Shown one piece after another: positions 1 to 64,000 of a DNA stretch of 64,000 nt. The DNA is from Gallaecimonas sp. GXIMD4217 (lineage in GTDB: Bacteria > Pseudomonadota > Gammaproteobacteria > Enterobacterales > Gallaecimonadaceae): NCBI RefSeq assembly GCF_038087665.1, contig NZ_CP149925.1, forward strand, positions 1,205,455-1,269,454. Reading direction: 5' to 3'. Numbering within the stretch: the first letter of the stretch is position 1; each line of letters opens with the position of its first letter. Position numbers and translations under genes: made by a program. Below the pieces are notes generated by a model. It searched no databases. It saw nothing but the letters and a program-made list of their open reading frames with translations, and was not told the DNA's origin.

Positions 1-1442
1 TCAACGGCGAGCCGGCCTTTATGGCGAGGATCCGCCAGGGCGCCGATTTCCTGGACCGCCTGTGGCGGGAAGAGGGCAACATCTACGGCGTTACCACCGG
101 CTACGGCGATTCCGTCACCGTCGGCGTGCCCAAGGCCCTGGTGGAAACCCTGCCGCTGCACCTGACCCGCTTCCACGGCTGCGGCCTGGGCGAGCGCTTC
201 GACCTGGCCAGCGGCCGCGCTATAGTGGCGGCGCGCCTGGCCTCCCTGTGCCGGGGCATGAGCGGTGTCACCCCCGAGCTGCTGGACAGGCTGTGCTGGA
301 TGCTGGAAGAAGACATCATCCCGGTCATTCCCCAGGAGGGCTCGGTGGGCGCCTCCGGCGATCTCACCCCGCTGTCCTACGTGGCGGCGGCCCTGGTGGG
401 CGAGCGCGACGTCTACTGCGACGGCACCGTCCAGCCCATGGCCTCGGTACTGGCCAGGAAGGGCCTTGAGCCCCTGACATTGAAGCCCAAGGAAGGCCTG
501 GCCATCATGAACGGCACCGCCGTGATGACCGCCGTGGCCTGCCTGGCCTTCGAGCGCGCCCGCTACCTGGGCGAGCTTTGCACCCGCATCACCGCCATGG
601 CGTCCCTGGCCCTCAAGGGCAACGCCTACCACTTCGACCAGACCCTGTTCGCCGCCAAGCCCCATCCCGGCCAGGCCAGGGTGGCCGAGCGGCTGCGCCT
701 TGATCTCGACTATCGGGGCCACACCGAGCACAGCCGTCTCCAGGACCGCTACTCCCTGCGCTGCGCCCCCCATGTGATCGGCGCCCTGGAAGACGCCATG
801 CCCTGGCTGCGCGGCCTCATTGAGACCGAGCTCAACAGCGCCAACGACAACCCCATCATCGACGGTGAGGGCGAGCAGGTGCTGCACGGCGGCCACTTCT
901 ACGGCGGCCATATCGCCATGGCCATGGATACCCTCAAGACCCAGGTGGCCAACCTGGCCGATCTGCTGGACCGGCAGCTGGCCAGCCTGGCCGATCCCAA
1001 GTTCAACCACGGCCTGCCCGCCAACCTCAGCGGCGCCGAGGGCCTGGACGCGGCCATCAACCACGGCTTCAAGGCGGTGCAGATCGGCGCCTCCGCCTGG
1101 ACCGCCGAGGCCCTCAAGCACTGCATGCCCGCCTCGGTGTTCTCCCGCTCCACCGAATGCCACAACCAGGACAAGGTCAGCATGGGCACCATAGCGGCCC
1201 GGGACTGCATCCGGGTGCTGGAGCTGACCGAGCAGGTGGCCGCCGCCACCCTGCTGGCGGTCAACCAGGGCCTGCGGCTGCGGGCCCGCCAGGGCGAACT
1301 GGCCATGACCGAGCCCCTGCGCGCCTTCAGCGACCGGCTCACCGAACTCAGCCCCATGGTCACGGACGACAGGCCCCTGGAAGGGGAGCTGCGCCAGGTG
1401 ATCGCCGCCATCCGCGAACAACAATGGAGCCTCTATGAATGA
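1..1442 (+). CDS. HAL/PAL/TAL-family aromatic amino acid ammonia-lyase, 5' end outside window
   Basis: This enzyme removes ammonia from an aromatic amino acid. In aryl-polyene and flexirubin clusters such enzymes are thought to supply the aryl starter acid. The motif GASGDL, whose Ala-Ser-Gly cyclises into the MIO electrophile, is present, as are the family motifs YGVTTGYGDS near the N-terminus and NPII further on. The frame is open to the left edge without a stop, and the protein from the ATG at 21 (473 residues) is about 40 residues shorter than the family norm, so the true start lies upstream. The selectivity segment reads RFHGCG, unlike the SH of histidine and the FL of phenylalanine lyases, so the substrate is unresolved. 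It overlaps the next gene by 8 bases. Confidence 0.88.
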   Translation, partial: NGEPAFMARIRQGADFLDRLWREEGNIYGVTTGYGDSVTVGVPKALVETLPLHLTRFHGCGLGERFDLASGRAIVAARLASLCRGMSGVTPELLDRLCWMLEEDIIPVIPQEGSVGASGDLTPLSYVAAALVGERDVYCDGTVQPMASVLARKGLEPLTLKPKEGLAIMNGTAVMTAVACLAFERARYLGELCTRITAMASLALKGNAYHFDQTLFAAKPHPGQARVAERLRLDLDYRGHTEHSRLQDRYSLRCAPHVIGALEDAMPWLRGLIETELNSANDNPIIDGEGEQVLHGGHFYGGHIAMAMDTLKTQVANLADLLDRQLASLADPKFNHGLPANLSGAEGLDAAINHGFKAVQIGASAWTAEALKHCMPASVFSRSTECHNQDKVSMGTIAARDCIRVLELTEQVAAATLLAVNQGLRLRARQGELAMTEPLRAFSDRLTELSPMVTDDRPLEGELRQVIAAIREQQWSLYE

Positions 1443-1854
1443 GATCCTGCGCCAGGCCAGCATCGAGGTGGTGGTGCCCTTCCATGACCTGGATCCCATG
1501 AACGTGGCCTGGCATGGCAACTACCTCAAGTACTTCGAGCTGGCCCGCTGCGAGCTGCTGGAAAGCTTCGACTACAACTACCCGCAGATGGAAGCCTCCG
1601 GCTACCTCTGGCCCATAGTGGATCTGCGGGTCAAGTACGTGCAGCCGGCCCGCTTCGAACAGCGCCTGGTGGTCACCGCCAAGCTGGTGGAGGTGGTCAA
1701 CCGCATGCGCATCGACTACGAGATCCGCTGCGCCCAGAGCGGCAAGCGCCTCACCCGCGGCCACAGCATCCAGGTGGCGGTGGACAAGGCCAGCGGCGAG
1801 ATGCAGTTCGTGTCGCCGCCGGCATTGCTGGAGCGCCTGGGGGTGACCCCATGA
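1435..1854 (+). CDS. hotdog-fold acyl-CoA/ACP thioesterase (4HBT, YbgC type) of the pigment cluster
   Basis: A 139-residue single-domain hotdog protein. The N-terminal strand-helix segment FHDLDPMNVAWHGNYLKYFE carries the Asp and the HGNY core typical of 4HBT thioesterases. It lies between the ammonia-lyase and the LolA-like gene with overlapping ends on both sides, so translational coupling is likely. Aryl-polyene clusters regularly encode such an enzyme, which probably hydrolyses the polyene thioester or edits misprimed carriers. The exact substrate cannot be read from the sequence. Cytoplasmic, as no signal peptide is visible. Confidence 0.85.
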   Translation: MNEILRQASIEVVVPFHDLDPMNVAWHGNYLKYFELARCELLESFDYNYPQMEASGYLWPIVDLRVKYVQPARFEQRLVVTAKLVEVVNRMRIDYEIRCAQSGKRLTRGHSIQVAVDKASGEMQFVSPPALLERLGVTP

Positions 1855-2405
1855 ACCGCCTCTGGGCCCTGCTGGCCCTGGTCGCCTGCCAGTGCCTGGC
1901 GCTGCCGGGCTGGCAACAGCCCGGGGAAGGCCAGGCCCTGACCGGCCGCTTCGAGCAGCAGAAACAGTTGCCGGCCCTGAGCCGGCCCCTACAGAGCCAG
2001 GGCCGTTTCAGCTACCGGGACGACGCGCTCACCTGGGATACCGAAACGCCCTTCGCCTCCACCCTGGTGATGAGCCGTGAAGCGCTGATCCAGCGCCTGC
2101 CCGGCCTGGCCGAGACCCGCCTGGAAGTGACCGACAACCCGGTGGCCGCCGCCATGGCGGCCATGTTCTCGGCGCTGTTCAGTGGCGACAGGGAGCGTCT
2201 GGCCAAGCAGTTCCAGGTGACCGAGGAGGCCCTGGAGCAGGGCTGGCGGCTGACGCTGCTGCCCACGGATCCGCAGCTGACGCCGCTGCTGGACAAGGTG
2301 GTGCTGAGCGGCGACCAGTGGCCCCAGGAGCTGGAAATCGCCGAAAAGGGCCAGCGCCTGACCCGCATCCGCTTCAGTGAACTCCGGCTGGAGGCCAGGC
2401 CGTGA
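1851..2405 (+). CDS. LolA-like periplasmic outer-membrane carrier protein of the pigment cluster
   Basis: A 184-residue protein with a hydrophobic signal peptide (residues 1-18, cleavage probably after CLALPG or nearby). The following sequence resembles LolA, including a GRFEQQKQLPAL segment and beta-strand-rich SQGRFSYR and ALTWDTETP segments. LolA-like proteins accompany aryl-polyene clusters together with an MMPL exporter, and the pair is believed to move the lipid-anchored pigment to the outer membrane. The start overlaps the thioesterase stop by 4 bases (ATGA), and the end overlaps the MMPL gene by 4 bases. Assignment rests on overall pattern and context. Confidence 0.8.
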   Translation: MNRLWALLALVACQCLALPGWQQPGEGQALTGRFEQQKQLPALSRPLQSQGRFSYRDDALTWDTETPFASTLVMSREALIQRLPGLAETRLEVTDNPVAAAMAAMFSALFSGDRERLAKQFQVTEEALEQGWRLTLLPTDPQLTPLLDKVVLSGDQWPQELEIAEKGQRLTRIRFSELRLEARP

Positions 2406-4597
2406 TCCGCTGGCTGTGGGCGACCTTGCTGGTGGCGCTGCTGGCGGGCCTGTTGGCCTTTCGCCTCAACCTTGGCGTGGCGCCCTCGTCGCAGCTCTTT
2501 GATCTGCTGCCCAGCCTGGCCCCCAGCCACAAGGGCCAGCTGCTGACCCGCGGCTACCAGCAAGTCCAGGCCGAGTTCAACGACAAGCTGTGGCTGGTGC
2601 TGGAAGGGGACGAGCAGCAGCACCTGCTGGCCCAGGCCGACACCCTGGCCGCGGCCCTTGAAGGCCAGCCCTTCGTGGCCGACTGGCAGGGCAAGAGCAG
2701 CGACCTGGCCGCCCTGTACGCCTTCTATGCGCCTTACCGCCAGCAGCTGCTGGCGGACGGCCAGCGCGCCGCCATCCAGGTCGATGGCGGCAAGGCCCTG
2801 GTGCAGCAGGCCCTGGCGGCCTGGTTCGGCCCGGTGCCGGGCGCCAGCGCCACCGACCCCCTGCTGCTGCTGCCGGACTTCCTGGCCGGTCTGGCCCCCA
2901 AGGGCAGCAAGGCCCGGCTGGTGGACGGCTGGCCGCTGTACGAGCGGGACGGCCGCCTGGCCGTGGCCCTGGTGGTGACCCTGAGCGGCTCCGCCTTCAA
3001 CCAGGACAGCCAGGGACAGATCGAGGCCTTTATCGCCGAGCAGCGCGATAAGGGCATGGCGCTGCTGGCCAGCGGCTCGGTGCGCCACGCCGCCGCCGGC
3101 GCCGACCAGGCCAAGGGCGAGGTGAGCCTGTTCGGCGGCCTGGCCCTGGCCGGGATCCTGGTGCTGCTGGTGCTGGGCTTTGGCCACTGGCGGGCCCTGA
3201 CCGCCATGGGCGCACTGCTGCTGGTGGCGGGCCTGGGCGCCCTCAATGCGCTCTGGTGGCTCTGGCCCCAGGCCCATTGGCTGGCCCTGGTGATGGGCGC
3301 CAGCGTCATCGGCATCTGCGCCGACTACGGTTTCCACGCCCTGGCCGCCGGCCCCTGCCGCAAGGGCATCCGCCTGCCGCTGCTGGTGAGCCTGCTGTCC
3401 AGCGTCGCCGCCTACGGCGTGCTGCTGCTGTCGCCCTTCCCGGGCCTGGCCCAGCTGGGCGCCGCCGCCATCGGCGGCCTGGTGCTGAGCTACCTGTGGA
3501 TCCGCTACGCCATGGTGGAGCTGGTGCTGCCCCAGCGCCGCTGGCCGGTGTCACTCTGGCGCTGGCTGTGCCGCCAGAGGGGGCCGGTGGCGGCGCTGCT
3601 GCTGGTGGCGGTGGCGCTGATGGGCGCCTTCGGGTTCGGCCAGCTGCGTTTCGACGACGATATCCGCGCCTGGCAGCCCAGGGACGCGGTATTGCAAGGC
3701 GAAGAGCGCGCCATCCAGGCCTGGCTGGGCCAGGCCCAGGGCGGCGACTTCCTGCTGGTGGGCGCCGACAGCGGCGAGCAGCTGCTGGCCCGGGAAGAGG
3801 CCCTGCGCGAGCGCCTCGACGCCCTGATGGCCAAGGGCGAGCTGGGCCATTACCTGGCGCTGAGCCAGGCGGTGCCGTCCCAGGCCCGCCAGCGGGCCGA
3901 CCACGACCGACAAGGAAGGCTCTGGCAACAGGCCGGGCCCGCCCTGGGCCAGTTGCTGGGTGACGGCCTGGGCGCCTTCACCCCCGGCCTGACCCTGGAC
4001 GCCTGGCTGGCCGCCGAGACCGGCGACCCCAGAAAGGCCCTGTACCTGCCCCAAGACGGCGGCCTGGCCAGCGCCGTGCTGCTGGTGGGGCTGACCGACC
4101 CGGGCCGGGCGGCCCTGCAGGCGCTGCCCGACCATGCCTGGCTGGCCTCGCCGGCGGCCCAGGCCACCCAGGTCTTCAACCATTACCGTGACCAGGCCAT
4201 CCGCCTGCTGCTGGGGGCCCTGGTGGTGCTGGCGGCGCTGCTGTGGCTGTGGCTGGGGCCGCACCGGGCCTGGCGGGTCGGCGCCGTGGCCTTCCTGGCC
4301 CTGGTGGCCGGCCTGGCCATGCCGGGCCTGCTGGGCCAGCCCCTGAACCTGGTCCATGTGCTGGCCCTGGTGCTGCTGCTGGGGCTGTCCCTGGATTACG
4401 GGGTCTTCTTCAGCACCGCCGAGGAGGCGCCGGAGCAGACCCTGCTGGCGGTGATGCTGTCGTCGGCGTCCAGCATGCTGGCCTTTGGCCTGCTGATCAT
4501 GTCGGCCACGCCGGTGCTGAGCGGCTTCGGCGCCGTGGTGGCCACGGGCCTGTGCGTGGCGGTGCTGGCCAGCGCCCTGCTGGGAGGTCGAAAATGA
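2402..4597 (+). CDS. MMPL/RND-superfamily exporter of the pigment cluster
   Basis: A 731-residue inner-membrane protein with the two-fold RND layout. A first membrane helix at residues 5-25 is followed by a periplasmic loop and five or six helices around residues 240-370. A second anchor near 395-415, a second loop and another helix bundle at 600-725 follow. Charged residues sit within helices, for example ICADYGFHA and GLSLDYGVFF; the Asp in each matches the proton-relay position of MMPL proteins. GTG at 2402 overlaps the LolA-like stop. Together with the carrier upstream and the lipoprotein downstream it probably exports the polyene or its lipid conjugate. Confidence 0.85.
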   Translation: MIRWLWATLLVALLAGLLAFRLNLGVAPSSQLFDLLPSLAPSHKGQLLTRGYQQVQAEFNDKLWLVLEGDEQQHLLAQADTLAAALEGQPFVADWQGKSSDLAALYAFYAPYRQQLLADGQRAAIQVDGGKALVQQALAAWFGPVPGASATDPLLLLPDFLAGLAPKGSKARLVDGWPLYERDGRLAVALVVTLSGSAFNQDSQGQIEAFIAEQRDKGMALLASGSVRHAAAGADQAKGEVSLFGGLALAGILVLLVLGFGHWRALTAMGALLLVAGLGALNALWWLWPQAHWLALVMGASVIGICADYGFHALAAGPCRKGIRLPLLVSLLSSVAAYGVLLLSPFPGLAQLGAAAIGGLVLSYLWIRYAMVELVLPQRRWPVSLWRWLCRQRGPVAALLLVAVALMGAFGFGQLRFDDDIRAWQPRDAVLQGEERAIQAWLGQAQGGDFLLVGADSGEQLLAREEALRERLDALMAKGELGHYLALSQAVPSQARQRADHDRQGRLWQQAGPALGQLLGDGLGAFTPGLTLDAWLAAETGDPRKALYLPQDGGLASAVLLVGLTDPGRAALQALPDHAWLASPAAQATQVFNHYRDQAIRLLLGALVVLAALLWLWLGPHRAWRVGAVAFLALVAGLAMPGLLGQPLNLVHVLALVLLLGLSLDYGVFFSTAEEAPEQTLLAVMLSSASSMLAFGLLIMSATPVLSGFGAVVATGLCVAVLASALLGGRK

Positions 4598-5136
4598 GAC
4601 AGTTGTTGCTGACGGCGCTGTTGCTGCTGGCCGGTTGCCAGTTGGCGCCAAAGGGTTTGGACAACAGGGTCATGGTGGCCAATGGCGCCGAAATCACCCT
4701 GCCGGCCCTGGACTGGGTGGAAGAGCCCAGCAGCCAGCAGCACCAGGTGTTGGCCCGCTTCGGCGACAGCCACTGGCAGTTCATCGGCGAGCTGGTGCTG
4801 GAGCGGCAGCAGTTCAGGCTGACCGCGGTGTCGGCCCTGGGAGCCTGGCTGTTCAGCGGCCGCTATGACGGCCGGCAATTCAGCATAGCGCGCTCGCCGC
4901 TGTTGCCACAGCAGGCCCGGCCCCGCTACCTGATGGCGGATCTGCTGCTGGCGCTGATGCCGACCGGGCGGCTGGCGCCAATATTGGCCGAGGCCGGCCT
5001 GCGCCTCGAGGCGGACGGGCAGAGCCGGCGCATCTACCAGGGCGAGCACCTGGTCATCGAAATCACCCAGTCGGCGCAGGGGCTCGGCTTCGTGCACCAC
5101 CAGCGCCGGTATTCCTTCCAGGTGAGCTATGGATAA
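4594..5136 (+). CDS. DUF3261 lipoprotein of the pigment cluster
   Basis: A 180-residue protein. The start at 4594 gives a lipoprotein signal peptide, MRQLLLTALLLLAGC, with the lipobox LAGC, and overlaps the MMPL stop by 4 bases. Longer in-frame extensions upstream would bury this signal inside the MMPL gene and are rejected. The rest resembles the DUF3261 lipoproteins that recur in aryl-polyene clusters, with alternating hydrophobic strands such as HWQFIGELVLERQQFRLTA. Its role is unknown; context suggests a part in pigment transport or assembly at the outer membrane. Confidence 0.82.
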   Translation: MRQLLLTALLLLAGCQLAPKGLDNRVMVANGAEITLPALDWVEEPSSQQHQVLARFGDSHWQFIGELVLERQQFRLTAVSALGAWLFSGRYDGRQFSIARSPLLPQQARPRYLMADLLLALMPTGRLAPILAEAGLRLEADGQSRRIYQGEHLVIEITQSAQGLGFVHHQRRYSFQVSYG

Positions 5137-6301
5137 GCTGTACTTGAGCGCCCCGGGCATCCTCTGCGCCCTGGGCAACGACAAAGAGCAGGTGGCCGAG
5201 GGCCTCTTCGCCGGCGACCGCAGTGGCCTGGTCCAGCGGGACGATCTGCTGATGACGGGCCCGGCCATTGTGGCCGCCGTACAGGGCGAGCTGCCGGCGC
5301 TGCCCGAGGCCCTGGGGGCCTTCGATTGCCGCAACAGCCGCATCCTGGCGGCGGCCCTGGCGCAGATCCGCCCCGACATCGAGGCGGCCAGGGCGCGCCA
5401 CGGCGCCGGCCGCATCGCCGTGGTGCTGGGCTCCAGCACCGCCGGCATCGACGAGGGCGAAAAGGCCCTGGCCCGGTACCTGGCCGACGCCAGCCTGCCG
5501 CAAAACTACGACTACACCAAGCAGACCCTGGGCTCGGTGGCCGAGTTCGCCGGCCGCTACCTGGAACTGGAAGGGCCCTGCTACACCATCTCCACCGCCT
5601 GCAGCTCCGCCGGCAAGGCCTTTGCCTCCGGGGCCCGGCTGATCCGCGCCGGCCTGGCCGACGCCGTGGTGGTGGGCGGGGTGGACAGCCTGTGCCGGCT
5701 GACCCTGAACGGCTTCAATGCCCTGGAGTCGGTGTCCGCCGGGCCCTGCTCGCCCTTTTCCGAGGGCCGCAGTGGCATCACCATAGGGGAGGGCGCCGGC
5801 GTCTTCCTGCTGAGCCGCGAGCCCGGCCGGGTGGCCCTGACCGGCTTCGGCGAGGCCTCGGACGGCTACCATATCTCCGCCCCCGAGCCCGAGGGCAAGG
5901 GCGCCTGGGCGGCCATGGCCGCGGCCCTGGCCATGGCCGGCCTGAGCGTAGGCGACATCGACTACATCAACCTGCACGGCACCGGCACTCCCAAGAACGA
6001 CGCCATGGAGGCGGCCCTGGTCAGCAGCCGCTTCCCCCACGGGCCCAGGGCCAGCTCCAGCAAGGGCCAGGTAGGCCACTGCCTGGGCGCCGCCGGCGCC
6101 ATAGAGGCGGCGCTGTGCTACCTGGCGCTCACCGACGGCCAGGGCCGGCTGCCGCCCCACTGCATGGGCGGCCACTGGGATCCGGCCCTGCCGGCCCTGA
6201 ACTTGGCCGACGGCCAGCCGGGCCAGCCCATCCGCCGCGCCATGAGCAATTCCTACGCCTTTGGCGGCTCCAACGTCAGCCTGATCCTGGAGGCCCAATG
6301 A
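5129..6301 (+). CDS. apeO: beta-ketoacyl-ACP synthase, aryl-polyene KS (ApeO type)
   Basis: A 390-residue thiolase-fold ketosynthase that extends the polyene chain by decarboxylative condensation. The catalytic triad is visible: Cys158 in STACSS, His283 in NLHGTGTPKND and His317 in GQVGHCLGAAG. It therefore looks catalytically competent rather than a chain-length factor. It begins 8 bases before the lipoprotein stop and ends 4 bases into the dehydratase gene. In the Xenorhabdus aryl-polyene system ApeO works as a heterodimer with ApeC. The symbol is assigned from gene order (KS-DH-KR-KS), not from an alignment. Confidence 0.85.
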   Translation: MDKLYLSAPGILCALGNDKEQVAEGLFAGDRSGLVQRDDLLMTGPAIVAAVQGELPALPEALGAFDCRNSRILAAALAQIRPDIEAARARHGAGRIAVVLGSSTAGIDEGEKALARYLADASLPQNYDYTKQTLGSVAEFAGRYLELEGPCYTISTACSSAGKAFASGARLIRAGLADAVVVGGVDSLCRLTLNGFNALESVSAGPCSPFSEGRSGITIGEGAGVFLLSREPGRVALTGFGEASDGYHISAPEPEGKGAWAAMAAALAMAGLSVGDIDYINLHGTGTPKNDAMEAALVSSRFPHGPRASSSKGQVGHCLGAAGAIEAALCYLALTDGQGRLPPHCMGGHWDPALPALNLADGQPGQPIRRAMSNSYAFGGSNVSLILEAQ

Positions 6302-6738
6302 CACCAGAACAACTGCTGCCCCACGCCGCGCCCATGGTGCTGCTGGACAGGGTCATAGAAACCAGCGACAGCGGCGCCGTCTGCGAGCTGGACATCCGCC
6401 CCGGCATCCCCTTTGCCGACGACCAGGGGGTGCCCATGTGGGTGGGCATCGAGTACATGGCCCAGTGCATCGGCGTCTTTGCCGGGGCCCAGGCCAAGGC
6501 CCTGGGCGAGCCCATCAAGGTGGGCTTTCTTATCGGCACCCGCAAGTTCGATTCCGACGTCACCGCCTTCAGGCACGGCCAGACCCTGAGGGTGGCGGTG
6601 GAGAAGGTGCTGGAGCAGGACAACGGCCTGTCGGTGTTCAGCTGCACCCTCGACGGCCCGGACGGCGGCCAGCGGGCACAGATCAACGTATTCCAGCCGC
6701 AGGACGCGGCGGCCTTCTTGAACGGAGAGGCATCATGA
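6298..6738 (+). CDS. apeP: hotdog 3-hydroxyacyl-ACP dehydratase (ApeP type)
   Basis: A 146-residue FabA/FabZ-like hotdog dehydratase, starting at the ATG that overlaps the ketosynthase stop. The N-terminal segment HAAPMVLLDRVIE and the central helix WVGIEYMAQCIGVFAGAQA match the ApeP group, in which Glu within the helix and His near the N-terminus line the active site. In characterised systems ApeP pairs with ApeI to introduce each trans double bond. ApeI is not in this window and should lie to the left. The end overlaps the ketoreductase by 4 bases. Confidence 0.85.
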   Translation: MTPEQLLPHAAPMVLLDRVIETSDSGAVCELDIRPGIPFADDQGVPMWVGIEYMAQCIGVFAGAQAKALGEPIKVGFLIGTRKFDSDVTAFRHGQTLRVAVEKVLEQDNGLSVFSCTLDGPDGGQRAQINVFQPQDAAAFLNGEAS

Positions 6739-7460
6739 ACAAGCAAATTCTGGTCACCGGCGCCAGCCGTGGCCTGGGGGCCGCCATCGCCAAGGCCCTG
6801 GCGGCGGACGGTTTCGACATCGTCATTCACTTTCGCAGCCGCGAGGACGCGGCCCTGGCCGTGCAGGCCGAGGTGGAGGCCCTGGGCGTCAAGGCCAGGC
6901 TGCTGCCCTTCGACGTGTCCGACCGCGAGGCAGCCCGCGCCGCCCTGGAGGCGGACATGGCCGAGCACGGCGCCTACTACGGGGTGGTGGTCAACGCCGG
7001 CATCAGCCGCGACGGCGCCTTCCCGGCCCTCACCGACGAGGACTGGGACAGCGTCATCCACACCAACCTGGACGGCTTCTACAACGTGCTCAAGCCCACC
7101 GTCATGCCCATGGTGCAGGGCCGCCAGGGCGGCCGCATCGTCACCCTGGCCTCGGTCTCGGGCCTCATCGGCAACCGCGGCCAGGTCAACTACTCCGCCT
7201 CCAAGGCCGGCATCATAGGTGCCACCAAGGCCCTGGCCCTGGAGCTGGCCAGGCGCAAGATCACCGTCAACTGCGTGGCCCCGGGCCTGATCGAGTCCGA
7301 CATGACCGAGGCGCTGCCCCTGGACGAGATGATGAAGCTGATCCCGGCGCGCCGGGCCGGCAAGCCCGAGGAAGTGGCGTCGTTGGTGGCCTTTTTGATG
7401 TCCGACAAGGCCGGCTACATCACCCGCCAGGTGATGGCCGTGAACGGGGGGCTGTGCTGA
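6735..7460 (+). CDS. apeQ: 3-ketoacyl-ACP reductase, FabG-like SDR (ApeQ type)
   Basis: A 241-residue short-chain dehydrogenase. The NAD(P)-binding motif TGASRGLG is at residues 8-15. The catalytic Ser lies in LASVSG and Tyr-Lys in NYSASKAG, and the C-terminal GGL motif of FabG is present. It reduces the ketoacyl intermediate after each condensation in the polyene cycle. The start at 6735 follows GGAGAGGC and overlaps the dehydratase end, and its stop overlaps the start of the next ketosynthase. Context separates it from the housekeeping FabG. Confidence 0.88.
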   Translation: MNKQILVTGASRGLGAAIAKALAADGFDIVIHFRSREDAALAVQAEVEALGVKARLLPFDVSDREAARAALEADMAEHGAYYGVVVNAGISRDGAFPALTDEDWDSVIHTNLDGFYNVLKPTVMPMVQGRQGGRIVTLASVSGLIGNRGQVNYSASKAGIIGATKALALELARRKITVNCVAPGLIESDMTEALPLDEMMKLIPARRAGKPEEVASLVAFLMSDKAGYITRQVMAVNGGLC

Positions 7461-8680
7461 TGAAAAAGGTGGTGGTGACCGGCATGGCCGGGCTCAGTTC
7501 CCTGGGCGACAACTGGCAGGACATCCGCGCCAATATGGCGGCGGGCCGCTCCGGCATCGTGCGCATGGACGACTGGGACAGGTTCGAGGGCATGAATACC
7601 CGCCTGGCGGGCCCGGTGGACTTTTCCCGGCCCAAGCATTATTCCCGCAAGCAGGTGCGCTCCCACGGCCGGGTCAGCCTGATGGCCACCCGCGCCACCG
7701 AGCTGGCCCTGGAGCAGGCGGGCCTGCTGGGCGAGTCGGTACTGACCGACGGCAGCACCGGCATCGCCTACGGCTCCTCCATCGGCTCCACGGCGCCCAT
7801 CAGCGCCTTTGCCAACATGCTGGACAACAACGACCCGTCGCGGATCACCGCCACCAGCTACATCCAGATGATGGGCCACACCACGGCCGTCAACGTGGGC
7901 CTGTTCTTCGGCCTCAAGGGCCGGGTGATCCCCACCTCCAGCGCCTGCACCTCCGGCTCCCAGGCCATCGGCTACGCCTATGAGGCCATCAAGTACGGCC
8001 GCCAGACGCTGATGGTGGCCGGCGGCGCCGAAGAGCTGTGCCCCACAGAGGCGGCGGTGTTCGACACCCTCTATGCCACCTCCACCAAGAACAATACCCC
8101 GACCCTGACCCCCAGCCCCTTCGACGCCGGCCGCGACGGCCTGGTGATAGGGGAGGGCGCCGGCACCCTGGTGCTGGAGGAGCGCGACCACGCCATCGCC
8201 CGCGGCGCGCCCATCCTGGCCGAGATCCTCGGCTTCGGCACCAACTCCGACGGCCAGCATGTCACCTCGCCCACCTCCGAGACCATGGAGGTGGCCATGG
8301 CCCTGGCCCTTGAGGACGCCGGCCTGGCCCCCGACGCCATCGGCTACGTCAGCGCCCACGGCACCGCCACCGAGCAGGGCGACATCGCCGAGACCCAGGC
8401 CACCCACCGCCTGTTCGGCAGCCGCATGCCGATCAGCTCCCTGAAGGGCTACTTCGGCCACACCCTGGGGGCCTGCGGCGCCCTGGAGGCCTGGCTGGGC
8501 ATCGCCATGATGCACGACAACTGGTTCGCCCCCACCCTCAACCTGAGCCAGGTGGACCAGCGCTGCGGCGAGCTGGACTACATCCAGGGCCAGGGCCGGG
8601 AGCTGGACACCGGCATCATCATGAGCAACAACTTCGCCTTCGGCGGGATCAACACCTCGTTGATCCTGGCCAGGGCCTGA
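7460..8680 (+). CDS. apeR: beta-ketoacyl-ACP synthase, FabF-like (ApeR type)
   Basis: A 406-residue ketosynthase with Cys163 in SSACTSGS, His300 in SAHGTATEQGD and His334 in GYFGHTLGA, so the KAS I/II triad is complete. The ATG at 7460 shares its A with the ketoreductase stop. A GTG two codons upstream is less likely because it adds only two residues. In the Xenorhabdus system ApeR is a homodimeric ketosynthase thought to perform early elongation. It is followed after 9 bases by the flavoprotein gene. Confidence 0.87.
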   Translation: MKKVVVTGMAGLSSLGDNWQDIRANMAAGRSGIVRMDDWDRFEGMNTRLAGPVDFSRPKHYSRKQVRSHGRVSLMATRATELALEQAGLLGESVLTDGSTGIAYGSSIGSTAPISAFANMLDNNDPSRITATSYIQMMGHTTAVNVGLFFGLKGRVIPTSSACTSGSQAIGYAYEAIKYGRQTLMVAGGAEELCPTEAAVFDTLYATSTKNNTPTLTPSPFDAGRDGLVIGEGAGTLVLEERDHAIARGAPILAEILGFGTNSDGQHVTSPTSETMEVAMALALEDAGLAPDAIGYVSAHGTATEQGDIAETQATHRLFGSRMPISSLKGYFGHTLGACGALEAWLGIAMMHDNWFAPTLNLSQVDQRCGELDYIQGQGRELDTGIIMSNNFAFGGINTSLILARA

Positions 8681-8689
8681 GGACGGACC

Positions 8690-9940
8690 ATGGACGACAA
8701 CAAAAACAGCATGGAACAGACCCAGGTAGTGGTGATAGGCGCCGGCCCGGCCGGCGTGCTGGCCGCCACCCTGCTGCACCGCCAGGGCCACCAGGTGCTG
8801 GTGCTGGAGCGCCAGGCCTTCCCGCGCTTTTCCATCGGCGAGAGCCTGCTGCCCCAGTGCATGAGCTTCCTGGCAGAGGCCGGGCTGCTGGAGGTGGTCG
8901 ACCAGGCCGGCTTCCAGTACAAGGACGGCGCCGCCTTCCGCCACCGGGGCCGCTACACGGACTTTTTGTTCACCGACAAGGTCTCGGCCGGCCCCGGCAC
9001 CACCTTCCAGGTGCAGCGCGCCCGCTTCGACGCCCTGCTGGCCGAAGGCGCCCAGGCCCAGGGGGTGGAGATCCGTTTCCGCCATGCCATCACCGCCGTG
9101 GACTTCGGCGAAGACAAGGCCAACATCCAGGCCCTTGATGAGCAGGGCCGGCCCTACGCCATCCAGGCCGATTTCGTGCTGGACGCCTCCGGCTTCGGCC
9201 GGGTGCTGCCCAGGCTGCTGGACCTGGAAAGGCCCAGCGGCTTCCCGTCCCGCCAGTCGCTGTTCACCCATGTGCGTGACCATATCGACTGCCCGGACCA
9301 CGACCGCAACAAGATCCTGATCAGCGTCCATCCCGAGCACAGGGACGTCTGGTACTGGCTGATCCCCTTCAGCGACGGCAGCTGCTCATTGGGGGTGGTG
9401 GCCGAGGAAAGCTTCTTTGCCGCGCGCGGTGAGGCCGACAACCAGGCCAAGCTCCAGGCCCTGGTGGCCGAGGAGCCGGATCTGGCCCGGCTGCTCAAGA
9501 ATGCCGAGTACCCCAACCCGGTCAACGCCATCCAGGGTTACTCCGCCAAGGTCAGCCGCCTTTATGGTGAGCGCTTCGCGCTGCTGGGCAATGCCGGCGA
9601 GTTCCTGGATCCGGTGTTCTCCTCCGGGGTCACCATCGCCTTCAAGTCGGCCAGCCTGGCCGCCAAGGCCCTGGACCGGCAGCTGCGCGGCGAAGCCGTG
9701 GATTGGCAGGGCGAGTTCGCGGCGCCGCTGCAGCTGGGGGTGGACGTGTTCCGCACCTATGTGCAGGGCTGGTACGAGGGCGGCTTCCAGGACGTGATCT
9801 TCTACGCCGACCAGCAGCCCGCCATCAAGCAGATGATCTGCGCCATACTGGCCGGCTACGCCTGGGATGGGGACAACCCCTTCGTGGCCCAGCCCCAGCG
9901 GCGCCTGAAGGTGCTTACCGAGCTGTGCCGGGCGGGCTGA
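8690..9940 (+). CDS. FAD-dependent oxidoreductase of the tryptophan-halogenase family
   Basis: A 416-residue flavoprotein. The dinucleotide-binding motif GAGPAGVLAATLL lies near residue 18, and the halogenase-family segment RFSIGESLLP follows at about residue 48. The segment WYWLIP at about residue 223 fits the WxWxIP signature used to recognise flavin-dependent halogenases. Relatives occur in aryl-polyene, flexirubin and xanthomonadin clusters, where they hydroxylate or halogenate the aryl head. The catalytic Lys of true halogenases could not be confirmed by eye, so monooxygenase and halogenase both remain possible. It is the last gene of the cluster and converges on a hydrolase gene, overlapping it by 26 bases. 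Confidence 0.82.
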   Translation: MDDNKNSMEQTQVVVIGAGPAGVLAATLLHRQGHQVLVLERQAFPRFSIGESLLPQCMSFLAEAGLLEVVDQAGFQYKDGAAFRHRGRYTDFLFTDKVSAGPGTTFQVQRARFDALLAEGAQAQGVEIRFRHAITAVDFGEDKANIQALDEQGRPYAIQADFVLDASGFGRVLPRLLDLERPSGFPSRQSLFTHVRDHIDCPDHDRNKILISVHPEHRDVWYWLIPFSDGSCSLGVVAEESFFAARGEADNQAKLQALVAEEPDLARLLKNAEYPNPVNAIQGYSAKVSRLYGERFALLGNAGEFLDPVFSSGVTIAFKSASLAAKALDRQLRGEAVDWQGEFAAPLQLGVDVFRTYVQGWYEGGFQDVIFYADQQPAIKQMICAILAGYAWDGDNPFVAQPQRRLKVLTELCRAG

Positions 9941-10787
9941 GCGCAGCCGCCGTCACTGCCTCGGGCCAGGCCGCCATGACCGCCAGCAGACGCTGGCGGT
10001 TTTCGTTTCGGCCGTCCATGTAGCCGCGGGCGTGGGGGCAGTCGCCCAAGTCCAGGAAGCGGGCCGGGCCCGGCAGGTTGTCGGCCAGCTTGCGGGCGTG
10101 GCGGATATCGATGAGGCGATCGCCGCTGCAATGGGACACCAGCACCGGCACGCCGGCCAGGCGCTGGAGATCGCCAAAGGGCGCGTAGTGGTTGGGCAGC
10201 AGCAGCGCCGGCATCCAGGTGAGCAGGAAGCCAAGGGGGTAGGAATACATGACGTCCACCGCTATCTGCTTGTAGCTGGTGAAGCTGGAGTCGATCACCA
10301 CCAGATCGACCCCGCCCCGGCCGGGAAAGTCGGCCAGGGCGTCCAGCAGCACGGCGCCGCCCAAGGAGGTGCCGAACAGCACCAGCCGCCCCGGCTGGCC
10401 GTCTTGCAGTTCCAGGGCATGGTCCATGACGGCCAGGGCGTCCTGGTGCAGGGCCTCGAAGCTGGGGCTGCCGCTCGACAGGCCGTAGCCGGAATAGTCG
10501 AACACCAGCACCCGGTAGCCGTAGTCGCACAGCCAGGCCACCTTGTCGGCGGTGCCGCTGAGGTTGCCGTGGTTGCCGTGGAAATGCACCACCAGGCCGG
10601 CCCGGCCCTGCTCGGGGCAGAGCAGCTCGCCGTGCAGGCGGTTGCCGGAGCCGGAGGGCAGCCACAGCCGTTGTTGGTTAAGCTGGAATTGGGCCAGGTT
10701 GGGGTACTGTTGCTGGGTTGGCCGATAGAAGGGATTGCTGCAGGCTGCCAGCAGGAGCAGGCAGCATGACAACGTCCATCGCCACAT
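9915..10787 (-). CDS. alpha/beta hydrolase lipoprotein
   Basis: A 290-residue predicted lipoprotein with signal peptide MWRWTLSCCLLLLAAC (lipobox LAAC). An alpha/beta-hydrolase domain follows: HFHGNHGN forms the oxyanion region, GTSLGG the nucleophile elbow (Ser), SGDRLID the likely acid and PHARGY the likely His. It resembles the BEM46/YfhR group of serine hydrolases. The 3' end overlaps the halogenase-type gene on the opposite strand. The substrate is unknown, and a link to the pigment cluster would rest only on position. Confidence 0.8.
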   Translation of the reverse strand: MWRWTLSCCLLLLAACSNPFYRPTQQQYPNLAQFQLNQQRLWLPSGSGNRLHGELLCPEQGRAGLVVHFHGNHGNLSGTADKVAWLCDYGYRVLVFDYSGYGLSSGSPSFEALHQDALAVMDHALELQDGQPGRLVLFGTSLGGAVLLDALADFPGRGGVDLVVIDSSFTSYKQIAVDVMYSYPLGFLLTWMPALLLPNHYAPFGDLQRLAGVPVLVSHCSGDRLIDIRHARKLADNLPGPARFLDLGDCPHARGYMDGRNENRQRLLAVMAAWPEAVTAAALSPPGTAR

Positions 10788-10835
10788 GATCCACTCCCTG
10801 CCGGTCTTATTTTAGAGATAAGTATAGGAGGCGCC

Positions 10836-11237
10836 ATGAGAGTGCTTTGGCTGATGCCGCTGCTGGTGCTGGCGGCCTGTACCTCGGTAAGCCCGGCCGG
10901 GGTCGATGCCCGACTGGGGCAATGGTACGGCCAGCCGGTGGAAAGGCTGCTGGATAAATGGGGCGTGCCGGATCGGGTGGAACAGCTCGAACCCGGCCGC
11001 AGCTGGCTGGTCTACCAGAACCGCAAGCGCGGCTCTGGGCCCCATGTGGGGCTGGGGGTGGGCGCCGGCTCGGGTAACGTGTTCGGCAGCGTCAGCACCC
11101 TGCTTTATGCCGGGCCCGACAGCTGTACCCGCCAGGTGGAGTCCCGCAACGGCCGGGTGAGCAAGATCCGCTGGCAGGGCGACGCCAAGCTGTGCTGGGA
11201 GCTGAGCCCGGCCCCTGCTGCCCAGGGCGGCCAGTAA
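10836..11237 (+). CDS. small lipoprotein of unknown function
   Basis: A 133-residue protein with signal peptide and lipobox LAAC at residues 10-13, preceded by a strong ribosome binding site (TAGGAGG, 10800s). The mature part begins with ARLGQWYGQPVERLLDKWG, a segment often seen in SmpA/OmlA-like small lipoproteins that sense substrate pairs. A glycine-rich stretch, GLGVGAGSGNVFG, and two Cys residues (TCRQ-like and LCWE) that could form a disulphide follow. I do not recognise the family with certainty. It is divergent from the hydrolase gene and lies 35 bases before the META-domain gene, so the two may form an operon. Confidence 0.7.
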   Translation: MRVLWLMPLLVLAACTSVSPAGVDARLGQWYGQPVERLLDKWGVPDRVEQLEPGRSWLVYQNRKRGSGPHVGLGVGAGSGNVFGSVSTLLYAGPDSCTRQVESRNGRVSKIRWQGDAKLCWELSPAPAAQGGQ

Positions 11238-11272
11238 TGATAAGCTAAGTTTTTGATTGACGGAGAGAAGCC

Positions 11273-11692
11273 ATGAAAGCACAAGGACTGGCGGCCCTGG
11301 CCGTGCTGGCCCTGATGGGCTGCCAGCAGAGCGCCCAGGCGCCGGATTTTTTCGACAAAACCTGGTACCTGGACAGCCGCGAAGCCGGCGATCTGCTGGC
11401 CGGCGCCAGCGCCCCCGGCGGCATCACCCTGACCCTGCAGGCCGACGGCCGCCTGGCCGGCCGCAGCGGCTGCAACAACTACTTTGCCGGCTACCAGCTG
11501 GGCGAGGACAACAGCCTGGCGGTGTCGCAGATAGGCTCTACCCGCAAGGCCTGCATGGGCCCCATCATGAGCGCCGAATACCGTTACCTGGAGCGGCTCA
11601 ACAAGGCCGAAAAGGTGGAAACGCGCGGCGACAGCCTGATGCTGTACAGCCAGGGCCAGTCAGAGCCGCTGCTGTTCCGGCTCAGCCGCTGA
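11273..11692 (+). CDS. META/HslJ-domain lipoprotein
   Basis: A 139-residue lipoprotein (signal peptide with lipobox LMGC). The META domain shows its usual marks: TWYLDS at the start, GRSGCNNYFAGY in the middle and STRKACMGPIMSAEYRYLERL in the last third, each with the paired Cys typical of HslJ. HslJ-type proteins are linked to heat-shock and novobiocin resistance in E. coli, but the molecular role is not known. GGAGAG lies 6 bases before the ATG. A hairpin terminator follows immediately. Confidence 0.82.
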   Translation: MKAQGLAALAVLALMGCQQSAQAPDFFDKTWYLDSREAGDLLAGASAPGGITLTLQADGRLAGRSGCNNYFAGYQLGEDNSLAVSQIGSTRKACMGPIMSAEYRYLERLNKAEKVETRGDSLMLYSQGQSEPLLFRLSR

Positions 11693-11720
11693 AAAAGGCG
11701 CCCCCGGGCGCCTTAGTTAT
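11692..11720. terminator. bidirectional hairpin terminator
   Basis: AAAAAGGCGCCCCCGGGCGCC forms a GC-rich stem between the converging META-domain gene and the GNAT gene. The A-run on the left serves as a U-run for the minus strand; the + strand has only a short T tract. Confidence 0.6.
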
Positions 11721-12267
11721 ATCCCTGCTCCGCGCCCCGGCGCAGATCCAGGTTGATGCGCAGCAGGCCGTCGTCGTGGAAGCTGCGCACCGGCAGGCCG
11801 CTCTTGGCAAAGACCCGGATCATGCCGCGGTTCTGGGGCAGCACCTCGGCCACGAATTCCTCTATGCCCTGCTGGCGGCCCAGGTGCACCAGGTGCTTGA
11901 GCAGCACCGGCCCCACCCCCTGGCCCTGGCAGTCGTCCATGACCGCGCAGGAAAACTCCGCCCGCCGCACGCTCTGGCCCGGCAGCAGTATGTAGCGGCC
12001 TATGCCCAGCGGCGATTCGCTGTCGGGGCCGTAGTGACCCACCGCCACCGCCACATGGGACACGAAATCCACGTCGGTGAACCAGCTGGCCTCCTCCAAG
12101 GTCATGTGCCACTTGGGGCGCATGAAGCGGTAGTAGATGGAGCGCTCGGACAGGTGCTGGTAGGCCCTGAGCACGGCCCTGTTGTCCTCGGGGCGGATGG
12201 CGCGCACGAACACCGGGCTGCCGTCCTTGAGGTGGTCGAAGGAGAGGTAGTGGCGAAAATCCAGCAT
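11713..12267 (-). CDS. GNAT-family N-acetyltransferase
   Basis: A 184-residue single GNAT domain. The acetyl-CoA-binding segment DDCQGQGVGPVLLKHLVHLGRQQG fits the Q/RxxGxG/A loop and the helix after it, and the region SERSIYYRFMRP resembles the GNAT domain found at the C-terminus of Pat-type protein acetyltransferases. Here the domain stands alone without the CoA-ligase half. Substrate unknown; protein lysine acetylation is one option suggested by the resemblance. The stop lies within the shared terminator. Confidence 0.8.
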   Translation of the reverse strand: MLDFRHYLSFDHLKDGSPVFVRAIRPEDNRAVLRAYQHLSERSIYYRFMRPKWHMTLEEASWFTDVDFVSHVAVAVGHYGPDSESPLGIGRYILLPGQSVRRAEFSCAVMDDCQGQGVGPVLLKHLVHLGRQQGIEEFVAEVLPQNRGMIRVFAKSGLPVRSFHDDGLLRINLDLRRGAEQGYN

Positions 12268-12344
12268 GGCGTTCCCTGCATTTATGTCGCTGTCAGTGTA
12301 ACCAGGGGGGCGGACGGCCGTCAGCGGTCAGATCAAAAAAACCC

Positions 12345-12401
12345 TTGACGCCGTGATACCCTGAGGTTACAAATGTAACCCATAGGTATCGCGGTGATAC
12401 C
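12345..12401 (+). promoter_or_regulatory. promoter with two palindromic operators for the membrane protein/XRE pair
   Basis: TTGACG at 12345-12350 and TACAAA at 12368-12373 are separated by 17 bases, a good sigma-70 spacing. The -10 box lies in a perfect inverted repeat, GGTTAC-AAAT-GTAACC (12365-12380). Fifteen bases downstream of that repeat's left arm end a second one begins, GGTATC-GCGGT-GATACC (12385-12401), and an additional GATACC half-site sits at 12355-12360 between the promoter elements. The layout suggests repression by the XRE protein encoded in the same operon. Confidence 0.65.
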
Positions 12402-12428
12402 CCAAGGTTCTCAAGCAAGGAGTGACAG

Positions 12429-12884
12429 ATGAGCAATCAGATGGAAATGGCGGTGAGTTACGAGCGGGTATCGGCCTGGGCCACCCTGTGCCTGGTTTCC
12501 CTGGTGGGGCTGGCGGCGCTGTTCGACGCCGGCGTGACGGCCGGCACCGTCAAGCTGGGCCTGGAGGTGCTGGGTTTTGCGATGCTGCTGGCGATGATCC
12601 TGCTGCTGCGTCGGCAATCGAAGCTGAAGAAGACCCTGGGCTGCAGCTGGATGGGCCCCAAGGGTGACGAGTTCATCCAGGAGGCCAAGCTCAAGTCCCA
12701 CCGTGGCGCGCTTTTCGTGGGCCTGGCCTGGATGGCCTGGTGCTACATCAATCCCTGGCAGATGCTGCTGGGCTTCGAACCCCAGCTCGGCACCGAGGAA
12801 GTGGGCGGCATCGGCTTCTACGGCACCGTCGCCGCCTACTGCCTGGCCATGCTCTGGCAGCTGCGGGAGGACGGGGATGAGTGA
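12429..12884 (+). CDS. four-helix inner-membrane protein paired with an XRE regulator
   Basis: A 151-residue protein with four hydrophobic segments (about residues 13-33, 40-60, 95-112 and 125-143) and a basic cytoplasmic loop after the second one (RRQSKLKKTLG). A ribosome binding site (AAGGAG) lies 6-7 bases upstream. The gene overlaps the following XRE regulator by 8 bases. Pairs of a small integral membrane protein and a short Cro/CI-type regulator are common in bacteria; the membrane partner may modulate the regulator, but this is inference. The domain family is not recognised. Confidence 0.75.
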   Translation: MSNQMEMAVSYERVSAWATLCLVSLVGLAALFDAGVTAGTVKLGLEVLGFAMLLAMILLLRRQSKLKKTLGCSWMGPKGDEFIQEAKLKSHRGALFVGLAWMAWCYINPWQMLLGFEPQLGTEEVGGIGFYGTVAAYCLAMLWQLREDGDE

Positions 12885-13089
12885 TCCCGAGGTCAAGAAC
12901 CGCATCAAGGTGCTGCGGGCCGAGCACAACCTGACCCAGGGCGAACTGGCCGAGGCCATAGGGGTGTCGCGCAAGACCATCAGCACCGTGGAAACCGGCC
13001 GCTTCACCCCCTCGGTGACCATTGCCCTGAAGCTGGCCCGCTGCTTCCAGGTGCCGGTGGAAGCCATCTTCTCGCTGCCGGAAGAGTAG
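12877..13089 (+). CDS. short XRE-family (YozG-like) transcriptional regulator
   Basis: A 70-residue protein consisting of a Cro/CI helix-turn-helix: NRIKVLRAEHNLTQGELAEA is helices 1-2 and GVSRKTISTVETGRFTPSVT the recognition helix and following turn. The start at 12877 overlaps the membrane-protein stop by 8 bases and gives the usual length for this family. It probably acts as a dimer on the palindromes at 12365-12401 that overlap the operon promoter. No effector domain is present. An adjacent repeat-rich region without genes follows. Confidence 0.85.
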   Translation: MSDPEVKNRIKVLRAEHNLTQGELAEAIGVSRKTISTVETGRFTPSVTIALKLARCFQVPVEAIFSLPEE

Positions 13090-13098
13090 GGCAGCGGT

Positions 13099-13128
13099 GT
13101 AGGGTGGGCGAAGCGTAACCCACCGAAT
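13099..13128. repeat. interspersed palindromic repeat, first copy (short variant)
   Basis: GTAGGGTGGGCGAAGCGTAACCCACC is a shortened form of the element at 13487 and 21768. The arms GGTGGG and CCCACC pair around a GC-rich loop. It lies just after the XRE gene. Confidence 0.6.
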
Positions 13129-13195
13129 ACCTTCATTTTTCTGGCCGAGGTGGTGGGTTCATGCTGATCTCTTCGAGTTGCGCTGCCGCGCGGCC

Positions 13196-13223
13196 CTACT
13201 TTCTGTAAAGCGACAGAAAGTAG
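13196..13223. repeat. 11-bp inverted repeat at the left edge of the duplication
   Basis: CTACTTTCTGT and ACAGAAAGTAG flank AAAGCG, forming a perfect 11-bp stem. The second copy of the duplicated block (21484) lacks the left arm, so copy 2 is truncated here at a junction with a 29-bp palindromic unit. Confidence 0.6.
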
Positions 13224-13786
13224 GCAAAGAGCGCTCCCCCTAATCGCATCCAGCTCGCAGACAAGCTGCTCGCGTTCGCCAGCTAAAATGGGGCCACCGG
13301 CCCCATTTCTTAACGCGCTCACCCCTTCGGGTTCCCACGGTTCCATTCTCTTACCGCTGTACGTCACTGACGCGGTTCCCTCCGCGCAGTGACTCCCTCG
13401 GCGTCCTGCCTCGGTCCAGCTCACGCTCACTTCACCTCGGCTGCTCATAAGGGGCCAGACTTGGCCGCCTTGCGGCCATCAGCAGTGTAGGGTGGGTTAG
13501 CGAAGCGTAACCCACCGAATTCCCAAGATAGTCATCTGATAAGCCTGAGTTGTTAGCCATCTGTGGCGGCTCATTCCGGCCATTAGGCGGTGGTTGCATT
13601 GCACCGCCCAGGCACTTAATCTGGTGCTAATTCAGGGACGAGACCATAACCCGCCAGGGTGATATTGCAAGGATGCGATTACGCCGCAAATCCGTATCTC
13701 CATCCAATGATATCCCTTCCCGGCCTAGCATTACGCTCGTCTTGTCCCAGGCGTATGTGAAAACCTGAATAAATGGGTTCTGACCC
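13203..13786 (+). repeat. 584-bp direct repeat, copy R1
   Basis: This block matches 21484-22067 over 584 bases without indels and with only scattered substitutions. It carries no convincing gene. It contains a 10-bp-stem hairpin (13286-13308, arms AAATGGGGCC and GGCCCCATTT), the palindrome at 13487-13520 and, at its right end, the first part of the 29-bp near-palindromic unit. R1 leads directly into Rhs tip 1. Confidence 0.85.
13487..13520. repeat. interspersed palindromic repeat, second copy
   Basis: GTAGGGTGGGTTA and TAACCCACC form a 9-bp stem around GCGAAGCG. It recurs at 21768-21801 inside R2 and as a short variant at 13099. Similar sequences are dispersed in many proteobacteria. Confidence 0.65.
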
Positions 13787-13795
13787 CTTTTATTT
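13766..13795. repeat. 29-bp near-palindromic REP-like unit
   Basis: GAATAAATGGGTTCTGACCC followed by CTTTTATT reads almost the same on the other strand. Intact or split copies occur near 16509-16528, 17861-17880, 18965-18984, 21409-21425, 21455-21482, 22047-22067 and 23400-23420, with a shorter relative at 23432. The central GGTTCTGACCC is the target of every IS4 copy in the window. Here the unit supplies the ATG (13773) that opens the Rhs tip 1 frame. Confidence 0.7.
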
Positions 13796-14423
13796 TCGTA
13801 ACGACACCTTCAGTCGTTCCGTCCTCAATATTGGCATTGGCCAAGTCAACATTGGCTTCCCCGGCCAATATTGGGACAAGGAAAGCGCCACCTGGCAGAA
13901 CTGGCATAGGGATTATGATGCAGCAACAGGACGGTATGTTCAGAGTGACCCGATTGGATTATCTGGTGGAATTAATACATACACTTATGTAGGTGGGAAT
14001 CCTGTGATGGGGGTTGACCCTGAAGGGTTGATGTGTTTTGACTTTAATAAATTTGCCGATCAGATAAGGGATAATCGCTCAAATACAGTAACAGACCTTG
14101 CGGCACTAGGGAGTACACTTGGACTTGGGACTATGGCTAAAACAAGTTCTGAATTGAGAGGGCTTGGAGTATCAAAATCCCAATTAAACCCCTACACGAG
14201 TCAATTAAGCCGATGGAATGGCCGATTAAATAGAGGCGGTTTGTACTCCGGAAGAGGTCTCAGAACCTTAGGACGTACCCCTACTGGTATGATGGCAGGC
14301 ACTGTTGCAACAGGAGCCTTGATAGCTGATGGGTTTTACAACTGGGGTGTTATCCTGAAAGCTGCCTTTGATGCAACATCTTCGGAAGGTGATAATGGCT
14401 GTGGATGTGATAACAATGGATAA
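13773..14423 (+). pseudogene. orphan Rhs tip 1: end of Rhs core plus variable toxin-like C-terminus
   Basis: A 216-residue frame. After a few residues read from the palindromic unit, residues 10-90 match the end of an Rhs core: [30 protein letters not shown] and NTYTYVGGNP, ending in VDPEGL, where Rhs variable tips begin. The remaining 125 residues (Gly-rich, one hydrophobic stretch, C-terminal GCGC) are AT-rich and not recognised. The large core is absent, so this is a displaced rhs 3' end rather than a whole gene. An apparent immunity gene overlaps its end. The unit-derived ATG could allow expression, but the ribosome binding site is unconvincing. Confidence 0.75.
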
Positions 14424-14730
14424 CTTAGAGTCAAAAATAAAACAAAAGTCGATTGAGCGATTGGCAGCTTTGTTGGATGTAGATGCATCAACTCTCAGCG
14501 AGGAAATGAGTCTTGCGACTGCGGTTAAGCCGAATCCTGTAAAGTTTTGGAAACGAAATCAATTTGATAAGATTCTTGATGATATAAGGGATGTAGCAGA
14601 TAAGGAGTCAACCAAGCTTCTTGAAAGCGGTGATTTTGAGGTGAAAACAGTGCAAGACTATGTCAATTTCATGATTCGGTGCTATGAAGAAAATCCAAAA
14701 CTTGTCCTTTTGGTTTTGGGTGACTTGTAA
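14395..14730 (+). CDS. putative immunity protein for Rhs tip 1
   Basis: A 111-residue acidic protein with no signal peptide or membrane segment, AT-rich like the tip before it. The ATG at 14395 is chosen because GGAAGG lies 5 bases upstream; an ATG at 14416 is an alternative. It overlaps the tip 1 end by 29 bases, the arrangement expected for an Rhs toxin/immunity pair. The sequence (for example NQFDKILDDIRDVADKES) is helical and matches no family I recognise. Immunity function is inferred from position only. Confidence 0.6.
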   Translation: MAVDVITMDNLESKIKQKSIERLAALLDVDASTLSEEMSLATAVKPNPVKFWKRNQFDKILDDIRDVADKESTKLLESGDFEVKTVQDYVNFMIRCYEENPKLVLLVLGDL

Positions 14731-14870
14731 TTTAAAGCTTTTGGTTTTAATATGAAGCGCCATCATCTGATGGTGCTTTTTCATTCCATGCCCAATCGAG
14801 TGTATGGTTCATCCATGGGGAATCACTTTCTGCCTTCATAGATGAGATTGAGACCGGGAATAAAAGAGGC
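14731..14870. other. short non-coding stretch between immunity gene and IS remnant
   Basis: About 140 AT-rich bases. A hairpin (GCGCCATCATCTGATGGTGC at 14756-14775) followed by TTTTTCATT could terminate the tip 1/immunity transcript. Nothing else is recognised. Confidence 0.4.
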
Positions 14871-15038
14871 TGAGGGATCCCCACAAAGTTAATTCCATGC
14901 CTGCTTGCAGCTTGTTGCATGTAGCAGTTCGCGGTAGCAGGCAAGGACTTTTTTCCACTGCCTTTTCGTGAATTTGAGACCCTTGCTGACGGCTCGAAGC
15001 CCTAGGGTATGGAAGGGCAACACGCGTTTGCTCTTCAC
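14871..15038 (-). mobile_element. remnant of the IS4-family element, right end only, inverted
   Basis: The reverse complement matches the last 168 bases of the IS4 copies at 16529, 18985 and 22068, including the terminal TGAGGGATCCCCAC and the transposase C-terminus, with substitutions and small differences. It stops abruptly where the Rhs core fragment begins. It is older than the three long copies, judging by its greater divergence. Confidence 0.8.
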
Positions 15039-15280
15039 TTCGTACCTTTAGCGGCGGCGGCCAGTCCTACGAGAACTGGTATGACGCCCGTAACCTGCGC
15101 GTCGCCAAGAAGGCGCCCACCTATGAAACGAATTTCATATACGGGCAAGGAGGTGAATTGCTTACAGAAACGCGTGCTGGAAGTCGCTACAAGAGCTATG
15201 TCTGGCTGGACGGCGAGATCGTCGGCCTGATCCACAACGGCCAGCTCTATTACGTGCACAGCGACCACCTTGGTCGCCCG
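15039..15280 (+). pseudogene. Rhs core fragment, 5' truncated
   Basis: The frame through 15041 encodes about 80 residues of Rhs/YD-repeat core, including YENWYDARNLRVAKK, SYVWLDGEIVGLIHNG and the conserved YVHSDHLGRP. The 5' side is cut by the IS4 remnant. The 3' side runs into a 29-bp palindromic unit, into which an ISAs1-family element has inserted. The continuation of this core, [11 protein letters not shown] onward, is found inverted at 18968-18333. Confidence 0.85.
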
Positions 15281-15287
15281 AATAAAA

Positions 15288-16508
15288 GCAGGGCCGGATT
15301 ATGCTTTGTTAAATCCATTAACCAAAGAACAGTTCTGACCTGAACTTCCCGTTCCAGGCCGCCTTCCGCCGCTTGCTCGGCTTGCTGACCTGCAGTGGGT
15401 GCTGCTGGAGCAGGTTCAGCACGATCCGTCGTAGCAACGCCATCTTCTTGGCATTCTCCCGGTCGCCTATCCGGCTGCAGTCTTCCCTGAAGGTCACATC
15501 CAGCACCCAATGCTGCTGGTTCTCGATATGCCAGTGCTGGCGGATCCCGTCTGACACAAACGCTGGGTCGATATCCAATGAACTCAGGTAGTAATGGGTG
15601 TCGATGCTCGTCCGTCCCTGGTGGCTGCGCTCCCGCTCCATCGCGATAACGGACTTCGCCGACGGCCACTTCTTCGCCAGCTCTTTGGACAGTGTGGCCG
15701 GCAACTGGAACACCGTCCGCCGCTCCTGCCGGCCATGGCCTTGTTCCGTTTGCTCATGCTGGGGGAGTCCCGCTGCACCGCTATCCCAATGGGGCTGGAA
15801 GATCCCTTCTATGGCCTCACGCAAGGTCGGCTGGTTGCCTTTGACCTGGACGATGTAGTCGCCCTTACGCTTGCTGATCTGGTGCAGTGTTTCCCTGTTG
15901 CAATGCAGGGCATCAAAGGTCAGCACAGCGTCGCGGATATCCAGCATGGTCAGCAGCTCTCGCACCGCTACCAACTCTCCTCCTTTGGTTGCCGTGGCTT
16001 GCTGGAACAGGGTGACACCCTGCTCGCTATCGAAGGCCGAGACCAGGTGCAGCGCTTGCTCTTTACCTTGTTGATTGACCGCCCCACGCAGGGTCTTGCC
16101 ATCAATGGCGATGAGCTGGCGGCCATTGGCTTGGCGCAAGTGATTGACCCAGCTAAACAGGGCCAGTACCAGGCATTGTGCATCCACGGCCTTGATGATG
16201 CGGGCGATGGAATGGCGGGTGGGGATCCCCGCTTCAAATGACCGGTGTTGGCGGAGCCAATCCAGGTGCTCATGGCCGAACTCTTCGATATCAAGCCAGC
16301 CTTCACAGCCAGAGGCCATGGCAGACATCACCAAGAAGATGACATCGACGAGGTTGTGTTGGCGGTTGATGGGGGAGCGGGTATCTTCGATGAGGGTCAA
16401 GTGGTCAAACAGGGACATGGGAGTGGAGCCGGCAGAGTAACATGGCGGATCGGATCACGCCCAAGCGAGATAGTTCCCTGCCGTTAACAAAGCATAATCC
16501 GGCCCTGC
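15288..16508 (-). mobile_element. complete ISAs1-family insertion sequence, 1221 bp
   Basis: Perfect 25-bp terminal inverted repeats run from 15288-15312 (GCAGGGCCGGATTATGCTTT and on) and 16484-16508. An 8-bp target duplication, GAATAAAA, stands at 15280-15287 and 16509-16516. The element landed inside a 29-bp palindromic unit next to the Rhs core. It carries one intact transposase gene. Confidence 0.92.
15318..16418 (-). CDS. ISAs1-family transposase
   Basis: A 366-residue DDE transposase of the ISAs1/H-repeat group. The family N-terminus DHLTLIEDTRSPINRQHNLV, the first catalytic region IAIDGKTLRGA, the second region FDALHCNRET and the late HWHIENQQHWVLDVTFREDC segment with the Glu are all present, so the catalytic triad looks complete. 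Length is normal for the family. The gene fills the element between the inverted repeats, so the element may still be active. Confidence 0.92.
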   Translation of the reverse strand: MSLFDHLTLIEDTRSPINRQHNLVDVIFLVMSAMASGCEGWLDIEEFGHEHLDWLRQHRSFEAGIPTRHSIARIIKAVDAQCLVLALFSWVNHLRQANGRQLIAIDGKTLRGAVNQQGKEQALHLVSAFDSEQGVTLFQQATATKGGELVAVRELLTMLDIRDAVLTFDALHCNRETLHQISKRKGDYIVQVKGNQPTLREAIEGIFQPHWDSGAAGLPQHEQTEQGHGRQERRTVFQLPATLSKELAKKWPSAKSVIAMERERSHQGRTSIDTHYYLSSLDIDPAFVSDGIRQHWHIENQQHWVLDVTFREDCSRIGDRENAKKMALLRRIVLNLLQQHPLQVSKPSKRRKAAWNGKFRSELFFG

Positions 16509-16528
16509 GAATAAAAGGGGTCAGAACC
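16509..16528. repeat. half of a palindromic unit at the left of IS4 copy A
   Basis: GAATAAAAGGGGTCAGAACC is the exact reverse complement of the 20 bases at 17861-17880 to the right of IS4 copy A. The copy is therefore flanked by inverted, not direct, copies of its target. Confidence 0.75.
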
Positions 16529-17860
16529 TGAGGCATCCCCACGAATAGTCTTTTAATTTCAGCTGGTTATCAATAATAGCGGGAACATTCATGGCGTTTG
16601 GTGATCAGATCAATCGCCAAAAATCACTAACCAAAAAACGCCATGAGTGTACGCACTATCTTGACCAACATCGTGACGCTTGTCACACCCAAAATGCACA
16701 AAACTCGCCGAAATGCCGTGATGGACTGTGTGTTGAGCCTGGCCGGTGGCAGCGCGGCAACGGTGACCAGCATCGGTCGCGGCATCGAGTCAAAAGCCTT
16801 CGAAAAACACAACATCAAGCGCGCCGATCGGCTGCTTTCAAATTCCCACTTGCAGCGAGAACAGCTGGTTGTCTATGCCGCCATCTGCCGGCTTTTCTGC
16901 TGTACCAAGCGCCCCGTGATCGCCGTCGATTGGTCGGATCTGGATAGGGTCAAAGGCCACTTCCTGCTGCGGGCGGCCATGACGCTGAATGGTCGCCCCA
17001 TCACCCTCTACCAGGAAGTGCATCCGCTTAGCACCAAAGAGAAACCCGCCGTACATGTGCGTTTTCTGGCCATCCTGTCGGCCATGCTGCCACCGGGTTG
17101 CCAGCCCATTATCGTCACCGATGCCGGCTTCAAGTCTCCCTGGTTCAGGCAGGTCGAGGCGCTTGGATGGCATTTTGTCGGGCGCGTTCGCAAACCCAAT
17201 TTCTACTCACTTGACCAAGGTGACACCTGGCAGTGCATCAGCCACCTTTATGGCCAGGCTTCACAACGTCCCAAGTGATGCGATGGTCTGCTGGCCCGCT
17301 ACAAGCCGTTCGCCTGCACCCTGACCCTATACAGGCAAAAAGGCAAAGGCCGGCAATCACTCACCCCGGATGGCAGTAAACAGCGGGCCGGACAGTCAAT
17401 CAAGCATGCCCAAGGCGCCAAGGAGCCTTGGCTGCTGGCGTCCAACCTGCCGAAAGCCCGTCACCACAGCAAGCAGGTCGTCGCCATCTACCGGCAGCGC
17501 ATGCAAATTGAAGAAGGCTTCCGGGACATGAAGTCTGCCCAACTCGGATTGGGCTTCGAGAACAGCAGAAGCACCAAGCCTGCTCGCATCTGTATCCTGC
17601 TGTTGCTCTCGACCCTGGCCTCGCTGGTGTTGGTGCTGCTCGGACTCACCATGACGGTAGGCAACCAGCACGGCCGCTTCCAGGCCAATACGGTGAAGAG
17701 CAAACGCGTGTTGTCTTTCCATACCCTGGGGCTTCGAGCCGTCAGCAAGCGCCTCAAGTTCACGAAAAGGCAGTGGCAAAAGGCCCTTGCTCACTACCGC
17801 GAGCTGCTACATGCAACAAGCTGTGAGCAGGCATGGAATTAATTTCGTGGGGATCCCTCA
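16529..17860 (+). mobile_element. IS4-family insertion sequence, copy A, 1332 bp
   Basis: Ends are TGAGGCATCCCCAC and GTGGGGATCCCTCA, a 14-bp inverted repeat with one mismatch. Its length equals copy C exactly. The transposase gene has a nonsense mutation. Flanking target sequence is inverted rather than directly repeated, unlike copies B and C. Confidence 0.9.
16643..17842 (+). pseudogene. IS4-family transposase, copy A, internal stop
   Basis: Nearly identical to the 399-residue transposase at 22182-23381. A CGA to TGA change gives a stop at 17276-17278 (after QASQRPK), splitting the protein before the catalytic Glu. The later part keeps the IS4 signature YRQRMQIEEGFRDMK (Y-2-R-3-E-6-K). 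The copy is probably inactive on its own, but its ends could be mobilised by the intact copy C. Confidence 0.9.
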
Positions 17861-17880
17861 GGTTCTGACCCCTTTTATTC
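17861..17880. repeat. half of a palindromic unit at the right of IS4 copy A
   Basis: GGTTCTGACCCCTTTTATTC, the inverse of 16509-16528. It is the left boundary of the segment 17861-18984 that appears to be inverted. Confidence 0.75.
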
Positions 17881-17889
17881 TTTTCACTA

Positions 17890-18348
17890 TTAATTTTCAT
17901 TAACAATGAAAATTACGCTTTCTTTTGTTTCAACAATGTTTTCATTAAGAAAGCAGTAGCCGCTCACACTATCACTTGCATTGCAAGCCCATTCATCATT
18001 CTCCTTTGGGATGATGTGGGCAGCGAATGACTTCTTTTTATCCTTGCAAAATATGTAGGCTTGATCGGATTTAAAATCAGCTGTTATCCAGAAAAATAAG
18101 GCAGCAAAGTCTGAACGCCCATGCTGATAATATAAATCTTTTACGCTGCTGGCTGGTGAGATGATGTATTGACAGTCAAACAGTTCGCCAATCACTTCAT
18201 GATCAAAACCTTTTGTCGAGAGGACTGCCTCTTGGATATAAGAAAAGAATCTGTAGTTATACGAAAAAAGAACAATTAAAGATGAAATAATGAATAAAGT
18301 GGGTGCAACGACCCACCTAAGAATTTTCTTACTTATATTGCAGCGCAT
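17890..18348 (-). CDS. putative immunity protein for Rhs tip 2
   Basis: A 152-residue AT-rich protein with one N-terminal membrane segment (about residues 12-30, [18 protein letters not shown]) and a periplasm-facing remainder containing several Cys (DCQYI, CKDKK, WACN, YCFLN). The start overlaps the end of Rhs tip 2 by 16 bases. A membrane-anchored immunity protein would suit a toxin acting at the membrane or in the periplasm, and tip 2 ends in a hydrophobic stretch. Function is inferred from position. No family is recognised. Confidence 0.6.
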
Positions 18349-18968
18349 ACACCAGCTCCAACCAAAAGAATAAGAGATGCAAATCCAGTGGCTCCCCCAA
18401 AGTTTGACATTGTTGCTTCTTCCATCCCTTCAACGGTCAATTCATCAATTTCGCTGTTAACTTTACCAAGCTCTATTGCACACTGCACTTTTTCTGCATT
18501 GCTATCGCTTTCATTGTATTTGTTAATAAGGCTTTCACGTTTCTGTAGTAGTGCTTGCATAGTTGGACTATTAATATGGCTTTTTATCTCTTCGCTAGCT
18601 TTTCCTACCCCAGCCCAACCCAACAAGTAGTCAAGACCACCTAATCCACCAACGGTAGCTAAGCAAAGTCCTATTTGTCCAGTAGGGTCAATTCGAAGTA
18701 GGGGATTATTTCCAACATACGTGTAAGTGTTGAGCCCTCCATTAAGTCCAATAGGATCACTCTGAACATACCGTCCTGTTGCTGCATCATAATCCCTATG
18801 CCAGTTCTGCCAGGTGGCGCTTTCCTTGTCCCAATATTGGCAGGGGAAGCCAATGTTGACTTGGCCAATGCCAATATTGAGGACGGAACGACTGAAGGTG
18901 TCGTTACGTGCTTCCCACACCACAGTCTGGCTTTGGTTGGTGACCTGCTCCGGGCGACCAAGGTGAAT
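18333..18968 (-). pseudogene. Rhs tip 2: end of core plus variable toxin-like C-terminus, separated from its core
   Basis: From [20 protein letters not shown] the frame reads the last part of an Rhs core ([46 protein letters not shown]) almost identical to tip 1 up to YVGNN, then diverges. The variable part of about 120 residues has a Lys/Glu-rich helical centre and a hydrophobic C-terminus ([14 protein letters not shown]). The present open frame starts inside IS4 copy B. The missing upstream core is at 15039-15280 on the other strand, so the gene was split by rearrangement. Confidence 0.78.
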
Positions 18969-18984
18969 AAATGGGTTCTGACCC
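18965..18984. repeat. half of a palindromic unit at the left of IS4 copy B
   Basis: GAATAAATGGGTTCTGACCC directly precedes the element. Its last 11 bases (18974-18984) are the left target duplication of copy B, matching 21409-21419. Confidence 0.75.
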
Positions 18985-19791
18985 TGAGGCATCCCCACAA
19001 ATAGTCTTTTAATTTCAGCTGGTTATCAATAATGGCGGGAACATTCATGGCGTTTGGTGATCAGATCAATCGCCAAAAATCACTAACCAAAAAACGCCAT
19101 GAATGTACGCACTATCTTGACCAACATCGTGACGCTTGTCACACCCAAAATGCACAAAACTCGCCGAAAGGCCGTGATGGACTGTGTGTTGAGCCTGGCC
19201 GGTGGCAGCGCTGCCACGGTGACCAGCATCGGTCGCGGCATCGAGTCAAAAGCCTTCGAAAAACACAACATCAAGCGCGCCGATCGGCTGCTTTCAAATT
19301 CCCACTTGCAGCGAGAACAGCTGGTTGTCTATGCCGCCATCTGCCGGCTTTTCTGCTGTACCAAGCGCCCCGTGATCGCCGTCGATTGGTCGGATCTGGA
19401 TAGGGTCAAAGGCCACTTCCTGCTGCGGGCGGCCATGACGCTGGATGGTCGCCCCATCACCCTCTACCAGGAAGTGCATCCGCTTAGCACCAAAGAGAAA
19501 CCCGCCGTGCATGCGCGTTTTCTGTCCATCCTGTCGGCCATGCTGCCACCGGGTTGCCAGCCCATTATCGTCACCGATGCCGGCTTCAAGTCTCCCTGGT
19601 TCAGGCAGGTCGAGGCGCTTGGATGGCATTTTGTCGGGCGCGTTCGCAAACCCAATTTCTACTCACTTGACCAAGGCGACACCTGGCAGTGCATCAGCCA
19701 CCTCTATGGCCAGGCTTCACAACGTCCCAAGCGATGCGATGGTCTGCTGGCCCGCTACAAGCCGTTCGCCTGCACCCTGACCCTGTACAGG

Positions 19792-20874
19792 GGCCTTGTT
19801 GACCAAATCGATGGAACTTAGTCGGAGCCGGGCGATCAGATCGGCCAATCCCAGCCGTAGAAGACAACCGCCATGGCCATGAAAGCCGCTCAAAGCAAGA
19901 ACAAGAAGCCCAAGGCCAAGTACCGGGTCCGTAACTGGTCCCAATACAACGAAGCGCTGGTCAAGCGCGGCTCCCTGACCTTCTGGCTGGACGAGGCGGC
20001 CATCCGCAGCTGGCATAGCACCCAGCCCAACGGCAAGCGGGGCCGGGACCTGCATTACAGCGACCAAGCCATCACCACCGCACTGATGATCCAAGCAGTC
20101 TTCGGCTTGAGCCTGCGGGCGACGGAGGGCTTCATCAATTCGCTGTTCGAGTTGATGGGCCTGGAGCTCAGTTCGCCGGACTACAGCAGCATCAGCAAGC
20201 GGGCCAAGACGGTGACAGTGGATATCCGTCGCCCCAAGGGCCCGGTAGCGCACCTGGTGTTCGACGCCACCGGCCTCAAGGTCTACGGCGAAGGCGAATG
20301 GAAGGTGCGCAAGCACGGCAAGGAGAAACGCCGCAGCTGGCGTAAGCTGCACCTGGGTGTGGACGGCCAGGGTCACTGGCTCATCTGCGCCGAGCTGTCC
20401 TTGGACAATGTGGCCGACGGCCAGGTCCTAGCCCCTATGCTCAGGCCACTGCGCCGCCAGATAGGCAGCGTCTACGCTGACGGCGCCTACGACAGCCGGC
20501 AATGCTACGAGGAAATCGCCCACAAAAGCGCCCGCCCGCTCATACCGCCGCGAAGCAATGCCGGTTATTGGCAGGCAGGGCATCCCCGCAACGAGGCGGT
20601 GGCGGCACTCAAGGCCGGGGAGCTGGCAGAATGGAAGGTGGCGAGCGGCTACCACCGCCGCTCGATAGGGGAGACGGCGATGTGGCGGTTCAAGCAACTG
20701 ACCGGCAACCGGCTACGACTGCGCGACTATAACGGCCAGGTTGGCGAGGCAATGGCCCGGGTTGCGGTGTTGAACAAAATGACGGCCTTGGGCATGCCGG
20801 TCAGTGACATGGTGCGCTGACCCCGGACGGTGTTGGGGCCCACTGGCCTTGGGGCTGAATTGATCAACAAGGCC
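19792..20874 (+). mobile_element. IS5-family (IS903-like) insertion sequence, 1083 bp, nested in IS4 copy B
   Basis: Terminal inverted repeats begin GGCCTTGTTGA[C/T]CAA at both ends (18 bp with two mismatches). A 9-bp target duplication CTGTACAGG stands at 19783-19791 and 20875-20883, the duplication length of the IS903 group. The element contains one intact transposase gene and is the youngest insertion in this stack. Confidence 0.93.
19873..20820 (+). CDS. IS5-family (IS903 group) transposase
   Basis: A 315-residue DDE transposase. The N-terminal YRVRNWSQYNEALVKRGSLT, the first catalytic Asp in FDATGLKVYGEGEWK, the second in YADGAYDSRQCYE and the Glu in RRSIGETAMWRFKQLTG are all present, so the enzyme looks functional. 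Two ATGs (19873 and 19879) are possible starts. Length matches IS903-type transposases. Confidence 0.93.
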   Translation: MAMKAAQSKNKKPKAKYRVRNWSQYNEALVKRGSLTFWLDEAAIRSWHSTQPNGKRGRDLHYSDQAITTALMIQAVFGLSLRATEGFINSLFELMGLELSSPDYSSISKRAKTVTVDIRRPKGPVAHLVFDATGLKVYGEGEWKVRKHGKEKRRSWRKLHLGVDGQGHWLICAELSLDNVADGQVLAPMLRPLRRQIGSVYADGAYDSRQCYEEIAHKSARPLIPPRSNAGYWQAGHPRNEAVAALKAGELAEWKVASGYHRRSIGETAMWRFKQLTGNRLRLRDYNGQVGEAMARVAVLNKMTALGMPVSDMVR

Positions 20875-21425
20875 CTGTACAGGCAAAAAGGCAAAGGCCG
20901 GCAATCACTCAACCCGGATGGCAGTAAACAGCGGGCCGGACAGTCAATCAAGCATGCCCAAGGCGCCAAGGAGCCTTGGCTGCTGGCGTCCAACCTGCCG
21001 AAAGCCCGTCACCATAGCAAGCAGGTCGTCGCCATCTATAGGCAGCGCATGCAAATTGAAGAAGGCTTCCGGGACATGAAGTCTGCCCAACTCGGATTGG
21101 GCTTCGAGAACAGCAGAAGCACCAAGCCTGCTCGCATCAGCATCCTGCTGTTGCTCTCGACCCTGGCCTCGCTGGTGTTGGTGCTGCTCGGACTCACCAT
21201 GACGGTAGGCAATCAGCACGGCCGCTTCCAGGCCAACACGGTGAAGAAAAAACGCGCGTTGTCTTTCCATACCCTGGGACTTCGAGCCGTCAGCAAGGGC
21301 CTCAAATTCACGAAAAGGCAGTGGCAAAAAGCCCTCGTTCGCTACCGCGAGCTGCTACATGCAACAAGCTACGAGCAGGCATGGAATTAATTTTGTGGGG
21401 ATCCCTCAGGTTCTGACCCCTTTTA

Positions 21426-21482
21426 TAGTCTTGTCCCAGGTGTATGTGAAAACCTGAATAAATGGGTTCTGACCCCTTTTAT
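21426..21482 (+). repeat. short extra copy of the R1 right end with its palindromic unit
   Basis: The stretch from GTCTTGTCCCAGG through the 29-bp unit repeats 13739-13792 with one substitution. It lies between IS4 copy B and R2, so the sequence before the unit is present three times (ends near 13792, 21482 and 22067). Confidence 0.75.
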
Positions 21483-21483
21483 A

Positions 21484-22067
21484 CTGTAAAGCGACAGAAA
21501 GTAGGCAAAGAGCGCTCCCCCTAATCGCATCCAGCTCGCAGACAAGCTGCTCGCGTTCGCCAGCTAAAATGGGGCCACCGGCCCCATTTCTTAACGCGCT
21601 CACCCCTTCGGGTTCCCTCGGTTCCGTTCGCTTACCGCTGTACGTCACTGACGCGGTTCCCTCCGCGCAGTGACTCCCTCGGCGTCCTGCCTCGGTCCAG
21701 CTCACGCTCACTTCACCTCGGCTGCTCATAAGGGGCCAGACTTGGCCGCCTTGCGGCCATCAGCAGTGTAGGGTGGGTTAGCGAAGCGTAACCCACCGAA
21801 TACCCAAGATAGTCATCTGACAAGCCTGAGTTGCTAGCCATCTGTGGCGGCTCATTCCGGCCATTAGGCGATGGTTGCATTGCACCGCCCAGGCACTTAA
21901 TCTGGTGCTAATTCAGGGACGAGACCATAACCCGCCAGGGTGATATTGCAAAGATGCGATTACGCTGCAAATCCGTATCTCCATCCAATGATATCCCTTC
22001 CCGGCCTAGCATTACGCTCGTCTTGTCCCAGGCGTATGTGAAAACCTGAACAAATGGGTTCTGACCC
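21484..22067 (+). repeat. 584-bp direct repeat, copy R2
   Basis: Aligns with R1 at a constant offset of 8281 bases with few substitutions. Its left edge lacks the first inverted-repeat arm present in R1. Its right end was entered by IS4 copy C exactly at the central target of the 29-bp unit. It includes the palindrome at 21768-21801 and a hairpin at 21567-21589. No gene is recognised. Confidence 0.85.
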
Positions 22068-23399
22068 TGAGGCATCCCCACGAATAGTCTTTTAATTTCA
22101 GCTGGTTATCAATAATGGCGGGAACATTCATGGCGTTTGGTGATCAGATCAATCGCCAAAAATCACTAACCAAAAAACGCCATGAATGTACGCACTATCT
22201 TGACCAACATCGTGACGCTTGTCACACCCAAAATGCACAAAACTCGCCGAAAGGCAGTGATGGACTGTGTGTTGAGCCTGGCCGGTGGCAGCGCTGCCAC
22301 GGTGACCAGCATCGGTCGCGGCATCGAGTCGAAAGCCTTCGAGAAACACAACATCAAGCGCGCCGATCGGCTGCTTTCAAATTCCCACTTGCAGCGAGAA
22401 CAGCTGGTTGTTTATGCCGCCATCTGCCGGCTTTTCTGCTGTACCAAGCGCCCCGTGATCGCCGTCGATTGGTCGGATCTGGATAGGGTCAAAGGCCACT
22501 TCCTGCTGCGGGCGGCCATGACGCTGGATGGTCGCCCCATCACCCTCTACCAGGAAGTGCATCCGCTTAGCACCAAAGAGAAACCCGCCGTGCATGCGCG
22601 TTTTCTGTCCATCCTGTCGGCCATGCTGCCACCGGGTTGCCAGCCCATTATCGTCACCGATGCCGGCTTCAAGTCTCCCTGGTTCAGGCAGGTCGAGGCG
22701 CTTGGATGGCATTTTGTCGGGCGCGTTCGCAAACCCAATTTCTACTCACTTGACCAAGGCGACACCTGGCAGTGCATCAGCCACCTCTATGGCCAGGCTT
22801 CACAACGTCCCAAGCGATGCGATGGTCTGCTGGCCCGCTACAAGCCGTTCGCCTGCACCCTGACCCTGTACAGGCAAAAAGGCAAAGGCCGGCAATCACT
22901 CAACCCGGATGGCAGTAAACAGCGGGCCGGACAGTCAATCAAGCATGCCCAAGGCGCCAAGGAGCCTTGGCTGCTGGCGTCCAACCTGCCGAAAGCCCGT
23001 CACCATAGCAAGCAGGTCGTCGCCATCTATAGGCAGCGCATGCAAATTGAAGAAGGCTTCCGGGACATGAAGTCTGCCCAACTCGGATTGGGCTTCGAGA
23101 ACAGCAGAAGCACCAAGCCTGCTCGCATCAGCATCCTGCTGTTGCTCTCGACCCTGGCCTCGCTGGTGTTGGTGCTGCTCGGACTCACCATGACGGTAGG
23201 CAATCAGCACGGCCGCTTCCAGGCCAACACGGTGAAGAAAAAACGCGCGTTGTCTTTCCATACCCTGGGGCTTCGAGCCGTCAGCAAGGGCCTCAAATTC
23301 ACGAAAAGGCAGTGGCAAAAAGCCCTCGTTCGCTACCGCGAGCTGCTACATGCAACAAGCTACGAGCAGGCATGGAATTAATTTTGTGGGGATCCCTCA
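22068..23399 (+). mobile_element. IS4-family insertion sequence, copy C, complete, 1332 bp
   Basis: Ends are TGAGGCATCCCCAC and GTGGGGATCCCTCA. An 11-bp direct duplication, GGTTCTGACCC, lies at 22057-22067 and 23400-23410. The transposase gene is intact, so this copy is the likely active source. Confidence 0.93.
22182..23381 (+). CDS. IS4-family transposase, intact
   Basis: A 399-residue DDE transposase. Catalytic regions include the first Asp in VIAVDWSDLD, the second Asp in PIIVTDAGFKSPWF, and the IS4 signature YRQRMQIEEGFRDMK, in which Y, R, E and K have the canonical spacing Y-2-R-3-E-6-K. The frame is uninterrupted, unlike copies A (nonsense) and B (insertion). An ATG at 22182 gives a typical length. 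Confidence 0.93.
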   Translation: MNVRTILTNIVTLVTPKMHKTRRKAVMDCVLSLAGGSAATVTSIGRGIESKAFEKHNIKRADRLLSNSHLQREQLVVYAAICRLFCCTKRPVIAVDWSDLDRVKGHFLLRAAMTLDGRPITLYQEVHPLSTKEKPAVHARFLSILSAMLPPGCQPIIVTDAGFKSPWFRQVEALGWHFVGRVRKPNFYSLDQGDTWQCISHLYGQASQRPKRCDGLLARYKPFACTLTLYRQKGKGRQSLNPDGSKQRAGQSIKHAQGAKEPWLLASNLPKARHHSKQVVAIYRQRMQIEEGFRDMKSAQLGLGFENSRSTKPARISILLLLSTLASLVLVLLGLTMTVGNQHGRFQANTVKKKRALSFHTLGLRAVSKGLKFTKRQWQKALVRYRELLHATSYEQAWN

Positions 23400-23460
23400 G
23401 GTTCTGACCCCTTTTATTTCTTTTATTTCGCTGACCCCTTTTATTTCGTGCTTTTATTTC
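23400..23460. repeat. cluster of CTGACCCCTTTTATTTC units
   Basis: The right half of the palindromic unit at 23400 is followed by tandem partial copies: TTTTATTTCG recurs four times, with a second CTGACCCCTTTTATT at 23431. This is a likely target for further insertions. Confidence 0.6.
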
Positions 23461-23499
23461 GAGCCTCACCCTGCCTCGGTCAAGATGGATGTCCTCTTC

Positions 23500-23587
23500 A
23501 CTTTCTGCTGATCCAGTTACAAAGATTAAAAGCAAATGGAATGGATGGGGTTATATTTCTTTTAATGGCTATGAAATAGTCCATTAG
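23500..23587 (+). pseudogene. 3' fragment of an unidentified AT-rich gene
   Basis: One frame reads SADPVTKIKSKWNGWGYISF and ends NGYEIVH then TAG (23585-23587). There is no start or domain upstream, only repeats. Composition resembles the immunity genes, so it may be the tail of a third tip or immunity gene. It overlaps the convergent ORF at 23584. Confidence 0.4.
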
Positions 23588-23817
23588 TCTTTTGTTTTAA
23601 GGCACTGTATAGCCAACGCCCATATTTCTAGATGCACTAATCGGCCTTTTGCATCTGTTACTATTGCTTTCTCTTCTGGATCTTCGCTATCGAAAAATTC
23701 AAGGTATGTGAGCATGGATTCTTCTTCATCAAAAACATGTTCAGAGCCATCTTCAAGAAACCTGACCTTTATTGGGTATTCAGGTGTGTAATCTTCCATT
23801 GTCACCATCCGGTTCAT
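23584..23817 (-). CDS. small acidic protein of unknown function at island edge
   Basis: A 77-residue acidic protein (many Asp and Glu, such as DEEESMLTYLEFFDSEDPEE) with no signal peptide or membrane segment. Base composition is AT-rich like the immunity genes. A second ATG at codon 4 or the one at codon 7 could be the true start. Position at the end of an rhs island suggests an orphan immunity protein, but no family is recognised. Confidence 0.55.
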   Translation of the reverse strand: MNRMVTMEDYTPEYPIKVRFLEDGSEHVFDEEESMLTYLEFFDSEDPEEKAIVTDAKGRLVHLEIWALAIQCLKTKD

Positions 23818-23915
23818 ACGGTCAATGTAACTTGATCATATTAAAATAAATAGGGTCCGATCCCTTATACTTGAATGCGAGAACTGAAGTCACCTGAAAA
23901 ATCTGAATACTCAAC

Positions 23916-23943
23916 AAAAACCCGGCCTAGGCCGGGTTTTTTT
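23916..23943. terminator. bidirectional terminator downstream of nrdB
   Basis: AAAAACCCGGCCTAGGCCGG and the following GTTTTTTT form a strong stem with T-runs on both strands. It separates nrdB from the island. Confidence 0.85.
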
Positions 23944-23960
23944 ATCTTCACCAGAAACGC

Positions 23961-25091
23961 TTACAGGTCGAAGTCGTCCAGGTCGTCCAGGTCGACGTTG
24001 GCGTCGATCTGGCCCACCAGGTAGGAGCTGATCTCGGACTCCTGGGGCGCCACCTGGACGTTGTCCGACACCAGCCAGGCGTTGATCCAGGGGATGGGGT
24101 TGGAGGTGGTGCCGAAGGCCGGCTCCAGCCCCACGGCGGCCATGCGCACGTTGGTGATGTATTCCACGTACTGGCTGAGGATGGACTCGTTGAGGCCGAT
24201 CATGGAGCCGTCCTTGAACAGGTACTTGGCCCAGGCCTTTTCCTGCTCGGCGGCGCGCCTGAACAGCTCCTCGCACTCGGCTTTGGAATCCAAGGCGATC
24301 TGCGCCCATTCGGCGCCTTCCTTGCCGTCGCGCATCAGGTTGAGGATGTGCTGGGTGCCGCTGAGGTGCAGGGCCTCGTCGCGGGCGATGAACTTGATGA
24401 TCTTGGCATTGCCTTCCATCAGCTTGCGCTCGGCAAAGGCGAAGGAGCAGGCAAAGGAGACGTAGAAGCGGATGGCCTCCAGGGCGTTGACGGCCATCAT
24501 GCACAGGTACAGCTTCTTCTTGAGCACCGGCAGGGTGACGGTCATCTGCTCGCCGTCCACCATATGGGTGCCTTCGCCGTGCAGCTGCCACAGCTGGGTG
24601 TGCAGGATGAGGTCGTCGTAGTAGCCGGCGATTTCATCGGCGCGCTTCTGGATCTCCTCGTTGACCACGATGTCGTCGAACACCACGGACGGATCCGCCA
24701 CTATGTTGCGGATGATGTGGGTGTAGGAGCGGGAGTGGATGGTCTCGGAGAAGGACCAGGTCTCGATCCAGGTTTCCAGCTCGGGGATGGATACCAGCGG
24801 CAGCAGGGCCACGTTGGGGCTGCGGCCCTGGATGGAGTCCAGCAGCGTCTGGTACTTCAGGTTCGACAGGAAGATGTGCTTCTCGTGCTCGGGCAGGGCG
24901 TTGAAGTCGACGCGGTCCTTGGACACGTCCACTTCTTCCGGGCGCCAGAAGAAGGACAGCTGCTTCTCGATGAGCTTTTCGAAGACTTCGTATTTCTGCT
25001 GGTCGTAGCGGGCCACGTTGACCGGCTGGCCGAAGAACATGGGTTCGGCCAGGGCATCATTGTTGATTCGACTGAAAGTGGTGTAACGCAT
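23961..25091 (-). CDS. nrdB: class Ia ribonucleotide reductase, beta subunit (R2)
   Basis: A 376-residue protein that holds the di-iron tyrosyl radical used by NrdA to reduce ribonucleoside diphosphates. Metal ligand segments are visible, for example [16 protein letters not shown] and [15 protein letters not shown], and the acidic C-terminal tail DDLDDFDL is the part that docks with NrdA. Length matches E. coli NrdB. It lies 44 bases after nrdA in one operon. The 2Fe-2S ferredoxin gene (yfaE) often found next in related genomes is absent; the island begins here instead. Confidence 0.96.
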
Positions 25092-25135
25092 CTTATCCTC
25101 AACGGTAAAAAGGGGCCTGGCGGCCCCTGATTTCC

Positions 25136-27451
25136 TTAAATCTTACAGGCACCGCCGGCGCAGCCGTCGTCTTCCTCGACCATCACTTCGGTCGCGCCTG
25201 TGCTGGCCTTGGCCTTGAGATCGGTCTGGGCGTCTGCCGCACCGTCACGGGTGTTGTGATAGTACAGGGTCTTCACGCCCAGCTTATAGGCGGTGAGCAG
25301 ATCCTTGATCATGGTCTGCATGGGCACCTTGGAACCGGGGAACTTGGCCGGATCGTAGTTGGTGTTGGCGCTGATGGCCTGGTCCACGAACTTCTGCATG
25401 ATGCCGACCAGCTGCAGGTAGCCGTCGTTGTTGGGGATGTCCCACAGCAGCTCGTAGGCGTCCTTGAGCTCCTCGTAGTCCGGCACCACCTGGCGCAGGA
25501 TACCGTCCTTGGAGGCCTTGACCGAGATGTGGCCACGGGGCGGCTCGATGCCGTTGGTGGCGTTGGACATCTGGGAGCTGGTCTCGGACGGCATCAGCGC
25601 GGTCAGGGTGGAGTTGCGCAGGCCGTGCTCGACGATGTCCTTGCGCAGGCTCTCCCAGTCCAGGTGCAGCGGCTCATCGACAATCTTGTCCAGATCCTTC
25701 TTGTAGGTGTCGATGGGCAGCAGGCCCTTGGCGTAGGTGGTTTCGTCGAACATGGGGCAGGCGCCCCTTTCCTTGGCCAGCTCCATGGAGGCCTTCAGCA
25801 GGTAGTACTGGATGGCCTCGAAGGTCTTGTGGGTCAGGTTGTTGGCGGAGCCATCGGAGTAGCGCACGCCGTTCTTGGCCAGGTAGTAGGCGAAGTTGAT
25901 CACGCCCACGCCCAAGGTGCGGCGACCCATGGTGGCGATGTGGGCGGCCTTGACCGGGTAGTCCTGGTAGTCCAGCAGGGCGTCCAGGGCACGCACGGCC
26001 AGCTCGCCCAGCTCTTCCAGCTCGGAAAGGTCGCTGATGGCGCCCAGGTTGAAGGCGCTCAGGGTGCAGAGGGCGATTTCGCCGGACTCGTCGTTGATGT
26101 CTTCCAGCGGCTTGGTCGGCAGGGCGATTTCCAGGCACAGGTTGGACTGGCGCACCGGCGCCACTTCGGGGTCGAAGGGGCTGTGGGTGTTGCAGTGGTC
26201 CACGTTCTGCACGTAGATGCGGCCGGTGGAGGCACGCTCGGACAGCAGCAGGGAGAACAGCTCCACGGCCTTGATGGTCTTCTTGCGGATGGACTCGTCC
26301 TGCTCGTACTTGGCGTACAGCTCCTCGAACTTGGCCTGGTCGGCGAAGAAGGCGTCGTACAGGCCCGGTACGTCGGAGGGGCTGAACAGGGTGATGTCGC
26401 CGCCCTTGATCAGGCGCTGGTACATCAGGCGGTTGATCTGCACGCCGTAGTCCATGTGGCGGACCCGGTTTTCCTCAACGCCGCGGTTGTTCTTCAGCAC
26501 CAGCAGGGATTCCACTTCCAGGTGCCACATGGGGTAGAAGAGGGTGGCGGCACCGCCGCGCACGCCGCCCTGGGAGCAGGACTTCACCGCGGTCTGGAAG
26601 TGCTTGTAGAAGGGGATACAGCCGGTGTGGAAGGCCTCGCCGCCGCGGATGGGGCTGCCCAGGGCGCGCAGGCGGCCGGCATTGATGCCGATGCCCGCAC
26701 GCTGGGAGACGTAACGGACGATGGCGGACGCGGTGGCGTTGATGGAATCCAGGGAGTCGCCGGTCTCGATCAGCACGCAGGAGCTGAACTGACGGGTCGG
26801 GGTGCGCACGCCGCTCATGATGGGCGTGGGCAGGGAGATCTTGAAGGTGGAGACGGCGTCGTAGAAGCGGCGCACGTAGTCCAGGCGGCTCTCACGGGGA
26901 TAGCTGGCGAACAGGCAGGCGCCGACCAGCATGTACAGCATCTGGGCAGATTCGTAGATCTCGCCGGTGACGCGGTTCTGCACCAGGTACTTGCCTTCCA
27001 GCTGCTTGACCGCCGCGTAGGAGAAGTTGAGGTCGCGGCTGTGGTCGATGAAGCCATTCATGGCGTCGTAGTCGGCCTCACAGTAGTCCTCCAGCAGGTG
27101 CTCGGCGTACTTGCCCATGTCGACCATCTTCTTGACGTGAGCAAGCAGGTGCGGCGGCTCGAACTGGCCGTAGGCCTTCTTGCGCAGGTGGAAGATGGCC
27201 AGGCGGGCGGCCAGGTACTGGTAGTCCGGGGCTTCGTCGGAGATCAGATCGGCGGCGGCCTTGATCAGGGTCTCGTGGATGTCGGCGGTCTTGATGCCTT
27301 CGTAGAACTGGATCTGGGCACGCAGTTCCACTTGCGAGACCGAGACATTGTTGAGGCCTTCAGCAGCCCAGGTTACCACGCGGTGGATCTTGTCCAGGTC
27401 GATAGCTTCCTGTTGACCACAACGCTTGGTGACAAGGAGGTTTTGATTCAT
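25136..27451 (-). CDS. nrdA: class Ia ribonucleotide reductase, alpha subunit (R1)
   Basis: A 771-residue catalytic subunit. The start at 27451 gives the normal N-terminus [10 protein letters not shown], beginning the ATP-cone (residues 5-90); a longer in-frame extension upstream covers the promoter region and is rejected. Active-site segments include SSCVLIE (first cysteine), [10 protein letters not shown] (second redox cysteine) and the C-terminal CAGGACKI pair that delivers electrons from thioredoxin or glutaredoxin. It is the first gene of the nrdAB operon and probably controlled by NrdR, given the upstream boxes. Confidence 0.96.
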
Positions 27452-27536
27452 GAATGAATACCTTAGGTTGCGCTTTCCCTGTAGGCCCCCGGTAATGCTG
27501 GACCCGGATGGGCCTTGTGTGTCGACAGCCTGTGAC

Positions 27537-27600
27537 ACACAAGATGTGGGGTGTTTCTTTTGATGGGGTACAAGATAGTGAGGTTTGGTGGTCCTTGCAA
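27537..27600 (-). promoter_or_regulatory. nrdAB promoter with two NrdR-like boxes
   Basis: On the minus strand TTGCAA (27595-27600) and TATCTT (27572-27577) are 17 bases apart and fit a sigma-70 promoter. Two sequences containing ACAAGAT start at 27539 and 27570, exactly 31 bases apart, the spacing known for tandem NrdR boxes. Box 1 (27537-27552) matches the published NrdR consensus at about 13 of 16 positions and box 2 (27568-27583) at about 11. Box 2 overlaps the -10 element. Confidence 0.65.
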
Positions 27601-27736
27601 GCCAATGGGCCTGTGGACAAATTGGGGGTATTTCGGGACGTTAGTGTTTACTCACCCAGGCCTGTTTTACCCCTTTGGATTTGCGAAAAAGCAAGCCTTG
27701 ATTCTGCATTTGGAGATTTTTTTTGCTGGCGAATGC

Positions 27737-28393
27737 CTAGCCAGCCAGCTGACCGTTTTCGCACCAATCGAGCAGCTGCACCGGGTGTGCCAGCACCGCC
27801 TGGGCTGGCCACTTGGGGTGGCTGTCGTCCACATAACCCCAGCTGGCCACCAGGCCGGTCATGCCGGCGTCGCGGGCCGCTTCCATGTCGGTGACGGCGT
27901 CGCCCAGGTACAGGCAGTGCTCCGGGGCTACACCCAGCTGCCTGGCCGCGTGCAGCAGCGGCGAGGGGTGGGGCTTGCGCTCGGCCAGGGTGTCGCCGCA
28001 GACCAGGGCGGCGCAGGCGGCCAGCTCGGTGTAGTTGGGCAGGGCCGCCTCGGTGAGGTGGGTGACCTTGTTGGTGACGATGCCCCAGGGGATGCCGGCG
28101 CCGTCCAGGGTGGCGATGAGCTCGGCAACGCCCTGGAACAGGCGGGTCTCCAGGGCGATGTCGCGCAGGTAGGCGGCCCAGAAGGCCTCGCGCAGTGCCT
28201 GGCGCTCGAAGGCGCCCTCGCCGAAGGCCAGGGTCAGCAGGCTCTTGGTGCCGTGGGTGGCGTGGGGACGCACCGCCGCCAGGCTCAGCGGCGCGCGGCC
28301 GTGGTCGGCCAGCACTTCGTTGAGGGCCCGGCGCAGGTCCGGGGCCGTGTCCAGCAATGTGCCGTCGAGGTCGAAGAGGACTGCCTTGCTCAT
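27737..28393 (-). CDS. HAD-family phosphatase (MupP or Gph type)
   Basis: A 218-residue HAD hydrolase with the nucleophile motif FDLDGTLLDT (residues 7-16), motif II in GIVTNK, the lysine in ERKPHPSP and the metal-binding YLGDAVTDMEAA. It could be phosphoglycolate phosphatase (Gph) or N-acetylmuramic acid 6-phosphate phosphatase (MupP); the position next to ubiG and gyrA is that of mupP in Pseudomonas. The start at 28393 lies 11 bases after the ubiG stop, so the two are co-transcribed. A 285-base gap separates it from nrdA and holds the nrd promoter. Confidence 0.88.
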   Translation of the reverse strand: MSKAVLFDLDGTLLDTAPDLRRALNEVLADHGRAPLSLAAVRPHATHGTKSLLTLAFGEGAFERQALREAFWAAYLRDIALETRLFQGVAELIATLDGAGIPWGIVTNKVTHLTEAALPNYTELAACAALVCGDTLAERKPHPSPLLHAARQLGVAPEHCLYLGDAVTDMEAARDAGMTGLVASWGYVDDSHPKWPAQAVLAHPVQLLDWCENGQLAG

Positions 28394-28404
28394 ACTGCTC
28401 TCTT

Positions 28405-29115
28405 TTATGCGGGCTTGCGACAGGCCACCAGGTAGTTCACGTCTACCTTGTGGCTGCGTTCGAACTGGCCGGTGAGGGGGTTGAAGCTCAGGCCCACCGC
28501 CTTTTCGCAGATCAGGCCGGCCTTGTCGCACATGGCCATCAGTTCGCCGGGCTTGATGAACTTCTGGAATTCGTGGGTGCCCCTGGGCAGCCAGCGCATC
28601 ACGGTTTCGGCGCCGAAGATGGCCAGCAGCCAGGCCTTGGGGGTGCGATTGAGGGTGGAGAACACCAGCGGCGCGCCGGGCTTGGCCAGGCGGGCGCAGG
28701 CGTCGATGACCGACTGGGGATCCGGCACGTGCTCCAGCATCTCCATGCAGGTGACCAGGTCGAACTGGCCGGGCCTTTCCTCGGCCAGGCCCTCGGCGGT
28801 GATCTGCCGGTAGTCGAGTTTGACGCCCATCTGTTCGGCGTGCAGGCGGGCCACCTTCAGGGGCTCGGCGCCCATGTCGATGCCGGTGACCTCGGCGCCC
28901 AGGCGGGCCATGCTCTCGGCCAGGATGCCGCCGCCGCAGCCCACGTCCACGGTGACCTTGCCGGCCAGGCCCTCGGCCCTTTCTTCCACAAAGGCCAGGC
29001 GCAGGGGGTTGATCTGGTGCAGGGGCTTGAACTCCCCCTCCAGATCCCACCAGCTGTGGGCCATGGCTTCGAATTTGGCGATCTCCGCCTGGTCAACATT
29101 GTCGGTCACGTGCAA
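28405..29115 (-). CDS. ubiG: ubiquinone biosynthesis O-methyltransferase
   Basis: A 236-residue SAM-dependent methyltransferase that performs both O-methylations in ubiquinone synthesis. The N-terminal segment [20 protein letters not shown] and the SAM-binding motif [18 protein letters not shown] are diagnostic of UbiG, as is [15 protein letters not shown]. It is divergent from gyrA, as in E. coli and many relatives, and is followed by the HAD phosphatase. A perfect TATAAT on the minus strand lies about 50 bases upstream. Confidence 0.95.
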
Positions 29116-29166
29116 CTTCCCGGTTCAGGGGGCCCTAAGGGGGCCTTTGTACAAACTTGAGGGGCC

Positions 29167-29172
29167 ATTATA
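29167..29172 (-). promoter_or_regulatory. likely -10 box of the ubiG promoter
   Basis: TATAAT on the minus strand, 51 bases upstream of the ubiG ATG. No convincing -35 hexamer is seen 16-18 bases further up. Confidence 0.4.
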
Positions 29173-29319
29173 GCGCCGTGGCGCCACCCTGGTAGTTTTT
29201 CCGACCCCGCCACAAGGGCTTCAGCTCAGGTGGTTTTCATGGTCAAAAGGTGCCGTTATGGTAATATGACTCTCCTTTAGTGGATGAATTTCGCAAAATC
29301 GAAATAGGGACGACCTTCC

Positions 29320-31905
29320 ATGAGCGATCTGGCCAGAGAAATTGTGCCAGTCAACATCGAGGACGAGCTGAAGAGCTCCTACCTGGATTACGCCATGAGT
29401 GTCATCGTCGGCCGGGCCCTGCCTGACGTCCGCGATGGTCTCAAGCCCGTGCACAGGCGTGTGCTTTTCGCCATGCACGAGCTGGGCAACGACTGGAACA
29501 AACCTTACAAGAAATCGGCCCGTGTTGTCGGTGACGTGATCGGTAAATATCACCCCCATGGTGACTCCGCGGTCTACGACACCATTGTCCGCATGGCCCA
29601 GCCTTTCTCCATGCGCTACACCCTGGTCGACGGTCAGGGCAACTTCGGCTCCGTCGACGGCGACTCCGCCGCCGCCATGCGTTATACGGAAGTGCGCATG
29701 GACAAGATCGCCCACGAGCTGCTGGCCGATCTGGAAAAGGAAACCGTGGACTACGTGCCCAACTACGACGGCACGGAGCAGATCCCCGAGGTGCTGCCCA
29801 CCAAGGTGCCGAACCTGCTGGTCAACGGCTCCGCCGGTATTGCCGTGGGCATGGCCACCAACATCCCGCCCCATAACCTGAGGGAAGTGGTCGGTGGCTG
29901 TGTGGCGCTGATCGACAATCCCGAGCTGGATATCGACGGCCTGATGGAATACATCCCGGGCCCGGATTTCCCGACCCAGGGCATCATCAACGGCCGCCAG
30001 GGCATCATCGACGCCTACAAGACCGGTCGCGGCAAGATCTACATCCGCGCCAAGGCCGAGGTCGAGACCAATGAAGACAATGGTCGCGACACCATCATCA
30101 TCACCGAGATCCCCTACCAGGTGAACAAGGCCAGGCTGATCGAGAAGATCGCCGAACTGGTCAAGGAAAAGAAGGTAGAAGGCATCTCCGCCCTGCGCGA
30201 CGAGTCCGACAAGGACGGCATGCGCGTGGTCATCGAGCTCAAGCGCGGTGAAGCCGGCGAAGTGGTGCTCAACAAGCTGTACGCCCTGACCCAGCTGCAG
30301 ACCGTGTTCGGTATCAACATGGTGGCCCTGGACGAAGGCCAGCCGCGCATCTTCAACCTCAAGGATGCCCTGGAGTGCTTCATCAACCACCGCCGCGAGG
30401 TGGTGACCCGCAGGACCATTTTCGAACTGCGCAAGGCCCGCGAGCGCGCCCACATCCTGGAGGGCCTGGCCATCGCCCTGGCCAACATCGACCCGGTCAT
30501 CGAGCTGATCCGTCGCTCCCCGACCCCGGCCGAAGCCAAGGCCGGCCTGGTCAGCACCCCCTGGGAGCTGGGCAACGTGGCGGCCATGCTGGAAGGCGCC
30601 GGTGTCCATGCCGCCCGTCCCGAGGGCCTGGAAGCCGAGTTCGGCATCCGCGACGGCAAGTACTTCCTGACCGAGGTACAGGCCCAGGCCATCCTGGATC
30701 TGCGCCTGCACAAGCTGACCGGTCTCGAGCACGAGAAGATCCTCGACGAGTACAAGGGCCTGCTGGACATCATCAAGGAGCTGCTGCACATCCTGGGCAG
30801 CCCGGTGCGCCTGATGGAAGTGATCCGCGAGGAGCTGGTGATGGTTGCCGAGCAGTTCGGCGACGACCGCAAGACCGAGATCAGCAACGCCAGCCACGAC
30901 ATTTCCATCGAAGATCTGATCAACGAGGAAGACGTGGTGGTGACCCTGTCCCACGAGGGTTACGTCAAGTACCAGCCCCTGTCCGACTACGAGGCTCAGC
31001 GCCGCGGCGGCAAGGGCAAGTCCGCCACCAAGATGAAGGACGAGGACTTCGTGGAGCGCCTGCTGGTGGCCAACACCCACGACACCATCCTCTGCTTCTC
31101 CAGCCGTGGCCGCCTGTACTGGCTCAAGGTGTATCAGCTGCCCCTGGCCAGCCGCGCCGCCCGTGGCCGCCCCATCATCAACCTGCTGCCCCTGGAAGAG
31201 GACGAGCGCATCACCGCCATACTGCCGGTGCGCGAGTACGAGGAAGGCAAGTTCATCTTCATGGCCACCGCCAACGGTACCGTCAAGAAGACCGCCCTTA
31301 CCGAGTACAGCCGTCCCCGCTCCAGCGGCATCATCGCCGTCAACCTCAACGAGGGTGACAGCCTGATCGGCGTGACCCTCACCGACGGCAACTCCGAGGT
31401 GATGCTGTTCTCCGACGAAGGCAAGGTGGTGCGCTTCGAGGAAGGCCAGGTTCGCGCCATGGGCCGCGGTGCCACCGGCGTGCGCGGCATCAACCTGGAA
31501 GACGACCAGAAGGTGGTCTCCATGGTGGTGCCCCAGGGCGAGGGCGATATCCTTACCGTCACCGAGAACGGCTACGGCAAGCGCACCAGCCTGGAGGAAT
31601 ACCCGACCAAGAGCCGGGCCACCAAGGGCGTGGTCTCCATCAAGGTCAGCGAGCGCAACGGCAAGGTGGTCGGCGCCGTCCAGGTGGAGGAAAGCGACGA
31701 GATCATGCTGATCTCCAACAAGGCCACCCTGGTCCGCACCCGGGTCAGCGAGGTCTCCCTGGTGGGTCGTAACACCCAGGGCGTGACCATCATCCGCACC
31801 GGTAGCGACGAGTCCGTGGTGGGCCTGCAGCGCATCGCCGACGTGGACGAAGAAGACGTGATTGACGCTGACGGCGAGGCGCCGGCAGCAGACAATCAGG
31901 AGTAA
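29320..31905 (+). CDS. gyrA: DNA gyrase subunit A
   Basis: An 861-residue topoisomerase subunit that cuts and rejoins DNA. The catalytic tyrosine is Tyr122 in AAMRYTE. The quinolone-resistance region is [12 protein letters not shown], where Ser83 and Asp87 are the susceptible-type residues. The GyrA box QRRGGKG in the C-terminal wrapping domain and an acidic tail ([13 protein letters not shown]) are present. A strong terminator follows, so gyrA is a single transcription unit ahead of serC. Confidence 0.97.
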
Positions 31906-31908
31906 TAA

Positions 31909-31936
31909 GAGCGGCCTACGGGCCGCTTTTTGTTTA
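31909..31936 (+). terminator. rho-independent terminator after gyrA
   Basis: GAGCGGCC-TACG-GGCCGC followed by TTTTTGTTT. Confidence 0.85.
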
Positions 31937-31950
31937 TTACCAGGTAACTC

Positions 31951-33024
31951 ATGAACAAGCTGTATAACTTTTGCGCCGGCCCGGCCATGCTGCCGCCGGC
32001 GGTGCTGAAACGGGCCCAGGACGAACTGGTCGATTGGCAGGGCCGGGGCGTCTCGGTCATGGAAGTGTCCCACCGGGACAAGCCGTTCCTGGCCACGGCC
32101 GCCAAGGCCGAGGCCGATCTGCGCCAGCTGATGGCCATTCCCGACAATTACAAGGTGCTGTTCCTGCAGGGCGGCGGCCGCAGCCAATTCAGCGCCGTGC
32201 CCCTGAACCTGCTCAAGGAAGGCGAGCAGGCCGATTACCTGATCACCGGCCAGTGGTCGCGCATGGCCTATGAAGAAGCCAGGCGCTTCCGCGACGTGGC
32301 CATCGCCGCCGAAATAGACATGGACGCCAGCCCCATCCGCCTGCCCACCGACATCCAGGTGCGCGACGGCGCCAGGTACCTGCATTACTGCCCCAACGAA
32401 ACCGTGGACGGCATCGAGATGTTCGAGGAGCCCCAGGTGGACGTGCCGCTGGTGGCGGACATGTCCTCCTGCATCCTGTCCCGGCCCATGGACGTCAGCA
32501 AGTACGGCCTGATCTACGCCGGCGCCCAGAAGAACATCGGTCCTTCCGGCCTGGCCGTGGTCATCGTCCGCGAAGATCTGCTCCGTGACGATGTGGTGGT
32601 GCCCTGCATCTGGGACTATAAGCGCCAGGCCGACGAGAACTCCATGGTCAACACCCCGCCCACCTTCGCCTGGTACCTGGCCGGTGTGGTGTTCGAGTGG
32701 CTGCTGGAGCAGGGCGGCGTGGAGGCCATGGGCAGGCACAATGCTGCCAAGGCCGAGCTGCTTTACGGCGCCATAGACGGCTCCGACTTCTACCGGAACA
32801 AGGTCGACCCCGGCTGCCGCTCGCAGATGAACGTGGTCTGGCAGCTGGTGGACGACAGCCTCAACGAGGCCTTCCTGGCCGAGGCCGAAGCGCGTGGCCT
32901 GCTGGCCCTCAAGGGCCACCGCTTCGTCGGCGGCATGCGCGCCTCCATGTACAACGCCATGCCGCTGGCAGGTGCCCAGGCCCTGGTGGCCTTCATGGAG
33001 GATTTCGCCCGCCGCCATGGCTGA
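31951..33024 (+). CDS. serC: phosphoserine aminotransferase
   Basis: A 357-residue PLP enzyme (fold type I) acting in serine and pyridoxal-phosphate synthesis. The N-terminus MNKLYNFCAGPAMLP and the PLP-lysine segment YAGAQKNIGPSGL are diagnostic. The first gene of serC-chorismate mutase-aroA-cmk-rpsA, an order shared in part with E. coli (serC-aroA, cmk-rpsA-ihfB). The stop overlaps the next start by 8 bases. Confidence 0.96.
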   Translation: MNKLYNFCAGPAMLPPAVLKRAQDELVDWQGRGVSVMEVSHRDKPFLATAAKAEADLRQLMAIPDNYKVLFLQGGGRSQFSAVPLNLLKEGEQADYLITGQWSRMAYEEARRFRDVAIAAEIDMDASPIRLPTDIQVRDGARYLHYCPNETVDGIEMFEEPQVDVPLVADMSSCILSRPMDVSKYGLIYAGAQKNIGPSGLAVVIVREDLLRDDVVVPCIWDYKRQADENSMVNTPPTFAWYLAGVVFEWLLEQGGVEAMGRHNAAKAELLYGAIDGSDFYRNKVDPGCRSQMNVVWQLVDDSLNEAFLAEAEARGLLALKGHRFVGGMRASMYNAMPLAGAQALVAFMEDFARRHG

Positions 33025-33652
33025 ATCCCTGGATGAGCTGAGGGGGCGCATCGACGCCCTGGACCAACAACTGCTGGCGCTGATCAAGGCGCGCCGGCAG
33101 CTGGCCAGGACCATAGGCACCCTCAAGAGCGGCGCCATCTTTGCCCCGGAGCGGGAATACCAGCTGGTGGAGGCGCGCATCGACGAGGAGCCGGAACTGC
33201 CGGCCGATTTCGTGCGCCGCCTGTGCCGGGATCTCATCTCGTTGTGCCGGGGCAGCCAGGGTCGCTTCCAGGTGGCCATCCAAGCCGGCCAGGAGGGCCT
33301 GCTCCATGCCCTGCTGGGCCAGGCCACCGGAGCCCACTGCTGCGCCGATCCCCTTGAGGCGCTTGCCGCCGGCCAGGCCCAGGCGGCGCTGCTGGCCGGC
33401 AACCTGCCGGAGGAACTGCAGGGCATGCAGCCCGTCGCCCTGGCCCGCCAGGGCGACGATTATCTTTATCTGCTGACCCCCCAGGGTGCCCGCGCCGGCA
33501 GCCATATCATTGGCCGTGGCCCTAAGCCGGCCGAAGCAGAAAACCTGGGTAACGGCTATTGGCTCGAGGCCGCCGGCCATGGTAAAGATGAGGGTTCGCG
33601 GCCGGATGGACATCCGTATTGGCCCCTGAGCCTCTGGCCTCTTTCCCTGTAG
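33017..33652 (+). CDS. AroQ-type chorismate mutase with unassigned C-terminal half
   Basis: A 211-residue protein. Residues 1-80 form an AroQ chorismate mutase helix bundle ([20 protein letters not shown], then RRQLARTIG and [13 protein letters not shown]), which converts chorismate to prephenate. In the usual P-protein (PheA) a prephenate dehydratase and an ACT domain follow, bringing the length near 360. Here about 130 residues follow with no TRF-type dehydratase motif or ACT signature, ending in a Trp/Leu-rich tail ([11 protein letters not shown]). The position between serC and aroA corresponds to pheA in Pseudomonas. It may be a truncated or decayed P-protein or a mutase with a new regulatory domain. 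Confidence 0.75.
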
Positions 33653-33674
33653 CCCAAGATCTGATCACAGCGCC

Positions 33675-34964
33675 ATGCAGAAACTGACCCTAGACCCCCG
33701 AAGTGACGCCCGGGGCGAGCTTGCCGTTCCCGGCTCCAAGTCCCTGTCCAACCGCGCCCTGCTGCTGGCGGCCATGGCCGACGGCCAGACCCGCCTCGAC
33801 AACCTGCTCGATGCCGACGACATCCGCCATATGCGCCATGCCCTGGGCGCCCTGGGCATGCCGGTGGCGGTCGAAGGAGAGCAGGCCCTGGTGAGCGGCC
33901 CCTGGCGCCCCCAGAGCCCGAGCCAGCCGCTGTTCCTCGGTAATGCCGGCACCGCCATGCGGCCTTTGGCGGCGGCCCTGGCCCTGACCCCGGGGGAATA
34001 CGAGCTGACCGGGGAGCCGCGCATGTACGAGCGGCCCATCGGCGATCTGGTGGAGGCGCTGCGCCAGCTGGGGGCGGACATCCACTACCTGGGCGAGCAG
34101 GGCTATCCGCCGCTGCGCATTCACGGCAAGCGCCTCAAGGGCGGCCTGGTCCGGGTCAGTGGTGCCCTGTCCAGCCAGTTCCTGTCGGCCCTGCTGATGG
34201 CGGCGCCGCTGTGCGAGGGCGAGGTGACCATAGAGGTGACCGGCGAGCTGGTGTCCAAGCCCTATGTGGCGCTGACCCTGGGGCTGATGGCCCTCTTCGG
34301 CGTGGAGGTGGCGCGGCCCAGCGAGGCGCGCTTCGTGATCCCGGCCGGCAGTGCCTACCGGAGCCCGGGCCGTTACCTGGTCGAAGGGGATGCCTCCTCG
34401 GCCTCCTATTTCCTGGCCGCCGGCGCCATCGCCGGCGAGGTGCGCCTCAAGGGCATCTACCAAGGCATGCTCCAGGGCGACGTGGCCTTTGCCGAGGCCC
34501 TGGCGGCCATGGGCGCCGAGGTGAGCTGGGAGGAAGACGCCGTCACCGTCAAAAAGGGCCGGCTCAAGGGCATCGACATCGACGCCAATGCCATTCCGGA
34601 CGCGGCCATGACCCTGGCCACCACGGCGCTGTTTGCCGAGGGCGACACGGTGATCCGCAACATCTACAACTGGCGCCTCAAGGAAACCGACCGCCTGGCC
34701 GCCATGGCCGCCGAGCTTGCCAAGGTGGGCGCCGAGGTGGAAGAGGGCAGGGACTTTATCCGCATCCGGCCACCGAAAGTGCTTCGCCACGGTGAGATCG
34801 AAACCTACAACGACCACCGCATGGCCATGTGTTTTGCCCTCTGCGCCTTCGGCGAGGCGGGCATCACCATCCTGGATCCGGACTGCACCCACAAGACCTT
34901 CCCGGACTTCTTCGAGCGTTTCGAGGCGATCAGTTCAGGAAAGGGAAACAAAAATCCCCTATAA
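33675..34964 (+). CDS. aroA: 3-phosphoshikimate 1-carboxyvinyltransferase (EPSP synthase)
   Basis: A 429-residue enzyme of the shikimate pathway joining shikimate 3-phosphate and phosphoenolpyruvate. [17 protein letters not shown] binds substrate, [17 protein letters not shown] is the class I (glyphosate-sensitive type) motif and [14 protein letters not shown] is also conserved, as is [11 protein letters not shown] near the end. It lies 22 bases after the chorismate mutase gene and 56 before cmk. Confidence 0.96.
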
Positions 34965-35020
34965 TGCCGCCCCGACGCCTGCCGGCCCGGAGCCGGCATC
35001 CGTAATTTTGGGAGGAAACT

Positions 35021-35707
35021 ATGGCGGAAAACGTCCCTGTCATCACCGTTGATGGACCCAGCGGTGTGGGCAAAGGCACCCTCTGTCAGCACCTGGCCAA
35101 CCGCCTGGGCTGGCACCTGCTCGACTCCGGTGCCATCTACCGGGTACTGGCCCTGGCCGCCCTGCACCACGAGGTGCCGGTCGACGACGAAGAGGCCCTG
35201 GTACCCCTGGCTGCCCATCTGGACGTGCAGTTTCTCAGCCAAGACGGCGAGATCCAGGTGATCCTGGAAGGCGAAGACGTCAGCCGCAGCATCCGCACCC
35301 AGGACGTGGCCAATGCCGCCTCCAAGGTGGCAGCCCTGCCCCGGGTCCGCGAGGCCCTGCTGCGCCGTCAGCGCGCCTTCAAGGCGGCCCCCGGCCTGGT
35401 GGCCGACGGTCGCGACATGGGCACTGTGGTGTTCACCAAGGCCCCGGTCAAACTGTTCCTGACCGCCAGCGCCGAAGTGCGGGCCCAGCGCCGCTTCGAT
35501 CAGTTGCTGGCATCCGGGCAGGATGTTAATATTGATCGTCTTTTAACCGAGATCCGTGAGCGTGACGAGCGCGATAGCAATCGCACCGTGGCGCCACTCA
35601 AGCCGGCCGAGGACGCTGTGGTCATCGACACCAGTGAACTCAACATCGAGCAGGTGCTCGAGTCGGCCTGGCAAACGGTCAGCGCCCGCATCCCGGGCCT
35701 GGCGTAA
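35021..35707 (+). CDS. cmk: cytidylate kinase
   Basis: A 228-residue P-loop kinase that phosphorylates CMP and dCMP. The nucleotide-binding loop is [15 protein letters not shown] (residues 11-25), and [10 protein letters not shown] and the RDERDSNR lid segment are family motifs. GGAGG lies 8 bases before the ATG. The gene precedes rpsA as in most gammaproteobacteria. Confidence 0.95.
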
Positions 35708-35800
35708 ACTGGTTTCTGCTTCAGGGACGGAGCGGAAGAAACTAACAACCCCGTGTCGGCCGGATTGCCACATGGTTTTGTTTATTTAAGACATAGACAC

Positions 35801-37474
35801 ATGACTGAATCATTTGCTCAACTGTTCGAAGAAAGCCTCAAGGAAATCGAAACTCGCCCGGGTTCCATCGTCAAGGGTACCGTCGTTGCCATCGAAAACG
35901 GCATCGTCCTGGTTGACGCTGGCCTGAAATCCGAGTCCGCGATCCCTGCCGAGCAGTTCAAAGACAACGCCGGTGAGCTGACCGTTGCCGTTGGCGATCA
36001 GGTTGACGTGGCCCTGGACACCGTTGAAGACGGTTTCGGTGAGACCATCCTGTCCCGCGAAAAAGCCAAGCGCTACGAAGCCTGGCTGGTCCTGGAAAAA
36101 GCTTACGAGAACGACGAAGCCGTTATCGGTGTCATCAACGGCAAGGTCAAGGGTGGCTTCACCGTAGACCTGGCCGGTATCCGTGCCTTCCTGCCCGGTT
36201 CCCTGGTTGACATCCGTCCGGTTCGCGACACTGCCCACCTGGAAGGCAAGGACCTGGAATTCAAGGTCATCAAGCTGGACCAGAAGCGCAACAACGTCGT
36301 TGTTTCTCGCCGTGCCGTTATCGAGTCCGAGAACAATGTTGAGCGCGAGCAGCTGCTGCAAAACCTGCAAGAAGGTATGGAAGTCAAGGGTATCGTTAAG
36401 AACCTGACCGACTACGGTGCCTTCGTAGACCTGGGTGGCGTAGACGGCCTGCTGCACATCACCGACATGGCTTGGAAGCGCGTCAAGCACCCGAGCGAAA
36501 TCGTCAATGTCGGCGATGAAATCACCGTTAAGGTTCTGAAGTTCGACCGCGAGCGTACCCGTGTTTCCCTGGGTCTGAAGCAGCTGGGCGAAGATCCCTG
36601 GGTCGCCATCGCCGGTCGTTACCCGGAAGGCACCAAGCTGACCGGTCGCGTGACCAACCTGACCGACTACGGCTGCTTCGTTGAAATCGAAGAAGGCGTT
36701 GAAGGCCTGGTACACGTTTCCGAAATGGACTGGACCAACAAGAACATCCACCCCTCCAAGGTTGTCAACCTGGGCGACGAAGTGGAAGTCATGGTTCTGG
36801 ACATCGACGAAGAGCGTCGTCGCATCTCCCTGGGCCTCAAGCAGTGCAAGCAAAACCCCTGGGAAGAGTTTGCCGGCAAGTACAACAAGGGCGATCAGGT
36901 TTCCGGTAAGATCAAGTCCATCACCGACTTCGGTATCTTCATCGGCCTGGACGGCGGCATCGACGGTCTGGTTCACCTGTCCGACATCTCTTGGAATGCC
37001 TCCGGTGAAGAAGCCGTTCGCGAGTACAAGAAAGGCGAAGAAATCACCGCCGTTGTACTGCAGGTGGACGCCGAGCGCGAGCGCATCTCCCTGGGCGTGA
37101 AGCAGCTGGAAGCCGACCCGTTCAACGACTTCCTGAGCGACAACAAGAAAGGTGCTATCGTTAACGGTAAGATCGTTGCTGTTGACGCCAAGGGCGCCAC
37201 CGTTGACCTGGGTGAAGGTGTTGAAGGTTACATCCGTGCCTCCGATATCGCTCGCGAGCGTATCGAAGACGCTTCCACCGTACTGAGCGAAGGCCAGGAC
37301 GTTGAAGCCAAGTTCATGGGCGTTGACCGCAAGAACCGCACCATCAGCCTGTCCATCCGCGCCAAGGATGAAGCAGACGAGAAAGAAGCCATCGAGTCCC
37401 TGAACCAGCAGGACGAAGGCGCCTTCTCTTCCGCCATGGCTGAAGCCTTCAAGGCTGCCAAGAGCGACGAGTGA
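35801..37474 (+). CDS. rpsA: 30S ribosomal protein S1
   Basis: A 557-residue protein, identical in length to E. coli S1, that delivers mRNA to the 30S subunit. Six S1 RNA-binding repeats are visible, starting near residues 20, 105, 190, 275, 362 and 449; the last four carry the fuller G-x-V-x-N/S-x-T-D-Y/F-G-x-F-V core (for instance [19 protein letters not shown]). The start at 35801 ([13 protein letters not shown]) is the conserved one; an upstream in-frame ATG at 35753 lies in the leader. Codon use is strongly biased toward highly expressed codons (many GTT, GGT, CGT), unlike its neighbours. Confidence 0.97.
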
Positions 37475-37478
37475 TAGG

Positions 37479-37499
37479 GTAGGGGCCCCTGGCCCCTAC
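37479..37499. other. hairpin between rpsA and ihfB
   Basis: GTAGGGGCC-CCT-GGCCCCTAC is a perfect 9-bp stem without a T-run, just after the rpsA stop. It may stabilise the rpsA mRNA end or partly attenuate ihfB. Confidence 0.5.
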
Positions 37500-37527
37500 T
37501 GCCCCTTCGCACATTAGGGATAACAGC

Positions 37528-37818
37528 ATGACCAAGTCTGAATTGATTGAGCAGCTTGCCGGCAAGCATACCGACATTTCCGCCAAGGAAGTGGAGCTGG
37601 CCATCAAGGAGCTCCTGGAACAGATGGCGCAGACCCTGGAAGAGGGCGAGCGTATCGAGATCCGGGGATTTGGCAGTTTTTCCCTCCATTACCGGGCGCC
37701 CCGTACCGGCCGTAACCCCAAGACCGGGGAATCGGTCAGTCTGCCGGCCAAATACGTGCCGCACTTCAAGCCCGGAAAGGAGCTGCGGGAGCGGGTCAAT
37801 CAGTCCCTTGCGGGCTGA
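37528..37818 (+). CDS. ihfB: integration host factor subunit beta
   Basis: A 96-residue HU/IHF-fold DNA-bending protein. [11 protein letters not shown] at the start and [20 protein letters not shown] in the beta-arm and after, with the intercalating proline region, identify the beta subunit. It pairs with IhfA. Position after rpsA is conserved. GGGATAACAGC with a weak ribosome binding site precedes it. Confidence 0.96.
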
Positions 37819-37833
37819 GCCTCAACTCAAATG

Positions 37834-37865
37834 AAAAAACGGCATGCAATCGCATGCCGTTTTTG
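37834..37865 (+). terminator. rho-independent terminator after ihfB
   Basis: AAAAAACGGCATGC-AATC-GCATGCCGTTTTTG, stem of 9 GC-rich pairs with flanking A and T runs. Confidence 0.88.
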
Positions 37866-37922
37866 TGTGTATGGGGCATTTTGGGCAATAATAGCCGCCT
37901 GACTGAACACACAGGAGGTGTG

Positions 37923-38189
37923 GTGAAAGCGCTCTACAAATTCCTGCGATGGCTGGTCCTGCTGGCACTGTTCGTGCTGATGCTGGCCATTGGCTCCCAA
38001 AACCCGGAACCGGTTTCCGTCAATTTCCTGATCGCCCGCCAAACCCTGTCTTTGGGCCATTGGCTGGGTATCGCCTTTGCCATTGGTGCCCTGGTCTCCC
38101 TGCTGCTGCTGGGCTCGCTGCTGATGCTGCAAAGGGCCAGAGTGAAGCTGCTGACCCGCAAGCTCAACAAAGCCAAGGGTGCAAGCTGA
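37923..38189 (+). CDS. lapA: lipopolysaccharide assembly protein A
   Basis: An 88-residue inner-membrane protein with two membrane helices (about residues 8-26 and 42-66, the second starting LGHWLGIAFAIGALVSL) and a short basic C-terminal tail with coiled-coil character (ARVKLLTRKLNKAK). The GTG at 37923, 4 bases after AGGAGG, is preferred over a GTG immediately before it and over an ATG inside the ihfB terminator. LapA acts with LapB to control LpxC and LPS output. The gene lies 3 bases before lapB. Confidence 0.88.
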   Translation: MKALYKFLRWLVLLALFVLMLAIGSQNPEPVSVNFLIARQTLSLGHWLGIAFAIGALVSLLLLGSLLMLQRARVKLLTRKLNKAKGAS

Positions 38190-38192
38190 TCC

Positions 38193-39362
38193 ATGGTTGA
38201 ATTGCTGTTCCTGCTCCTGCCCATTGCCGCCGGTTACGGCTGGTACATGGGGCGCCGTAGCGTCCGCCAGGAGCGGGAAGTGCAGCGCAGTCACCTGTCC
38301 AGGCGTTATTTCCAGGGCCTGAATTTCCTGCTTTCCGATCAACCGGACAAGGCCGTCGACCTCTTTATCGACATGCTGGCCGTGGACAGCGAAACCATGG
38401 AGACCCACCTGGCTCTGGGCAATCTCTTTCGCCGCCGCGGCGAAGTGGACAGGGCCATCCGCATCCACCAGAACCTGGTGGCCAGACCGTCCCTGTCCCT
38501 GGAGGACAGGCGCATGGCCATGCAGGAGCTGGGCGAGGACTTCATGGTCGCCGGCCTGTTCGACCGGGCCGAGAACATCTTCGACGAACTCAAGGACGAC
38601 AAGGACCACCGCCAGCATGCCCTGGCCCAGCTGCTGAACATCTACCAGGCCACCAAGGACTGGCAGCAGGCCATCGACATCGCCAGGGCCATGGGCAGCG
38701 GCGGTGGCGTCTCGGTGAAGCGGGCCTGTGCCCACTTCCACTGCCAGCTGGCGGAGCTGGCCCTGGACAAGGGCGCGACCAAGGACGCCCAGAAGCAATA
38801 CAGGAAGGCCCTGGAGGTCGACCCTGGCTGTAGCCGGGCCCGACTGGGGATGGCAGGGCTGCTGCGGGACAAGGGCGACAGCCAGGGCGCCCTGGACGTG
38901 CTGATCCCTGTGCTGGAGCACGACAGGGACAACCTGACCGAGTGCCTGCCGCTCATCGCCGACAGCTTCGCCCGCCTGGGCGACGAGGACGGCTACCGGG
39001 AATTTCTGCAGGAGGCGGTGGCCAAGGGGGCGGGCGCCTCCAGCCTGCTGGCCCTGGCCGACAGGCTGGCGACCAACGCCGGCCTGGAGCAGGCCGAGGC
39101 CCTGGTGCTGGACACCATCAAGCGCCAACCGACCCTGAAGGCGTTTCGGCGGCTGATCCAGTACCAGCGCGACCGGCTCAGCGACAGCGCCGCCAAGGAG
39201 AGCCTCAACATGCTGGCGGAGCTGGTGGAACAGCAGATCCGCATCCGCCCCGTTTATCGTTGCCGCCAGTGCGGCTTTTCCGCAAATCAACAATATTGGC
39301 AATGCCCCAGCTGCAAGAGCTGGGGTCAAATCAAACCCATCCGCGGTCTGGATGGTGAGTAA
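38193..39362 (+). CDS. lapB: lipopolysaccharide assembly protein B
   Basis: A 389-residue inner-membrane-anchored protein (helix at residues 2-17, facing the cytoplasm). A series of TPR repeats spans about residues 35-330, and a rubredoxin-like zinc site at the C-terminus reads CRQCGF then CPSCKSWG. LapB adapts FtsH to degrade LpxC and so sets LPS synthesis. Length matches E. coli YciM/LapB (389). Followed closely by pyrF, as in E. coli. Confidence 0.95.
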   Translation: MVELLFLLLPIAAGYGWYMGRRSVRQEREVQRSHLSRRYFQGLNFLLSDQPDKAVDLFIDMLAVDSETMETHLALGNLFRRRGEVDRAIRIHQNLVARPSLSLEDRRMAMQELGEDFMVAGLFDRAENIFDELKDDKDHRQHALAQLLNIYQATKDWQQAIDIARAMGSGGGVSVKRACAHFHCQLAELALDKGATKDAQKQYRKALEVDPGCSRARLGMAGLLRDKGDSQGALDVLIPVLEHDRDNLTECLPLIADSFARLGDEDGYREFLQEAVAKGAGASSLLALADRLATNAGLEQAEALVLDTIKRQPTLKAFRRLIQYQRDRLSDSAAKESLNMLAELVEQQIRIRPVYRCRQCGFSANQQYWQCPSCKSWGQIKPIRGLDGE

Positions 39363-39371
39363 GGAGTGAAT

Positions 39372-40067
39372 ATGCAAAGCCCCGTTATCGTTGCCCTGGA
39401 TTTTGCCGACAAGGCCAAGGCCCTGGCCCTGGTGGATCGTCTGGAGCCCAGCGCCTGTCGCCTCAAGGTGGGTAAGGAAATGTTCACTCTGTTCGGTCCC
39501 GATTTTGTCCGCGAACTGGTGGCGCGGGGCTTCGACGTCTTCCTGGATCTGAAATTCCACGACATCCCCAACACCGTCGCCAAGGCGGTGGCCGCCGCCG
39601 CCGAGCTGGGGGTGTGGATGGTCAATGTCCATGCCAGCGGTGGCAGCTGCATGATGAAGGCCGCCAAGGAGGCCCTGGCTACCTATGGCGACAAGGCGCC
39701 GTTGCTGATCGCCGTGACCGTGCTGACCTCCATGACCGACGAGGAGCTGGCCGAGCTGGGCGTCGATGCCGACCAGGCCCAGCAGCAGGTGCTGCGCCTG
39801 GCCAGACTGGCCAAGGACAGCGGCCTGGATGGCGTGGTCTGTTCCGCCAAGGAAGCCGCCCTGCTCAAGGGCGAGCTGGGCCAGGACTTCAAGCTGGTGA
39901 CCCCCGGGATCCGTCCGGCGGGCAGTGACGCCGGCGACCAGCGCCGGGTCATGACACCTGTCGATGCCGTCCAGGCTGGTGCCGACTACCTGGTCATGGG
40001 CAGGCCCATCACCCAGGCCGATGAGCCGCTGGCGGTGCTCAAGGCGGTCAACGCCTCCCTCAGCTGA
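39372..40067 (+). CDS. pyrF: orotidine 5'-phosphate decarboxylase
   Basis: A 231-residue TIM-barrel enzyme making UMP. The catalytic Lys-Asp network lies in [13 protein letters not shown], and the phosphate-binding end has TPGIRP. The ATG at 39372, 5 bases after AAGGAG, is chosen over the GTG at 39366, which is inside the Shine-Dalgarno sequence. It is the last gene of the lapAB-pyrF unit. Confidence 0.95.
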
Positions 40068-40131
40068 ACTATACTTTTAGTGAGCTGGGAGTTTGCTCAC
40101 AAGGAAAAGTCACTGACAGAGGAATGTTGGT

Positions 40132-40443
40132 ATGAAAAGGAGTTTGGTCGGCTGCCTGTTGGCAGCGACAATGCTGATAGCGAGCCCGCTGACGGCGGTA
40201 GCCAACTCAACCCAGGAGGCTGCGAAAGCGACTGCTGCGGTTGGCGAGATGCTCAACATCAATTCTGCTTCGGCAGAGGAAATCGCCCGCATTCTCAAGG
40301 GCGTCGGAGCGAAAAAGGCAGCGGCTATTGTGGAATACAGGAAGCTCCACGGGCCTTTCAAAAGCCTTGAAGATCTCAAGGAGGTGAAAGGGTTGGGGAA
40401 TAAGCTCCTGGCCGCGAACGCCGATAAAATTCGCTTCAAGTAA
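40132..40443 (+). CDS. ComEA-like secreted helix-hairpin-helix protein
   Basis: A 103-residue protein with a signal peptide (residues 1-24, MKRSLVGCLLAATMLIASPL then AVAN) and a double helix-hairpin-helix DNA-binding domain (LNINSASAEEIARILKGVGA, KKAAAIVEYR, FKSLEDLKEVKGLGNKLL). The family includes periplasmic DNA-binding proteins such as ComEA of Vibrio, which pull DNA into the periplasm during natural transformation. Uptake genes are not seen nearby. A strong terminator follows. Confidence 0.88.
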   Translation: MKRSLVGCLLAATMLIASPLTAVANSTQEAAKATAAVGEMLNINSASAEEIARILKGVGAKKAAAIVEYRKLHGPFKSLEDLKEVKGLGNKLLAANADKIRFK

Positions 40444-40445
40444 CA

Positions 40446-40470
40446 GGGGGGCCGTCAGGCCCCCCTTCTT
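40446..40470. terminator. hairpin terminator shared by comEA-like gene and rrtA
   Basis: GGGGGGCC-GTCA-GGCCCCCC followed by TTCTT. The loop contains the complement of the rhombosortase stop codon (40455-40457), so the rrtA end lies inside the hairpin. Confidence 0.75.
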
Positions 40471-41006
40471 GTTGCCACCCAGGGCAGGGCGGCCAGCACT
40501 CCCAGCAGGTGGGCCTCGGTGACCACCCTGGCGTCGATCAGCGCCGTAACCTGCGCCGAGCCGCCGGCAAGCTGCTCCCAGAACACCTTGGCGATGACAC
40601 CGCCCAACAGCCACCAGCCCGTTTGTTCCCCACGCTTGATATCTTCGGCCGCTCCCATCAGCAACAGACCGTGCAGGGCGCCGGACAGGCCCACGTACCA
40701 TGACAGGTCGGGCAGCCACAGGTAGAGACCCACCGAGATCACCAGGGCCAGATAACCCAGGCGCAGCCACCAGCCAAGGGGGTTGTAGTAGCTGCCGTGC
40801 AGCCAGGCGATCAGGCCCAGGCCACCCAGGTTCAAGAGCAGGTGCCAGCCGTTGGTATGCAGCAGGTGGCCGGTCAGCAGCCGCCACAGCTCAAGGCTTT
40901 CCAGGCTGCTGCGTTCATAGACCAGCAAACTTTGCCCGCTTTCGGGCAGGATAGCGGCCAATATCGCCACCATGGCGATGGAAAGGGGGCCGTACAGGCG
41001 TCGCAT
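40455..41006 (-). CDS. rrtA: rhombosortase (rhomboid-family GlyGly-CTERM protease)
   Basis: A 183-residue polytopic rhomboid protease. The catalytic serine is in YVGLSGALHGLL (GxSG) and the histidine in TEAHLLGVLAA; HTNGWHLLLNLGG is a conserved loop of the family. Rhombosortases cleave and attach to lipid the GlyGly-CTERM tails of secreted proteins. No gene in this window ends in a GlyGly-CTERM tail, so the substrates are elsewhere. Divergent from the tapT-like gene. Confidence 0.88.
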   Translation of the reverse strand: MRRLYGPLSIAMVAILAAILPESGQSLLVYERSSLESLELWRLLTGHLLHTNGWHLLLNLGGLGLIAWLHGSYYNPLGWWLRLGYLALVISVGLYLWLPDLSWYVGLSGALHGLLLMGAAEDIKRGEQTGWWLLGGVIAKVFWEQLAGGSAQVTALIDARVVTEAHLLGVLAALPWVATRRGA

Positions 41007-41052
41007 TTATCAACACTTCTTCTTACAATGGGCCCCCAGTTTAGGAGGCTTG

Positions 41053-41637
41053 ATGGCAAGAGAGAAGTGCCCCCGCTGCGATCGCGACCAATGGCATTGC
41101 ATCTGTAGCCTGGTTTCACCGGTGCCGGCGCAAAGTCCGGTGGCCATACTGCAGTTTCCCAAGGAGGCGGCCCACCCCCTGAACACCGCCGCGCTGCTAA
41201 AGGCGTCTTTGCCGGACTGCCGAGTCTGGGTGGGGGAGGCCTTCGACGGCGAGCCGGCGGTGGACCACTTCCTGGCGCAAGCGCCGCTGTTGCTGTACCC
41301 CAGCGAGGAGGCGCTGCCCCTGGAGGAACTGCCCAGGCAGCCCAGGCCGCTGTTGCTCTTGGACGGCACCTGGAAGAAGGCCTACCGCCTCTACCAGAGC
41401 AATCCGGCATTGAAGGGGCTGACCGCCGTCCGGCTGCCCGACGGCGTCCAGGGGCGTTACCGGCTGCGCAAGAGCCCCAAGGCCGAAGGCTTGTCCACCC
41501 TGGAGGCGGCCGCCATGGTGCTGGCCCACCTCGAACCCGGCCTGGATGTGGCCCCCCTCTACCAGGCCATGGATGCCATGATAGAGCGCCAGCTTGGCCG
41601 CATGCCGGCCGAGCTGCGCCAGCGATACCAACCATAA
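41053..41637 (+). CDS. tapT: DTW-domain tRNA-uridine aminocarboxypropyltransferase
   Basis: A 194-residue protein that adds the 3-amino-3-carboxypropyl group to a tRNA uridine (acp3U47 in E. coli by TapT/YfiP). The N-terminal CPRCDRDQWHCIC cysteines probably bind zinc, LLDGTWKKAYRL carries the DGTW signature and SPKAEGLSTLEAAAM is conserved. The ATG at 41053 follows AGGAGG; in-frame upstream starts are not supported by a ribosome binding site. It is followed after 9 bases by the thioesterase gene. Confidence 0.88.
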   Translation: MAREKCPRCDRDQWHCICSLVSPVPAQSPVAILQFPKEAAHPLNTAALLKASLPDCRVWVGEAFDGEPAVDHFLAQAPLLLYPSEEALPLEELPRQPRPLLLLDGTWKKAYRLYQSNPALKGLTAVRLPDGVQGRYRLRKSPKAEGLSTLEAAAMVLAHLEPGLDVAPLYQAMDAMIERQLGRMPAELRQRYQP

Positions 41638-41646
41638 GGAAAGGCG

Positions 41647-42057
41647 ATGTCACGTCATCAAAGTGAAATCAAGGTTCGGGGCTTCCACCTGGACATCTAC
41701 CAGCACGTCAATAACGCCCGCTACCTGGAGTTCCTGGAGGAGGCCAGGTGGGCCATGCTCGAGGACAGGGGCGAGCTGGCCTGGTTCCAGGAGCGGGGGC
41801 TGGCGTTCGTGATCGTCAACATCAATATCAACTACCGGGCCGCCGCCACCATGGGCCAGACCCTGGTCATCGACACCTGGCTGTCCAAGGTGGGCGAGCG
41901 CAGCGGCGTATTCAGCCAGGAGATCCGCCTGCAGGGCACCGAGACGGTCGTGGCCGATGCCGCCATCACCTTCGTCTGCCTGGACCAGAAAACCGGCAAG
42001 CCGGTGCCCCTTGAAGGCGAACTGGGCGGCTACCTGGCGCAACAACTGGCGGCCTGA
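41647..42057 (+). CDS. acyl-CoA thioesterase, 4HBT/YbgC family
   Basis: A 136-residue hotdog thioesterase. RGFHLDIYQHVNNARYLEFLEEARW carries the Asp and the HVNNxxY core. It is distinct from the pigment-cluster thioesterase (1435). Substrate not known. It shares an operon with tapT by spacing (9 bases) and is preceded by AAGGAAAGG. Confidence 0.87.
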   Translation: MSRHQSEIKVRGFHLDIYQHVNNARYLEFLEEARWAMLEDRGELAWFQERGLAFVIVNININYRAAATMGQTLVIDTWLSKVGERSGVFSQEIRLQGTETVVADAAITFVCLDQKTGKPVPLEGELGGYLAQQLAA

Positions 42058-42139
42058 ACCGGGCCGCAAATTGCCGCTGGCAATGACCTGACGAAAACGT
42101 TACAATGCGCCGCGACCCTACATGAGTGCGGAGCCCGTC

Positions 42140-42238
42140 ATGGAATTTCATGAACCGCATGAGGCGTACTATCAGCTGCAGGAAGAGGTGGCCAGAGAGC
42201 TGCCCTACGAGCAGGAAGAAGACGCCTTTATCTGCTAA
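42140..42238 (+). CDS. small acidic 32-residue protein
   Basis: An ORF of 33 codons including stop, starting MEFHEPHEAYYQLQ and ending EEDAFIC. GGAG lies 6 bases before the ATG, TACAAT at 42101-42106 could be its -10 box, and a strong terminator follows 22 bases after the stop. This combination suggests an expressed small gene. It is rich in Glu and has His and a terminal Cys that could bind a metal. Family not recognised. Confidence 0.6.
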   Translation: MEFHEPHEAYYQLQEEVARELPYEQEEDAFIC

Positions 42239-42261
42239 GTGCAGATCCACTACGTGAAGCA

Positions 42262-42298
42262 AAAAAGGCAACCGATTTCCCCGGTTGCCTTTTCTTTT
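42262..42298 (+). terminator. rho-independent terminator after the small ORF
   Basis: AAAAGGCAACCG, a short loop, CCGGTTGCC then TTTTCTTTTT. Confidence 0.8.
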
Positions 42299-42345
42299 TG
42301 GGGCTGTCAGCATCACCGTCATTGCCAATGGACGGAGCCTTTCCC

Positions 42346-44049
42346 GTGCGACTTTCCCCACTGCTGCTGTTTCTTCCCGCCCTGGTGCTGGCCAAGGGCG
42401 AAGTCCGCGAGCCGGAAGCGGCCACCGGCCTGAGCGAGCGCCAGGCGGTCACCGGCCAGAAACTGATGATGGCCACCGCCAACCCCCTGGCCACCCAGGC
42501 CGGTTTCGAGATGCTCAGCCGCGGTGGCAGCGCCGTGGATGCGGTCATCGCCGCCAACCTGGTACTGACCCTGACCGAGCCGCAATCGTCCGGCATCGGC
42601 GGCGGCGCCTTCATGATGATCTGGGATCGGCAACAGCAAAGCCTGAGGATGCTCGATGCCAGGGAGACGGCGCCACGGGCGGCGACCCCGGAGCTGTTCC
42701 TGACAGGGGACCAGGCCATGGACTTCTTCGAGGCCCTGGTGGGCGGCCGTTCGGTCGGCGTCCCCGGCCTCATCAAGGGCTTCTGGGAAGCCCACCGTCG
42801 CCACGGCAAGCTGCCCTGGCCGGAGCTGTTTGCCCCGGCCATCAGGCTGGCCCTGGAGGGCTTCGAGGTCAGCCCGCGCCTGGCCAAGCTGCTGGCCATC
42901 GATCTCAACCCAGGTCTCAGGCAGTCCGAAACCGCCAGGGAGTATTTCTATCCCCATGGCCAGCCGCTCAAGGCCGGCGCCCGGCTCAAGAACCCGGCCT
43001 TGGCCGAGAGCCTGCTGGCCATCGCCGAACAGGGCCCCCAGGCCTTCTACGAAGGGCCCCTGGCCGAGACCATGGTCAAGGTGGTGCGTGGCCACAAGGG
43101 CAATCCGGGCCTCTTGGCCCTGGCCGATCTCAAGGCCTACCAGCCTCAGTGGCGGGAGGTGCTCTGCAGCCCCTATCGCCAGTACCGCGTCTGCGGCGCG
43201 CCGGCCCCGGCCGGCGGCCTGGTGGTGAGCCAGTTGCTGGGACTGCTGGACCGGTTGCCCGCACACAAACTGGCATCCTGGAACGCCGACAGCGTGCATC
43301 TGTTCAGCCAGGCCTCCAGGCTGGCCTTTGCCGACCGTAACCGCTACCTGGCCGATCCCGACTTCGTGGAGGTGCCGGCCGAGGCCATGCTGGCCCCCAA
43401 ATATCTGGACCAGCGCGCCCGCTTGATCACCGACCGGGATGAGCCCAAGGTGGCCGGCGAGCTGCTCAAGCGCCTGGATACGGCCTCGCCGGAGCTGCCC
43501 TCCACCAGCCACCTGGTGGCCATAGACGGCGATGGCAATGCCGTGTCCATGACCGCCAGCATCGAGATGGGTTTTGGTTCCACCTTGATGGCCGGGGGCT
43601 TTTTGCTCAACAACCAGCTCACCGACTTCAACTTCGTGCCCAGGGTCAATGGCGAGCGGGTGGCCAACCGCGCCCAGGGCGGCAAAAGGCCGCGCAGCTC
43701 CATGGCGCCGGTGATGGTGTTCAAGGGCCCGCAGCTCCAGGGCCTGGTGGGCTCGCCCGGGGGCTCGCGGATCATCAACTATGTGGCCAAGACCCTGGTC
43801 GGCGTCATCGACGGCGGCCTCGACATCCAGCAGGCCATCAGCCTGCCCAATGTCACCAACCGCAACGACTATACGGCCCTGGAGAAGGGCACGGCCGCCG
43901 AGGCCTGGGTGGCGCCGCTCAAGGCCAGGGGCCACCAGATCAAGGTGCAGGATCTCAATTCCGGGATCCAGGGCCTGTGGCGGCTGCCGGACGGCCGCTG
44001 GCAGGGTGGGGCTGACCCCCGTCGAGAGGGCATGGTGCTGGCGCAATAG
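42346..44049 (+). CDS. ggt: gamma-glutamyltransferase
   Basis: A 567-residue periplasmic Ntn hydrolase that cleaves glutathione and other gamma-glutamyl compounds. The precursor should self-cleave before the catalytic Thr in PSTSHLVAID (about residue 387). GGAFMMIWD and GSPGGSRIINYV are conserved, as is KRPRSSMAP. The GTG at 42346, 8 bases after GGAG, gives a compact signal peptide (RLSPLLLFLPALVLA); an ATG at 42328 is the alternative. The length is normal. Confidence 0.9.
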   Translation: MRLSPLLLFLPALVLAKGEVREPEAATGLSERQAVTGQKLMMATANPLATQAGFEMLSRGGSAVDAVIAANLVLTLTEPQSSGIGGGAFMMIWDRQQQSLRMLDARETAPRAATPELFLTGDQAMDFFEALVGGRSVGVPGLIKGFWEAHRRHGKLPWPELFAPAIRLALEGFEVSPRLAKLLAIDLNPGLRQSETAREYFYPHGQPLKAGARLKNPALAESLLAIAEQGPQAFYEGPLAETMVKVVRGHKGNPGLLALADLKAYQPQWREVLCSPYRQYRVCGAPAPAGGLVVSQLLGLLDRLPAHKLASWNADSVHLFSQASRLAFADRNRYLADPDFVEVPAEAMLAPKYLDQRARLITDRDEPKVAGELLKRLDTASPELPSTSHLVAIDGDGNAVSMTASIEMGFGSTLMAGGFLLNNQLTDFNFVPRVNGERVANRAQGGKRPRSSMAPVMVFKGPQLQGLVGSPGGSRIINYVAKTLVGVIDGGLDIQQAISLPNVTNRNDYTALEKGTAAEAWVAPLKARGHQIKVQDLNSGIQGLWRLPDGRWQGGADPRREGMVLAQ

Positions 44050-44100
44050 CCTGGGCCCGTCACCGGTCATCTCCCCTGTGTGCGGCTTGGATGAGGGCAG

Positions 44101-44592
44101 ATGGGCCTGTCACATGTTGGTCTTGGTGGTGGCTGCCACTGGTGCACCGAAGCGGTCTTCCAGGCCCTTGACGGGGTAGCAGAGGTACAGCAGGGCCATG
44201 CTGCCGCTGCTGCGCCCTTCGATGCCTTTAGTGAGGCGGTGCTGGTCCACTTCGACGAGCGGCGGCTGCCGCTGGCGGTGCTTATCGAGGTGCACCTGCG
44301 TACCCATGCCTGTACCTCGGACCATGGCTTGCGCCAGCGGTACCGCAGTGCCATCTATAGTGTCGACAGTGGCCAGGAAGAACGAGCCAGGCAGCTGCTG
44401 GCGGCCCTGGCCAGGGGCTTCCCGGCGCCCTTGGTGACCCAGGTGTTGCCCCTGGTGGCCTTCAGGCCGTCACCGCCTAAGTATCAGGGCTATTACCGGC
44501 AGGATCCTGACCGTCCCTTCTGCCGCAGCTACATAGAACCTAAGCTGCAGCTGCTGCTCAAGGCGTTTGGGGCCTTCACCAGGCAAAAATAA
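44101..44592 (+). CDS. msrA: peptide methionine sulfoxide reductase A-like protein
   Basis: A 163-residue MsrA-family protein. The active-site region is GGGCHWCTEAVFQ in place of the common GCFWG, keeping the catalytic Cys with a second Cys nearby. RTHACTSDHGLRQRYRSAIY and PKYQGYYRQDP correspond to conserved MsrA segments. It probably reduces methionine S-sulfoxide in the cytoplasm; the variant motif marks a divergent subgroup. A terminator shared with the converging aminotransferase gene follows. Confidence 0.8.
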   Translation: MGLSHVGLGGGCHWCTEAVFQALDGVAEVQQGHAAAAAPFDAFSEAVLVHFDERRLPLAVLIEVHLRTHACTSDHGLRQRYRSAIYSVDSGQEERARQLLAALARGFPAPLVTQVLPLVAFRPSPPKYQGYYRQDPDRPFCRSYIEPKLQLLLKAFGAFTRQK

Positions 44593-44617
44593 AGCCGCCC
44601 CGAAGGGCGGCTTTTTT
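44591..44617. terminator. bidirectional terminator between msrA-like gene and aminotransferase
   Basis: AAAGCCGCCC-CGAA-GGGCGGCTTTTTT, with A and T runs for both strands. Confidence 0.85.
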
Positions 44618-44630
44618 GTCATCTGGCGAC

Positions 44631-45815
44631 TTACAGCACCTTGACGATGGCGTCGGTCAGGTAGTCCACGTTGTCGTGGTTGATGCCGGCGATGTTGATG
44701 CGGCTGGAGCCGACCATGTAGATGGCGTAGTCGTCCTTGAGCCTGGCCACCTGCTCCGGGCTGATGCCCAGGAAGGAGAACATGCCGTACTGGCGGGTGA
44801 TGAAGCTGAAGTCCTTCTGGTCCTGCTTGGCGTGCAGCTTGTCCTGCAGCAGCTGGCGGATATCGGCGATGCGGGTGCGCATGGCGTCCAGCTCGTCCTG
44901 CCACAGGGCGGTCAGCTCGGGGCTGCCGAGAATGATGTCGACGATGGCGGCGCCGTGGGCGGGGGGCATGGAGTAGATGGAGCGGGCCACGCTCAGCACC
45001 ACGGAGGAGCAGACATCACGACGCACGGCGCTGTCGGCGATCAGGGTGAAGGCACCGATGCGCTCGCGGTAGAGGCCGAAGTTCTTGGAGCAGGAGCTGG
45101 TCAGCAGCACCTCGGGGAGCTCGCTGGCCAGGTGGCGCAGGCCGAAGGCGTCCTCGTCCAGGCCGTCACCGAAGCCCTGGTAGGCCATGTCCAGCAGCGG
45201 CGTGAAGCCGCGTTCCACCGCCAGCTCGGCGAAGGCGCGCCACTGCTGCTGGTTGAGGTCGACGCCGCTGGGGTTGTGGCAGCAGGCGTGCACCAGCACC
45301 ACGTCACCCTTCTCGACCTTGGCCAGGGCCGCCATCATGGCGTCGAAGTCCAGGCTGGAGCTGGCCTTGTCGAAGTAGGGGTATTCCGCCACCTTCAGGC
45401 CGGCGGCCTGGAACAGGCCGATATGGTTGGCCCAGGTGGGGGTGGTGACCCAGATGGTGGCATTTGGGTTGCAGCTCTTGATGAACTCGGCGGCCACCCG
45501 CAGGGCACCGGTACCGCCCGGGGTGGACACGGTGAACTGGCGTTCCAGGGCCTCGTGCTCGGCGCCCAGCACCAGCCTGGCTATCTTGTCGTTGAAGCCG
45601 AGGTCACCGGCCGGGCCTATGTAGGACTTGGTGGTTTCATGTTCGAGGCGGAACTGCTGGGCCTTGTAGACGGATTCCATGATGGGGGTGTCGCCCTTCT
45701 CCGTCTTGTAGACGCCAACGCCCAGATCAATCTTGTTGGGGTTGGTGTCGCCATTGTAGGCGGTCAGCAGGCCGAGGATGGGATCGGCGGGCAGGGCTTT
45801 CAGGGTCTCAAACAT
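44631..45815 (-). CDS. aromatic/aspartate aminotransferase
   Basis: A 394-residue PLP-dependent class I aminotransferase. The start MFETLKALPADPILGLL at 45815 is the conserved one; six extra residues upstream are possible. The PLP lysine is in SSCSKNFGLYRERIG. ACCHNPSGVDL and GDTPIMESVYKAQ are typical of AspC/TyrB. It transfers amino groups between glutamate and aromatic or dicarboxylic keto acids. AspC and TyrB cannot be separated by eye. Confidence 0.92.
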   Translation of the reverse strand: MFETLKALPADPILGLLTAYNGDTNPNKIDLGVGVYKTEKGDTPIMESVYKAQQFRLEHETTKSYIGPAGDLGFNDKIARLVLGAEHEALERQFTVSTPGGTGALRVAAEFIKSCNPNATIWVTTPTWANHIGLFQAAGLKVAEYPYFDKASSSLDFDAMMAALAKVEKGDVVLVHACCHNPSGVDLNQQQWRAFAELAVERGFTPLLDMAYQGFGDGLDEDAFGLRHLASELPEVLLTSSCSKNFGLYRERIGAFTLIADSAVRRDVCSSVVLSVARSIYSMPPAHGAAIVDIILGSPELTALWQDELDAMRTRIADIRQLLQDKLHAKQDQKDFSFITRQYGMFSFLGISPEQVARLKDDYAIYMVGSSRINIAGINHDNVDYLTDAIVKVL

Positions 45816-45935
45816 GACTTCAGGTCTCTCCATGGGGGGTGCCCATAGCCTAAGGGATATCGGGCCGAAGGTTAAGCCTTGAACAGGCTTGTTTGGCCTT
45901 TTTTCCCGGCGATGCTTTCAGTAAAGTAGCGCGCC

Positions 45936-46625
45936 ATGAGACTGGATAAATTCATTGCCGCCAATTCCGAATTCTCCCGGGCCCAGGTCAAGAAACTGCT
46001 GCGCCAGGGGGACGTGACCGTCAATGGCGAAACCGTCGCCGATCCCGGGCTGAAACTGACCGAAACCGACGAGATCTGCCTGTTCGGCGAGCCCATGCGC
46101 GAGCAGGGGGCCCGTTACTTCATGCTCCACAAGCCCAGGGATTATGTCTGCTCCACCGACGATCCCGACCACCTGTCGGTGCTCTACCTGCTGGACGAGC
46201 AGGAGCGCTACGGCCTGCACATGGCCGGTCGCCTGGATCTGGACACCACCGGCCTGGTGCTGCTCACCGACGACGGCCAGTGGTCACACCGGGTCACCAG
46301 CCCCAAGCATGAGTGCCACAAGCGTTACCGGGTCTGGCTGGCCGATCCCTTGCCGGCCGGGGTCGAGCAGCAGTTCCTGGACGGGGTGCAGCTCAAGGGG
46401 GAGCGTCATCTCACCAAGCCGGCGACCCTCAAGCGCATTGACGACACCGAGGTGCTGCTGACCATCAGCGAGGGCAAGTACCACCAGGTCAAGCGCATGT
46501 TCGCGGCCGTGGGCAACAAGGTGGTGGATCTGCACCGGGAGGCGGTGGGGCCCCTGGAGCTGGATGCCGATCTGGCCGAAGGCCAGTACCGGCCCCTGAC
46601 CGCCGAGGAAATAGCCCTGTTCTGA
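45936..46625 (+). CDS. rsuA: 16S rRNA pseudouridine(516) synthase
   Basis: A 229-residue enzyme that isomerises U516 in 16S rRNA. An S4-type RNA-binding domain occupies residues 1-55 ([20 protein letters not shown]). The catalytic Asp is in [35 protein letters not shown] is the conserved C-terminal motif. Length is normal for RsuA. Confidence 0.93.
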
Positions 46626-46630
46626 CAGCA

Positions 46631-46661
46631 GGGCAAAAAGAAAGGCGCCAGGGGCGCCTCA
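46631..46661 (-). terminator. terminator downstream of cysK
   Basis: On the minus strand AGGCGCC-CCT-GGCGCCT is followed by TTCTTTTTG, suited to ending cysK transcripts. The + strand lacks a T-run. Confidence 0.7.
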
Positions 46662-46691
46662 ATGTCATTCAGGGAGTTGGGATGATGGTTG

Positions 46692-47660
46692 TTACTGAAC
46701 CAGTTCCAGTTCGCTGAACACGTCGGCAAAGAGCGGACTGGACAGGTAGCGCTCGGCAGAGCTGGGCAGCACAACAACGATTTTCTTGCCGGCGTAGTCT
46801 GGATTTTCCGCCAGGCGCTTGGCGACCACCACGGCAGCGCCGGAGGAGATCCCGGCCAGGATGCCTTCTTCCTTCATCAGGCGATGGGCCATCTCCATGG
46901 ATTCCTCGTTGGTGACCGTCTCCACCCTGTCCACCAGGCTCAGATCCAGGTTGCCGGGGATGAAGCCGGCACCTATGCCCTGGATCTTGTGGGGACCGGG
47001 CTGGATGGGCTCGCCGCTCAGGGTCTGGCTGATCACCGGCGAGTCGGCCGGCTCCACGGCCACGGACAGGATGTCCTTGCCCTTGGTCTGCTTGATGTAG
47101 CGGCTGACACCGGTGATGGTGCCGCCGGTGCCGACCCCGGCCACGAAGATGTCGATGTCGCCACCCGTGGCTTCCCAGATCTCCGGCCCCGTGGTCTGCT
47201 CATGGATGGCCGGGTTGGCCGGGTTGTCGAACTGCTGCAGCAGCACGTACTTGTCCGGATCCGAGTCGGCTATTTCCTTGGCCTTCTGTACGGCGCCGTT
47301 CATGCCCTTGGGGCCTTCGGTCAGCACCAGCTTGGCGCCCAGGGCCTTGAGCAGCTTGCGGCGCTCCAGGCTCATGGTTTCGGGCATGGTCAGGGTCAGC
47401 GGGTAGCCGCGGGCGGCGGCCACGAAGGCCAGGGCGATGCCGGTGTTGCCGGAGGTGGGCTCGATGATCTCCTTGCCCGGGCCAAGCAGGCCCTTCTCCT
47501 CGGCGTCCCAGATCATGGAGGCACCGATACGGCACTTGACCGAGAAGCTGGGGTTGCGGGCCTCGACCTTGGCGTACACCTCGCCGCCGGTGATCCGGTT
47601 GAGTTTCACCAGGGGGGTGTTGCCGATGGAGTGGGAGTTGTCACGCAGGATCTGGCTCAT
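46692..47660 (-). CDS. cysK: cysteine synthase A
   Basis: A 322-residue PLP enzyme that makes cysteine from O-acetylserine and sulfide. The PLP lysine is in [18 protein letters not shown] and the substrate loop is [21 protein letters not shown] binds the cofactor phosphate. The start [14 protein letters not shown] at 47660 is the CysK start; 32 extra upstream residues read through the promoter region. Length equals E. coli CysK within one residue. Confidence 0.95.
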
Positions 47661-47759
47661 GGCAAGGCGGTCCTTAGCTGAAAGTCTTGACCACAAGGTA
47701 GCGAAAGGGGCACAAATGAAAAGGATTGATTTGTTATATCCATATAAAAACACCAAGAA

Positions 47760-48845
47760 ATGAGCACTTTAGAACAGGAAGTACAGGAGCAGACGGCCCT
47801 GGATGAGTGGCGGGAAGGCAAGGAAACCAGGGCCATAGTGACCCCCTATGCCTTTTCCGTGGACAAGGCACTGCTGGGGCGGACCCTGGCCAAGCCCTGG
47901 CAACGGGGCCTGGCCATGGCCCTGGATCTGCTGCTGGTGGCCATGCTCACCGAAGCGTCCGAGGTGCTCATCGCCCTGGTGGCCGCCGTCGCCACCTGGC
48001 AAATCGCCAAGCGCCACGATCAGGTGGTGCACCGCTGGGCCAGGGGCCTGCTGCGCTCGGTGGCGGTGGTGATCGTCTTCGGGGTGACAGTGGCCCTGTC
48101 GGCCGTTCTCATGGACGAACTCGACGTCCGGCAAGCGGAAAGCGACATCGACAGCTTTGGCCAGGCCGCGGCGCTGTCGGCGGCCTCGGTTCAGTTCGGC
48201 CTCTGCAAGGACATGACCTGCGTGCATGGCGGCAGCGCCGATCTGGTGAACACCCTGGCCGAGACCCTGGCCAGCGAGCCCGACAAGGCCAGGGAGCTAG
48301 TGCCGGAGCTGGTGGCGGCCCTTGACTGGGCCAGCCCGGCGCAGCGCAGTGAACTGGAAGGGGAGCTGCTCAAGGCGCTGGACAAGGCCCTGGCCAGCCA
48401 GGCCGCCGCCGCGCCGGCGGTACCCGAAACACCGGACAAGATCATCACCCTGGACGATGGCGACCAGGCGGAGCAGGAGCCGTCCCTGATCGCCTGGGCC
48501 AAGGGCATCATCACCGATCTGGGCCTGGGCCTGTCCTGGGCCGCCCTCTATTTCACCCTCTTCACCACCTGGTGGCGGGGCCGCACCCCGGGCAAGCGGC
48601 TGCTGGGGATCCGGGTGGTGCAGCTGGACAATGGCCCCATCACTCTCTGGGGCGCCTTCGGCCGCTACGGCGGCTACGGCGCCGGCCTGGCCACCGGCCT
48701 GATGGGCTTTTTGCAGATCCTCTGGGATCCCAACCGCCAGGCCATCCAGGACAAGGTGTCCGGCACTGTGGTGATTCAGGGAAGTGGTCCGATAAGTTAT
48801 ACTGCCGCCACCCAAGCCGAGACAAAGCAAGAGGAAAGGCTGTGA
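47760..48845 (+). CDS. RDD-family membrane protein
   Basis: A 361-residue membrane protein with about five hydrophobic segments (residues 50-66, 68-85, 100-120, 262-275 and 295-315). RDD features include the first helix with Arg-Asp ([16 protein letters not shown]) and the [19 protein letters not shown] segment. A 120-residue soluble part rich in Ala and Asp separates the helices. Function unknown; the family is linked to transport or envelope homeostasis. The stop overlaps the KAS III-like gene start. Confidence 0.8.
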
Positions 48846-49963
48846 GCGAGATTGTCATCAGCGGTACCGGCCTCTACACGCCACCCAACAGCATCAGCAA
48901 CGACGAGCTGGTGGCCGCCTTCAACCAGTACGTGGACCTCTACAACGAGGAGAATGCCGCCGCCATCGAGCTGGGCCAGCTGGAGCCCAAGGCCTATTCG
49001 TCCAGCGAGTTCATCGAGAAGGCCTCCGGCATCAAGAGCCGCCACGTGGTCAGCAGGGACGGCATCCTGGATCCGGAAGTGATGATGCCGCTCATTCCCG
49101 AGCGCAGCAACGACAAGCCGTCGGTGATGGTGGAGATGGCCCTGCACGCCGCCGACGAGGCCCTCAGGCAGGCCGGCCGTCAGCCGGAAGAGGTGGATCT
49201 GGTGATCGTTGCCGCCTCCAACATGCAGCGTCCCTATCCGGCCATGGCCGTCGAGCTGCAGCACTTCATGGGCGCCCAGGGCATGGCCTTCGACATGAAC
49301 GTGGCCTGTTCCTCCGCCACCTTCGGCATCGCCACCGCCGCCAGCCTGGTGCAGGGCGGCCAGGCCCGCCTGGCGCTGGTGGTCAACCCGGAGATCTGCA
49401 CCGGCCACCTCAACTTCCGTGACCGCGACAGCCATTTCATCTTTGGCGACGCCTGCACCGCCGCCATCGTCGAATTCAAGGACGACAGCCAGGGCCAGCA
49501 GCTCTGGGCCATTCGCGGCAGCAGGCTGATCACCGAATTCTCCAACAACATCCGCAACAACGCCGGCTACCTGAACCGCTGCGCCCCCCAGCACCGTTTC
49601 GATGACGACAAGCTGTTCATCCAGGAAGGGCGCAAGGTGTTCAAGGAAGTGCTGCCCATGGTCAGCAAGTTGATCGCCGGCGAGCTGGAACGCCAGCAGG
49701 TGCCGGCCGACCAGCTCAAGCGGTTGTGGCTGCACCAGGCCAACATCAACATGAACCAGTTCATCGCCAAGAAGGTGCTGGGGGTGGAGCCGACCCAGGA
49801 CAATGCCCCCATCATCCTCGACGAGTACGCCAACACCTCCTCGGCGGGCTCCATCATCGCCTTCCACAAGTACAAGGACGACCTGAAATCCGGCGATTTC
49901 GGGGTGATCTGCTCCTTTGGTGCCGGCTACTCCGCCGGTTGCCTGACCCTGCAAAGGTGCTGA
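48842..49963 (+). CDS. beta-ketoacyl-ACP synthase III-like enzyme
   Basis: A 373-residue FabH-like thiolase-fold enzyme, about 55 residues longer than E. coli FabH. The triad is Cys in MNVACSSATFG, His in LWLHQANINMN and Asn in DEYANTSSAGSI. The N-terminal insertion (EFIEKASGIKSRHVV and before) is typical of the long FabH relatives of Vibrio and Shewanella. GTG at 48842 follows AGGAAAGG and overlaps the RDD gene by 4 bases. Whether it starts fatty acid synthesis or a special lipid is not known. Confidence 0.87.
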   Translation: MSEIVISGTGLYTPPNSISNDELVAAFNQYVDLYNEENAAAIELGQLEPKAYSSSEFIEKASGIKSRHVVSRDGILDPEVMMPLIPERSNDKPSVMVEMALHAADEALRQAGRQPEEVDLVIVAASNMQRPYPAMAVELQHFMGAQGMAFDMNVACSSATFGIATAASLVQGGQARLALVVNPEICTGHLNFRDRDSHFIFGDACTAAIVEFKDDSQGQQLWAIRGSRLITEFSNNIRNNAGYLNRCAPQHRFDDDKLFIQEGRKVFKEVLPMVSKLIAGELERQQVPADQLKRLWLHQANINMNQFIAKKVLGVEPTQDNAPIILDEYANTSSAGSIIAFHKYKDDLKSGDFGVICSFGAGYSAGCLTLQRC

Positions 49964-49982
49964 GCGCTTGATGCCCTCCTGA

Positions 49983-50016
49983 CAAAGGCCCCATCCGGGG
50001 CCTTTGCCGTTCTTTA
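49983..50016 (+). terminator. terminator after the KAS III-like gene
   Basis: CAAAGGCCCC-ATCC-GGGGCCTTTG, a 10-bp stem, followed by a short T-rich tract. Confidence 0.65.
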
Positions 50017-50123
50017 CCCCCTTAACATTTTGTAAAACATCCCCTGTGGAGGGCCCTGCACCCCTTGGGGTATAAACGCCCCTATACCTTGGGATCACTG
50101 GTTCAAGAATAAGGAAACTCACC

Positions 50124-51326
50124 ATGCTCAAAGTGCTGAAGGCTTTGGCCAAGGCATCGCCTGTCCTCATCATTGTCGGCGCCATCGTGGCGACCGTCGT
50201 CATGATGTCCATGCGCAAGCCGCCGGAGAAAAAGGACGAGGCCAAGCCGCTGCTGGCGGTGGAAGTGGTCGAGGCCGAGCGCAAGCCGGTGCAGTTCCTG
50301 GTTGATTCCCAGGGTACGGTCAGGCCCAAGACCCAGACCACCCTGGTGGCCGAGGTGGCCGGGCGTATCCTGTCGGTGTCCGACAAGTTCCGTGCCGGTG
50401 GCCTGGTGGAGCAGGGTGAGGTGCTGGCCCGCATCGACGACGCCGACTACCTGACCGCCCTGCACAGTGCCGAGGCCGAGCTGGCCCGCGCCAAGGCCGG
50501 CTACGAGGAAGAGAAGGCCAAGGCGGAAGTGGCGGCCCAGGAGTGGAAGAGCGTTTCCAAGGACAAGGTCACCGACATTGCCCTGCGCAAGCCGCAGCTG
50601 GCCCGGGAGGCGGCCCTGGTGCGCAGTGCCGAGGCCAACCTGGACAAGGCCAGGCGCAATCTGGAGCGCACCGTGATCCGTGCCCCCTTCGACGGCCTGG
50701 TCCGCGAGCGCCGCATCGATCTGGGCCAGTACGTCAGCCCAGGCACCCAGCTGGGCCTGGTGGACGACACCGCCGTGGCGGAAGTGCGTCTGCCGGTGTC
50801 CGACACCGAGCTGGCCTGGCTGGGCCTCAACTCCAGCCAGCCCCGCGGCGTGACCATAGAGCTGCAGTCCGAGGTGGCCGGTGAAACCCACCGCTGGCAG
50901 GCCAAGCTGGTGCAGAGCACCGGCGTGCTGGACGAGCAGAGCCGCCTCAGCCAACTGGTGGCGGAAGTGCCGGATCCCTACGGTCGAGACAACGGCGCCT
51001 CCGTGCTGCTCAAGTTCGGCACCTTCGTGCAGGCCAGTATCCAGGCCGAACTGACCCGGGATCTGGTGGTGCTGCCCAAGAGCGCCGTGCGCGGCGATCA
51101 GGTGGTGGTGCTGGACGAAAACAGGCGCGTCCAGCGTCGTACCGTCCAGGTGGAGCGCACCGACAGCGACTTCGCCTATGTCACCAGCGGCCTGGAGGCC
51201 GGCGAGCAGGTGGCGCTGACCCCCATGAGCGATGTCATCGACGGCACCCTGGTGGCCATCCGCGGCGAAGCGCCGTCGTCGGACGTGGCCGAAGGCGACA
51301 CCCAACTGGCAGTGCGGGGTAAATGA
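50124..51326 (+). CDS. RND efflux periplasmic adaptor (HlyD/MFP family)
   Basis: A 400-residue membrane fusion protein. One N-terminal membrane anchor (residues 11-29, SPVLIIVGAIVATVVMMS), a biotinyl-lipoyl domain starting VRPKTQTTLVAEVAGRIL, a helical hairpin (residues 115-175, Ala/Glu/Lys-rich) and the closing GLVRERRIDLGQYV follow the AcrA order. The stop overlaps the RND transporter start by 4 bases. It bridges the inner-membrane pump and an outer-membrane channel not present here. Confidence 0.9.
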   Translation: MLKVLKALAKASPVLIIVGAIVATVVMMSMRKPPEKKDEAKPLLAVEVVEAERKPVQFLVDSQGTVRPKTQTTLVAEVAGRILSVSDKFRAGGLVEQGEVLARIDDADYLTALHSAEAELARAKAGYEEEKAKAEVAAQEWKSVSKDKVTDIALRKPQLAREAALVRSAEANLDKARRNLERTVIRAPFDGLVRERRIDLGQYVSPGTQLGLVDDTAVAEVRLPVSDTELAWLGLNSSQPRGVTIELQSEVAGETHRWQAKLVQSTGVLDEQSRLSQLVAEVPDPYGRDNGASVLLKFGTFVQASIQAELTRDLVVLPKSAVRGDQVVVLDENRRVQRRTVQVERTDSDFAYVTSGLEAGEQVALTPMSDVIDGTLVAIRGEAPSSDVAEGDTQLAVRGK

Positions 51327-54300
51327 TGGACACCCAGAAAGGCTTGATCGCCTGGTTCACCCGCCACTCGGTGGCCGCCAACCTGCTGATGCTGTTTATC
51401 ATCATCGGTGGCCTGGTGGTGGGTCTTGGCATCCGCAAGGAAATGTTCCCCGAGGTCAACCTGCCCTATGTCTCCATCCAGGTGCCGTACCCAGGCTCGG
51501 CGCCCCAGGAGGTGGAAGAGGGCATCATCCTCAAGATCGAGGAGAACATCGAGGACATCGAGGGCATCAAGGAGATCACCTCCAGGGCCAGCGAAGGCAT
51601 CGGCTCCATCACCGTGGAGGTGGAAAGCGGCTATGACGTCACCGAGCTGCTCAACGAGATCAAGGTGCAGGTGGACGCGGTGCCATCCTTCCCGGAAGAT
51701 GCCGAGAAGCCCATCATCTATGAGATCCGCCCCGAGCAGCAGGTGATCTGGGTGCAGGTCTATGGCGATCTGGACGAGCGGGCGAGCAAGGAGCTGGCCA
51801 AGGAGATCAGCGACGAGATCAAGGCCCTGCCCGGCATCACCAAGGCCGAGGCCCTGGGCACCCGCGGCTACGAGATCGGCATCGAGGTCGCCGAGCACCG
51901 GCTGCGCGAGTTCGGCCTGACCCTGGACGACGTGGTACGGGCGGTACGCAGCAGCTCCGTGGATCTGCCCGGCGGCGCCATCAAGTCCAACACAGGTGAC
52001 ATCCTGCTCAGGGTCAAGGGCAAGGCCTACCGCGGCTACGAGTTCGAGAACATCGTGCTGGTGACCCGCCCCGACGGCACCCGGGTGCTGCTGGGCGACG
52101 TGGCCGAGGTCCGCGACGGCTTCGTGGAAGAGGACAATTTCGCCCGCTTCAACGGCAAGCCCGGAGTGAGCATTGGCGTGACCGCCGTGGGCGACCAGGA
52201 CGTGCTGGAGCTGGCCGAGAAGGTCAAGGCCTATGTGGCCAAGAAGAAGGCCGATCTGCCGCCGGGCGTCGAAATCGACCACTGGGGCGATTCCTCCTTC
52301 TACCTGCAGGGCCGTTTGGATCTGATGCTGGGCAACATGTGGATGGGGGGCCTGCTGGTGTTCCTGGTGCTGGCCCTGTTCCTGCAGATCCGCCTGGCCT
52401 TCTGGGTCATCATCGGCCTGCCCATCTGCTTCCTGGGCGCCCTGCTGTTCATGCCCATGCCCTTCGTGGGCGTGACCATCAACGTCATCAGCCTGTTCGG
52501 CTTCATCTTGGTGCTGGGCATAGTGGTGGATGACGCCATCATCATCGGCGAGAGCGTCTATTCGGAGATCGAAAAGAACGGCCACAGCACTGAAAACGTC
52601 ATTGCCGGTGCCAAGAAGGTGGCCATGCCGGCCACCTTCGGGGTACTGACCACCATCGCCGCCTTCATTCCCATGCTGATGGTGGACGGCTTCCAGGGCG
52701 CCATCTTCAAGGCGGTGGCGGCGGTGGTGATCCTCTGCCTTATCTTCTCGCTGATCGAGTCCAAGCTGATCCTGCCGGCCCACCTGGCCCATATGAAGGT
52801 CAGCAAGGAACCCGGCAGGGGCGCCTTTGCCCGCTTCAAGGCCGCCTTTACCCGCGGTTACGACAACCTCATCCACAAGCGCTACAAGCCCTTCCTGGAA
52901 ACCTGTATCAGGCACAGGTACAACACCATGGCGGTGTTCCTGGCCATGATGATCCTGTCGGTGGGCCTGATCATGGGCGGCTTCGTGCGCTGGGTATCCT
53001 TCCCCAACATCCCCTCTGACTTCATCAACGGCCGCATCGAGATGGTCAACGGCACGGCCGTGGAGACCACCAACGACACCCTGCAGCGCCTGCAGGAGGC
53101 CCTGTGGCGGGTGGACGACCGCCTCTATGAGGAAAGTGGCCAGCGGGTACTCAAGCACTCCTATGTGTGGAACAACTCCAATACCAGTGGTGAGCTGGTG
53201 GTGGAGCTGACCAAATCGGAGCTGCGCGACATAGGCGCCTTCGAGCTGGCGGATCTGTGGCGCAAGGAATTCGGCGATCAGCCCGGGGTCAAGACCCTCA
53301 AGCTCAACGCCTCCATCGGCAACAATGGCGGCGGTGGCGCCATCGCCTTCCAGCTCCAGGGCAAGGATCTGGACAACCTGACCGCCGCCACCAACGAGCT
53401 CAAGGCCAGGCTGGCCACCTATGAGGGCGTGTTCGATATCGAGGACTCCCTGGCCTCCGGCAACCTGGAGATCCGCCTCAAGGTCAAGCCGGAGGCCGAG
53501 GCCCTGGGCATCTCGTTGAGCGACCTGGCCCGCCAGGTCCGCCAGGGCTTTTACGGCGCCGAGGCCCAGCGCATCCAGCGCGACGACGAAGAGGTCAAGG
53601 TCATGGTGCGCTATCCGCTGGCAGAGCGCCGCTCCATCTCCCACCTGGAGAACATGAGGGTGCGCACCCCCAGCGGCCAGGAAGTGCCGTTCTCGGCCGT
53701 GGCCGAGCTGGAAACCGGCGAAGGCTACTCGCGCATCACCCGGGTCGACGGCGTCCGTGCCGTCACCATCAGCGCCGATGCCGACAAGCAGAAGATAGAG
53801 CCCTTCAAGGTGATCCAGGAAATCAACAAGGACGTGCTGCCGGGGATCCTGGCCAAGTACCCGGGGGTGAGCTCCCAGGTGCGGGGCGAGGCCCAGGACG
53901 AGCAGGAGAACCTGATGCAGCTGGCCCTGGGGGCACTGGCGGCGCTGTTCGTCATCTACGCCCTGATGGCCATTCCCCTCAACTCCTACAGCCAGCCGCT
54001 GATCATCATGTCGGTGATCCCCTTCGGCATCATCGGCGCCATTGCCGGTCACCTGCTGCTGGGACTGTCGCTGTCCATGCTGTCGCTGTTCGGCATAGTG
54101 GCGCTGAGCGGGGTGGTGGTGAACGACTCGCTGATCATGGTGGACTTCGTCAACAAGGAGCGGGCGGCCGGCGTGCCCATCCGCCAGGCGGTGCTGGATG
54201 CCGGCACCAAGCGCTTCAGGGCCATCACCCTGACCTCCCTGACCACCTTCTTCGGGCTGTTGCCCATCGTGCTGGAGAAGAGCCTGCAGGCCCAGATCGT

Positions 54301-54463
54301 CATCCCCATGGCGGTGTCCCTGGCCTTCGGCATCCTCTTCGCCACCGTCATCACCCTGGTGCTGGTGCCGGCCCTCTATGTCATCCTCGACGACCTGGGC
54401 CATCTCAGGCGCCGCTATGTGGGCTGGGTCATGAAGGACTTCAGGGCCGCAGAAGAAAACTGA
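51323..54463 (+). CDS. RND efflux transporter (HAE-type inner-membrane pump)
   Basis: A 1046-residue proton-driven pump of AcrB size. The first helix (residues 11-33), two large periplasmic loops and two bundles of helices (around 335-540 and 865-1035) are visible. The proton-relay Asp pair lies in GIVVDDAIIIGESVY in the fourth helix. GVVVNDSLIMVDFVN replaces the second-repeat equivalent. With the adaptor upstream it forms a two-gene pump; substrates cannot be read from the sequence. Confidence 0.93.
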   Translation: MMDTQKGLIAWFTRHSVAANLLMLFIIIGGLVVGLGIRKEMFPEVNLPYVSIQVPYPGSAPQEVEEGIILKIEENIEDIEGIKEITSRASEGIGSITVEVESGYDVTELLNEIKVQVDAVPSFPEDAEKPIIYEIRPEQQVIWVQVYGDLDERASKELAKEISDEIKALPGITKAEALGTRGYEIGIEVAEHRLREFGLTLDDVVRAVRSSSVDLPGGAIKSNTGDILLRVKGKAYRGYEFENIVLVTRPDGTRVLLGDVAEVRDGFVEEDNFARFNGKPGVSIGVTAVGDQDVLELAEKVKAYVAKKKADLPPGVEIDHWGDSSFYLQGRLDLMLGNMWMGGLLVFLVLALFLQIRLAFWVIIGLPICFLGALLFMPMPFVGVTINVISLFGFILVLGIVVDDAIIIGESVYSEIEKNGHSTENVIAGAKKVAMPATFGVLTTIAAFIPMLMVDGFQGAIFKAVAAVVILCLIFSLIESKLILPAHLAHMKVSKEPGRGAFARFKAAFTRGYDNLIHKRYKPFLETCIRHRYNTMAVFLAMMILSVGLIMGGFVRWVSFPNIPSDFINGRIEMVNGTAVETTNDTLQRLQEALWRVDDRLYEESGQRVLKHSYVWNNSNTSGELVVELTKSELRDIGAFELADLWRKEFGDQPGVKTLKLNASIGNNGGGGAIAFQLQGKDLDNLTAATNELKARLATYEGVFDIEDSLASGNLEIRLKVKPEAEALGISLSDLARQVRQGFYGAEAQRIQRDDEEVKVMVRYPLAERRSISHLENMRVRTPSGQEVPFSAVAELETGEGYSRITRVDGVRAVTISADADKQKIEPFKVIQEINKDVLPGILAKYPGVSSQVRGEAQDEQENLMQLALGALAALFVIYALMAIPLNSYSQPLIIMSVIPFGIIGAIAGHLLLGLSLSMLSLFGIVALSGVVVNDSLIMVDFVNKERAAGVPIRQAVLDAGTKRFRAITLTSLTTFFGLLPIVLEKSLQAQIVIPMAVSLAFGILFATVITLVLVPALYVILDDLGHLRRRYVGWVMKDFRAAEEN

Positions 54464-54467
54464 AGCC

Positions 54468-54496
54468 AAGCCCCGCTGAAGCGGGGCTTTTTCTTT
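54468..54496 (+). terminator. terminator after the RND pump gene
   Basis: AAGCCCCGC-TGAA-GCGGGGCTT followed by TTTCTTT. Confidence 0.85.
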
Positions 54497-54659
54497 GGCG
54501 GGCCCTTGAAAGGAAACGGTTTGATGTTGCTGGCGAATGGCGGTGCAGGCCTGAATGCTTAAGGATGTGGCGGGAGGCAGTCGTGGTGGCCTGGACTATA
54601 GTAAGAGCCATCAAGGCCGCACCCGAGGGGCGGCAGTCCTGCTCAGATAGGGATATCCC

Positions 54660-55451
54660 ATGAGGCTCAAAATCGCCCTGCCGCTTCTCAGCATGTTGCT
54701 GCTGTCCTGTGCCCAGCACCAGGGCCTGCTTGGTAGCCGCTGGGTGGATCTCAGCCACGATCTCTCCGAACAGACTCTCTACTGGCCCACCGCTGAGCGC
54801 TTCAAGCTGGACACCGTCTTCGAGGGAGCGACCGACAAGGGCTTTTACTATTCGGCCTATCAATTCTGCGCCGCCGAGCATGGTGGCACCCATGTGGACG
54901 CCCCGGTGCATTTCGCCAGGGGGCGCTGGTCGGTGGATCAGATCCCCCTGACCCAGCTGGTGGGCCAGGTGGCGGTGGTGGATGTCACCGAGCAGGCCGA
55001 GGCCGATAGCGACTACCAGATCTCGGTGGCGGACCTCAGCGCCTGGGAGCGGCGCCACGGCCGGCTGGCCGACGGTGTCATAGTGCTGTTTCGCACCGGC
55101 TTCTCCCGCCATTGGCCCAATGCCGAGGCCTATCTGGGCACCGCCAGGCGCGGCCAGGCTGCCGTGGCCGAGCTGCACTTCCCGGGGCTGGCGCCGGAAG
55201 CGGCTACCTGGCTGGTCAACAACAGAAGCGTCAAGGCGGTGGGCATAGACACCGCCAGCATCGACCATGGCCAGTCGACCCTGTTTGGCAGCCATGTCAC
55301 CCTGATGAGCGCCAATATCCCGGCCCTGGAAAACCTCACCAACCTGGAGAGCCTGCCGGCCACCGGCGCCGAGCTGGTGGCCCTGCCCATCAAGATCAAG
55401 GGCGGCAGCGGTGGCCCGCTGCGGGTGGCCGCGGTGCTGCCGGGAAAGTGA
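54660..55451 (+). CDS. cyclase-family (kynurenine formamidase-like) lipoprotein
   Basis: A 263-residue protein with a lipoprotein signal (MRLKIALPLLSMLLLSC, lipobox LLSC). The metal-binding cyclase motif HGGTHVDAPVHF (residues 79-90 approximately) matches HxGTHxDxPxHF of formamidase-like hydrolases, and ALPIKIKGGSGGPLRVAA near the end is conserved. Placement of this fold on a lipid anchor is unusual for the family, which is mostly cytoplasmic. Substrate unknown. Its neighbours (RND pump, small lipoprotein) do not suggest a pathway. Confidence 0.85.
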   Translation: MRLKIALPLLSMLLLSCAQHQGLLGSRWVDLSHDLSEQTLYWPTAERFKLDTVFEGATDKGFYYSAYQFCAAEHGGTHVDAPVHFARGRWSVDQIPLTQLVGQVAVVDVTEQAEADSDYQISVADLSAWERRHGRLADGVIVLFRTGFSRHWPNAEAYLGTARRGQAAVAELHFPGLAPEAATWLVNNRSVKAVGIDTASIDHGQSTLFGSHVTLMSANIPALENLTNLESLPATGAELVALPIKIKGGSGGPLRVAAVLPGK

Positions 55452-55453
55452 GC

Positions 55454-55738
55454 TTACTGGCCCTGGCGGGACTGGGCGATGTAGTAGCGTGCCCGGCTGG
55501 CTTTTTCCACGCAGGAGTCGAAGCGTTCGATGGTCTGCTGGGTCTTGGCCAGGGACAACAGGCCAACCGCCTTGGTATAGCTGACGGTACCGGCAAAACC
55601 TTCGGTCTTGGCGATGTCCAGCTCGGCCCAGGCAGCATCCAGCTGGGCGGCGCAGGCACCGCGGCCGTTGGGCTGACCGGCGCAACCGGCCAGTAGTGCC
55701 AACAACAGAGCGGGAAACAAGGGCTTGATGACGGTCAT
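55454..55738 (-). CDS. small lipoprotein of unknown function
   Basis: A 94-residue lipoprotein with lipobox LAGC in MTVIKPLFPALLLALLAGC. The mature part is helical, with AAQLDAAWAELDIAKTEGF and SYTKAVGLLSLAKTQQTIERFDSCVEKASRARY; the second half resembles one half of a TPR-like hairpin. Two further Cys (ACAAQ, DSCV) could form a disulphide. It converges on the cyclase-family gene 3 bases away. Family not recognised. Confidence 0.72.
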   Translation of the reverse strand: MTVIKPLFPALLLALLAGCAGQPNGRGACAAQLDAAWAELDIAKTEGFAGTVSYTKAVGLLSLAKTQQTIERFDSCVEKASRARYYIAQSRQGQ

Positions 55739-55881
55739 GATGGTCTCCTTTGAGGTAAGATGCGGTACGTTACCATGACCGGGCCGATACCGGATGAATG
55801 AGCCTTGATCCAGGCAAACGACCGGGAATGCATTTTGTGGTTTGTTGATTAAAACCGATTCTGACTCTCTGCCGAGCGACG

Positions 55882-57147
55882 ATGACTACAAGACAACGTA
55901 TCCTGCCCAGCCAACTGCGCGTTGGCCTCTATGTCGACCTCTCCCTGGGGTGGGTACAGCACCCCTTTATGTTCAGCCAGTTCAAGATCCGCAGCGAAGA
56001 ACAGATCGCCATCATCAAGGGGCTTGGTCTGAAGACGGTCGACATCCTCACCAGCAAGTCCGACGTGGAACCGCTGCCCCTGAAGGAGGCGGTGAAGTCG
56101 ACGGAAACGCAGGAGGAGGTCGATCCCGCCCCCAAGGACGAGGCCTATCTGCGCAAGCAGGCCCAGATCGACAAGCAGCGCCAGTACAGCCGTAGCCTGA
56201 ACCGGGCCCGCCAGGACTTCCAGCGTTCCGTGGGCGAGATCCGCTCGGTGATGCAGAACCTGTCCCGGCGTCCCCTGACCGCCTTCCAGGATGCGGAAAA
56301 CCTCATCAACGAGATTGCCCAGGCCCTGATGAGCCAAAAGGACGTGGTGCTGCACCTGATGAACGACCCCAAGGGGGACGACAGCCTCTATTTCCACTGC
56401 CTGAACGTGTCCATGCTGTCCATGCTGATGGCCAGGGCAGGGGAGTGCAGCAATGACGAGATGCGCCTGGCCGGCCTGGGCGGCATATTCCACGACATCG
56501 GCAAGATGAAGGTGCCGTCGCAGATCGTCCGCAAGGAAAAGGCCGACCTCAGCGATGCCGAGCGCAACTTCCTGGCCCTGCATCCCCAGTACGGTGGCGA
56601 GTTGGCGGAGAAATACGGCAGTTTCCCGGAGCAGGTCCGGCGTATCATCACCGAGCATCACGAAGCCCTGGACGGCTCCGGCTATCCCAAGGGCCTCAAG
56701 GGCGAGCAGATCCATCCCCTGTCGCAACTGGTGGCCATCGCCAACGAATACGACAACCTCTGCCACGGCCGCAAGCAAAAGCCCGGCATCCCGCCCCACG
56801 CCGTGCTGTCGCACCTCTACAAGAACAAGACCGCCCAGTTCAACCAGGATCATGTGCAGCAGCTGATCCGCCTGCTGGGGATCTATCCGCCCGGCACCGT
56901 GGTGGAACTCAGCAACGGCCAGTACGGCCTGGTGATGACGGTCAATTCCGCCCGCCTGCTCAGCCCCAATGTGCTGGTCTACGATCCCAAGGTGCCGCGG
57001 GACCAGGCCGCCATCATCGACGTGGGCGAGGAAGGCCTGACGGTCGAGAAGACCATCAAGCCCGCCAACCTGCCCCAGGCGGTGTTCGACTACCTCAAGC
57101 CGCGCACCCACGTCAGCTACTACTTCGAGCACAACCGCAGTTCCTGA
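55882..57147 (+). CDS. HD-GYP cyclic-di-GMP phosphodiesterase
   Basis: A 421-residue protein. A DUF3391 domain at the N-terminus (residues 1-130, ILPSQLRVGLYVDLSLGW) leads to an HD-GYP domain. The metal motif HDIGK (FHDIGKMKVPSQIV), EHHEALDGSGYP and the late IANEYDNL are present, so it should be active against c-di-GMP. No sensor domain is fused. HD-GYP proteins with this N-terminus occur in many gammaproteobacteria. It is divergent from the small lipoprotein gene. Confidence 0.92.
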   Translation: MTTRQRILPSQLRVGLYVDLSLGWVQHPFMFSQFKIRSEEQIAIIKGLGLKTVDILTSKSDVEPLPLKEAVKSTETQEEVDPAPKDEAYLRKQAQIDKQRQYSRSLNRARQDFQRSVGEIRSVMQNLSRRPLTAFQDAENLINEIAQALMSQKDVVLHLMNDPKGDDSLYFHCLNVSMLSMLMARAGECSNDEMRLAGLGGIFHDIGKMKVPSQIVRKEKADLSDAERNFLALHPQYGGELAEKYGSFPEQVRRIITEHHEALDGSGYPKGLKGEQIHPLSQLVAIANEYDNLCHGRKQKPGIPPHAVLSHLYKNKTAQFNQDHVQQLIRLLGIYPPGTVVELSNGQYGLVMTVNSARLLSPNVLVYDPKVPRDQAAIIDVGEEGLTVEKTIKPANLPQAVFDYLKPRTHVSYYFEHNRSS

Positions 57148-57228
57148 CACATTTGCTAACAGCCAGGGGCTGCCGACCAATAGGCAAGTTGTTGTAAATT
57201 AGAAGAATTAAAACCATAGGAGCAAGCC

Positions 57229-58557
57229 ATGAAAAGGCGTCCCCTGGGCTGGCTGCTGGCCGGCCTGGCCGCGGCCTCGTTGTCGGTCTCGGCCCAAGTC
57301 AAGGATGAAGTCCAGCGCTTCACATTGAAAAACGGCATGGAAGTCATGGTCCTGGAGGACCACTCCATCCCCAATGCCAACATGTACCTGTTCTGGAAGG
57401 TGGGCTCGCGCAACGAGCGTCCCGGTATCACCGGCCTGTCCCACTTCTTCGAGCACATGATGTTCAACGGTGCCGAGAAGTACGGACCCAAGCAGTTCGA
57501 CCGGGTCATGGAGGCGGCCGGCGGCGCCAACAACGCCTATACGACGGAGAACGTCACCGTCTATACCGACTGGTTCCCGGCCGCCAGCCTGGAAACCATC
57601 TTTGATCTGGAAGCGGACCGTATCGCCAAGCTGGACATCAACCCGGAAATGGTGGAATCCGAGCGCGGCGTAGTGGCTTCGGAGCGCACCACGGGCCTGG
57701 AAAACTCCAACTGGCGGACCCTGTCCGAGGAAGTGAAGGGCGCCGCCTTTAGGGCCCATCCCTATTCCTGGCCGGTGATCGGCCACGAGTCCGACATCAA
57801 GGCCTGGCGCCTGGAGGATCTGGTCCAGTACCACAGGACCTATTACGCCCCCAACAATGCCCTGGTGGTGGTGGCTGGCGACGTTCAGCTGGACGAGGTC
57901 AAGCGCCTGGCCAAGGCCTATTTCGAGCCCATCCCGGCCCAGGAGCCGCCGCTGCCTGTGGTCACCGTCGAGCCCGAGCAAAAAGGCGAGCGCCGGGTCT
58001 ATGTACAGAAGGCCTCGGTCTCCAGCCCCAACATCATGGTGGCCTACCATGTGCCGGCCAGCAGTGATGCCGACACCCCGGCCCTGGACATGCTGGGCAC
58101 CGTGCTGACCCAGGGCCGCAGCGCCCGTCTGAAGAAGCGCCTGGTGGACGAGCTGCAACTGGCCACGGACGTGATGGCCTACCTGCCGGAAAGCTTCGAT
58201 CCCAACCTGCTGTACTTCTATGCGGTGGCCAGGCCCGGGGTCGACGCCGAGCAGCTGGAAAAGGCGCTGCTGGCCGAGCTCAAGGCCGTGCGTGAGCGGG
58301 GCGTCACCGCCGAAGAGCTGGACAAGGCCAAGAGCCTGAAACTGATGAGTTTCTACAGCCAGCTCGAGACCATCAACGGCAAGGCCAACGCCATCGGCAC
58401 CTACGAGCTGTTCTATGGCGATTACAGGAAGCTCTACACCGCCGGCGAGGATTTCGCCAGGGTATCCGTGGACGACATCAAGCGGGTGGCCGGCAAGTAC
58501 CTGCTGAAGAAGAACCGTACCGTCGGCATTCTCGATGCCAAGGAGGACAAGGAATGA
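57229..58557 (+). CDS. M16 zinc peptidase, catalytic member of a tandem pair
   Basis: A 442-residue periplasmic metallopeptidase. The signal peptide (residues 1-22, WLLAGLAAASLSVSAQ) is followed by an M16 domain with the inverted zinc motif HFFEH (GLSHFFEHMMFNG) and the second-shell Glu in ESERGVVASE. The inactive half-domain follows. The end overlaps the next M16 gene by 4 bases, the organisation of the Zn-peptidase/partner pairs that act as a heterodimer. Confidence 0.92.
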   Translation: MKRRPLGWLLAGLAAASLSVSAQVKDEVQRFTLKNGMEVMVLEDHSIPNANMYLFWKVGSRNERPGITGLSHFFEHMMFNGAEKYGPKQFDRVMEAAGGANNAYTTENVTVYTDWFPAASLETIFDLEADRIAKLDINPEMVESERGVVASERTTGLENSNWRTLSEEVKGAAFRAHPYSWPVIGHESDIKAWRLEDLVQYHRTYYAPNNALVVVAGDVQLDEVKRLAKAYFEPIPAQEPPLPVVTVEPEQKGERRVYVQKASVSSPNIMVAYHVPASSDADTPALDMLGTVLTQGRSARLKKRLVDELQLATDVMAYLPESFDPNLLYFYAVARPGVDAEQLEKALLAELKAVRERGVTAEELDKAKSLKLMSFYSQLETINGKANAIGTYELFYGDYRKLYTAGEDFARVSVDDIKRVAGKYLLKKNRTVGILDAKEDKE

Positions 58558-59981
58558 AAAGACTGACCACCGCCTTGGGCCTCTCCCTGGCCCTGTCCGC
58601 CTGCCAGGCGACCCAACACGAGCCCGCGGCCGCGCCCGTGGCGGCGCAGGCGGCCAAGGCCAGCTTCCAGCTGCCGGCCATCGACAAGCGGCAACTGGCC
58701 AATGGCCTGTCCCTGCAGCTGATGGAGCACCACGAGGTGCCGCTCATCGACATCAGCCTGGTGCTCAAGGCCGGCGCCATCCATGACGAGCAAGCTGGCC
58801 AGGCCTTCATCACCGCCCAGAGCCTGATGCTGGGCACCCAGAAGCGCTCCAAGGACGAGCTGGAAGCCCAGCTCGACGCCATGGGCGCCAGCCTGGGCAT
58901 AGGTGCCGGCCTGGAGGGCACCACCCTCAGCGCCCGTTTCCTGGCCAAGGATGCCGACGCCATGCTGGCGCTGATCCAGGAGGTGCTGACCCAGCCCGCC
59001 TTTGACGCCGACGAGCTGGCCAAGTACAAGCAGCGCCACCTGGCCCGACTGGCACAGATGAAGGAAAGCCCCAAGGCCGTCATCGGCCAGTACTTCGCCA
59101 AGCTGATGTATGGCGAGCACCCCTACGGCAATGCCGTGATGGGCACCGCCGACTCGGTGCCGGCCATCGACACGGCCGCCATCAAGGCCTATTACCGCGA
59201 CTGGTATCGTCCCGAGAACATGGTGCTGAGCGCCGTGGGGGATTTCGATGCCCGGGCCTTTGCCGCCAAGCTCCAGGACAGCTTCGGCGCCTGGCAGCCC
59301 AAGGGCGAGTCGCCCATGGTCAAGTTCACGGTGCCGCAGATGCCGGACAAGGCCAGGGTACTGCTGGTGAACAAGAGCGATGCCATAGAGACCACCTTCA
59401 TCATCGGCGGTCCCGGCATGGCGGCCCTGGACAAGGATTGGACCCGGGTCTCGGTGATCAATACCGTACTGGGTGGCCGTTTCACCTCCTGGCTCAACGA
59501 CGAGCTCAGGGTCAACGCCGGCCTCACCTATGGTGCCCGCAGCGGCTTCGATGCCGATCGCCTCAGCGGTACCTTCCAGATCTCCACCTTCACCAAGACC
59601 GCCACCAGCCAGGAAGCCATAGAACTGGCCCTCAAGACCTATGAGCGCCTGTTCGAGCCAGGCCTGGATCAGGCCACCCTGGACTCCGCCAAGGCCTATG
59701 TGAAAGGGCAGTTCCCGCCCCGTTTCGAAACCTCCAGGCAGCTGGCCGGCCTGCTGTCGAAGATGGCCCTGTACGGCTACGGCCCCGAGCGCATCAACGA
59801 CTTCACCAGCCAGGTGGACGGCCTGAGCCTGGCCGACAGCCGGGCCCTGGCGAGCCGGCATTTCCCGCGCCAGGGGCTGCAGTTCGTGCTCATCGGCAAG
59901 GCAGATGAACTTCGCGAACTGGCGAAACGTTATGGCGAAGTAACGGAAATTAATATAAAAGACAATGGCTTTGCCTTCTGA
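58554..59981 (+). CDS. M16 peptidase-like lipoprotein, partner lacking the zinc motif
   Basis: A 475-residue predicted lipoprotein (lipobox LSAC in MKRLTTALGLSLALSAC). It has both M16 half-domains, but the position of HxxEH reads QAFITAQSLM, so zinc ligands are missing and catalysis is unlikely. GARSGFDADRLSGTF and the C-terminal FVLIGKADELRELAKRYGE match the non-catalytic partner of M16B pairs, which supports substrate binding. ATG overlaps the stop of the catalytic gene. Confidence 0.9.
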   Translation: MKRLTTALGLSLALSACQATQHEPAAAPVAAQAAKASFQLPAIDKRQLANGLSLQLMEHHEVPLIDISLVLKAGAIHDEQAGQAFITAQSLMLGTQKRSKDELEAQLDAMGASLGIGAGLEGTTLSARFLAKDADAMLALIQEVLTQPAFDADELAKYKQRHLARLAQMKESPKAVIGQYFAKLMYGEHPYGNAVMGTADSVPAIDTAAIKAYYRDWYRPENMVLSAVGDFDARAFAAKLQDSFGAWQPKGESPMVKFTVPQMPDKARVLLVNKSDAIETTFIIGGPGMAALDKDWTRVSVINTVLGGRFTSWLNDELRVNAGLTYGARSGFDADRLSGTFQISTFTKTATSQEAIELALKTYERLFEPGLDQATLDSAKAYVKGQFPPRFETSRQLAGLLSKMALYGYGPERINDFTSQVDGLSLADSRALASRHFPRQGLQFVLIGKADELRELAKRYGEVTEINIKDNGFAF

Positions 59982-60002
59982 CAAGCAGTTGTCAGCTATG
60001 AT

Positions 60003-60036
60003 AAAAAGGGATAGCGTGGGGCTATCCCTTTAACAT
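60003..60036 (+). terminator. terminator after the M16 pair
   Basis: AAAAGGGATAGC-GTGGG-GCTATCCCTTTAA, a 10-bp stem with a short downstream T tract. Confidence 0.6.
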
Positions 60037-60068
60037 ATTTCAAGTCTGCCGCAACGGAGACACAGCGG

Positions 60069-61244
60069 ATGATTAAAAAAAACAAGGTCGGGACGCTGTT
60101 GCTGGCAACCACTGTCGCCACCCTGATGGGGTGTCAGCAGACTGCACAACAGACCAAACCTGAAGCACAAACCAACCAACCCCAGGAGCAGATGGTCGAC
60201 GTTCGCTTGCCCGCCATCGAAGTCAAGAATGCCCTGGACGAGCGCCGGGACTGGATCCTGGACAACACCGCCAACATGGAGAAGGTGGCCGGCGAGGTGA
60301 TCAGCGGTGACAGCACCGCCAGCTTCGTGGCCTATTACGATCAGGGGGAACTGCGCTACATCCGCGAGCGCCTGGAAAGCGGTGAGACCGGCTATGGCGA
60401 GAGTTTCTACTTCATCGACAGCGACAGCCTGTTCGGTTACGAAGAGGAATCGGATTGGAAGCTGAGCCTGCCCGACGGTGAAACCCGCGACGTGGCCCAC
60501 GAGGTCAGCCTCTACATGGACGAGTACGGCACCCTGACCTTCCAGAGCTTCCTCAAGGACGGCCAGCGTTCCGCCATGCCCATCAGCCGCCTGGAAGGCA
60601 TCAAGTCCAGGTACGCCCTGCTCAGCGAGCGGGCCAACCAGGTTTGGGCCGGGGTGGCGCCGGATCCCCAGCCGGAACCCGAAGTGGAGGAGGTTGCCGA
60701 GGTGGCTGAGGAGCAGCCGGCCAGGGTGACCAAGGCGCCGCCGGCCGACGACTCCGCCCTGGCCAGCGCCACCTTCTGGCTGCCCACCGAGTACGTGGGT
60801 GTGTCCAAGTCGCGTCGCAAGGGCATGAACATGGGCACCCTGCAGGTGGCCGACAGCAATGTGGACCGGGCAGTGATGGACGGCGTTCGCGCCCGTGACG
60901 TCCACCTGGGCCAGATGGTGTCCCTGACCGCCTACTGGTGTGCCTACCGCCCCGATGAGTTCGAGATGCAGTGGAACTACTGGGGCGCCAGCCGCGGCAC
61001 CTACCTGGGCCAGTACATCATGAGCTGCGGCGATGCCCGCGAGATCATGGACGAGGTGGGCGAGGGCGAGCGTATCGCCGTGCCCGTGCACGTGCGCCTC
61101 AAGGGGGTCCAGGACGCCGCCATCACCCTGCTGAACCTCAACAGCGCCAGCAAGATCAGCACCATCCAGGGCCTGGAAAGCCGCTTTGCCAGCCGCTGCC
61201 TGGAACACTTCTGCGCAGGCCAGTCCTACGTCGAGAAGCGCTGA
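60069..61244 (+). CDS. lipoprotein of unknown function
   Basis: A 391-residue predicted lipoprotein (signal to TVATLMGC). A first region (residues 40-195) is followed by a Pro/Glu-rich linker (about 198-225, PDPQPEPEVEEVAEVAEEQP) and a C-terminal domain (230-391) with several Cys (YWCAYR, MSCGD, ASRCLEHFC). The layout suggests a periplasmic protein with two globular parts joined by a flexible stalk. I recognise no family. It overlaps the alkyltransferase-like gene downstream. Confidence 0.72.
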   Translation: MIKKNKVGTLLLATTVATLMGCQQTAQQTKPEAQTNQPQEQMVDVRLPAIEVKNALDERRDWILDNTANMEKVAGEVISGDSTASFVAYYDQGELRYIRERLESGETGYGESFYFIDSDSLFGYEEESDWKLSLPDGETRDVAHEVSLYMDEYGTLTFQSFLKDGQRSAMPISRLEGIKSRYALLSERANQVWAGVAPDPQPEPEVEEVAEVAEEQPARVTKAPPADDSALASATFWLPTEYVGVSKSRRKGMNMGTLQVADSNVDRAVMDGVRARDVHLGQMVSLTAYWCAYRPDEFEMQWNYWGASRGTYLGQYIMSCGDAREIMDEVGEGERIAVPVHVRLKGVQDAAITLLNLNSASKISTIQGLESRFASRCLEHFCAGQSYVEKR

Positions 61245-61524
61245 TCGTCTCTATGCCCTGGTAAGGCATATCCCCAGAGGTCAGGTGGCCACCTATGGTC
61301 AGCTGGCCTCTTTGTTGGGCTGGCACGCCCGCCAGGTGGGCCGTGCCATGGCCCACTGTCCCGCCGATATTCCCTGGCACCGCGTTGTCAACGCCCAGGG
61401 CCTGTGCTCGCCACGGGCAAGCAACGGGCACTTGATCCAGAAAGAGCTGCTGCTGGCCGAAGGGGTGCCCTTCACCCGTGCCGGCCGTGTTAGGCTGAGC
61501 TTGGCTCAGTGGCCTGGTTTATAA
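61186..61524 (+). CDS. atl: alkyltransferase-like protein (ATL), DNA repair
   Basis: A 112-residue protein of the MGMT/Ada alkyltransferase fold. The active-site PCHR of alkyltransferases is PWHR here (DIPWHRVVNAQG), so it cannot accept an alkyl group itself; ATL proteins instead bind O6-alkylguanine and recruit nucleotide excision repair. RHIPRGQVATYGQLASLLG is the conserved DNA-binding segment. The only start codons before it in frame are the TTG at 61186 and none nearer, so the start is uncertain and the gene overlaps the preceding lipoprotein by 59 bases. Confidence 0.85.
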   Translation: MPAAAWNTSAQASPTSRSADRLYALVRHIPRGQVATYGQLASLLGWHARQVGRAMAHCPADIPWHRVVNAQGLCSPRASNGHLIQKELLLAEGVPFTRAGRVRLSLAQWPGL

Positions 61525-61533
61525 GGAGTTTTC

Positions 61534-63159
61534 ATGAAGCGATGGATGCTGGCGGCGCTGGCCCTGGTAGGCCTTGGTGCCGGCGCCGAGACGGTGGTGC
61601 TGGACGACATCAGGGGCTACGGCTGGCAGGGTGAGCAGCTGGTCCGGTTCAGCCGCCTGATCATCGAGGACGGCAAGGTCAAGGCCAGGGGCGGCAGCGA
61701 GCTGGCCATCCCCGAGGGGGCCAGGGTGCGGGATCTGGACGGCAGGACGGTGCTGCCCGGCCTCATCGATGCCCATGGCCATGTCATGGGCCTGGGCTTC
61801 AACGCCCTGCGGGTCGATCTGGCCGGTACCACCAGCCTGGCCCAGGCCCTGGACAGGGTGCGTCGCTTCGCCCGCAAGAACCCGGCGCCGGCCTGGATCA
61901 CCGGCCGGGGCTGGAACCAGGAGCTGTGGCCTGACCGGCGCATGCCCAGGGCCCGGGATCTGGCCCTGGTCGAGGATCCCAGACCGATCTGGCTGCGCCG
62001 GGTCGATGGCCATGCCGGCTGGGCCAACCAGGCGGCCCTGAAGCTGGCCGGCATCACCGCCAAGACCAAGGCCCCAGAGGGCGGCGCGATTCTCAGGGAC
62101 AAGGACGGCAGGCCCACCGGGGTGCTGGTGGACAACGCCATGGCGCTGGTGGAAAGGCTGATCCCCGAGCCCAGTGAGGCCGAAAAGGAAGCGGCCCTGA
62201 CCGCGGCCCTGCAGATCCTGGCCGGGGTCGGGTTGACCTCGGTCCATGATGCCGGCGTCGATCTGGACAGCTGGCAGCGTTTCGAAAGGCGCGGCGACAG
62301 GCTCAGCAGCCGCCTCCATGTGATGCTGGCCGCCGAGCCCGCCCTCTGGCAGCGGCTCGGCGTGCAACAACCCCGTTTCGACGACCGCCTCCAGGCCAGG
62401 GCCGTCAAGCTCTATGCCGATGGCGCCCTGGGCTCCCGCGGCGCGGCCCTGCTGGCGGATTACCACGACAAGCCTGGCCACCGTGGCCTGATGATCTACC
62501 AGCCGGGCGAACTGGAATCGCTGATCCGCCAGGCCGCCGGCCTCGGCTTCCAGGTCAATGTCCATGCCATCGGCGATGCCGGCAACAGACGGGTGCTCGA
62601 TGCCTTTGCCGCCCTGCCCAAGGACCAGCGCCAGGGCCGCCGACACCGCATCGAGCATGCCCAGGTGGTGGCCCTGGAGGACATCCCCCGCTTCAAGGCC
62701 CTGGACATCATCGCCTCCGTCCAGCCCAGCCACGCCACCTCGGACATGAACATGGCCGAAAACCGCCTTGGCAAGCAGCGTATCAGGGGTGCCTACGCCT
62801 GGCAGCGTTTCCTGGACGCCGGTGTGGCCATTGCCGCCGGCTCCGACTTCCCGGTGGAAAGCGCCAATCCCTTCTACGGCCTCTATGCGGCGGTCAGCCG
62901 CCAGGACCACCAGGGCAAGCCCAGGGACGGCTGGTATGGTGACCAGGCCCTGACCCGGGAGCAGGCCCTGTACGGCTTCACCCGGGGCGCGGCCTTCGCC
63001 GCCTTCATGGAGGACAGGGTCGGCGCCCTGGCGCCGGGCCAATGGGCCGATCTGCTGATCCTGGACAGGGACTACTTCCAGGTGCCGGTGGCCGAGATCT
63101 GGCAGCTCAGGCCCAGGGAAACCTGGCTGGCGGGGGAGGTGGTCCATGTTGGTCCCTGA
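61534..63159 (+). CDS. YtcJ-like amidohydrolase, secreted
   Basis: A 541-residue metal-dependent amidohydrolase with a signal peptide (MKRWMLAALALVGLGAGA). The HxH motif is in LIDAHGHVMGLG (about residue 85). NVHAIGDAGNRRVLDAF, HRIEHAQVV and the late AAGSDFPVE supply further ligands. The family includes exoenzyme-regulatory and polyphenol-associated hydrolases. Substrate unknown. It overlaps the GNAT gene by 14 bases. Confidence 0.88.
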   Translation: MKRWMLAALALVGLGAGAETVVLDDIRGYGWQGEQLVRFSRLIIEDGKVKARGGSELAIPEGARVRDLDGRTVLPGLIDAHGHVMGLGFNALRVDLAGTTSLAQALDRVRRFARKNPAPAWITGRGWNQELWPDRRMPRARDLALVEDPRPIWLRRVDGHAGWANQAALKLAGITAKTKAPEGGAILRDKDGRPTGVLVDNAMALVERLIPEPSEAEKEAALTAALQILAGVGLTSVHDAGVDLDSWQRFERRGDRLSSRLHVMLAAEPALWQRLGVQQPRFDDRLQARAVKLYADGALGSRGAALLADYHDKPGHRGLMIYQPGELESLIRQAAGLGFQVNVHAIGDAGNRRVLDAFAALPKDQRQGRRHRIEHAQVVALEDIPRFKALDIIASVQPSHATSDMNMAENRLGKQRIRGAYAWQRFLDAGVAIAAGSDFPVESANPFYGLYAAVSRQDHQGKPRDGWYGDQALTREQALYGFTRGAAFAAFMEDRVGALAPGQWADLLILDRDYFQVPVAEIWQLRPRETWLAGEVVHVGP

Positions 63160-63706
63160 CTGGCCACTGCAGACGGCGCGGCTCAGGCTGCGTCCCCTGG
63201 ACGAGGGTGACTTCGATTATTTCCAGGCCCAGCGCGGCGATGCCGAGACCATGCGCCATGTGGGCGAGCCCGAGTCCGGCGATGTGCTCAGAGAGCGTTT
63301 CGCCGAGCGCATCCGGCCCTGGACGGGGGAGCCGAACCAGTGGCTGTCGCTGGTGGCCTGCCTGGAAGACGGCACCCCGATCGGCAGCGCCGGCTTGCGG
63401 CTGCGTGCACCTGGCCTGGCGGAGATCGGCTATGCCTTCCTGCCGGCCTTCCAGGGCAAGGGCTATGCCCTGGAGGCGGTCAGGGCCCTGGTCGAGTTGA
63501 TCTTCGAGCGGCTGGCTTGCCACAAGGTGATGGCCCAATGCACCCTGGCCAACGAAGGCTCCTGGCGGCTGATGGAAAGGCTGGGCATGGTCAGGGAGGG
63601 CAGGCTGGCCGAACATCTGCAGGTCGGCCAGCACTGGCAGGACTGTTATCAGTACGGGCTACTGGCCCGGCACTGGCGGGCTCAGGATTTGGGCACCGTG
63701 CCCTGA
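63146..63706 (+). CDS. GNAT acetyltransferase, RimJ/RimL type
   Basis: A 186-residue GNAT protein of the ribosomal-protein/small-molecule acetyltransferase group. TARLRLRPLDEGDFDYFQ is the usual N-terminus, FQGKGYALEAVRALVELIF the acetyl-CoA-binding helix and NEGSWRLMERLGMVREGRL the conserved end. The start overlaps the amidohydrolase stop. Substrate unknown. Confidence 0.88.
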   Translation: MLVPDWPLQTARLRLRPLDEGDFDYFQAQRGDAETMRHVGEPESGDVLRERFAERIRPWTGEPNQWLSLVACLEDGTPIGSAGLRLRAPGLAEIGYAFLPAFQGKGYALEAVRALVELIFERLACHKVMAQCTLANEGSWRLMERLGMVREGRLAEHLQVGQHWQDCYQYGLLARHWRAQDLGTVP

Positions 63707-63861
63707 ACGTCACCCACGAAGTTGCCGGCCATGCCGGCCGCCACATCGGCGCCGTAGATCAGCAGGGCGCCGATCAGCATGGTGTGGCGGCTCTTGAGCA
63801 ACCAGCCGAGGATCACCAGCACCAGCCCGATGATCCGCACCACCTCTTGAAAATGTTCCAT
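63682..63861 (-). CDS. small membrane protein
   Basis: A 59-residue protein with two hydrophobic stretches (IIGLVLVILGWLL and LIGALLIYGADVAAGMAG). The ATG at 63861 is preferred over the TTG two codons upstream. It overlaps the converging GNAT gene by 25 bases. No family is recognised; spacing and composition fit a real gene, but the evidence is moderate. Confidence 0.6.
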   Translation of the reverse strand: MEHFQEVVRIIGLVLVILGWLLKSRHTMLIGALLIYGADVAAGMAGNFVGDVQGTVPKS

Positions 63862-63938
63862 ATGCAAGCCTGTTATTGATTCTTTGTGCTTATTCTTGTG
63901 GCAGAGAGCGGCCTTGTAAATAGTTCATCTTAAAGAAA

Positions 63939-63962
63939 ATCGGCGCCCATGGGCGCCGATGT
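63939..63962 (-). terminator. terminator of the gene entering from the right
   Basis: ATCGGCGCCCATGGGCGCCGAT is a long GC-rich stem. On the minus strand it is followed by TTTTCTTT. Confidence 0.75.
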
Positions 63963-63964
63963 CG

Positions 63965-64000
63965 TCAGTGGGACAGGGCCACGCCGCCCTTGAGGTGGTA
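63965..64000 (-). CDS. 3' end of a gene cut by the window edge
   Basis: The minus strand reads YHLKGGVALSH then TGA (63965-63967), directly before the hairpin terminator. The frame is open to the edge. Too little is present to name the product. Confidence 0.45.
   Translation of the reverse strand, partial: YHLKGGVALSH

Follow-up and report, generated by a model that had tools for sequence, protein, structure and literature searches.

Orphan rhs-CT/rhsI modules, as described in three reports (PMC3967940, PMC7043789, PMC2935791), consist of an Rhs core end terminating in a DPxGL motif, a variable tip and an adjacent immunity gene; they have no delivery part, and the genome also carries a full-length rhs whose core end is homologous. 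According to these reports, Salmonella orphan tips come without translation signals, and recombining with the main rhs activates them, the precedent being 95% identity over 522 bp (PMC3967940); orphan Rhs toxins of Salmonella are also described as being made from internal promoters, with the transcription start of an orphan tip located 89 nt before the PxxxxDPXGL motif (PMC7043789). In REP/RAYT systems (PMC2817692, PMC3686654), a RAYT-family gene lies between two inverted copies of a short palindrome, and REPs are usually present in more than 100 copies (PMC2817692). Certain insertion sequences (ISs), such as ISPpu9, target REPs (PMC1525189, PMC8450116).

The locus of Gallaecimonas sp. GXIMD4217 analysed here lies in a 64,000-nucleotide stretch of DNA, referred to below as the window, and resembles the described orphan modules in its DPxGL core end, variable tip, adjacent presumed immunity gene, lack of a delivery part and homologous core end in the full-length rhs of the same genome. 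Unlike them, it has a tip that starts from a RAYT-type palindrome, neither the tip nor its neighbour has a Pfam or NCBIfam model, and the full-length rhs that was found is not adjacent but lies at a distance of 1.3 Mb. The reading that we favour, with a probability of roughly 0.7, is that of a displaced orphan Rhs tip and its immunity gene, kept as a silent reserve and cut loose at RAYT-type palindromes.

A complete Rhs tip behind a palindromic unit

The orphan frame (13773..14423, forward strand, 216 codons) opens with an ATG (13773-13775) inside a 27-bp palindromic unit, AATAAATGGGTTCTGACCCCTTTTATT (13768..13794), which also carries an in-frame TAA (13770-13772) immediately 5' of this ATG. 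As proposed in an earlier note made from the sequence, the unit-borne ATG is in frame with an Rhs core end and a variable tip, the first residues being MGSDPFYFRND. The core end (13797..14030, forward strand) begins at CGTAACGAC, matches TIGR03696 in a profile scan (residues 24-86, E 2.2e-20) and extends up to DPEGL; from its first position it shares 83.9% DNA identity over 230 bp with the full-length rhs of the genome (L025:4982-9208, 1408 aa). Over 207 nt, this core carries a single unique change with respect to the full-length rhs and a second orphan tip (tip 2, see below), at a third codon position, and thus shows no sign of decay. Directly 5' of the tip lies a non-coding block of 593 bp (13180..13772, forward strand), which consists of repeats, not of an rhs promoter region or other rhs DNA; a second copy, 98% identical, is located at 21484-22053 and extends up to another unit.

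The variable C-terminal tip, presumed to be the toxin domain (14031..14423, forward strand), comprises 130 residues after DPEGL, so that the variable region stands as first described and only its length, previously given as 125 residues, had to be extended slightly. A genome-collection scan found homologues in Shewanella benthica, with a best segment 60% identical, and in Acidovorax radicis (53%); when 398 genomes of the phylum were searched with a profile, two were returned, our own and a new one (G403); a single-sequence search of 295 relatives matched no genome besides our own. Compared with these three homologues the tip is complete: the four-sequence alignment contains 49 invariant columns, among them a CxC motif present at the C-terminus of all four tips, and this shared end speaks against the truncation that had been considered as an objection. 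In A. radicis, the tip forms the end of a 1578-aa Rhs, which, along with the terminal DPEGL of the core, bears out its identification as an Rhs tip. It is carried by a 284-aa core-plus-tip frame in S. benthica, 3' of another Rhs frame and a small gene, and by a short core-plus-tip frame (178 aa) in G403.

The presumed immunity gene (14395..14730, forward strand, 111 aa from its ATG) overlaps the tip by 29 nt. Other possible starts are an upstream TTG (120 aa) and ATG 14416; the Shine-Dalgarno duplex predicted for ATG 14395 (-7.0 kcal/mol) is equalled by 7% of the ATGs in the window and is better than that of ATG 14416. A hairpin with a T-run resembling a terminator follows on the forward strand (14754..14781; -19.0 kcal/mol for the fold of 14736-14795), although a separate scan missed it. 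The suggestion that an overlapping immunity-like gene accompanies the tip gained weight from the comparison, as a homologous small gene lies directly 3' of the tip in all four genomes (our own, S. benthica, A. radicis and G403). Anatomy and conservation thus support the reading of the two genes as an orphan toxin-immunity module.

No known family had been recognized for either protein, and searches of Pfam and NCBIfam, the collections to which this statement refers, yielded nothing above the cut-offs beyond the Rhs core. The best NCBIfam match of the neighbour was TIGR02995 (E 0.003, 16.8 bits vs a cut-off of 190.9), and the remaining Pfam and NCBIfam matches of both proteins had E values of 0.019 or weaker. 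The tip had no match in a PDB sequence search, and no relative of the tip or the neighbour was found in the plasmid search or among the viral contigs searched. The pair seems to belong to a toxin-immunity family that moves between bacteria and for which neither Pfam nor NCBIfam has a model. The predicted structure of the tip was too poor for a fold search (pLDDT 39.3). A membrane helix usually requires a mean hydropathy of 1.6 over 19 residues; the best means in the four homologous tips were 1.1-1.4, leaving a pore-forming activity unsupported.

A possibly carrier-like presumed immunity protein

The AlphaFold2 model of the neighbour, built from three sequences, is all helical (pLDDT 72.6, pTM 0.64). 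A Foldseek search with this model returned no match under E 3, and a PDB sequence search gave 15 matches, none to a carrier protein, the best being an unrelated-looking chain aligned over 24 residues (E 0.003). In a structural second look at the top 95 chains from Foldseek, the best was 7auf (Z 8.1, 80 residues, 3.2 A). Nine of the best 11 rows (Z 8.1 to 3.9, the next row having 3.5) bear titles naming an acyl carrier protein or a complex containing one, a likeness to be read with the warning of the tool that Z values of this level are common for helical bundles; the other two, 8xqw_J and 8xks_R, are chains of an FtsHi motor complex with titles silent on a carrier. Sequence support for the likeness is very weak: the NCBIfam acyl carrier protein model matched one of the four neighbour homologues (E 0.027), and the neighbour profile aligned with Escherichia coli AcpP over 35 columns at 7.9% probability, or 0.5% when forced to full length. 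In this weak 35-column alignment, the column of the AcpP phosphopantetheine serine is occupied by P, F, R and F in the four neighbour proteins, a difference from acyl carrier proteins. Judging from the model, the neighbour possibly folds like a carrier protein but lacks the modification site; that it mimics a carrier, occupying a carrier-binding surface of the toxin, would be speculation with rather long odds.

Palindromic units and a RAYT-type gene

A 19-mer of the unit occurs 14 times in the genome with at most one mismatch, vs 0 occurrences of the reversed pattern, and in none of 294 other relatives, four of which belong to the same genus; the unit is therefore more than a chance sequence. 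All 13 listed copies fall within two rhs islands, at 1.219-1.229 and 3.217-3.226 Mb, and the position of the 14th fits L024:16544, which at 3.2285 Mb is part of the second island. With a 16-mer and two mismatches, 18 places were found, 15 of them in the two rhs islands, compared to 2 for the control. Where the earlier note spoke of a mobile repeat, the unit can now be linked with such an element: a RAYT-type transposase gene of the second island (L024:12825-13565) stands between inverted units with 28-bp arms (96% complementary), and its product scores 51.6 bits against PF01797 (cut-off 23) and 76.1 / 77.6 bits against NF047646, just under the cut-off of 80. The arrangement is that of REP/RAYT systems, unlike which the unit is represented by 14 close copies in two loci and is neither scattered nor high-copy.

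The stretch designated L024 corresponds to 3.212-3.232 Mb of the same genome and has units between its cassettes; besides the RAYT gene, it includes an rhs with an intein-like region, many immunity-like small genes and a gene for a 325-aa Y1-like transposase. Another repeat family, GGGTGGGCGAAGCGTAACCCACC and its variants, is found genome-wide, including window positions 13102-13131, 13494-13523 and 21775-21804, and another RAYT, a high-scoring one (2815573-2816010), has pieces of it on either side.

Insertion sequences and putative breakage at the units

The units are also sites of insertion. Among the copies of a 1332-bp IS with a DDE transposase counted in the window and in L024, all six with two ends lie inside units and are flanked by unit 11-mers, recalling REP-targeting ISs such as ISPpu9 (PMC1525189, PMC8450116), from which the present element differs by its DDE transposase and 11-bp flanking repeats. 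Direct 11-bp repeats border five of the six: the copy at 22068..23399 (forward strand), that at 18985..21408 (forward strand), which is interrupted by a second transposon (~19790-20874), and the three copies of the second island (L024 7731-9062, 13833-15164 and 15213-16544). The sixth (16529..17860, forward strand) has its two flanking 11-mers inverted. A seventh, broken copy survives as an inverted remnant (14871..15038, reverse strand), with an outer flank lacking an intact unit. An element encoding a DDE_Tnp_1 transposase with a DDE_Tnp_1_assoc domain (15288..16508, reverse strand), which we take to be of the ISAs1/H-repeat type, has GAATAAAA on both sides (15280-16516), its point of insertion being a unit edge.

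Tip 2 (18333..18998, reverse strand) is a second orphan Rhs frame, entered by way of an IS end and a unit; a presumed immunity gene (17890..18348, reverse strand, 152 aa) comes after it. The IS with inverted 11-mers (16529-17860) adjoins the tip-2 cassette, an arrangement suggesting that this cassette was inverted between units after the entry of the IS. A separate Rhs core fragment (15039..15280, forward strand), 95% identical to the full-length rhs, ends in HLGRP and runs into a unit, and tip 2 meets a unit at the identical HLGRP site, with 15 bp in common. These junctions, as well as the duplication of the 593-bp block up to a unit, look like traces of breakage at the units.

RAYT genes next to Rhs loci in other genomes

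A RAYT-like gene with GGGGTCAG inverted ends lies directly after the immunity gene in A. radicis (32% identity over 224 aa to the RAYT of our genome). An Rhs core was located within about 8 kb in three of 31 RAYT loci of our own type and in one of 32 high-scoring RAYT loci, in the latter at 3.7 kb, with several of the stretches behind these counts cut by contig ends. Of the 38 rows that score between 97.5 and 67.2 bits, the former set represents 32, the omitted ones being the genome's own, four that were short, broken or differently aligned, and one left out without good reason; the latter represents the 35 rows above 100 bits minus three of the own genome. In the three own-type cases, the RAYT gene follows the rhs frame on the same strand at a distance of under 1 kb and has inverted ends of the GGGGTCAG/GGGGTCGG/GGGGACAG type. 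Inverted ends of these types mark the RAYT-like genes that lie directly 3' of an Rhs tip with its small gene, on the same strand, at L031 6816-7703, L106 7934-8698, L109 7753-8487 and L112 7983-8684.

When 150 RAYT-like rows were matched against 150 Rhs cores, among the matches listed, four of the cores had a RAYT-like gene at most 2.5 kb downstream, on the same strand, and none had one upstream (0.093 expected per side), an asymmetry that is not clean since the upstream space is partly occupied by rhs itself. Two of these four pairs involve the 325-aa transposase type, for which no clear unit-like ends were seen. Within 10 kb, the matches listed, including those of our own genome, place six RAYT genes downstream and one upstream (0.37 expected per side). 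The Poisson probability for the RAYT-Rhs pairs among the matches listed is 2.9e-6, assuming an even spread and 4.1 Mb per genome. A piece of a Y1 gene was present in two of 17 orphan-tip loci, in both cases nearest to the 325-aa type, which weakens the notion that RAYTs are required for tip arrays; a Y1 gene was matched in one of 30 Rhs loci (L171), the same stretch as L189, one of the two orphan-tip loci. No report of an Rhs-RAYT link turned up among the titles and abstract beginnings of the literature matches listed.

The link is worth following, although few loci are covered. A tentative extension of it, which we consider doubtful, is that RAYT-type elements are the engine of Rhs tip displacement and the present orphan tip one of its products. 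RAYT elements would settle directly 3' of tip-immunity cassettes, their palindromes would become borders at which cassettes are inverted, duplicated or cut loose, and ISs homing to the palindromes would add further breaks.

Silent reserve or expressed gene

Under the favoured reading of a silent reserve cassette, an Rhs locus would have been broken and reshuffled at RAYT-type palindromes, which double as landing sites for an IS, and the tip would thereby have lost its delivery part. The toxin would be made and delivered only after recombination with a full-length rhs through the common core end, while the immunity gene, with its own ribosome site, would protect the cell against toxin-carrying kin. 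With 84% identity over 230 bp, below the Salmonella precedent, and a full-length rhs 1.3 Mb away, such recombination may be rare. Moreover, since the orphan frame opens with an ATG, some translation of the tip may occur.

Two other accounts appear about equally unlikely. By analogy with Salmonella, the locus could work as a toxin-antitoxin pair expressed internally, transcribed from a promoter in the core end and translated from 14031 or its vicinity, yielding the tip alone. A promoter-like site at 13892-13919 lies roughly where the Salmonella transcription start is placed (PMC7043789), and ATG 14031 has a moderate Shine-Dalgarno sequence (-4.3 kcal/mol, equalled by 28% of ATGs), but sigma-70-like sites in 13090-15050 are no commoner than in shuffled sequences (2 vs 2.4 expected), and the methionine at 14031 is absent from the three homologues. 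Alternatively, the cassette could be a dead remnant, IS-ridden debris on its way to being lost that looks intact through its youth. The surrounding IS copies, the IS remnant and the duplicated repeats would fit such debris, yet tip and neighbour are complete and free of frameshifts, and the neighbour retains its own ribosome site and terminator-like hairpin.

That the palindrome provides a working start for a 216-aa core-plus-tip protein made from 13773, as the earlier note had proposed for displaced tips in general, is very improbable: the frame is open from the ATG to the stop of the tip and the TAA of the unit ends the upstream frame, but the ATG has no Shine-Dalgarno sequence (duplex of +0.4 kcal/mol, with 89% of the 1914 ATGs in the window equal or better), its AUG is largely paired in the hairpin of the unit (A ~91%, G >99%, U free), and no sigma-70-like site lies 5' of it. 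Nor do other units behave in this way. Of the seven copies without IS interruption and with ATG or TTG at the start position, the one described here is read onward for 216 codons and the other six for 7, 8, 14, 20, 26 and 41. Among 55 orphan-like Rhs frames, including our own, from 22 loci selected for their richness in orphan tips, a start codon of some kind is present at or upstream of the core in 38, ATG comes first in 11, and a strong Shine-Dalgarno sequence occurs in three. Without our own frame, ATG comes first in 10 of 54, and the ATG of the orphan frame was accordingly rejected as a special feature. An in-frame ATG from the unit is by itself a coincidence of about 1 in 3, and nothing marks it as selected; the start codon is probably a coincidence, a by-product of the position of the break.

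Implications for Rhs tip displacement

The tip and its neighbour constitute a candidate toxin-immunity pair for which Pfam and NCBIfam have no model and in which the presumed immunity protein is possibly carrier-protein-like; its target therefore deserves to be identified. The way in which Rhs tips become detached and exchanged is understood only in part. The units described here look like physical break points, with one cassette apparently inverted, one block duplicated and six IS insertions, and would make one route of Rhs tip displacement testable.
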